DNA from: a virus
Reading direction: 5' to 3' (one strand)
DNA length: 25,188 nt
IMG/VR virus record: IMGVR_UViG_3300027704_000146
Location: 1-25,188 of that record
Shown here: piece by piece, positions 1 to 25,188 of the stretch
Position numbering within the stretch: the stretch's first letter is position 1
How the letters are laid out: every line of letters begins with the position of its first letter
Made by a program: the position numbers and the translations under genes
The notes under the pieces: model-generated
What the model was told of the DNA's origin: nothing
What the model saw: only the letters and a program-made list of their open reading frames with translations
The model's database searches: none

Positions 1-155
1 AAGGCTTTAGTTTCTTTGGTATTCAATTCTCACCTGACATAGTAGAGTATGTAACTATACAAGCAGGCTCAGTATTGAAAATGGATGAAATCTTTGGATG
101 GGCTACAATGATTATAGAGTTCTATTTCGGAGCTCAATTAGCAAAAGGAAAATAA
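1..155 (+). CDS. C-terminus of a holin-like membrane protein (5' truncated)
   Basis: An open frame enters from the window edge (first whole codon at position 3) and ends at TAA 153-155, giving about 50 residues. The end reads IIEFYFGAQLAKGK, after a hydrophobic stretch (IFGWATMIIEFYF) that could be the last membrane helix. Short phage holins of the three-helix type often end with a similar aromatic 'FYFG' segment and a basic tail, so a holin is the best guess. It lies directly upstream of the tail-appendage gene with a 1-nt gap, so it belongs to the late operon. The N-terminus is missing and helix number cannot be checked. Another small membrane protein is possible. Confidence 0.45.
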   Translation, partial: GFSFFGIQFSPDIVEYVTIQAGSVLKMDEIFGWATMIIEFYFGAQLAKGK

Positions 156-156
156 T

Positions 157-777
157 ATGGCATTAGAATCAACAACTTATATAGATGGATTAGTAGCAAC
201 AAATCCTACAGGCACAGACGCAAGGAGTCAAGGCGATGACCACATCAGATTAGTAAAGTCTGCGGTTGGTGCTACCTTTCCTAACATTGCTGGTGCTGTA
301 ACAGCCACACACACAGAATTAAACCTGATCGATGGATATACTGGTACAACAGTAGAGCTTAACTACAATGATGTACCAACACTGGGAACAGTGGAGGCAT
401 CTAGAACAGTTACTGCGGATGCTGTAGGTACAACAACTAATTTAAAAACAAAGAAACAAACAGAGATTGTTAATGCTGTAGGTACGGTAAGCAATTCTAC
501 TGCAATTAACTTTGCATTAGGAAATGTAGTTACCGCAGTTCTTGCAAGTGGTGGTGCGTTTACAATTAGCAATGCACCTAACTCTGGAATTTACGGTAAG
601 TTTAAATTAATATTAACTAACGGTGGTACAGTATCAGACCCTTGGCACGCAAGTGTTAAGTTTGCTGGTGGTACTACTCCTACACTAACAAGCAGTGGCA
701 TAGACATTCTAACTTTTGAAACTATTGATGCGGGTGCAAATTGGTACGCTTCTGTTGATGGTCTGGATATGAAATAA
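157..777 (+). CDS. Tail appendage / tail-fibre-like structural protein
   Basis: A 206-residue protein. The N-terminal third carries a pattern I recognise from many phage tail-appendage proteins: YIDGL..NPTGTD..SQGDDHIRLVKSAV (about residues 9-37), then FPN..GAVTATHTELNLIDG. The rest is rich in Thr, Ser, Gly and Val, with short beta-like stretches and a C-terminus ILTFETIDAGANWYAS that fits a beta-rich fold. There is no signal peptide or membrane segment. The ATG has AAGGA upstream and follows the holin-like gene at once; the next gene starts 1 nt after the stop. The likely role is host contact or an adaptor on the tail. The exact position on the particle is inference. Confidence 0.6.
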   Translation: MALESTTYIDGLVATNPTGTDARSQGDDHIRLVKSAVGATFPNIAGAVTATHTELNLIDGYTGTTVELNYNDVPTLGTVEASRTVTADAVGTTTNLKTKKQTEIVNAVGTVSNSTAINFALGNVVTAVLASGGAFTISNAPNSGIYGKFKLILTNGGTVSDPWHASVKFAGGTTPTLTSSGIDILTFETIDAGANWYASVDGLDMK

Positions 778-778
778 T

Positions 779-1624
779 ATGACTTATGAAGAAATGTATG
801 GAGCAGGAATACTAGGTTTAAATAAACTAGCTGCTGGTTCTGGTTTAACAGAAGAAGAACTTAAAAGACATTTAGCAGGAAAGCCTTACAACAATCAAAC
901 AGTTGTAAACAATTCTGTTTCGGATGCAACTGATGGTTATCACATACGCTCTGGAAAAGATTATGGACAGTTAAACAATGGTAATTTACCTCTAGGTGGC
1001 ATTCCAGCAGCTTTAGCAGGATTAGCGTACCAGCAGATTACTGGAATAAAAGATAGTAGTTTACTTGGTGGTAACGGAAATATCTTTGGAACTGTAGGTC
1101 CAAATGCATTTTTACAATCTGTTGACAATATAGAAGGTTTAAGACAAAGTGGTAATGCTCCTGCTTTAGATGCACTGTATAATTTTGGAGGAAAAGTACA
1201 TAACCTTTTTAACAAACCAAGCGAACCTGGTTTGGACATTACAGCATTGGGTGGTCCTGGAGCTAAAGGCAACACATTTGATTCTAGTAATATAAACGTA
1301 GAAGACTATAGTACAACACAACAAAGAGTACAAGCAGAACGTGCAGCAGTAGCACAAGCACAGGCAGCAGCAAAGCAGCAGCAAATACTAGCAGACCAGA
1401 CAAGGATGCAACAAAGACAGGTGACACAAGAAACAGCTCCTGTATTGCCAGCTCCTGTAAAACAAACTGTAATAAACACCCCATCTAATCAAACCAAGTT
1501 TGGTGCTAACAGGTCAGCAGCCATTAGAGGCGGTAGAGGTGCTAGAAAAAATTACAGCAAACCAGCAGCTACTTCACCCGCAGTCTCAAGACCACAGAGG
1601 ATAGGTGGAAGATACGGACTATAA
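779..1624 (+). CDS. Glutamine/alanine-rich virion-associated protein, function unknown
   Basis: A 281-residue protein with no family I can name. The N-terminal part (EEMYGAGILGLNKLAAGSGL) looks helical. Around residues 180-215 lies an Ala/Gln-rich segment (AERAAVAQAQAAAKQQQ) with coiled-coil character. The C-terminal 50 residues are Arg/Gly/Ser-rich and basic, ending GGRYGL, and could bind DNA or be disordered. There is no clear Shine-Dalgarno; the ATG is 1 nt after the stop of the tail-appendage gene, so translation probably depends on coupling. Its place among tail and ejection genes suggests a minor virion protein. The shadow frames on the other strand come from its repetitive CAG/GCA codons. 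Confidence 0.6.
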   Translation: MTYEEMYGAGILGLNKLAAGSGLTEEELKRHLAGKPYNNQTVVNNSVSDATDGYHIRSGKDYGQLNNGNLPLGGIPAALAGLAYQQITGIKDSSLLGGNGNIFGTVGPNAFLQSVDNIEGLRQSGNAPALDALYNFGGKVHNLFNKPSEPGLDITALGGPGAKGNTFDSSNINVEDYSTTQQRVQAERAAVAQAQAAAKQQQILADQTRMQQRQVTQETAPVLPAPVKQTVINTPSNQTKFGANRSAAIRGGRGARKNYSKPAATSPAVSRPQRIGGRYGL

Positions 1625-1633
1625 GGAATATAA

Positions 1634-3391
1634 ATGGCACAAACACAAGTAACGGTATTAAACCCCAATGGAATTAATAAGGACATAAGCCCTTATGAAT
1701 CTCCACAGGACAAATGGACAGATGGAAACAACATAGAGTTTGATAATGATAAGACTGCTAAAGTCTTAGGAAATCAACAAGTGTTTGGTACTCCTTCAGT
1801 GCCTCCTTATTGGCTATTGCCTTTTGACACTATAAGCACTAACTCTTGGATTTATCCTGGATTAGATAAAATATATAGAGTGCACACTTCTGGTACAAAT
1901 ACCGTGCATACTAACATTACAAGAGTAAATAAAGTATTAACTGGAACTATTAATCCTACTGCTTCTGCTTCTCTTGTTGGTGTAAACACATTGTTTACTT
2001 CTGAATTAATATTGGGTCAAAGCATATTAGTGTCTGGAGAAACTAGAATTATATCTGCCATTGCAGACAACACACATCTTACTGTTACTGTAGCCTTTAG
2101 TAATAATGCTAATGATACTTCACCAGAACTAGTGCAAGGTGATTACAATGCAACTGCTTCTAGTGGTTGGAATGGTGGTGTGCTAGGTGGAATAGCTATA
2201 CTTAATAATGGGATTGATGTACCTCAGATGATGGGCACAGCAAATGCTGCTAAGATGGAAGCTCTTAGCAATTGGCTAGGCAATACAAGTTGTCAAGTAA
2301 TGAGGCCATTTAGAAACTTCTTAGTTGCATTAGACCTAACAACTTCTAGTGTGCGTTATCCCTTTAGAGTACAGTGGTCACACCCCGCAGAGGGTGGTAC
2401 AGTTCCCACAACTTGGAATCCTGCTGATGCTACTAAAGATGCTGGTTATGTAGACCTTTCACAATCTCCAGGATTTGTGATCGATTGTTTACCATTGGGT
2501 GACACCAATATAGTTTATAAAGAAGATTCTATTTGGAGTATGTCGTTTGAAGGAGGACAGTCTATCTTTGGATTTAGGCAACTATTTTCTGATGCGGGTA
2601 TCCTAGGTAGGCATTGCGTAAAAGACTTCGACAATAAGCATTTTGTGGTTTCTGAAGATGATGTATACATACACGATGGTCAGACTAAAGAATCTATAGT
2701 AGATGGTCAGATAAGGGATGAGCTGTTTAGTTCTATGCACCCAGATTATAAGACAAGAACATTTGTTGCTGTTGATAGAGAAAAAAATGAGATGTGGGTT
2801 AACTTTGTATCTAACACAAACAACACTAATGCATTTGCAGACACGGCTTTTGTGTACAACTTTAGAAACAACAGTTGGTCTAAAAGAGATTTACCTTTTA
2901 CAAGTTACATTGCTTGGGGTGTTCTTGAGTTTGATTCCACTACTAACTGGTCAGAGTCTGGTACTTGGGACACAGACAGTGAGGCTTGGGACTCACCACT
3001 TAAACCTTCTTTATTGTTAGCTTCTCCAAGTGTTACAAAACTGTATGCTTTGGGAACTACCCAGAATGCGGGTGTTAGCTTTAGAGCTTTTGTAGAAAAA
3101 AGCAATATGCATTTAGGCACAAGCCAAACTAAATCAATTAGAAAAATTGTTCCTAGAATAAAAGGGACTGGCTCTGTAGATTTTTATGTGGGAAGTGAAA
3201 TGAAACCGCACCAAGGAACTACTTGGAAAGGCCCATACACATTCACTAGTGGCGTTCACTCAGAAATATCAGTAAGAGCTACAGGAAATTACATAGGGAT
3301 CAGGGCAGAATCTACCGATAGCAACACCTGGTCTTTAGATAATTTAGAACTGCATTGGACTACCGATGGCAACAGAGGAGCTGGGGTATGA
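1634..3391 (+). CDS. Tail nozzle / stabilisation-type structural protein
   Basis: A 585-residue protein. It opens with VTVLNPNGINKDISPYESP and NNIEFDNDKTAKVLG, a start shared by large podoviral tail-hub or nozzle proteins (P22 gp10 / T7 gp12 type). Later segments such as DTNIVYKEDSIWSMSFEGG, FVVSEDDVYIHDG and AFVYNFRNNSWSKRDLPF recur like blades of a beta-propeller, each with an aromatic 'YxxxxxWS' pattern. Residues about 102-156 (GTINPTASASLVGVNTLF through THLTVTVAF) look like an inserted small beta domain. The ATG has AAGGA upstream. The stop overlaps the next start as ATGA. The nozzle role is inferred from pattern, not from a matched homologue. Confidence 0.6.
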   Translation: MAQTQVTVLNPNGINKDISPYESPQDKWTDGNNIEFDNDKTAKVLGNQQVFGTPSVPPYWLLPFDTISTNSWIYPGLDKIYRVHTSGTNTVHTNITRVNKVLTGTINPTASASLVGVNTLFTSELILGQSILVSGETRIISAIADNTHLTVTVAFSNNANDTSPELVQGDYNATASSGWNGGVLGGIAILNNGIDVPQMMGTANAAKMEALSNWLGNTSCQVMRPFRNFLVALDLTTSSVRYPFRVQWSHPAEGGTVPTTWNPADATKDAGYVDLSQSPGFVIDCLPLGDTNIVYKEDSIWSMSFEGGQSIFGFRQLFSDAGILGRHCVKDFDNKHFVVSEDDVYIHDGQTKESIVDGQIRDELFSSMHPDYKTRTFVAVDREKNEMWVNFVSNTNNTNAFADTAFVYNFRNNSWSKRDLPFTSYIAWGVLEFDSTTNWSESGTWDTDSEAWDSPLKPSLLLASPSVTKLYALGTTQNAGVSFRAFVEKSNMHLGTSQTKSIRKIVPRIKGTGSVDFYVGSEMKPHQGTTWKGPYTFTSGVHSEISVRATGNYIGIRAESTDSNTWSLDNLELHWTTDGNRGAGV

Positions 3392-3642
3392 GTATAAAGT
3401 ACACTAAAAACCCTGTTCCCTCAGACCCAAAAGACCTTGCAACATATTTGCAATCAGAACTAGATAAAATATCTGCTGTTATCAGCAATATATCTGATGG
3501 ACATTATGACAAATCAAATGTAGAACCAACTAGGCCAAGGGCTGGTGACATTAGATATGCAGATGGCACAAATTTTAATCCTGGAAGTACAGGTGAAGGA
3601 CTATATATATACCTAAGCAACGGAGCGTGGAGTAAACTTTGA
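3388..3642 (+). CDS. Small structural-module protein, 84 aa, unknown
   Basis: I choose the ATG at 3388 because it overlaps the stop of the nozzle-like gene as ATGA; the in-frame ATG at 3355 would overlap that gene by 37 nt without need. The protein begins MSIKYTKNPVPSDPKDLATYLQSELDKISAVI, an amphipathic helical segment, followed by DIRYADGTNFNPGSTGEGLYIYLSNGAWSKL. The latter resembles the short 'G.YIYL.NGAW..L' ends of phage tail accessory proteins. It is probably a small virion or chaperone protein acting with its neighbours. No family is assigned. Confidence 0.65.
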   Translation: MSIKYTKNPVPSDPKDLATYLQSELDKISAVISNISDGHYDKSNVEPTRPRAGDIRYADGTNFNPGSTGEGLYIYLSNGAWSKL

Positions 3643-4049
3643 TTGAAGGCATAAGGTCGGAGAATATAGAGGGATGGTGGCCTCTTGTCAAAGAATACTT
3701 GACTGATGCCCTTGAATATGGATTAGGTGAGTACAGTATAGATGATATAAAGAAGTCCTGCCTATCAAGAGATATGCAACTCTGGGTTAAATTTGACAGA
3801 GAAGGAGTCAGAGGTGCTTTCATTACAAAAATATCTAAGTACCCTCAAAAGAATTTACTATGCGTCATCTTATTAGGTGGTGAAGAGTTTATAGAATGGA
3901 GAGATGAAGCAGATGCACTCTTAAACGCATTTGGAAAAGAACATAGCTGTGAGTATGTAGAACTGTTTGGTCGTAAAGGCTGGGGGAAAATGCTTAGTAG
4001 TATAGACTATAAAGAAATTACAAGATTATTTGCAAAGGAGATAAAATAA
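3639..4049 (+). CDS. GNAT-fold internal virion protein, T7 gp13-like
   Basis: A 136-residue protein starting at a TTG that overlaps the preceding TGA as TTGA; no ATG lies near the N-terminus, so the TTG is needed to cover the conserved part. The C-terminal half has the pattern EYVELFGRKGWGKMLSSIDYKE (about residues 105-126), which matches the 'GR.GW...L...GY' segment of small phage acyltransferase-fold proteins. T7 gp13 has nearly the same length (138 aa) and sits in the same place, before the gp14-like gene. Known members are virion assembly proteins rather than proven acetyltransferases, so catalysis should not be assumed. The stop overlaps the next ATG as TAATG. Confidence 0.6.
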   Translation: MIEGIRSENIEGWWPLVKEYLTDALEYGLGEYSIDDIKKSCLSRDMQLWVKFDREGVRGAFITKISKYPQKNLLCVILLGGEEFIEWRDEADALLNAFGKEHSCEYVELFGRKGWGKMLSSIDYKEITRLFAKEIK

Positions 4050-4846
4050 TGTCAAAATCTGACGAAACATCAACAGTAAACGCAGACCCTTGGGACGTTG
4101 CTTCACCTTATATGGAAGGTGGATTCAAAGAGGCTCAAAAAATGTACAACGATTACTCACCTGAATACTACAGTGGTCAGACACAAGCTGGATTTAGCCC
4201 TGATCAACAGACAGCACAACAAGGCATTAGAGATTTTGCAACCCAAGGTGCTCCTCAAATTATGAACCCAGCTATGCAAGCTTATCAACAAGGCACAAGC
4301 TCTAATATGCTAGATGTAGCTAACAATCCATATGTAAACAATATGGCCCAAGCTGCAGCAGACAGAGCTATGGGTGGATTGAGTGGTGAAATGGCAAACA
4401 TTAGAGGTGGTGCTATTATGTCTGGTGGATATGGTGGTGGCAGACAAGGTATTGCAGAGGGCAACGCACTTGCTGGAGCCGCAGACTCAGCTAACCAAGC
4501 AGCAGCTGGTATATATGGACAAGCTTACGGACAAGGACTAGGACATCAAGCTAATACATTAGGTATGACTGGTGGATTAATGAGTGCTGGTATGCAACCT
4601 TACAACGCACTTAACGCATCTGGTGGACAACAGCAAGGCAGAGAACAAGCACTAATAAGAGATGCTATGTCACAGCAACAATTTGAACAGAACCAACCTT
4701 ATCAGAAGTTTAATCAGTATCAATCTGGTATTGCTGGATTCAGTCCTCTTGTAGGTAATGCGGGTCAGATGGTAACAACTACGCCTGGCAATAGTGCTAT
4801 GAGTAACATAGGTGGTCTTGCTCAAGCATACTCACTTTTACGATAG
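4049..4846 (+). CDS. Internal virion (DNA ejection) protein, gp14-like
   Basis: A 265-residue protein with AAGGAG 8 nt before the ATG. It has the composition of podoviral internal core or ejection proteins: many Ala, Gly, Gln and Met, few charges, and helical stretches such as NPYVNNMAQAAADRAM and GNALAGAADSANQAAAGIYGQAYGQG. 'GGRQGIAEGNAL' and 'QQQFEQNQPYQKFNQYQSGI' are similar to segments I associate with tail or ejection proteins of marine podoviruses. It follows the gp13-like gene and precedes the largest virion genes, the T7 order gp13-gp14-gp15-gp16. The expected role is to form the trans-envelope DNA channel at infection. The homology call is by pattern only. Confidence 0.6.
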   Translation: MSKSDETSTVNADPWDVASPYMEGGFKEAQKMYNDYSPEYYSGQTQAGFSPDQQTAQQGIRDFATQGAPQIMNPAMQAYQQGTSSNMLDVANNPYVNNMAQAAADRAMGGLSGEMANIRGGAIMSGGYGGGRQGIAEGNALAGAADSANQAAAGIYGQAYGQGLGHQANTLGMTGGLMSAGMQPYNALNASGGQQQGREQALIRDAMSQQQFEQNQPYQKFNQYQSGIAGFSPLVGNAGQMVTTTPGNSAMSNIGGLAQAYSLLR

Positions 4847-4856
4847 GAGATAGTAT

Positions 4857-6938
4857 ATGACAGGAAGTTTGAGTATATTTGACGCCCTTCCTGGGCTAGT
4901 TGATTCTTTTAATGAAGGTGGATTTGTAGGCAATGACTGGGTTTCTGATTTAAACGTAGCAACTGATGAGAACAGTATGACATTAGCACCACAAGGTGTT
5001 TATGATTCAGGGTATTTTACTGGACAGATGGATGAACAACAAAACTATGAAATTCCTTCTATAAATGCTACCGCCACTCCTTATAGTGGTATGGATGAAG
5101 AACAGAATTATGCAATTCCTGATGGACTTAGTTTGTTCAATCCAAACCAGCAGATAAACCCAGCAGGCACATCTTCCGAAGATGGTATGATGACTATGCC
5201 TACTAATTATTTGTATCCAGGCGAAGCAATTGGAATTGATGGTGTACCCTACAGACCAAACGCTGGTGCTTCTACTGCAAGCAGTGGTGGTGGTGGCGGT
5301 GGTGGAGCTTCTGCATACAGTGCACCAGAAGCAGAAGCAGCTTACCTTAGCCAAGATTTAAGTCAACGCACACCTTCTGGTACTCAGTATGCACCAGATA
5401 TGTCAGCATATAACGATTCATCTTTGTTTAATTACACTGGTCCTGGCGGAGTAGATGGGTACACATATGGTCAAGGTCTTCGCACTGATGGTGCAGACTA
5501 TAGTATGTTTGGCACTCCTACTGATATGGTTAATCCATACTATGAAGGACAGTTTGCTGACCCAGTTTCAACAGGGGTTGCAGACAGTGCTGTAGGTATG
5601 TCACCAATTGTTATGCCAGAAGGTATACCAGCAATTGGAGGAGGAAGTGGAACTACGCAGATGCCTGTTATGCCTAGACCTGGTGACAGTGCAGCAGACC
5701 TTACTTATGCACAACAAATAGCAGCTATGGGATTAACACCACAGACAGCACCTAGCACACAGTTTGGTACAGAAGTTGGCAGTAATACACCATCGTTATT
5801 TGACAGACAACTAGCAGAGATGAGCCCAGAAAGAATAGCTATGATGAATTCTATTCTTGATGAACAAAACAGAATGCAACAGGGTCAGATAGGTTCTGGA
5901 ACTGCTCCAGCTATGGATGACACTCTAGATGTTGAATCAGGTATGCAGCGTGCTAGTAATTATGGATTAACAATGCCAGATATGGGAAACAACTATGGTG
6001 TTGGTGGCAATTTTGGTTCTAACAGTATCTTTACTGGAAATGGACAAGATTTTTATGACGATGTTACTGGTGGTGAGTTTGCAGCACGTCAAAATTTTCT
6101 AGAACCGAGAACTGAAAATATGAAAGCTCTTGGCATAGAAAGCAATTATGAAAACAACTTTGATTTAGGAAGACCAGGAGACCCTAGCTACCAAGAGTTT
6201 GTAGCAGACCCAAGTAAATTTACAACAAACCAAAGACCAGACCAAGGTCTAGCGGCTCAAGCTATGGCTGACCAAATGATGGCTGGTTTAACAAAAGAAG
6301 AATTAAGAGATGGTTTATTTATTGAGCCAAACGTGAGCACAGGTAAGATGGGAATACCAGATATATTTACACAAGACAAGACACCTATTGAAGCAAGAGA
6401 CGCTAGTCTTTTTGATTCTGGATTTGAGTTTGACCCAGACAATCCTTATGCTGACCAAGGAAGAACAGATAATTTTCTATGGCAAGATAATGAAGGAAAT
6501 TACCACGAATCTTGGGATGATATGGGACTAATAGATGTAATTCCTGGTATGAATGACCCTGAGTTTTTACGAGGCGAAGCTCTAACTGAATCTAGAAACC
6601 AAGCTTTAGCAGCCGAGCAAGCAAAACAAGATAAGATTGCTGCTGATGCTAATCAAGCTAGAGCTGAACAAGCTCAAAGACAACAAGAGATATATGCTAG
6701 AGAACAGATGGCAGCTAGGGAAGAAGTTGTTCAAAGAAATATAGCTGAGGCTAGGGCACAGGCTGCACAACAAGCTAAAGTTGCAGCAGACAGAAAAGGT
6801 TTTCAAGACAGGATGGCGGCAACTAGAAAAGATGCAGCTAGAGTACCAGTATTTAGACCACCCACTGTTCCAAGTACACCTAAAAGCAGTATGGGATCAG
6901 GAAGTAGCTGGTCAAGAAGTCCGTTTGGAGGATTTTAA
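4857..6938 (+). CDS. Large low-complexity internal virion protein with C-terminal coiled coil
   Basis: A 693-residue protein with AGGAG 7 nt before the ATG. Most of it is low-complexity (Gly, Met, Asp, Pro, Tyr) and probably disordered. Two imperfect copies of an 'MDExQNYxIP' motif lie at residues about 58-67 and 79-88. Seven glycines run at 144-150. Residues about 580-665 form a long Ala/Gln/Arg/Glu coiled coil (AAEQAKQDKIAADANQARAE and onward). The C-terminus is Ser/Gly/Pro-rich. I recognise no enzymatic motif. Size, place and composition suggest an ejectosome component in the gp15 position or a scaffold-like core protein. The long disordered part is unusual for T7 gp15. Confidence 0.6.
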   Translation: MTGSLSIFDALPGLVDSFNEGGFVGNDWVSDLNVATDENSMTLAPQGVYDSGYFTGQMDEQQNYEIPSINATATPYSGMDEEQNYAIPDGLSLFNPNQQINPAGTSSEDGMMTMPTNYLYPGEAIGIDGVPYRPNAGASTASSGGGGGGGASAYSAPEAEAAYLSQDLSQRTPSGTQYAPDMSAYNDSSLFNYTGPGGVDGYTYGQGLRTDGADYSMFGTPTDMVNPYYEGQFADPVSTGVADSAVGMSPIVMPEGIPAIGGGSGTTQMPVMPRPGDSAADLTYAQQIAAMGLTPQTAPSTQFGTEVGSNTPSLFDRQLAEMSPERIAMMNSILDEQNRMQQGQIGSGTAPAMDDTLDVESGMQRASNYGLTMPDMGNNYGVGGNFGSNSIFTGNGQDFYDDVTGGEFAARQNFLEPRTENMKALGIESNYENNFDLGRPGDPSYQEFVADPSKFTTNQRPDQGLAAQAMADQMMAGLTKEELRDGLFIEPNVSTGKMGIPDIFTQDKTPIEARDASLFDSGFEFDPDNPYADQGRTDNFLWQDNEGNYHESWDDMGLIDVIPGMNDPEFLRGEALTESRNQALAAEQAKQDKIAADANQARAEQAQRQQEIYAREQMAAREEVVQRNIAEARAQAAQQAKVAADRKGFQDRMAATRKDAARVPVFRPPTVPSTPKSSMGSGSSWSRSPFGGF

Positions 6939-6939
6939 T

Positions 6940-6969
6940 ATGAATCAATTTAAGAAAGGAGAAAGATAA
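6940..6969 (+). CDS. Nine-codon minicistron (possible coupling peptide)
   Basis: ATG 6940, nine codons (MNQFKKGER), TAA 6967-6969. It has its own GGAGG 8 nt upstream, inside the end of the 693-codon gene. It contains the AAAGGAG of the next gene, and its stop overlaps the next ATG as TAATG. It may only be a ribosome-loading device that couples translation across the short gap. It may also be chance. Confidence 0.3.
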   Translation: MNQFKKGER

Positions 6970-8135
6970 TGCCTTGTATGTCAAGAGGTCGTGTAGTACC
7001 TGGAGCTAAAGGCTCTTGTCCAGTTGGAAGTACTTGGTCAGAAACAGCTAATGATGGAGAGTTTCAGATGTCTGACGTAAGTGATGTTTTTAAGAAACGG
7101 TATCTAGATAAAGATGGTGGGTTCAATGCTGGCACTGCTGCTATGGATGCTCTTATTTTTGTGCCTGGACTTGGATGGGTTGGAAGAGGTGCACTAACTG
7201 CGGGTAAAATAGGTGGTAAAGGAATTGGAAATCTTATAAACAAGATGTTTTTCAAACCAACTAAAGCTAAGCCAGCAGTAAATACAACTAAAGTTAATCC
7301 ACAGAACTTAGCTCCTCCAAAAGGAATTCCCATTGAAAGGAGATTTCCTATAAACAATCCAAAGCCAAAGATAAATAATTCTACCCCTTTTAAACCCTAC
7401 CGTCCATCAACAACAAGGCAAACTGCACCAGCAATACCAGCGGGAATGAAGTTTGCTCCTGGAAAATCCTCAGTAATGGCTGGAACTGGGTTAGCAATTA
7501 ATGAACAGTTTGGCAGGCCACTCACTCAAGCGGGTAAAGATGCTCAAGCACAAAGACAGGTAGCAACTGCAGCATCTCAAGTTCCAACAGTAACTCCACC
7601 AGATGCTAATGCGACAGCAGCATTGGAAGCTCAGAAAGAATCAGAAAGAGTGGCTGGTTTAGGGTTCTTTGATAAGATGAAAGAGCCTGGATATTGGGAT
7701 ACATCCATCACTGGAGTAGAAGGTGATGACAGGTTGTCAAGAATTGGAGACTTACTGACTTACTATGGTATGCCACCTTCTGGAAGAGCAGCGGCTGGTG
7801 GAACACCATCAGAGATGTGGAAACAAAGGTCTATTGATGCGGCTGCGGCTGTTGCTTCGGGTGCTGATACAGGCAGTGATGCATTTAGTAAGGTATCAGA
7901 TAAAACACTAACAGGTTCAATAAGTGATTTAGTCGAGAATGATTATGGAAACACTTGGATTCCTGGTGACGTGATGTTTGGGGATAAGCTAGGAAAAGAA
8001 GACCTTGAAGCAGTTACCTTAAGAATATCTGTATTGATTAATCAGATATCTAGGCAACCTGGAATGTCAGGTATGTCTTTACAACAGCTATATCAAAAAG
8101 CTAAAGAAGTATATGAAATAGAAAGGAACGCTTAA
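6969..8135 (+). CDS. Internal virion / late structural protein, unknown, 388 aa
   Basis: A 388-residue protein that begins MPCMSRGRVVPGAKGSCPVG, with two Cys near the N-terminus. Residues about 52-90 contain a Gly-rich hydrophobic stretch (AMDALIFVPGLGWVGRGALTAG) that could insert in a membrane or pack in a core. Residues 100-170 are Pro/Lys-rich and likely extended. The C-terminal 180 residues look helical and acidic. AAAGGAG stands 7 nt before the ATG. The N-terminal C...VVPG pattern recurs in the 181-residue protein at 11425, the last gene of the operon. No enzymatic motif is visible. It probably belongs to the ejection complex with its neighbours. Confidence 0.55.
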   Translation: MPCMSRGRVVPGAKGSCPVGSTWSETANDGEFQMSDVSDVFKKRYLDKDGGFNAGTAAMDALIFVPGLGWVGRGALTAGKIGGKGIGNLINKMFFKPTKAKPAVNTTKVNPQNLAPPKGIPIERRFPINNPKPKINNSTPFKPYRPSTTRQTAPAIPAGMKFAPGKSSVMAGTGLAINEQFGRPLTQAGKDAQAQRQVATAASQVPTVTPPDANATAALEAQKESERVAGLGFFDKMKEPGYWDTSITGVEGDDRLSRIGDLLTYYGMPPSGRAAAGGTPSEMWKQRSIDAAAAVASGADTGSDAFSKVSDKTLTGSISDLVENDYGNTWIPGDVMFGDKLGKEDLEAVTLRISVLINQISRQPGMSGMSLQQLYQKAKEVYEIERNA

Positions 8136-8140
8136 TACAT

Positions 8141-11100
8141 ATGGCAACAGTAGAAGAAGAAGAGTACATAAGAAGACTTAGTGCTATGCAGGCTTCAATG
8201 CCTCAGTTTAAATCTATGCAAGCTAAAGGTCTACAGACTTTTGGTGAGCTAGGTGGTATGAACACGCGTGCTGTTGAAAATTATAAAAACATACAGGACA
8301 AAGCACTCCAAGGTTTTGAATACAAACAACCAGGAAGATTGCTACAGTCTGACAAGCCAGTAGAGTGGTGGAAAGAAAGAGCTGCACTTAACTCTATGAA
8401 TACTATTGTACCTATGATGGGCTTTGCTATTGGTAATGTAATGAAAGCTATGCCAAATCCTATAGCCAAAGTTATGGGCAGTGCAATCAATTGGGCTACT
8501 ATGGCTACTACATACAATATGAATTTTGCAGACACGCTGGAAGAACACCAGCAGGCTGCGGGCAGAGAACTTACTACAGCAGAGAAACAGAAAGCTGCTG
8601 TTGTTAGTATAGGTGTAACTGCTTTGGATTTAATAACTCCAATCAAAGGTGCTAACGCCACATCTAGATTGCTTACTAAATCATTTGGTACTGGTGGTGT
8701 AGAAGCCACTAAGAAATCCCTGATCAAACTTGTAAATACAAACCGTCAAAGCCTAGCTAAACAGATAGGTGTTGGTGCTGGGTTTACTGGCAAGATGATA
8801 GGAACCGAGATGGCTACTGAAGCTGGGCAGAAGGCTGTGCAAATAGGAACCAGTGTAACTCCTGGTAGACTAGGAACAGCAGAAGGTGTGCAAGATATGT
8901 TTGAAGAAGCTATCATTGCTGGTCCTACTGTTGGTGCTGTTGGTATACCTGGTGCTGTGGGTGAGGCACGCTCAGTAAACAGAGACCTAGGCACTGGAAG
9001 AAGATTAGCAGATAATTTTAACAGAGACCTAATAGCAAACGCACCATCTGACAGTGTTGAAAAAGTACAAGGACAAATTGATATACCTATGGGCAAGGGT
9101 TATGAATCTAGCTTCAAGTTATTAGCACAGCAAGGCAATGATATGTTAGCCAAGAAGACTGGTGTTGATATCAAAGAAGGAGCAAAGAAACTTACAGAAA
9201 CTATTGCATTCAAAGGCACAGCACCTCTTAAGAAAATTAGAGACAGAGCACAGTCTGGCCTTGCGTACAGTGCATCTAATAAAATACTACAGATGTTTCA
9301 GCCTACTGAGACTGGCAGCAATGAGCAAGGTGCAAGAGAAAACTTCTTCAGCTTAAAAGAAACAAAGACTGGTGAGTACCTAAAGGATGTAGTAAATGTT
9401 ATAAACAAATACTCAAACAAAACTCCACTTGCTGGCCAAATAAATAAAAACATAGATGCCGAGATGAGTGCCTATATGATGTATAAGATAGACCCAACTA
9501 AGCCTGTTGCTAGTCTGCCTTCTAATTTTACTGGTGACGTTAATGAGCTTAACGCAGATATACAAATTATAAAAGCAAAACTAGAAAGAGTTAGGCTAGA
9601 CTTGGTTAGTGAAGGTGTACTAAGATCAGAGCAAAAAGTAGAAGACTACTTAACAAATCCTTTGAGCAAAGAATCAGTCAAGGCAAATGAGAAAGGATTT
9701 ATTGAAAGTTTGCTTGCATCCAGTGAGCGTGCTGCACAAGAGAACGAAACAAAAGCCCTGACAATAGAAGAGGTACAAGAAATTGCTAGAGGTATTGTTG
9801 ATGGGTATGACCCAAGCTTAAGAATAGACAGGCCTTCAAAGAAAGATAGGGGCGGTCTTAAAAGAAAAGCATTTGAGAAATCTCGTAGCCAAGCATTTAA
9901 ATATTTAGACAGTATATCAGCACAGTCTGGCCACGGTTCATTCAGAGAAAAAAACATAGAGAAAGTTCTTACTGGATATTTGCAGGAAGCAGCAACACGC
10001 TTGGCCTCAACTAGAGTATTTGGAAAGGATGCATCTAAATTAAAAGCTGAGCTATCTAAGTTGTCAAAGCTTAAAGGTGATGAAGCTATAACTCAAAAAG
10101 AAATTGATAGAGCATATGATTTGTATGACGCATCACATAATATATATAAGAAGGATGCCGACAAGAATGCTCTTGCTGCATCAAAGTTTGCTACAACTAT
10201 AGGTGCGGTAACACACCTTGGTTTAGCCACACTGTCTTCTTTAAGTGAGCTTGCTTGGATAGGTGAGAGAGCTGGCTTTGGACATATGTTAGCTACACTA
10301 CCTAAAGCATTTAAGTATGCAATAGATGGTTCAAGACGTGGTATGGCTGGCTCATACATACCTCCTGGTGAGAGTGCTACAGCTATGGCAACACTAGGAT
10401 TTAACCTGGACCCAAGAGTTAATGAAAGATTAGACCAGATATTTTCTACTGACCAGAACGCTGTGCTTAGTGTGTACTTTAGAACACCGCTTGGTGGTAT
10501 GCTTACTCAGTTTACAAACTTTAATAGGAACTGGGCTGCTCAAGCTATGATGCACAACATAAATTACAGAGCCAACAGTATGCTTGCTGGTGACATATCA
10601 GACATAGAACAACGAAGACTCAACAGTGAGCTAAAGGAAAATGGATTAACTCTGGATGATTTTGCCCTGATCTCTAATGCTTTTAGAGGTGACGATGGTA
10701 AAGTCAAGGTAGACATAACAAGAGATGATGTACTGGACACAGTTGTCAAGACAGAAACTAGACAAGTATCTCCAGCTAAGAAAGGTAAGAAAGAAGATGT
10801 GAGAGAGCAGGATGTTACTGTAAGAGATTTATTAATACCTTGGTTACATAAGACAGTGGATGATGTAGTAGTACATCCTAAAGCTAACAACAAGCCACTG
10901 TGGATGTCCGACCCTAGGATGGCTATACTTGCACAGCTTAAGACATTCCCTGTTGTGTTTGGCAATACAGTAGTAAAGAGATTACTTAGAAAACTAAACC
11001 CTAAACAATGTAACCCAGACTACGGTGCTGCTGTTGGTGTGATAGGTGCTATTGCTATGGCCTATGCCTTTGTATACATAGGTGAGATGCTTAAGGATTC

Positions 11101-11425
11101 AATCAAAGGAAAAGACTTTGAAGACCCATCGTTTAAAGAGACACTAGATAGGATGGGTTTGACTGGTGCAGTTGGTATGATTGGTGGTGCTGGAAAATTC
11201 CAGGATGGTGCTGTAGTATCATTAGGTGGTACGACAATTGGTGCACTAGACACACTCTTTGCTGATGTGATAACTCCAATATGGAATGCTGATGAAGGTG
11301 GTCTTGAGGATGTTAGTGTAGGTGGTAACTTAGTGGAGTGGCTCTCTAAGAGTCTTGATGGTTCTCTTGGTGCAGCTGGTGTAGGATTCAAACCTTTTCA
11401 AAACTTCTTTGGAGTAGATAAATAA
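8141..11425 (+). CDS. Giant internal virion protein, gp16-like ejection protein
   Basis: A 1,094-residue protein, the largest in the window, with AAGGA before the ATG. It is mainly helical. An early hydrophobic segment (NTIVPMMGFAIGNVMKAMPN, about 88-107) and Gly/Ala stretches around 240-275 could cross a membrane. The C-terminal third has further hydrophobic regions: ATTIGAVTHLGLATLSSLSE around 690, and GAAVGVIGAIAMAYAFVYIG around 965. These alternate with amphipathic helices such as YFRTPLGGMLTQFTNFNRNW. This matches large podoviral ejection proteins that leave the capsid and build the channel for DNA entry. I do not see the lytic transglycosylase signature found at the N-terminus of T7 gp16. 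Another role in the virion cannot be excluded. Confidence 0.65.
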   Translation: MATVEEEEYIRRLSAMQASMPQFKSMQAKGLQTFGELGGMNTRAVENYKNIQDKALQGFEYKQPGRLLQSDKPVEWWKERAALNSMNTIVPMMGFAIGNVMKAMPNPIAKVMGSAINWATMATTYNMNFADTLEEHQQAAGRELTTAEKQKAAVVSIGVTALDLITPIKGANATSRLLTKSFGTGGVEATKKSLIKLVNTNRQSLAKQIGVGAGFTGKMIGTEMATEAGQKAVQIGTSVTPGRLGTAEGVQDMFEEAIIAGPTVGAVGIPGAVGEARSVNRDLGTGRRLADNFNRDLIANAPSDSVEKVQGQIDIPMGKGYESSFKLLAQQGNDMLAKKTGVDIKEGAKKLTETIAFKGTAPLKKIRDRAQSGLAYSASNKILQMFQPTETGSNEQGARENFFSLKETKTGEYLKDVVNVINKYSNKTPLAGQINKNIDAEMSAYMMYKIDPTKPVASLPSNFTGDVNELNADIQIIKAKLERVRLDLVSEGVLRSEQKVEDYLTNPLSKESVKANEKGFIESLLASSERAAQENETKALTIEEVQEIARGIVDGYDPSLRIDRPSKKDRGGLKRKAFEKSRSQAFKYLDSISAQSGHGSFREKNIEKVLTGYLQEAATRLASTRVFGKDASKLKAELSKLSKLKGDEAITQKEIDRAYDLYDASHNIYKKDADKNALAASKFATTIGAVTHLGLATLSSLSELAWIGERAGFGHMLATLPKAFKYAIDGSRRGMAGSYIPPGESATAMATLGFNLDPRVNERLDQIFSTDQNAVLSVYFRTPLGGMLTQFTNFNRNWAAQAMMHNINYRANSMLAGDISDIEQRRLNSELKENGLTLDDFALISNAFRGDDGKVKVDITRDDVLDTVVKTETRQVSPAKKGKKEDVREQDVTVRDLLIPWLHKTVDDVVVHPKANNKPLWMSDPRMAILAQLKTFPVVFGNTVVKRLLRKLNPKQCNPDYGAAVGVIGAIAMAYAFVYIGEMLKDSIKGKDFEDPSFKETLDRMGLTGAVGMIGGAGKFQDGAVVSLGGTTIGALDTLFADVITPIWNADEGGLEDVSVGGNLVEWLSKSLDGSLGAAGVGFKPFQNFFGVDK

Positions 11426-11970
11426 TGGCTTGCGGAACTCAAGTAGTACCTGGATACAAGGAATTTAATGCCAAGATGGAACAGCATATAGGCAAAGACC
11501 CAGCATTGGAGACTAAAGTTAACCAACTTTTTCACGCACAAGGAAATAAAAGTACAGGTGCAATAGAATATAGAGAAAGTAATACAGCCTCTGCTCTAGA
11601 AGAGTTGTCTCAACAACCTGGAGAGTTGGGTCAGATGTCTAGATATTTAAAAGGGATGGGAATTCAACATAGTCTTAGAAGCAAGAAAGCTAAGAGGGAT
11701 CAAGCTGGAATTTCATTAGGTGGAAGTACCAAGTGGACTCCCGTTGGAATTACTGTTGACCCAAAAGAGGTAGGTAAGAATAACAAATTTGATAATCTAT
11801 ATGACCTTCTTGTTGCTATGGGTGAAGATTCTAAAGGACCAGCCGCCCAATACAATAATAAACTTAGTGATGAACAAAGTATAAGAATGGAAAGGGCTTG
11901 GATAAGAAAAACTGGTGAGAATTGGCAAGGTCAAGAAACAAGTGTTGAGGATTTTAATTCCTACCTTTAA
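11425..11970 (+). CDS. Last late-operon gene, unknown, 181 aa
   Basis: Begins at an ATG overlapping the stop of the giant gene (TAATG), with GGAG 10 nt upstream. The protein opens MACGTQVVPGYKEF, echoing the Cys...VVPG start of the 388-residue protein. The rest is soluble and helical with basic patches (RSKKAKRD about 86-93). The end is acidic (SVEDFNSYL). Its TAA overlaps by 4 nt the stop of the leftward nuclease gene, so it closes the late operon with no space for a terminator. I recognise no family. A minor virion or morphogenesis role is inferred from position only. Confidence 0.6.
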   Translation: MACGTQVVPGYKEFNAKMEQHIGKDPALETKVNQLFHAQGNKSTGAIEYRESNTASALEELSQQPGELGQMSRYLKGMGIQHSLRSKKAKRDQAGISLGGSTKWTPVGITVDPKEVGKNNKFDNLYDLLVAMGEDSKGPAAQYNNKLSDEQSIRMERAWIRKTGENWQGQETSVEDFNSYL

Positions 11971-12350
11971 TCCGAAACTTTAACATTTATATAACCTACC
12001 CGCTTATCTTTGTGGGTTGCCCCAGCAAAATCAGTATGGGATGGTAGTCTCCTATCCTCCCAAGCAAAATCATAATCATCTGACGCTAACTTACTTACGT
12101 TAAAGATGTACTCACCACTAGGTGTGGATATTATATATAAGAATTCTTTGCCACTACTGTTGGCCTCTTCGAGGTTAGCTGTGAATTTCTTGTGCTCTAT
12201 CATCTGAGTATCATAGTGTGTTCTTCTACATTTAAACTCCACTACATACGCATCATCATATGCATCAAAGGTACAGTACTTGTCTGCTGTGGCTGACAAA
12301 CTTGTGCCCAACTTTCTGCTTGCTATGTCTTGCAATTCGGATTGTGTCAT
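11967..12350 (-). CDS. Small PD-(D/E)XK-type nuclease
   Basis: A 127-residue protein. The core FDAYDDAYVVEFKCRRTHYD (about residues 28-47) gives D29 or D32 followed by E38-x-K40, the metal-binding pattern of the PD-(D/E)XK fold, then MIEHKKF, which resembles the motif after the core in small phage members. The next strand, KEFLYIISTPSGEYIFNV, fits the fold. The likely role is cutting branched or damaged DNA alongside the RusA-like gene. Its ATG overlaps the RusA stop as ATGA. It is the last gene of the leftward operon and its stop overlaps that of the rightward late operon. Confidence 0.6.
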   Translation of the reverse strand: MTQSELQDIASRKLGTSLSATADKYCTFDAYDDAYVVEFKCRRTHYDTQMIEHKKFTANLEEANSSGKEFLYIISTPSGEYIFNVSKLASDDYDFAWEDRRLPSHTDFAGATHKDKRVGYINVKVSD

Positions 12351-12745
12351 AACTCCTCTCCTTTTATTTCAACAACAACACAGTTGTCTTCACCTATGCC
12401 ACCAAACTTTGTGGTAATCTTATCAACATAATCATAGTCATCATCTTCAATAACACCACCCTTAACTAAAGCATCCATAAGAAATTTATGCATAGGAAAT
12501 GTATAGTTGTCTAAGTCTTTTTTTCTTTTGTTATTAAAATAGATAGTGTATGTAGGTGTTATTTTTTTGTATTTAGGTAATGTGTTAACAAATTCTTTAA
12601 CAACTTCATAGTAATCATCCTTGCATTTACCCTTAGCAAAAGGGTGTAAGTGTATGAATACATTAAGACTTAATATGTTAGTCTTCTTCTTGTCACCTCT
12701 TCCTTTTGTGTATGTGGGAAGTGGTAATATTCCTTTAGATTTCAT
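12347..12745 (-). CDS. rusA: RusA-like Holliday-junction resolvase
   Basis: A 132-residue protein, close to RusA size (about 120 aa). The signature is KRKKDLDNYTFPMHKFLMDALVKGGVIEDDDYDYV: D77, D79 and N80 (DLDN), D91 (DAL) and D101-D103 (EDDD). These correspond to the acidic metal-binding residues and the 'gvi.DD' turn of RusA. The N-terminal half has the usual beta-strand pattern (KTNILSLNVFIHLHP). It would cleave four-way junctions formed in replication or before packaging, in place of T7 endonuclease I. ATGA overlaps join it to both neighbours (stop of DUF3310 upstream, start of the nuclease downstream). Confidence 0.85.
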   Translation of the reverse strand: MKSKGILPLPTYTKGRGDKKKTNILSLNVFIHLHPFAKGKCKDDYYEVVKEFVNTLPKYKKITPTYTIYFNNKRKKDLDNYTFPMHKFLMDALVKGGVIEDDDYDYVDKITTKFGGIGEDNCVVVEIKGEEL

Positions 12746-12969
12746 TGCTTATCCTCTGCAAGTATTACTTCTATCTGCTTCTCTATAAAAAAGCGAGCCT
12801 TCCTTAAATCATCTAGCCTACCATCACCCTTATGCTTGTGCTCCCAGCGAGACAGATATTTAATTGCACTGGCTGTTAGGTATGAAAAATCCTGATCTAT
12901 TATAAAGTCTATTACCTCTATCTTTCCTTGTGTGTAATGACTCGGTGAATTTATTTTATCTTCTGACAT
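12742..12969 (-). CDS. DUF3310 protein (T7 gp1.7-like)
   Basis: A 75-residue protein with the family pattern in order: SPSHYTQGKIEVIDFI (8-23), SAIKYLSRWEHKHKGD (34-49), LDDLRKARFFIEKQI (52-66). The PSHY..G.iE, KYl.R..K and DDL.KA elements define DUF3310. T7 gp1.7, a longer relative, has been described as a dGMP/dTMP kinase; this short form covers only the core, so activity is uncertain. The nearby class II RNR makes a nucleotide-supply role reasonable. GGAG lies 7 nt before the ATG, in the 3' arm of a hairpin. Confidence 0.8.
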   Translation of the reverse strand: MSEDKINSPSHYTQGKIEVIDFIIDQDFSYLTASAIKYLSRWEHKHKGDGRLDDLRKARFFIEKQIEVILAEDKQ

Positions 12970-12976
12970 TGCCCTT

Positions 12977-13019
12977 CTCCAGTTTAGCCTGGAGGTCTCA
13001 TTGATTTAAACAAGACCCC
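12977..13019 (-). promoter_or_regulatory. Two mutually exclusive hairpins before the DUF3310 gene
   Basis: Hairpin A pairs 13019-13013 (GGGGTCT) with 12998-12992 (AGACCTC), 7 bp with one G-U. Hairpin B pairs 12994-12989 (CTCCAG) with 12982-12977 (CTGGAG), 6 bp with a 6-nt loop. They share 12992-12994, so only one can form. Hairpin B traps the GGAG that serves as Shine-Dalgarno for the DUF3310 gene; hairpin A would free it. Function is inference from geometry. Confidence 0.35.
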
Positions 13020-13036
13020 AAGGTTTATTAATTGGC

Positions 13037-13276
13037 TTACTTAGCCCCACTCGTTATATCTTTATCGAGCAGTTTCCAGATAATACCAGCAGCAATAATT
13101 CCTGCCAGTCCTGCATTGCCAAGTGTCCATACTATAGTGAGTATAGAACCTACCACGTCTCCCGTTAGGAAGGCCACTTTCGATCCGAAAATGACTTGCA
13201 TTATAATTGATAAGCTGATTAGCTTAATGCCTACGTCTATTGCACCGTCTGCACCTTTTAGTATTTTATCTAACAT
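13037..13276 (-). CDS. Two-helix membrane protein, holin candidate
   Basis: A 79-residue protein with AAAGGAG 9 nt before the ATG. An N-terminal amphipathic part (LDKILKGADGAIDVGIKL) precedes a hydrophobic helix at about 18-38 (LISLSIIMQVIFGSKVAFLTG) and a second at about 41-69 (VVGSILTIVWTLGNAGLAGI and on), ending in a polar tail. Two helices in under 80 residues fits a class II holin or pinholin. A second holin-like fragment lies at 1-155, so one of the two may have another membrane role. It lies next to two tiny membrane proteins downstream of RNR. The function is a guess from topology. Confidence 0.5.
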   Translation of the reverse strand: MLDKILKGADGAIDVGIKLISLSIIMQVIFGSKVAFLTGDVVGSILTIVWTLGNAGLAGIIAAGIIWKLLDKDITSGAK

Positions 13277-13309
13277 ATATATTGACTCCTTTATTATTAA
13301 ACATTTGTG

Positions 13310-13459
13310 CTATATAAGCCACCCTTTTCTTAGGGCCTCTAACCACTGAACAACGTAGATAAGACAACCCGCAGAAACTATTGATGATATAAAAGCAGAG
13401 TATATTACAAGCTTCTTTATCATTCTTGCTAGTCTGTTTTGTACTTTTAACTTTTTCAT
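13310..13459 (-). CDS. 49-aa single-helix membrane peptide
   Basis: ATG 13459 to TAG 13310-13312, 49 codons, preceded by TGGAGGAC (GGAGG 5-6 nt before the start). The N-terminus is strongly basic (MKKLKVQNRLARMIKK), followed by one hydrophobic helix at about 17-39 (LVIYSAFISSIVSAGCLIYV) and a short tail with a basic end. This is an N-in membrane anchor. Its start overlaps the stop of the upstream 49-aa gene as ATGA. An alternative longer frame in this stretch (13266-13496) lacks a hydrophobic helix and a matching ribosome site, so I prefer this one. Role unknown. Confidence 0.65.
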   Translation of the reverse strand: MKKLKVQNRLARMIKKLVIYSAFISSIVSAGCLIYVVQWLEALRKGWLI

Positions 13460-13605
13460 TCTGTCCTCCAGCCATCACACATACTTGAGTCAACATCTAA
13501 AGGTTTACAGATTAGCTGCTCCTCTATTATTGTAGGCAGATCTTTTTCACTGTCATCAATCATTATAAGACCAACACCTAAAGCCAGTATTATTAAGAGG
13601 TTCAT
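13456..13605 (-). CDS. 49-aa secreted or anchored small peptide
   Basis: ATG 13605 overlaps the RNR stop as ATGA, and the frame ends at TGA 13456-13458, which overlaps the next start. The N-terminus is a short hydrophobic segment (MNLLIILALGVGLIMI), then an acidic polar part with two Cys (ICKPLDV and SSMCDGW). It could be a signal-anchored peptide facing the periplasm; the hydrophobic segment is short for a full membrane helix. No classical lipobox is seen. The start relies on coupling, since no strong Shine-Dalgarno precedes it. Role unknown. Confidence 0.6.
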   Translation of the reverse strand: MNLLIILALGVGLIMIDDSEKDLPTIIEEQLICKPLDVDSSMCDGWRTE

Positions 13606-15572
13606 TCTACATCCCTCTCTTCTTCAACTAGGTCAACTAACTCACACACACTGCCAGTGCACGCCAGTGTCTTAGTGCCCACTGTCATATCTGTCAGCTC
13701 ATATGTGCTAATCAAGTTCCAGTCTACAGCCTTTGGCATTTTCTTAGCCAGCTCTGTGTACTCCTCCTTGGTGCAATCTTCATACGGTGCTTGCTGGTAT
13801 GAGTGATCAGAATGTGGTAGAAAAGAAACACCACTAACATCATCAAAGTTTTTGTACACCCAGGCTCCTACTTCCATCCACTCGTGCTCTCTGACACTGA
13901 TTGTTACACTAGGCTTATGCTCACAGTAATACTTTTGGTATGTAAACCACAGCTCTAGTTGCTCAATAGCAGTCCTTTCATTCCTAAGCACAGCACCCTT
14001 TGGTGCTTTCATAGGGAAAGTAAATACCTTAACACTCTTTGGTTTCATAACATCAACCTCGCAAGGGATGCCTTGATCTTCCATAAGTTGTGCTATTGGG
14101 TCTTTGGCATCTGCTCTTACTCTTCTAAAGTAGTAATCGTTGTGCCTTGTATGTATTCCACTGGCACTGTCAACTAACTGACTGACTGTACCACTAGGTT
14201 TGATGGCAGTGGTTGCTGCTGATTGGCTTATGCCAAGGACCTTTGACCACTCTTTGTTTGTAGCAACGGTTTGACTTTTAAGAGACTGTAAGAAATCAGG
14301 TAAACTTTTCTTACCATAGTGTCCTCTGCTAGTGTCACCACCATTCATAAAACTGTTGTCCATTATACCAGTCAAGCTGACACCTAACAGGGCTTCTTCT
14401 TCTGTATTGTGCACCCACTTAGGTCGCAATCTTTTGATGTCGGTCAGTGATGCCTGGAACGTGCCAAGTATAGTGGCAAGTTTTACCTTACGCATTATGT
14501 CCGACTGGCTGTCTTCTGCTCTGACTACAACTTCAGTTAGATTACAGAACTGACCATCTCTTAGTATGATTTCACTGCAAGGGTTGCAGCCAAACTCGTG
14601 GTCAGTATCACGTCTTCCGTTAGTGCCAAACTCAACTTGCTTCTTTGCAGCTTCCCTGTTAAATATACCACGCTCACCTGATTTAGATTCATAAAGTGAT
14701 GTCCATTCTTTCATAAAGATACCAATATCTGGCTTCTCTGTATAGCACACACTGTTGTTACTTAGTGCCATCTCTGGTGTATCACTCCACCACTGGCCAG
14801 ACTTAGCACTACGCATACGTTCATCAGTTAAATTACTTAGGGAAATCAACGCACTACGCCTGACTCCACCTACTACAACTACCTCCGCAATCTTACACAT
14901 CATACGGTGACACTCATAGCTGGTTAGCTTTCTGCCTATTGCTTCTTTGAACAGGTTAGTAGTAAAATTAAACAAGTCAAGCAATGGCTCTGGTCCACTA
15001 GCTCTACCACCAAAGGTGGATAGTCTTGCACCTTTAGGTCTGACCTTAGAGAAATCCCACTTGGGCATCTCACCATCGTATAGGTATGTAATCAACTTAC
15101 GAAATGCAGACTGCCACCCTTCTTTTGAGTCTTTGACAACCACCACATCATCAACGTCTATCATCTCTGGTGGTATTTCAGGCAGCTTAGTTACAAACTG
15201 TCTCTCAACACTAAAGCCTACGCCAGTACCGTGCATCAGAACATAGAGGCATTCATCAAATGCTTTCCAGTGATCAACACTCAGGTAAGCACAGTTGTAT
15301 CCTGCTATATTGTTTTCTTTTAGTGCCTTGCCTGCAGTCATCAGTGCTCTCATACTAGGCATTACTTCTAGTTTAAGAACAGCAGTCTCTAATTCCTTTC
15401 GGACCTTTGGTGTTAGCTCACCTTCTGTATTGTCTTTAAGGTGCTCTTCCATAAAGTCAAAGTAACGTGCAACTGTTTCTTCCCACGTCTCTCTTCTTTT
15501 CTTTTCTGGTAACCACCTGGCGTATCTGCTCAGTGCTATAAAATTCTGGTAGTCATTTGGTAATGTGTTCAT
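13602..15572 (-). CDS. nrdJ: Class II (adenosylcobalamin-dependent) ribonucleoside-triphosphate reductase, monomeric
   Basis: A 656-residue enzyme that reduces ribonucleoside triphosphates to dNTPs with coenzyme B12. Segments match monomeric class II RNR: MPSMRALMTAGKAL, AGYNCAYLSV (C94), HGTGVGFSVE (114-123), VRRSALISL, FGCNPCSEIILRDGQFCNLTE and a C-terminal CTGSVC. C332 and E334 fit the radical cysteine and acid of NPCxE; C94 and C343 fit the disulfide pair (the 332-to-343 spacing of 11 equals 408-to-419 in the Lactobacillus leichmannii enzyme). C638 and C643 fit the re-reducing tail pair (CxxxxC). It is shorter than the Lactobacillus enzyme (739 aa). The start overlaps the preceding 67-aa gene by 4 nt. 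It makes the phage dependent on B12 in the host. Confidence 0.93.
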   Translation of the reverse strand: MNTLPNDYQNFIALSRYARWLPEKKRRETWEETVARYFDFMEEHLKDNTEGELTPKVRKELETAVLKLEVMPSMRALMTAGKALKENNIAGYNCAYLSVDHWKAFDECLYVLMHGTGVGFSVERQFVTKLPEIPPEMIDVDDVVVVKDSKEGWQSAFRKLITYLYDGEMPKWDFSKVRPKGARLSTFGGRASGPEPLLDLFNFTTNLFKEAIGRKLTSYECHRMMCKIAEVVVVGGVRRSALISLSNLTDERMRSAKSGQWWSDTPEMALSNNSVCYTEKPDIGIFMKEWTSLYESKSGERGIFNREAAKKQVEFGTNGRRDTDHEFGCNPCSEIILRDGQFCNLTEVVVRAEDSQSDIMRKVKLATILGTFQASLTDIKRLRPKWVHNTEEEALLGVSLTGIMDNSFMNGGDTSRGHYGKKSLPDFLQSLKSQTVATNKEWSKVLGISQSAATTAIKPSGTVSQLVDSASGIHTRHNDYYFRRVRADAKDPIAQLMEDQGIPCEVDVMKPKSVKVFTFPMKAPKGAVLRNERTAIEQLELWFTYQKYYCEHKPSVTISVREHEWMEVGAWVYKNFDDVSGVSFLPHSDHSYQQAPYEDCTKEEYTELAKKMPKAVDWNLISTYELTDMTVGTKTLACTGSVCELVDLVEEERDVE

Positions 15573-15772
15573 TCTTCCTCCATTGGGTCAATTTGGATGT
15601 CAACCATTCGGCCACCATCATCGTCATAATAATCTTTATATCTTAGTCTTCCTTCTCTATGCATAAGCACAGCATCGGTAATTCCTTTCTCGTAAGCTTG
15701 CTTGTGTGCAAAGTAAATAGCAACAGAGCCAGCAAACACTAGTCCAAAGCTTAACATTATGTATGCTTCCAT
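15569..15772 (-). CDS. 67-aa single-helix membrane protein
   Basis: A 67-residue protein with one N-terminal hydrophobic helix (MLSFGLVFAGSVAIYFA, about 6-22), then KQAYEKGITDAVLMHREGRL and an acidic tail (YYDDDGGRMVDIQIDPMEEE). The 'AYEKGITDAV..H..GrL.Y' pattern is like short phage proteins often found next to nucleotide genes; I cannot name a family. The start overlaps the stop of the 54-aa gene (TGATG) and its end overlaps the RNR start by 4 nt, so it is tightly coupled to RNR. Possible roles include a membrane-anchored accessory protein; nothing more can be said. Confidence 0.65.
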   Translation of the reverse strand: MEAYIMLSFGLVFAGSVAIYFAHKQAYEKGITDAVLMHREGRLRYKDYYDDDGGRMVDIQIDPMEEE

Positions 15773-15936
15773 CAGTAACTCTCCTCAAAATCTTCTAGGA
15801 ACCTATCCTTCTTAGCAATGAGCCTTGTCTCAAACGCCTCCAATAATTCTTCGGGTTCAATTTCCAGTTCATCACAGATCAGGCACACATCATATGTTGC
15901 AGCAATGTATGCCTTTAGTTCAGGTAGTTGTTTCAA
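15772..15936 (-). CDS. 54-aa acidic protein, TTG start
   Basis: TTG 15936 overlaps the stop of the exonuclease gene as TTGA, with GGAG 7 nt before it; the stop TGA overlaps the following ATG. The product (MKQLPELKAYIAATYDVCLICDELEIEPEELLEAF... in short segments: helix 1 at 4-16, turn, helix 2 at 27-50) is acidic and all-helical. No ATG is available in the frame, so TTG is the only plausible start. The ribosome site and the perfect gap fit support a real gene. Function unknown. Confidence 0.6.
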   Translation of the reverse strand: MKQLPELKAYIAATYDVCLICDELEIEPEELLEAFETRLIAKKDRFLEDFEESY

Positions 15937-16745
15937 AAGTTAGCTCCTTCGTTAACATAGTAATTGGTTATTTTTCCAGACGGTATAGGTCTGGCATCTA
16001 AGTTGCCTTTGCCATAGCAGTCTTCCTTGAATCCACAGAAAGAGCAAGTCATACATAGCTTCTCTTGTGTCTTGGCTTTGTTCCAAGTTGTAGCACCAGC
16101 CAAACGCATAGGTGGTGTGTCTGATTGCATTTTCTCTTTTAAGTTAACAATAAAAGTATCAATGTCTTGCTCTAACTCTTGCTTACATAGCTTAAGTGTT
16201 GACTTGTTCTTGTTAAAGGCCAGGAAATACCCTTCCTTCCTGTTATCTGTCTTACCATAAGCTGATAGTTGTTTGATGTAACCAAAGGCATCACCATCAA
16301 TACCATTTTCTTTAAACTTATTGTCCCAGGACCAGGCACTGGCTGTCTTTATATCTACCAGCTCACCATCAATCGTGCAGTCCTGTGATCCGTTGATGCC
16401 CTCAACAGTGTGTTTCTTTTGCTGGTCTGATACTGTATGTCCAGACAACTTAAGCAAAGCAACAAGCACAGCTTCCAGTATGTGGCCTTGTAAGAAAGTC
16501 AGGTGCACTTCACCTTTTATATCTTCTTGCTTGTAACCTTTAAAATTATACCACTGTGCTCTCTCACATCTACCGATACCTGACATCCGCAAGTGTCGAT
16601 TCTCTTGTCTTGGCTTAAAGGCATCTTTAAGTGCCTCTTCAACCTCGCGACCAGCTTGCATAGCTATCGCATCTAGGTCTCCAGAATAATCCTTCGACTT
16701 CATTACATCATATACATCTTGTACCACTGTATTAATAGACTTCAT
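15933..16745 (-). CDS. Cas4/RecB-like PD-(D/E)XK exonuclease with Fe-S cluster cysteines
   Basis: A 270-residue nuclease. Motifs in order: SGIGRCERAQWY with C60; LQGHILEAVLVALL (85-98, a GxxxE-type element); CTIDGELVDIKTAS with D126 and D131-I-K133; YIKQLSAY with Q159; and a C-terminal CMTCSFCGFKEDC with C231, C234, C237 and C243. One early Cys plus a late Cys cluster around a RecB-type core is the pattern of Cas4/AddB nucleases that hold a 4Fe-4S cluster. Which three of the four late Cys bind cannot be told. It lies directly after DNA polymerase, where T7 phages carry gp6 exonuclease, so it may degrade host DNA or process ends. No CRISPR is present. Confidence 0.8.
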   Translation of the reverse strand: MKSINTVVQDVYDVMKSKDYSGDLDAIAMQAGREVEEALKDAFKPRQENRHLRMSGIGRCERAQWYNFKGYKQEDIKGEVHLTFLQGHILEAVLVALLKLSGHTVSDQQKKHTVEGINGSQDCTIDGELVDIKTASAWSWDNKFKENGIDGDAFGYIKQLSAYGKTDNRKEGYFLAFNKNKSTLKLCKQELEQDIDTFIVNLKEKMQSDTPPMRLAGATTWNKAKTQEKLCMTCSFCGFKEDCYGKGNLDARPIPSGKITNYYVNEGANF

Positions 16746-16770
16746 AGTCTACTCCTCTCTTATTAAAATT

Positions 16771-18495
16771 CTAGTGTGTTTCATTCCAACTCTTGCCCAC
16801 CTTATACTCACCTGTGATAGGGCAATTAAGTTTGTAATAATCTGTTGTCTGTTCCATAGCCTTGACAACCAAGCCGCCTATCTCGTCTGCATCTGATGGA
16901 TCACATTCTATCTGTATCTCATCGTGTATCACACCCAGTTGTTTGTATTCCAATGACGCAGCCAGCTTGTGAAATATAACCCAAGCTCTCTTGGCTATGA
17001 TGGAGCCAGCACTCTGCAGCAAAAAGTTCAGTGCCGAGTGTGGACTTCGCACATACACCCTGCGACCATCCAGTGTTTTGATCCAGCCCTTCCTGGATGC
17101 AACTTCTATATCCTTTCTAAGTGTGGCTAGTGCTGGTGTGTTAGATAAGAAATCACTTTTGATCTTCTTTCCCAACACCTTGCCACCACCACATATTTTA
17201 CCTATCAAGTTGTCACCACCACCATATAAATAAGCATATATAAATCTCTTTGACTCATCCCGTGTGCTCAGTCCCGCAGCTTTTTGATTGGCTGTGTGTA
17301 TGTCACCACTTAATATCTCTTTAGTATACCCTTCGTCTTTCATATAATGTGCCAAACACCTTAACTCAAGACCAGATAAGTCAGCACCCACTATCACCTT
17401 ACCAGTGGGAACAGTAAACAAGCCACGCATCTGACTACCATATTCTTTACTGCTAGCTGTTACTTGCTGCAAATTAGGATTGCTGCTAGACATACGGTGT
17501 GTCACAGTGCCCATCGTGTGTACTCTGCTGTGTATTCTGCCAGTGATGTGATTGTACTCTTCGATCCAAGAGCTAACCTGTCCCTGTCTCTTCTGCAGCA
17601 TCAAGTATCTAGCTATGACCTTTGCTTCTGGTATGTCCACATCTTTAAGTGTAGACTCATCAACTTTTGGCAGCCCTGTCTCTGTGAGCACCGTAGGTTT
17701 CCATCCATAATGTACAAGATGTCTGCCTACTTGCTGCCTACTGCCAAGATTGAGCTCTGGATACGTCCAATATCCATAGTTACCATCGTCATTGGTGTGA
17801 CATTCCAAGTCAACCTCATCCTGGTAATATTTAGTCCTGGTTGAATCTGCCTTAAATCTCTGCTCAACTGGCTTCTTAGATTTCCATACGGGCAGAGGAA
17901 CAAAAGTTTCGTGGACTTTCTCTTCTGCCTTCTTTAAGTCCTCATTAATATCCTGAAGCAAGCCAATGGCATCCTTTAAATTAAAATACCACCCAGTTTT
18001 TTCTTGAAGCACGCACTGTTTCTTGATTTTGTACTCCAGCTCCTTGGCATCAGAGCTTAATTTCTTAGCAAGCAAGTACTTATATAATTTTGTTGTAACT
18101 TTTGTGTCTCTTATACAATAGCTCAGCATCTCTGGGCTAAAGCAAGACCAGTCTTCGTGGTCTCCCTTGGTAAATCCAAGCCTGTCTCCCCAGGCTGAAA
18201 GAGAATGTCCTCCATCAAGCCTAGGTTTGTATAGCTGGCTCATAACCATCGTGTCTTCTACAGCTATTGATCCGAAGTCTATATCCAATAAGCTTTCCAA
18301 AACTGGAACATCAAAAGATATACCGTTGTGAAAGATTAGGCAGTCAGCCTCAGATTCCAGCCAGGGCTTAAACAAATTAAGACAAGGCCCAGCAAAAGTA
18401 ATTGCCTGGTCTGTTTCTATATTATGCACAGCTACACACCATACAACAGAAGCATCTATACCATCAGTTTCTATGTCGCAGCTAAAAATCCGCAT
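16771..18495 (-). CDS. Family A DNA polymerase with 3'-5' exonuclease, T7-like
   Basis: Starting at ATG 18495 gives 574 residues. The longer start at 18549 would overlap primase by 68 nt and add 18 residues that fit no motif. Exonuclease motifs: SCDIETDG (D7, E9), HNGISFD (56-62), YCIRD (126-130). Polymerase motif A is ADLSGLELR with D372. Motif B is RDESKRFIYAYLYGGG with R412, K416, Y420 and Y424. Motif C is HDE at 524-526. Y420 occupies the position of E. coli Pol I F762 and T7 Y526. The enzyme replicates phage DNA with the upstream primase-helicase. It is shorter than T7 gp5 (704 aa); I cannot see a clear thioredoxin-binding loop. Confidence 0.95.
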   Translation of the reverse strand: MRIFSCDIETDGIDASVVWCVAVHNIETDQAITFAGPCLNLFKPWLESEADCLIFHNGISFDVPVLESLLDIDFGSIAVEDTMVMSQLYKPRLDGGHSLSAWGDRLGFTKGDHEDWSCFSPEMLSYCIRDTKVTTKLYKYLLAKKLSSDAKELEYKIKKQCVLQEKTGWYFNLKDAIGLLQDINEDLKKAEEKVHETFVPLPVWKSKKPVEQRFKADSTRTKYYQDEVDLECHTNDDGNYGYWTYPELNLGSRQQVGRHLVHYGWKPTVLTETGLPKVDESTLKDVDIPEAKVIARYLMLQKRQGQVSSWIEEYNHITGRIHSRVHTMGTVTHRMSSSNPNLQQVTASSKEYGSQMRGLFTVPTGKVIVGADLSGLELRCLAHYMKDEGYTKEILSGDIHTANQKAAGLSTRDESKRFIYAYLYGGGDNLIGKICGGGKVLGKKIKSDFLSNTPALATLRKDIEVASRKGWIKTLDGRRVYVRSPHSALNFLLQSAGSIIAKRAWVIFHKLAASLEYKQLGVIHDEIQIECDPSDADEIGGLVVKAMEQTTDYYKLNCPITGEYKVGKSWNETH

Positions 18496-20128
18496 CACTG
18501 TTCCCGCTACTAGGTGCGTGGCCTTTTTCCAATCTTCCAGTCTCTCCATTGAAGTATGCCCAGCCTGCCTCTCCAGTCTGACCAGTCCTTCTCATCTTAG
18601 GCACTCGTATCCTAGTAGCATTCCTTTCATAATCATCCTCAGCCAGCTTATCTCTAGAAAATAGTATATTAGTGTGGCAAGCCTGTGGTATAGCTCCACT
18701 GCCCTTGACATCATACTCACATATCTTATGTGGGCTTGATCCATCGTCTGGTTTCCTGGTGTGTGTACTAAGTATGACTGCTGCCCTTGTTTCCTTGCAT
18801 AATTTAATAAACCTATCCATAACTTCTTCAATGTTCTCATTAGATAGATTTTTTATTGCAGTGTGCAGTGGGTCCAGAAGTATAACAGTGCAACCAAGCC
18901 CTTTAATAAAGTACCTGATCTTAGCAAACATTTCTTCCAGGTCTACACTACCACCGCCATCATCGTGAAGCTGTATTTTAGATGCAAATCCAATCTCTGC
19001 AGCCGACTTCATAATACTATCAACATCCAAGTCATTGGGCCTAGTGAGCTGCATATTCTCACCAGTATGTACACTAACCACTTTCCTAATTGTCTCGTCT
19101 ATATTATCCTCAACCATAAAGCAACCGATCTTTTCTTTTGTGTTCTGGGCAAAATGGTATATCAATTCATTTAATATGGTTGTCTTACCGATTGATGTAT
19201 GTGCAATGATAGAGACAAGTTCACCCCTGGCTACACCGCCTCGCATCATTTCATTCAAGTTGCCAAACGCATCAGGCAAAGGTATTAATTCTGTATCCTT
19301 GTAATGGAGCATAGCACTACGCATATCCTCAAGGCTAGCAACACCTGACATAGTAAATGGCTTAGAATCCCACCACTCATTAGTAAATTCTTTAATGTCT
19401 CCGCTGATCAGATAATCACAAGCATCTTTATGCTTAGCCAGCGTTAGTATTTTACATTTGTTAGGGCCTAGTATAGGTGCAATCTTTTTTGCAGCATCAC
19501 GACCAGCCTCGTCATTATCAAAAGCAATTACAACTGTCTCAAAAGAATCCAGCCAGTCTATGTTAGCTTTAATATTATCAACACAGTTAGCACCGTTGGT
19601 TACACTGACACAAGCCCACTTGGAGCCAAGTATTTCATAGGCAGCCATCGCATCCAGCTCACCCTCACACAAAGTAACGTATTTGTCACCTTTCCTGAAT
19701 AAATTTTGTCCGAATAAAGCATTAGTCTTGCTGGTGTCACCACTGCCAAAGAATCTTTTATCAACAACTCTTCTTGTCTTGATACCAACCATCTCACCTT
19801 TCTTGTTGTGAAATGGATAGTGATGCTTAATGATGTTACCCTTCTCGTCTTTCTCTGCTTTTACTTTATACTTCTCTAAGGTTTCGGCTCTAAGCTTGCG
19901 ATCTGGAAGACTATAATAATCCCCTTTGTACTCTGCAAGCCAGTCTTTTTTTGTATTCGGTATGATCTTCTCAGCATCATCCTGTTTCTTATCTGAAAAT
20001 TTGTGCTCATTGCAAGAATAGCAATGTGTCTGACCATCTGAATAGATGGATAAGTTATCCATACTTGTGTCACCACCAGTGGCTGCACAGTTTGGACATT
20101 GTTCTTTTCTTAATAATATATTTCCCAT
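18482..20128 (-). CDS. Primase-helicase fusion, T7 gp4-like
   Basis: Start ATG 20128 (548 aa) is preferred to 20140 because GGGAGGAG lies between them, 4-5 nt before 20128. The order is: zinc ribbon CPNC...CYSC (C11, C14, C36, C39); TOPRIM primase with CEGELDA (E155) and AFDNDEAG (DND 204-206) and KDAC; then a RecA-fold helicase with Walker A AHTSIGKTT (K315), Walker B-like VILLDPLH, and STHTRKP. The protein unwinds DNA and makes primers at the fork in the phage replisome. Length is near T7 gp4 (566 aa). Its stop overlaps the polymerase start by 14 nt. A UUCG terminator sits between SSB and this gene. Confidence 0.95.
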   Translation of the reverse strand: MGNILLRKEQCPNCAATGGDTSMDNLSIYSDGQTHCYSCNEHKFSDKKQDDAEKIIPNTKKDWLAEYKGDYYSLPDRKLRAETLEKYKVKAEKDEKGNIIKHHYPFHNKKGEMVGIKTRRVVDKRFFGSGDTSKTNALFGQNLFRKGDKYVTLCEGELDAMAAYEILGSKWACVSVTNGANCVDNIKANIDWLDSFETVVIAFDNDEAGRDAAKKIAPILGPNKCKILTLAKHKDACDYLISGDIKEFTNEWWDSKPFTMSGVASLEDMRSAMLHYKDTELIPLPDAFGNLNEMMRGGVARGELVSIIAHTSIGKTTILNELIYHFAQNTKEKIGCFMVEDNIDETIRKVVSVHTGENMQLTRPNDLDVDSIMKSAAEIGFASKIQLHDDGGGSVDLEEMFAKIRYFIKGLGCTVILLDPLHTAIKNLSNENIEEVMDRFIKLCKETRAAVILSTHTRKPDDGSSPHKICEYDVKGSGAIPQACHTNILFSRDKLAEDDYERNATRIRVPKMRRTGQTGEAGWAYFNGETGRLEKGHAPSSGNSDADF

Positions 20129-20146
20129 AACTCCTCCCATTTTTAT

Positions 20147-20171
20147 TTAAAAGGGCTACCGAAGTAGCCCC
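20147..20171 (-). terminator. Intrinsic terminator with UUCG tetraloop
   Basis: On the - strand GGGCTAC-TTCG-GTAGCCC (20170-20153) is a perfect 7-bp stem with a UUCG loop, followed directly by TTTTAA. This is a classical rho-independent terminator after SSB and just before the primase-helicase gene. It should make SSB transcripts more abundant than those of the replisome, with read-through supplying the rest. Confidence 0.85.
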
Positions 20172-20196
20172 AGCCTTAACAATGCCTGTCGTTAAG

Positions 20197-20580
20197 TTAG
20201 AAATCAGATTGGTCTGCTTCTTCCACACCTTCTGCTTTCTGTTCGACTCGGATCGCTTCCAAGTAAGCAAAGGCATCCCACTTTCCCTTGCCTTGCTTAG
20301 CTTTTACAGTGACCTCATCGCCAAAGAAAGATAGATGATTAACATCCACCAGCTCTCTGTCTTTGTTGTAAATCTTTGGCAGCCCAAAGTCAACCTTACG
20401 CTTCACAGTAATCTGGGTAGCACCCTCATACTGTCTAGTCTTAAGACCAAGCTTTTCTGCAAGCTGTTTGCTTGCCTTGTCCAAAGCAATTGTCAAAGCA
20501 TACTTTTCCACACCCTCATACTCGTCTGGTTTTGCAACCTGATTGAATACAACCTTTCCAACAAGACTCATAACACTCAT
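20197..20580 (-). CDS. ssDNA-binding protein, T7 gp2.5-like
   Basis: The chosen start is ATG 20580 with AGGAG 8 nt upstream, giving 127 residues; an in-frame GTG at 20589 is less well placed. The protein reads as a compact beta-rich OB fold: SLVGKVVFNQVAKPDEYEG, YALTIALDKAS, TQITVKRKVDF, EVTVKAKQGKGKWDAFAYLEAIRV. It ends with an acidic tail closing in an aromatic residue (EGVEEADQSDF). An acidic tail ending in Phe is the mark of T7 gp2.5, where it contacts polymerase and primase-helicase. T7 gp2.5 is longer (232 aa). It is the first gene of the replication block and has its own terminator downstream. Confidence 0.8.
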   Translation of the reverse strand: MSVMSLVGKVVFNQVAKPDEYEGVEKYALTIALDKASKQLAEKLGLKTRQYEGATQITVKRKVDFGLPKIYNKDRELVDVNHLSFFGDEVTVKAKQGKGKWDAFAYLEAIRVEQKAEGVEEADQSDF

Positions 20581-20611
20581 ATTTAACACTCCTATACATT
20601 AACATTAAAAG

Positions 20612-20626
20612 ACCCTCTAATGGGGT
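20612..20626 (-). other. Weak terminator-like hairpin ahead of SSB
   Basis: On the - strand ACCC-(7 nt)-GGGT is followed by CTTTTAA. The stem is only 4 bp, so it is a poor terminator on its own, but it follows a 16-bp hairpin at 20646-20694 and may add to it. Confidence 0.25.
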
Positions 20627-20645
20627 TTGCCTAGCAGGTAATCCT

Positions 20646-20694
20646 ACTAAGAATGCACTGGAAAATAAGGAAGGAAAACCAGTGCATACTTAGT
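20646..20694 (-). repeat. Long inverted repeat / RNA hairpin downstream of the 55-aa gene
   Basis: Arms 20646-20661 (ACTAAGAATGCACTGG) and 20679-20694 (CCAGTGCATACTTAGT) pair at 15 of 16 positions. The - strand loop (17 nt) is almost all pyrimidine. The arm ends with CTAAG/CTTAG, as does the other long hairpin at 20886-20948. No U-run follows directly, so it is not a plain terminator; it could stabilise an RNA end, bind a protein or attenuate. Confidence 0.7.
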
Positions 20695-20698
20695 GAGA

Positions 20699-20866
20699 CT
20701 AGAACAAGGGCTCAAACTCTATACCCTGATCAACCAGCTTTTGAAAGTGGTCAGCTTTTACTTTATAGAACTTAGCATCTTTGGATCTGTCTTCAAAGTC
20801 TGCATCATATTGCCTGTTCCTGGCACTTTTAAGTTCTTTAATACAATCAGTAAGGTTAGTGTCCAT
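20699..20866 (-). CDS. 55-aa early protein, unknown
   Basis: ATG 20866 with AGGAG 5 nt upstream, TAG at 20699-20701. The product is highly charged and helical: MDTNLTDCIKELKSARNRQY, DADFEDRSKDAKFY, then a C-terminus VDQGIEFEPLF. There is no membrane segment. It is the first gene after the strong promoter at 20961-20990 and is enclosed between two long inverted repeats, so it is probably made in quantity. Short charged phage proteins with an 'EFEPLF'-type end occur next to replication genes, but I cannot give a function. Confidence 0.65.
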   Translation of the reverse strand: MDTNLTDCIKELKSARNRQYDADFEDRSKDAKFYKVKADHFQKLVDQGIEFEPLF

Positions 20867-20885
20867 CTTGGCTCCTAATCAAAAA

Positions 20886-20948
20886 CTAAGATTGTCTAGG
20901 TTATTATTGCTATATAGTAGATATCATAAACAACCTAGACTTTCTTAG
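20886..20948. repeat. 17-bp-arm inverted repeat in a promoter leader
   Basis: Arms 20886-20902 (CTAAGATTGTCTAGGTT) and 20932-20948 (AACCTAGACTTTCTTAG) match at 15 of 17 positions; the only mismatch is a symmetric TT/TT pair. The 29-nt spacer is AT-rich. In the leftward transcript from the promoter at 20961-20990 this would form a hairpin about 6 nt from the 5' end. As DNA it could also be a protein or recombination site. Confidence 0.75.
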
Positions 20949-20960
20949 CAAAGAAATAAA

Positions 20961-20990
20961 ATTATAGCATATTTCCAGAGAAATAGTTAA
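20961..20990 (-). promoter_or_regulatory. Strong leftward promoter with extended -10
   Basis: The -10 is TATAAT (20966-20961) with TGC just upstream, a perfect extended -10. The -35 is TTAACT (20990-20985, 4 of 6 match) with an 18-nt spacer. The start of transcription would be near 20954. It drives the 55-aa gene and SSB, and by read-through the replisome. It looks like a host sigma-70 promoter. Confidence 0.75.
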
Positions 20991-20999
20991 GTGCTTAAC
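20986..20999. promoter_or_regulatory. Palindromic operator candidate over the -35
   Basis: GTTAAG-TG-CTTAAC is a 6+6 palindrome with a 2-nt centre. It covers the -35 of the promoter at 20961-20990 and the stop codon of the 72-aa gene. A dimeric repressor bound here would block RNA polymerase. The phage HTH protein at 21577-22032 is a candidate ligand. The same half-sites occur, 10 nt apart, just after the SSB gene (near 20174-20195). Confidence 0.45.
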
Positions 21000-21213
21000 C
21001 TGGATTTCTCCTAATTTTCATCATATTAACAAAGTTATCTCTTTGCTGGATAGCAAATTTTTCCTGATCCATATGCTCTTTCTTATACTCTGGTGTCTTC
21101 ATATATGTTCTGACCATAGCATCAATAACTTCTTGTTGAGTTACTTTTAATCTACCATCATCCCCATAGAAATCATCCATCTCATCTATAAGAGTTTGTT
21201 TGCATACACCCAT
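20995..21213 (-). CDS. 72-aa early protein, unknown
   Basis: A 72-residue protein: MGVCKQTLIDEMDDFYGDDG, then LKVTQQEVIDAMVRTYMKTP, then a charged helical end. It is soluble and mixed charge. Its ATG overlaps the stop of the 70-aa gene by 1 nt (TAATG), so the two are translated together. Its stop lies within the operator-like palindrome, and the strong promoter starts inside its tail. I recognise no family. Small paired early genes of this kind often act on host proteins, but that is only context. Confidence 0.65.
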   Translation of the reverse strand: MGVCKQTLIDEMDDFYGDDGRLKVTQQEVIDAMVRTYMKTPEYKKEHMDQEKFAIQQRDNFVNMMKIRRNPG

Positions 21214-21425
21214 TACTTACCTCCCTTGTCAAGTGGTGTCCACTCTGTATTTACATCGTTGGCAATCTCGGTCCTTTCCAGGCTTACCTTGATTGCTTTT
21301 TGTTGTAATGTTTCCCCAACAAGATCAGTCAAGTCTTCGGTGATTGCATCCTTTAAACCTTCTGCAAAATCCCTGTGACTATCTGGGAAATCGATTATTA
21401 CTTTACCTACTGTTATCTGGCTCAT
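21213..21425 (-). CDS. 70-aa early protein, unknown
   Basis: A 70-residue protein with GGAGG 6 nt before the ATG, a strong ribosome site. The sequence begins MSQITVGKVIIDFPDSHRDF, a beta-like strand, then a helical acidic segment (AEGLKDAITEDLTDLVGETL) and a polar tail ending in TPLDKGGK. There is no membrane or metal-binding motif. Its start overlaps the end of the 52-aa gene by ATGA and its stop overlaps the next gene by 1 nt. Function unknown. Confidence 0.65.
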   Translation of the reverse strand: MSQITVGKVIIDFPDSHRDFAEGLKDAITEDLTDLVGETLQQKAIKVSLERTEIANDVNTEWTPLDKGGK

Positions 21426-21580
21426 CTCTGACCTCCAAAAATACCTCTAAATGAGTAGCTAAGTTTATTCTTAGCCACTTGCTTGCCTAAACCAACAATT
21501 GTATCAAGATCATCCATTACGCCTGTTGCTTTAGTTTCCTTTTGTTGCTTATCCTTCTTGTGTTTTGTTTTTGTTTTCAA
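21422..21580 (-). CDS. 52-aa basic protein, TTG start
   Basis: TTG 21580 overlaps the stop of the HTH gene as TTGA, and GGAGG sits 5 nt before it. The stop overlaps the next ATG as ATGA. The N-terminal 19 residues are almost all Lys, Thr and Gln (MKTKTKHKKDKQQKETK), then a helical part (VMDDLDTIVGLGKQVAKNKL) and the end RGIFGGQR. The basic tail suggests nucleic-acid contact. Perfect fit between neighbours and a strong ribosome site support it as real despite the TTG start. Function unknown. Confidence 0.6.
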   Translation of the reverse strand: MKTKTKHKKDKQQKETKATGVMDDLDTIVGLGKQVAKNKLSYSFRGIFGGQR

Positions 21581-22032
21581 CTTATCCTCCTTCGTTTGAG
21601 TGCATCCATTTCTTCTTTATGTGAATCATAGACATTAACTATACTTCCTTCATTGTCATCCCTCCATTGCTGTCTGCCCCTTCTTCTAAAATCAGCTAGT
21701 GCAGATTGCTGGGTGAATGACAATATCTTACCATACCTATCCCTGGGCAATTCACCTTTTGCAGATATACCATCCATATAACTAGGATTTACTGGTATTC
21801 CAGAAACAACCTGGACCGCATCATCCCGCCATCTAGTAGTGCCAATGGGCCTGCCCGTTCTGGCCTTATCCATCATCAATTCTGATCCTTTTAAAGAAAG
21901 TACATACTCCCTGCTTGATGATTTTTTTAATCTTCTGTATGCAGCTATTCTGCTTATCCCAGCTATTTCAGCAACAACACCTGTTGTTAAATAACTACCA
22001 TCATCCATTAAATATTGCTTAAAGTCGCTCAT
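21577..22032 (-). CDS. HTH DNA-binding protein, probable phage regulator
   Basis: A 151-residue protein. Residues about 14-38 (YLTTGVVAEIAGISRIAAYRRLKK) form a helix-turn-helix with the usual 'vAeiagiSr.aayRRL' spacing. The C-terminal half is basic and polar (RRRGRQQWRDD, and a last part LKRRRIS), possibly a second nucleic-acid contact. GGAGG lies 6 nt before the ATG. It comes after an intrinsic terminator at 22114-22149, so it may have its own or a read-through supply. Its place upstream of the operator-promoter at 20961-20999 suggests it regulates the shift to replication genes. Its target is not shown. Confidence 0.65.
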   Translation of the reverse strand: MSDFKQYLMDDGSYLTTGVVAEIAGISRIAAYRRLKKSSSREYVLSLKGSELMMDKARTGRPIGTTRWRDDAVQVVSGIPVNPSYMDGISAKGELPRDRYGKILSFTQQSALADFRRRGRQQWRDDNEGSIVNVYDSHKEEMDALKRRRIS

Positions 22033-22090
22033 TTTTTACCTCCGTTTTTAGTTTGATTTTATCCCGTTTCTTTTTTCGCTTATCCCACAT
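22019..22090 (-). CDS. 23-aa lysine-rich mini-ORF (possible leader peptide)
   Basis: ATG 22090 with GAGGAG 8 nt upstream, 23 codons, ending TAA 22019-22021 inside the first codons of the HTH gene. More than half of the residues are Lys or Arg (MWDKRKKKRDKIKLK...). The Shine-Dalgarno of the HTH gene lies inside it, so translation of the peptide could open or block that site. It follows a terminator directly. It may be chance. Confidence 0.35.
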   Translation of the reverse strand: MWDKRKKKRDKIKLKTEVKNERL

Positions 22091-22113
22091 ATTTGCAGCT
22101 CCTCTGCTTATTA

Positions 22114-22149
22114 CAAAAATAAAAGGCACTCTGGAAGATCCAAAATGCC
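22114..22149 (-). terminator. Intrinsic terminator before the HTH gene
   Basis: On the - strand GGCATTTTGGA-TCT-TCCAGAGTGCC (22149-22125) makes an 11-bp stem with two G-U pairs, followed by TTTTATTTTT (22124-22115). It lies after the 37-aa gene and before the HTH gene. Confidence 0.8.
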
Positions 22150-22163
22150 CTTAGTTTTTATAA

Positions 22164-22277
22164 CTAGTAAAAATCCCCTGGGATCAGCCCCAGATCTCTG
22201 TAATCGTCCATCAAATGCCATTCCTCGGACTCTTCCAACTCTTCCAGGTCTTCCCCTTGCTGGTCTTCTAATTCCAT
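22164..22277 (-). CDS. 37-aa very acidic small protein
   Basis: ATG 22277 with AAGGAGG about 9 nt upstream, TAG at 22164-22166. The product has 17 Asp/Glu in 37 residues (MELEDQQGEDLEELEESEEW and so on, ending LIPGDFY). Such a strongly acidic small protein resembles phage DNA mimics or inhibitors of host nucleic-acid enzymes, but composition alone cannot prove it. It lies between the GP88-like gene and a clear terminator, which frames it as a real gene. It is too short for a usual length cut-off. Confidence 0.6.
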   Translation of the reverse strand: MELEDQQGEDLEELEESEEWHLMDDYRDLGLIPGDFY

Positions 22278-22291
22278 ATTCTGGCCCCTCC

Positions 22292-23020
22292 TTAGTGGTT
22301 TAAATAGCTTATTGTTTGTACGCTAGTATCCCAGCATTTATCGCAAGTTCCACAGTGCCCAAAATCAAACGTTCTCTTTTCTTCTGTAGTGTAGTTATCA
22401 ACTTGTTTTTGGCTATGAATTTTAAAATCTTTATCCGTTAAAAAACTTTTACAGGTTGCTTGATCGTGATTAGATACAACGGTGCTGGTGTGCTTATATT
22501 TTGGAGCCTTTCCATCAACGAAGGACCCGCTTAAACGTATGATCAAGTTCTTAGGAATGGAGCCTTTATATTTATGGATAAAATTGCTTTCCTTCGTTGG
22601 GAGCCAGTGCCTGACATTTGGCGTTGCTTCTGCTATTTTAACTATCTTATGAAGGTGATCAGTGCTCTGGATGTCCCCTGAATCGTGCCAACGAAATAGG
22701 CCGCTGGTAACCACTGATTTTTGATTATTCATAATATAGATCATTGCATTAACCCAGTTTGGATTGTCCAGGGATTCAAGCCTCCTTTGCATTGCAGGCT
22801 CGATGTTTTTAGCATAACGGACATAGTTTCCCTTTAATGCATAACAAGTGCTGCAAACGGTGTTTTTGATCTTTCTAAGCTTTGATCCTGTCTTGCATTT
22901 GTGAGCAGATGTTGACCAGCTAATCGTTTCCATTTTTCTGGTAACTGTCCAACCTCCAACGGTCTCTTTTGCTTGTTTTAATGTCTTGATCGGAACTGTA
23001 AGATTATTTTGTAAGTTCAT
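22292..23020 (-). CDS. GP88-family cysteine-rich protein
   Basis: A 242-residue protein resembling the phage 'gene product 88' family, of unknown function. Cysteines are clustered: C42, C56 and C59 (HKCKTG...VCSTCYALKGNY), C190, then C223, C226 and C229 (HCGTCDKC). FRWHDSGD at 109-116 and LPTKESNF are the conserved middle motifs. The Cys clusters suggest metal or Fe-S binding. A shared AAGGAAGGGAAA leader precedes both this gene and the 57-aa gene upstream. The family call is by memory of its motifs; a radical-type or nucleic-acid role is not established. Confidence 0.6.
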   Translation of the reverse strand: MNLQNNLTVPIKTLKQAKETVGGWTVTRKMETISWSTSAHKCKTGSKLRKIKNTVCSTCYALKGNYVRYAKNIEPAMQRRLESLDNPNWVNAMIYIMNNQKSVVTSGLFRWHDSGDIQSTDHLHKIVKIAEATPNVRHWLPTKESNFIHKYKGSIPKNLIIRLSGSFVDGKAPKYKHTSTVVSNHDQATCKSFLTDKDFKIHSQKQVDNYTTEEKRTFDFGHCGTCDKCWDTSVQTISYLNH

Positions 23021-23046
23021 TTTTCCCTTCCTTTATTATTTAAAAT

Positions 23047-23220
23047 TCAATAGCCAAAATTCATCCATTGGATACTGTCAGCCACCGCGTAAGGCTTTAG
23101 CTTGTGTCTTCCAACCCTGTATTTTGGAGGTACTTTACAGATCCGCAGGCCGTGCGGTTGAAACCCGCCTTTCAGATCAAGATATTTTTGAGCTTGATAC
23201 TTGTATTTAAATCTTCTCAT
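23047..23220 (-). CDS. 57-aa basic protein, unknown
   Basis: ATG 23220 with AAGGAAGGG 5 nt upstream, TGA at 23047-23049. The product is basic and aromatic: MRRFKYKYQAQKYLDLKGGF, then KVPPKYRVGRHKLKPYAV and an end WMNFGY. Charge and tyrosines would suit nucleic-acid or ribosome binding, but there is no recognised motif. It follows an intrinsic terminator and precedes the GP88-like gene with the same leader sequence. No other frame of useful length explains 23021-23220. Confidence 0.6.
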   Translation of the reverse strand: MRRFKYKYQAQKYLDLKGGFQPHGLRICKVPPKYRVGRHKLKPYAVADSIQWMNFGY

Positions 23221-23243
23221 TCTTTCCCTTCCTTCCTAGTTAT

Positions 23244-23273
23244 AAAGAATTAAGGCCCTGATCATCAAGGCCC
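23244..23273 (-). terminator. Probable intrinsic terminator
   Basis: On the - strand GGCCTTG-ATGAT-CAGGGCC (23272-23254) forms a 7-bp stem with one G-U pair and is followed by TTAATTCTTT. The tail is only partly U-rich. It lies between the 43-aa and 57-aa genes and probably reduces read-through. Confidence 0.55.
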
Positions 23274-23286
23274 TAAATGTTTACAG

Positions 23287-23418
23287 CTATCTCTTTACTA
23301 AATAGTTTCCCTTTGAGTCCTTGACATCTCTGGGCAAAACAGTTGCAAAAATCCACGCTCCGATCAATCCAATAATCCAGATCGCAAGTATTAAAACAGT
23401 GATTAATAAATCAATCAT
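23287..23418 (-). CDS. 43-aa single-helix membrane peptide
   Basis: ATG 23418 overlaps the end of the 106-aa gene by 8 nt and has GGAGG 9 nt upstream; it ends at TAG 23287-23289. The first 28 residues are almost wholly hydrophobic (MIDLLITVLILAIWIIGLIG and on), then a short polar basic tail (PRDVKDSKGNYLVKR). This is a one-helix membrane peptide with the tail probably in the cytoplasm. As an early gene it might alter the host envelope or block superinfection; that is inference. A terminator follows it. Confidence 0.65.
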   Translation of the reverse strand: MIDLLITVLILAIWIIGLIGAWIFATVLPRDVKDSKGNYLVKR

Positions 23419-23731
23419 ATATCTTCGCCTCCATTATAAATGCCGCGTCCATTGCAGCGTGTTTTAATTGTCTTTCCTTCATTTTCTCTTCCCAGTTCGG
23501 ATCAAGTAGGCCCGCTTTAACTTCAATGGATGGCCAATAGCCTTCCTTTGATTGAAAATCTGTAATAGCCTGGGAGTATTCAGGAAAGAAGTAACTAAAT
23601 ACCTTCCTATTGCCTGAATCGCTTTTGGCTATTGCCTGGGCTAGTTCCATTTCTGCCCCTTCTAGTTTCTTATATTGCCAGTTAATTAGAAAAGTTTCCG
23701 CTTTGTTTAAGTCTTGATAATTGATAGTCAT
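23411..23731 (-). CDS. 106-aa early protein, unknown
   Basis: A 106-residue protein, AAGGAG 9 nt before the ATG. It is helical and charged: INYQDLNKAETFLINWQYKK, AEMELAQAIAKSDSGN, FPEYSQAITDF, then a C-terminal helix (EEKMKERQLKHAAMDAAFIM). There is no membrane segment or metal motif. It is the second gene after the leftward early promoter. It shares a leader and first codons (ATGACTAT) with the 78-aa gene before it. No family recognised. Confidence 0.65.
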   Translation of the reverse strand: MTINYQDLNKAETFLINWQYKKLEGAEMELAQAIAKSDSGNRKVFSYFFPEYSQAITDFQSKEGYWPSIEVKAGLLDPNWEEKMKERQLKHAAMDAAFIMEAKIYD

Positions 23732-23747
23732 TTTTAATAGCTCCTTT

Positions 23748-23984
23748 TTAGTTTAAATAACCGAATGAATTGTCTAACCAAACGGCCCTGTCTTGCTTGA
23801 ATAGTTCTTTTAATTCTCTTTCTGCCCTTAGTAGTTGGCCATTGCTAACTTCTATGCTGTATTCCTGCTCTATTGATCCGTGTTTATTCTCGTTGTATTT
23901 CTCTTCAGGCATAAGATTTAAATCAGTTCCTGCGTAATTTTCAACGCTGTAGTAGCATTTGTAGTTTTTAGTTTGTATAGTCAT
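23748..23984 (-). CDS. First leftward early gene, 78 aa, unknown
   Basis: A 78-residue protein, AAGGAG 10 nt before the ATG. It opens MTIQTKNYKCYYSVENYAGT, with many aromatic residues, then an acidic middle and a helix (NGQLLRAERELKELFKQDRA), ending FGYLN. Its start lies about 68 nt from the predicted transcription start near 24052, so it should be the first phage product made from the leftward promoter. First early genes usually act on host functions; no motif confirms this here. Confidence 0.65.
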   Translation of the reverse strand: MTIQTKNYKCYYSVENYAGTDLNLMPEEKYNENKHGSIEQEYSIEVSNGQLLRAERELKELFKQDRAVWLDNSFGYLN

Positions 23985-24058
23985 TTTCTTCTAACTCCTT
24001 GTTTATTAATGATAAATTGTCATTTGTTGCCTTTTCTGGCCTTCTGTTTCTTAGATCA

Positions 24059-24089
24059 ATTATACATAAACGCCCTTAGATGTGAGACT
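24059..24089 (-). promoter_or_regulatory. Leftward early promoter
   Basis: The -10 is TATAAT (24064-24059) with TG directly before it. CTCACA (24086-24081) could be a -35 with a 16-nt spacer. It overlaps an AGTCTCAC box (24089-24082) also found at the rightward promoter. It would start transcription near 24052, ahead of the 78-aa gene. Confidence 0.6.
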
Positions 24090-24476
24090 TTGTACATTTG
24101 TTTGGTATTTAGATCTCATTTGATGGCCTGATTGATCCAGGTTAAACGCCTTGATCTGCTAAGAATAAAACCCAGTGGGTAATTTCTATTAGTAGAAAGA
24201 TATATAAAATCCTGGAATCCCAACGCAATTAAAAAAACAATATCTTCCTTTGATCCTTCAAGATCAGAAACCCAGAAAGCTACCAGGTAAACACGCACAG
24301 AAAGTAAGTGTATAGGTGGAAAAGTGCCCAGATCGGAAGGTGGGAGCACCCTTTTGGAAAATTCACATACACGCGGAAACCAACCCGTGAGTAAAATTAT
24401 TATTTTTTCAAGATATAGCCTAGTTAGTCCTGGGAGATTCGGGCACAATAATTAATTCAATGCAAACTGGGAAAAT

Positions 24477-24509
24477 AGTCTCACTTACGTTGGGTTTATA
24501 GGGTATAAT
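24477..24509 (+). promoter_or_regulatory. Rightward promoter 1
   Basis: TATAAT at 24504-24509 lies in TATAGGGTATAATA, which recurs at 24634-24647. The AGTCTCAC box lies at 24477-24484, 19 nt upstream. The -35 is otherwise poor, which suggests activator help. It would give a leader of about 136 nt before the terminase-like gene. Confidence 0.55.
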
Positions 24510-24631
24510 ATTTCTTATATTTTATGCAAACAGTCTAACAAACCTAGAAACTATCTAAAGAGGTCATCCTCCTTACTGCTATATATAAACATTCTTTAGA
24601 ATATTACTAGGTATACAAGATAACATTACAA

Positions 24632-24645
24632 TTATAGGGTATAAT
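24632..24645 (+). promoter_or_regulatory. Rightward promoter 2, giving a leaderless transcript
   Basis: A second copy of TTATAGGGTATAATA. TATAAT (24640-24645) ends 7 nt before the ATG at 24653, which places the start of transcription at about 24652. No good -35 is visible. The TATAGGG part also resembles the core of single-subunit phage RNA polymerase promoters. Confidence 0.5.
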
Positions 24646-24652
24646 ACTAAGT

Positions 24653-25188
24653 ATGGCTAACAAAGGAAACATCTCTGTTGAATCTGAAGAAGAAATCAAA
24701 GAGATAGAAAAAGAACTAGAAGAAGAGTTGAGGTATGCAGTAGCTTCTGCCAAAGGTATCGTACCAGCAGACGCTGTGATCAAGATTGAGCGTAAGCTTG
24801 GTAGACCTACTGGTGGCTTATCCCAAGAATCCAAAGCCGCAGGCGGTAAAAAGTCTAGAATCAAACGAGGACAGACTTATAAGCCTACTAATGATGATTA
24901 CTCTAAGGTAGAAGAGATGGTCACTATAGGATTGGACCAGCATACTATCTCTAAGGTTATGGGTATTAGTAACGCCACCCTAACTAAATATTTTTCACAT
25001 AATTTGCTAGTGGGTAAGGACAAAAGAACCGCCCGCGTTGCTGGTGTAGCCTACGAAATGGCTGTCTCTGGGGAAAACCCTAGTATGACTACATTCTGGC
25101 TCAAGACACAGGCTGGATGGAGTCCTAAGCACCACGTTGTAGTAGAAGATAGGCAGTTTGATATACAATGGGCAGCTAATGAGACTGA
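24653..25188 (+). CDS. Terminase small subunit-like protein (3' truncated)
   Basis: An open frame of 178 codons that runs off the window. The N-terminus is acidic and coiled (EEEIKEIEKELEEELRYAVA, about 12-31), then a basic linker (GGKKSRIKRG). Residues about 84-115 form a helix-turn-helix (VEEMVTIGLDQHTISKVMGI..ATLTKYF). ARVAGVAYEMAVSGENPSMTTFWLKTQAGWSP follows, the pattern of phage small terminases, which recognise the packaging site and recruit the large subunit. No Shine-Dalgarno precedes the ATG and an in-frame TAG lies 18 nt upstream, so the start is fixed. It begins the rightward late genes; portal and capsid genes should follow. Confidence 0.7.
   Translation, partial: MANKGNISVESEEEIKEIEKELEEELRYAVASAKGIVPADAVIKIERKLGRPTGGLSQESKAAGGKKSRIKRGQTYKPTNDDYSKVEEMVTIGLDQHTISKVMGISNATLTKYFSHNLLVGKDKRTARVAGVAYEMAVSGENPSMTTFWLKTQAGWSPKHHVVVEDRQFDIQWAANET

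Follow-up and report, generated by a model that had tools for sequence, protein, structure and literature searches.

The window (the whole stretch of viral DNA that was analyzed, 25,188 nucleotides) carries, upstream of a gene for a single-stranded DNA-binding protein (SSB), a leader that comparison with relatives shows to be an RNA folded on the SSB strand, tied to SSB and under selection for structure. The chances appear roughly balanced that this structured 5′ leader of the SSB transcript sets SSB synthesis, most likely via SSB itself, and we infer that control of SSB synthesis, exerted after transcription, is its most likely role. The original prediction of a structured leader was right about its first hairpin (H1), and overlooked hairpins H2, H3 and H4, an invariant AUGWUAA motif and the terminator of SSB. 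The features, in the order in which the minus strand is read, are as follows.

20986–20999, minus strand: palindrome GTTAAGCACTTAAC over the −35 (present; at chance level and not conserved)
20961–20969, minus strand: leader promoter, extended −10 TGCTATAAT (from sequence)
20886–20948, minus strand: H1 hairpin, an inverted repeat, predicted first structure of the leader RNA (folding and comparison)
20699–20866, minus strand: 55-aa gene, separating H1 from H2 (no fixed part of the element)
20695–20701, minus strand: 5′ half of the H2 outer extension, UAGUCUC, with the UAG doubling as stop codon for the 55-aa gene (RNAalifold)
20647–20693, minus strand: H2 hairpin (arms 20693–20679 and 20661–20647; loop 20678–20662, UUUUCCUUCCUUAUUUU)
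20639–20645, minus strand: 3′ half of the H2 outer extension, AGGAUUA, common to H3 (RNAalifold and pairing test)
20632–20649, minus strand: H3 hairpin, UAGUAG-GAUUAC-CUGCUA (tree-aware pairing test)
20612–20626, minus strand: H4, a small variable hairpin (comparison; weak in the window itself)
20599–20605, minus strand: invariant AUGWUAA, AUGUUAA in the window (alignment)
20589–20595, minus strand: SSB Shine-Dalgarno sequence, AUAGGAG (from sequence)
20197–20580, minus strand: SSB gene, 127 aa, ATG at 20580 (alignment and AF2 model)
20153–20170, minus strand: hairpin resembling a terminator, GGGCUAC-UUCG-GUAGCCC with UUUU behind it, just 3′ of SSB (comparison)

Relatives were collected with an SSB protein search (three viral contigs), an exact 21-mer from H2 (13 contig stretches with the identical 21-mer), a primase-helicase alignment search (80), a pattern for the second clade (24), and an SSB alignment (72); L004–L008, obtained by pattern search, were rejected as unrelated hairpins. 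The recurrent order was promoter, H1, H2, H3, H4, AUGWUAA, Shine-Dalgarno sequence and SSB. Directly upstream of SSB, a covariance model spanning H2 to the Shine-Dalgarno sequence scored at least 54 bits in 64 of the 70 SSB loci, and it gave one strong sense-strand match per record in 19 whole records (the window's record included), these counts including model-building sequences and near-duplicates, with about 46 leaders being distinct. Loci lacking a strong match number six and form the deepest SSB branch (52–55% identity), and the deepest relatives, L186–L191, have no recognizable H2. Upstream of SSB, L186–L191 retain a promoter along with inverted repeats rich in CTTAG/CTAAG, and this region is possibly a diverged form of the leader. 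Distant primase-helicase relatives (L079–L102, 32–36%) gave no covariance model match with E below 1. A search of 50,697 phage records showed no match to SSB or to the window DNA, the closest isolate by primase-helicase being Pelagibacter phage HTVC115P at 34% at best, and no SSB relative was found in the prokaryote genomes searched. Rfam 15 gave 0 matches at gathering score and, at E ≤ 1, only a spurious antisense miRNA hit; no description of the leader was found in the open-licence literature, an earlier report elsewhere being possible.

For the pairing test, the 46 distinct leaders were cut into arms, and the null was produced by re-placing the substitutions of each column randomly on a tree that was independent of the leader, being made from the SSB coding sequence. 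H2, about 190 bases downstream of H1 and better conserved than it, gave the clearest result: in its inner helix, 414 of 414 cells were canonical (null mean 0.643, maximum 0.790), with two-sided changes at 9 of 9 pairs and 20 further pair types. G-U was found in 19 cells across several pair positions and A-C in 0, the cells not being independent events; the presence of G-U and absence of A-C point to the sense RNA as the strand that folds. The outer extension (UAGUMUU with AGKAUUA), with which H2 becomes a long near-continuous helix of ~22 bp, was 98.4% paired against 92.9% in the null, a level reached by 9 of 1000 null sets, and retains wobble pairs. H3 was 98.2% paired over the 46 leaders against 90.5% (1 of 1000 as good), its pairs being mostly invariant and its covariation resting mainly on one pair. 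H3 draws on bases of the outer extension (UAG, RGKAUUA), so the two are mutually exclusive; as each is supported, the leader may be bistable. The loop of H2 is U/C-rich and 13–20 nt long in every parsed leader, and contains CUUCC in most (L030 and L039 are without it); in the clade of L042, L043 and L166, a small hairpin is inserted in this loop, with ACUUCC retained. Two purine-rich pairing partners for the loop were tried and rejected: complementarity to the primase ribosome-binding site occurred in one contig (L069) and was not conserved, and kissing with the SSB Shine-Dalgarno sequence gave 4–5 pairs at most, G-U included. Many group-1 leaders have C(UUCG)G or C(UACG)G as H4, which differs elsewhere.

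H1 had been described in the original prediction as an inverted repeat, and was found at 20948–20886 with 15 of 17 pairs and a 29-nt loop. This is far beyond chance, since arms of 17 bp in which 15 or more positions pair, around a loop below 60, occur at only two loci in the 25,188 bases, H1 and H2 (20693–20647), both within the leader of the same SSB gene. Folded as RNA, H1 gave −21.4 kcal/mol with a z of −5.4, and the H1 region had a median z of −2.8 over 39 leaders, versus 0.0 in control windows. Its outer pairs numbered 13–15 of 15 in 17 group-1 leaders, and it was weak in part of group 2. Uncompensated change in the arms, which would have counted against the original prediction, was not seen in relatives: the H1 arms were retained across clades differing in sequence, weakly in some, and nearly all relatives have a hairpin closely following the predicted RNA start. 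In the clade of L061, the repeat starts immediately after the −10, so part of the 5′ arm may precede the RNA start.

RNA of the leader is predicted to start near 20954, and the extended −10 (TGCTATAAT) is present at 20969–20961 on the minus strand, as had been claimed. Sigma-70-like matches were not above shuffles (17 found, 25 expected), and the promoter is credible because it is conserved, not because of its match to consensus. Nearly all leaders without an insert have an AT-rich −10, mostly with TG, 66–107 nt 5′ of H2; other leaders have the form TTGACA-17-TAAAAT, and one or the other is present in nearly all. An extra 5′ hairpin just after the −10 was seen in L002, L009, L010, L014, L015 and L016, and in this L002 subgroup its loop carries CUCC or CUCCU, a perfect anti-Shine-Dalgarno sequence.

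The claim of a promoter and 5′ RNA structure ahead of SSB thus held in so far as both are conserved in relatives, and found no support as a switch for the 55-aa gene, which separates H1 from H2 in the window, L010 and L015 alone, and elsewhere sits just upstream of the promoter or 0.4–2 kb away. This gene has no family match and is kept in a group (L010, L015, L067, L068, L073, L121) at 47–100% identity where found; by this comparison it is an insertion in the window's leader, and the leader belongs to the SSB gene. A different insertion was seen in L036 (4333–4584), where an 83-codon ORF in the SSB leader separates H3 from the Shine-Dalgarno sequence; its last codons overlap, in a different frame, the region of the SSB start.

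In the original prediction, the palindrome over the −35 was an operator which, together with the 5′ hairpin, would serve repression by the HTH protein (21577–22032). GTTAAG-CA-CTTAAC is indeed a perfect palindrome at 20999–20986 on the minus strand, in one genome only. Five perfect 6-2-6 palindromes were found in the whole window, about 0.28 palindromes with a spacer of 0–8 are expected per 114 nt, and variants of the promoter palindrome were as frequent as in shuffles, with no second site. In the nearest relative, L001, which retains the HTH gene, the palindrome is already broken (GTTAACCACTTAAA), and it is absent in the other relatives. Being at chance level and not conserved, the palindrome is probably not an operator, and repression by the HTH protein at this site is barely credible. 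Elsewhere on the minus strand of the early region, strong terminator-like hairpins were seen at 22122–22152 (upstream of the HTH gene) and at 23250–23276 (further upstream). The window also encodes a GP88 family protein of unknown function (22292–23020, Pfam E 3e-27) and a ribonucleotide reductase similar to B12-dependent class II models (13602–15572).

The SSB gene most likely starts at the ATG at 20580, the listed GTG at 20589 falling in the Shine-Dalgarno sequence. Its protein sequence had no family match in Pfam, PHROGs or NCBIfam. The AF2 model (mean pLDDT 75), searched with Foldseek, matched Enc34 SSB (5odj, E 3e-5) and T7 gp2.5 (1je5, E 8e-4), and in the alignment the acidic C-terminal tail ends in F; the protein thus models as a T7 gp2.5/Enc34-type SSB, with an OB fold and an acidic C-terminal tail. 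Upstream of the gene, AUGWUAA is invariant apart from W in a 28-row alignment, and lies 6–9 nt 5′ of the Shine-Dalgarno sequence, in an A/U-rich stretch (AUGUUAAU) that was only about half unpaired in predictions. Downstream, a G+C-rich hairpin with a U-run is found in nearly all relatives, and with a promoter upstream and this terminator-like hairpin downstream, SSB is therefore its own unit. No terminator-like site was found in the leader between 20590 and 21000, which favors control after transcription. A transcription attenuator was rejected on the missing terminator hairpin with U-run in the leader; the T5 tract after H1 occurs in the window only and is absent in relatives, by which H1 as a terminator was also rejected.

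The mechanism that we favor would run as follows. A sigma-70-type promoter would start the RNA a few nt ahead of H1, which would close the RNA 5′ end, probably protecting the message. H2 would act as a rigid stem displaying its 13–20 nt U/C-rich single-stranded loop, followed by H3, H4, and the A/U-rich stretch with AUGWUAA and the Shine-Dalgarno sequence. SSB in excess over ssDNA would then bind the H2 loop and cover the A/U-rich ribosome-binding stretch, as gp32 of T4 does, and exchange between extended H2 and H3 may contribute to control. Covariation in H2, the UNCG tetraloops of H4 and the covariance model link to SSB were counted in favor of an RNA leader. Control is plausibly autogenous, by analogy with T4 gene 32, with SSB inferred as the binding partner. 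Against the autogenous reading are the half-unpaired AUGWUAA, a loop that differs across clades, and the lack of H2 in L186–L191, and the partner could instead be a host protein, an RNase or a small RNA. Moreover, gp2.5-type SSBs have limited cooperativity (PMC5686142), which makes spreading in the style of gp32 less natural and speaks against simply copying the gp32 model. A joint and tentative proposal, in our judgment unlikely to hold as a whole, is that the leader is a phage RNA switch of a new class, with an evolutionary origin separate from T4 gene 32. Its two helices, extended H2 and H3, mutually exclusive and both conserved, would together with the U/C-rich loop as sensor allow a gp2.5-type SSB to gauge free SSB against ssDNA and adjust its own translation accordingly.

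Instead of SSB feedback, the leader might be a stability or processing device that gives a long-lived SSB message, with H1 blocking 5′-end-dependent decay and extended H2 serving as an RNase III-type site or barrier. The hairpin right behind the predicted RNA start in nearly all relatives and the length and near-continuity of the extended H2 helix agree with this, as does the finding that no T4 mRNAs are more stable than those of gene 32 (PMC3014915). It leaves unexplained the retention of the U/C-rich loop, the invariance of AUGWUAA and the strict tie to SSB, and fits poorly with the weakness of H1 in part of group 2; we regard it as possible, though unlikely. The shared bases of the H2 extension and H3, with tree-aware support for both pairings (9/1000 and 1/1000), would suit a bistable switch: a ligand, a protein or the ribosome would shift the RNA back and forth between extended H2 and H2 plus H3, thereby opening or closing the SSB start. 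Few H3 pairs vary, covering of the Shine-Dalgarno sequence by either state is only putative, and extended H2 was favored by 3.8 to 11.9 kcal/mol in every distinct leader folded, and such a switch seems to us quite doubtful.

It is also conceivable that the element acts as DNA, as an origin or primosome site before the replication genes, with hairpins forming on single-stranded DNA. The leader does adjoin replication genes (SSB, primase-helicase and DNA polymerase), and H1 folding is strand-neutral. G-U without A-C in H2, the wobble pairs of the extension, the UNCG loops, and a promoter, leader and Shine-Dalgarno sequence laid out in that order all point to RNA, and a DNA element is very unlikely.

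The structured SSB leader is thus preferred as a control element of the SSB message. Message-specific regulation by SSBs beyond T4-type gp32 and M13 gp5 has been stated as unknown (PMC535899), and a strongly covarying, uncatalogued leader tied to a gp2.5/Enc34-type SSB makes the question of SSB-message regulation directly testable, while the covariance model provides a handle for annotating the leader in other viromes.

Among known systems, T7 gp2.5 and Enc34 SSB share with the encoded SSB its predicted fold and the acidic C-terminal tail with F as last residue; for SSBs of this class, the open-licence literature searched yielded no account of autogenous control or of a structured leader. The STAXI motif is likewise a candidate RNA structure near ssDNA-binding protein genes, with UUCG loops (PMC2864571), but consists of tandem pseudoknots near many kinds of genes, whereas here one array of plain hairpins occurs only before SSB; neither repeated pseudoknots nor an Rfam-type match at gathering score was found. 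In the T4/RB69 gene 43 (DNA polymerase) operator, a replication gene is also preceded by a hairpin with a conserved loop (PMC3014915), but that hairpin is 16–18 nt with a UAAC loop, whereas here the stem is 15–23 bp and the loop 13–20 nt, ~80 nt upstream of the start codon. The closest parallel is in layout, with the T4/RB69 gene 32 operator, where gp32, once it exceeds ssDNA, first binds the folded 5′ part and then covers an A+U-rich part that lacks structure, carries UUAA(A) repeats and spans the ribosome-binding site (PMC535899, PMC3014915). Both are 5′ leaders of a phage SSB gene with a folded upstream part, and the A/U-rich stretch that here reaches the Shine-Dalgarno sequence, with its UUAA-like AUGWUAA and about half of it unpaired in predictions, may correspond to the repeat-bearing part of T4. 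T4 has a small pseudoknot and a gp32-type SSB, whereas the leader described here has long hairpins, a pyrimidine loop, its own promoter and a gp2.5/Enc34-type SSB; the folding and covariation analyses used here gave the plain hairpins H1–H4 and no T4-type 5′ pseudoknot. The layout is therefore analogous to that of T4 gene 32 and not homologous, with autogenous binding putative here.
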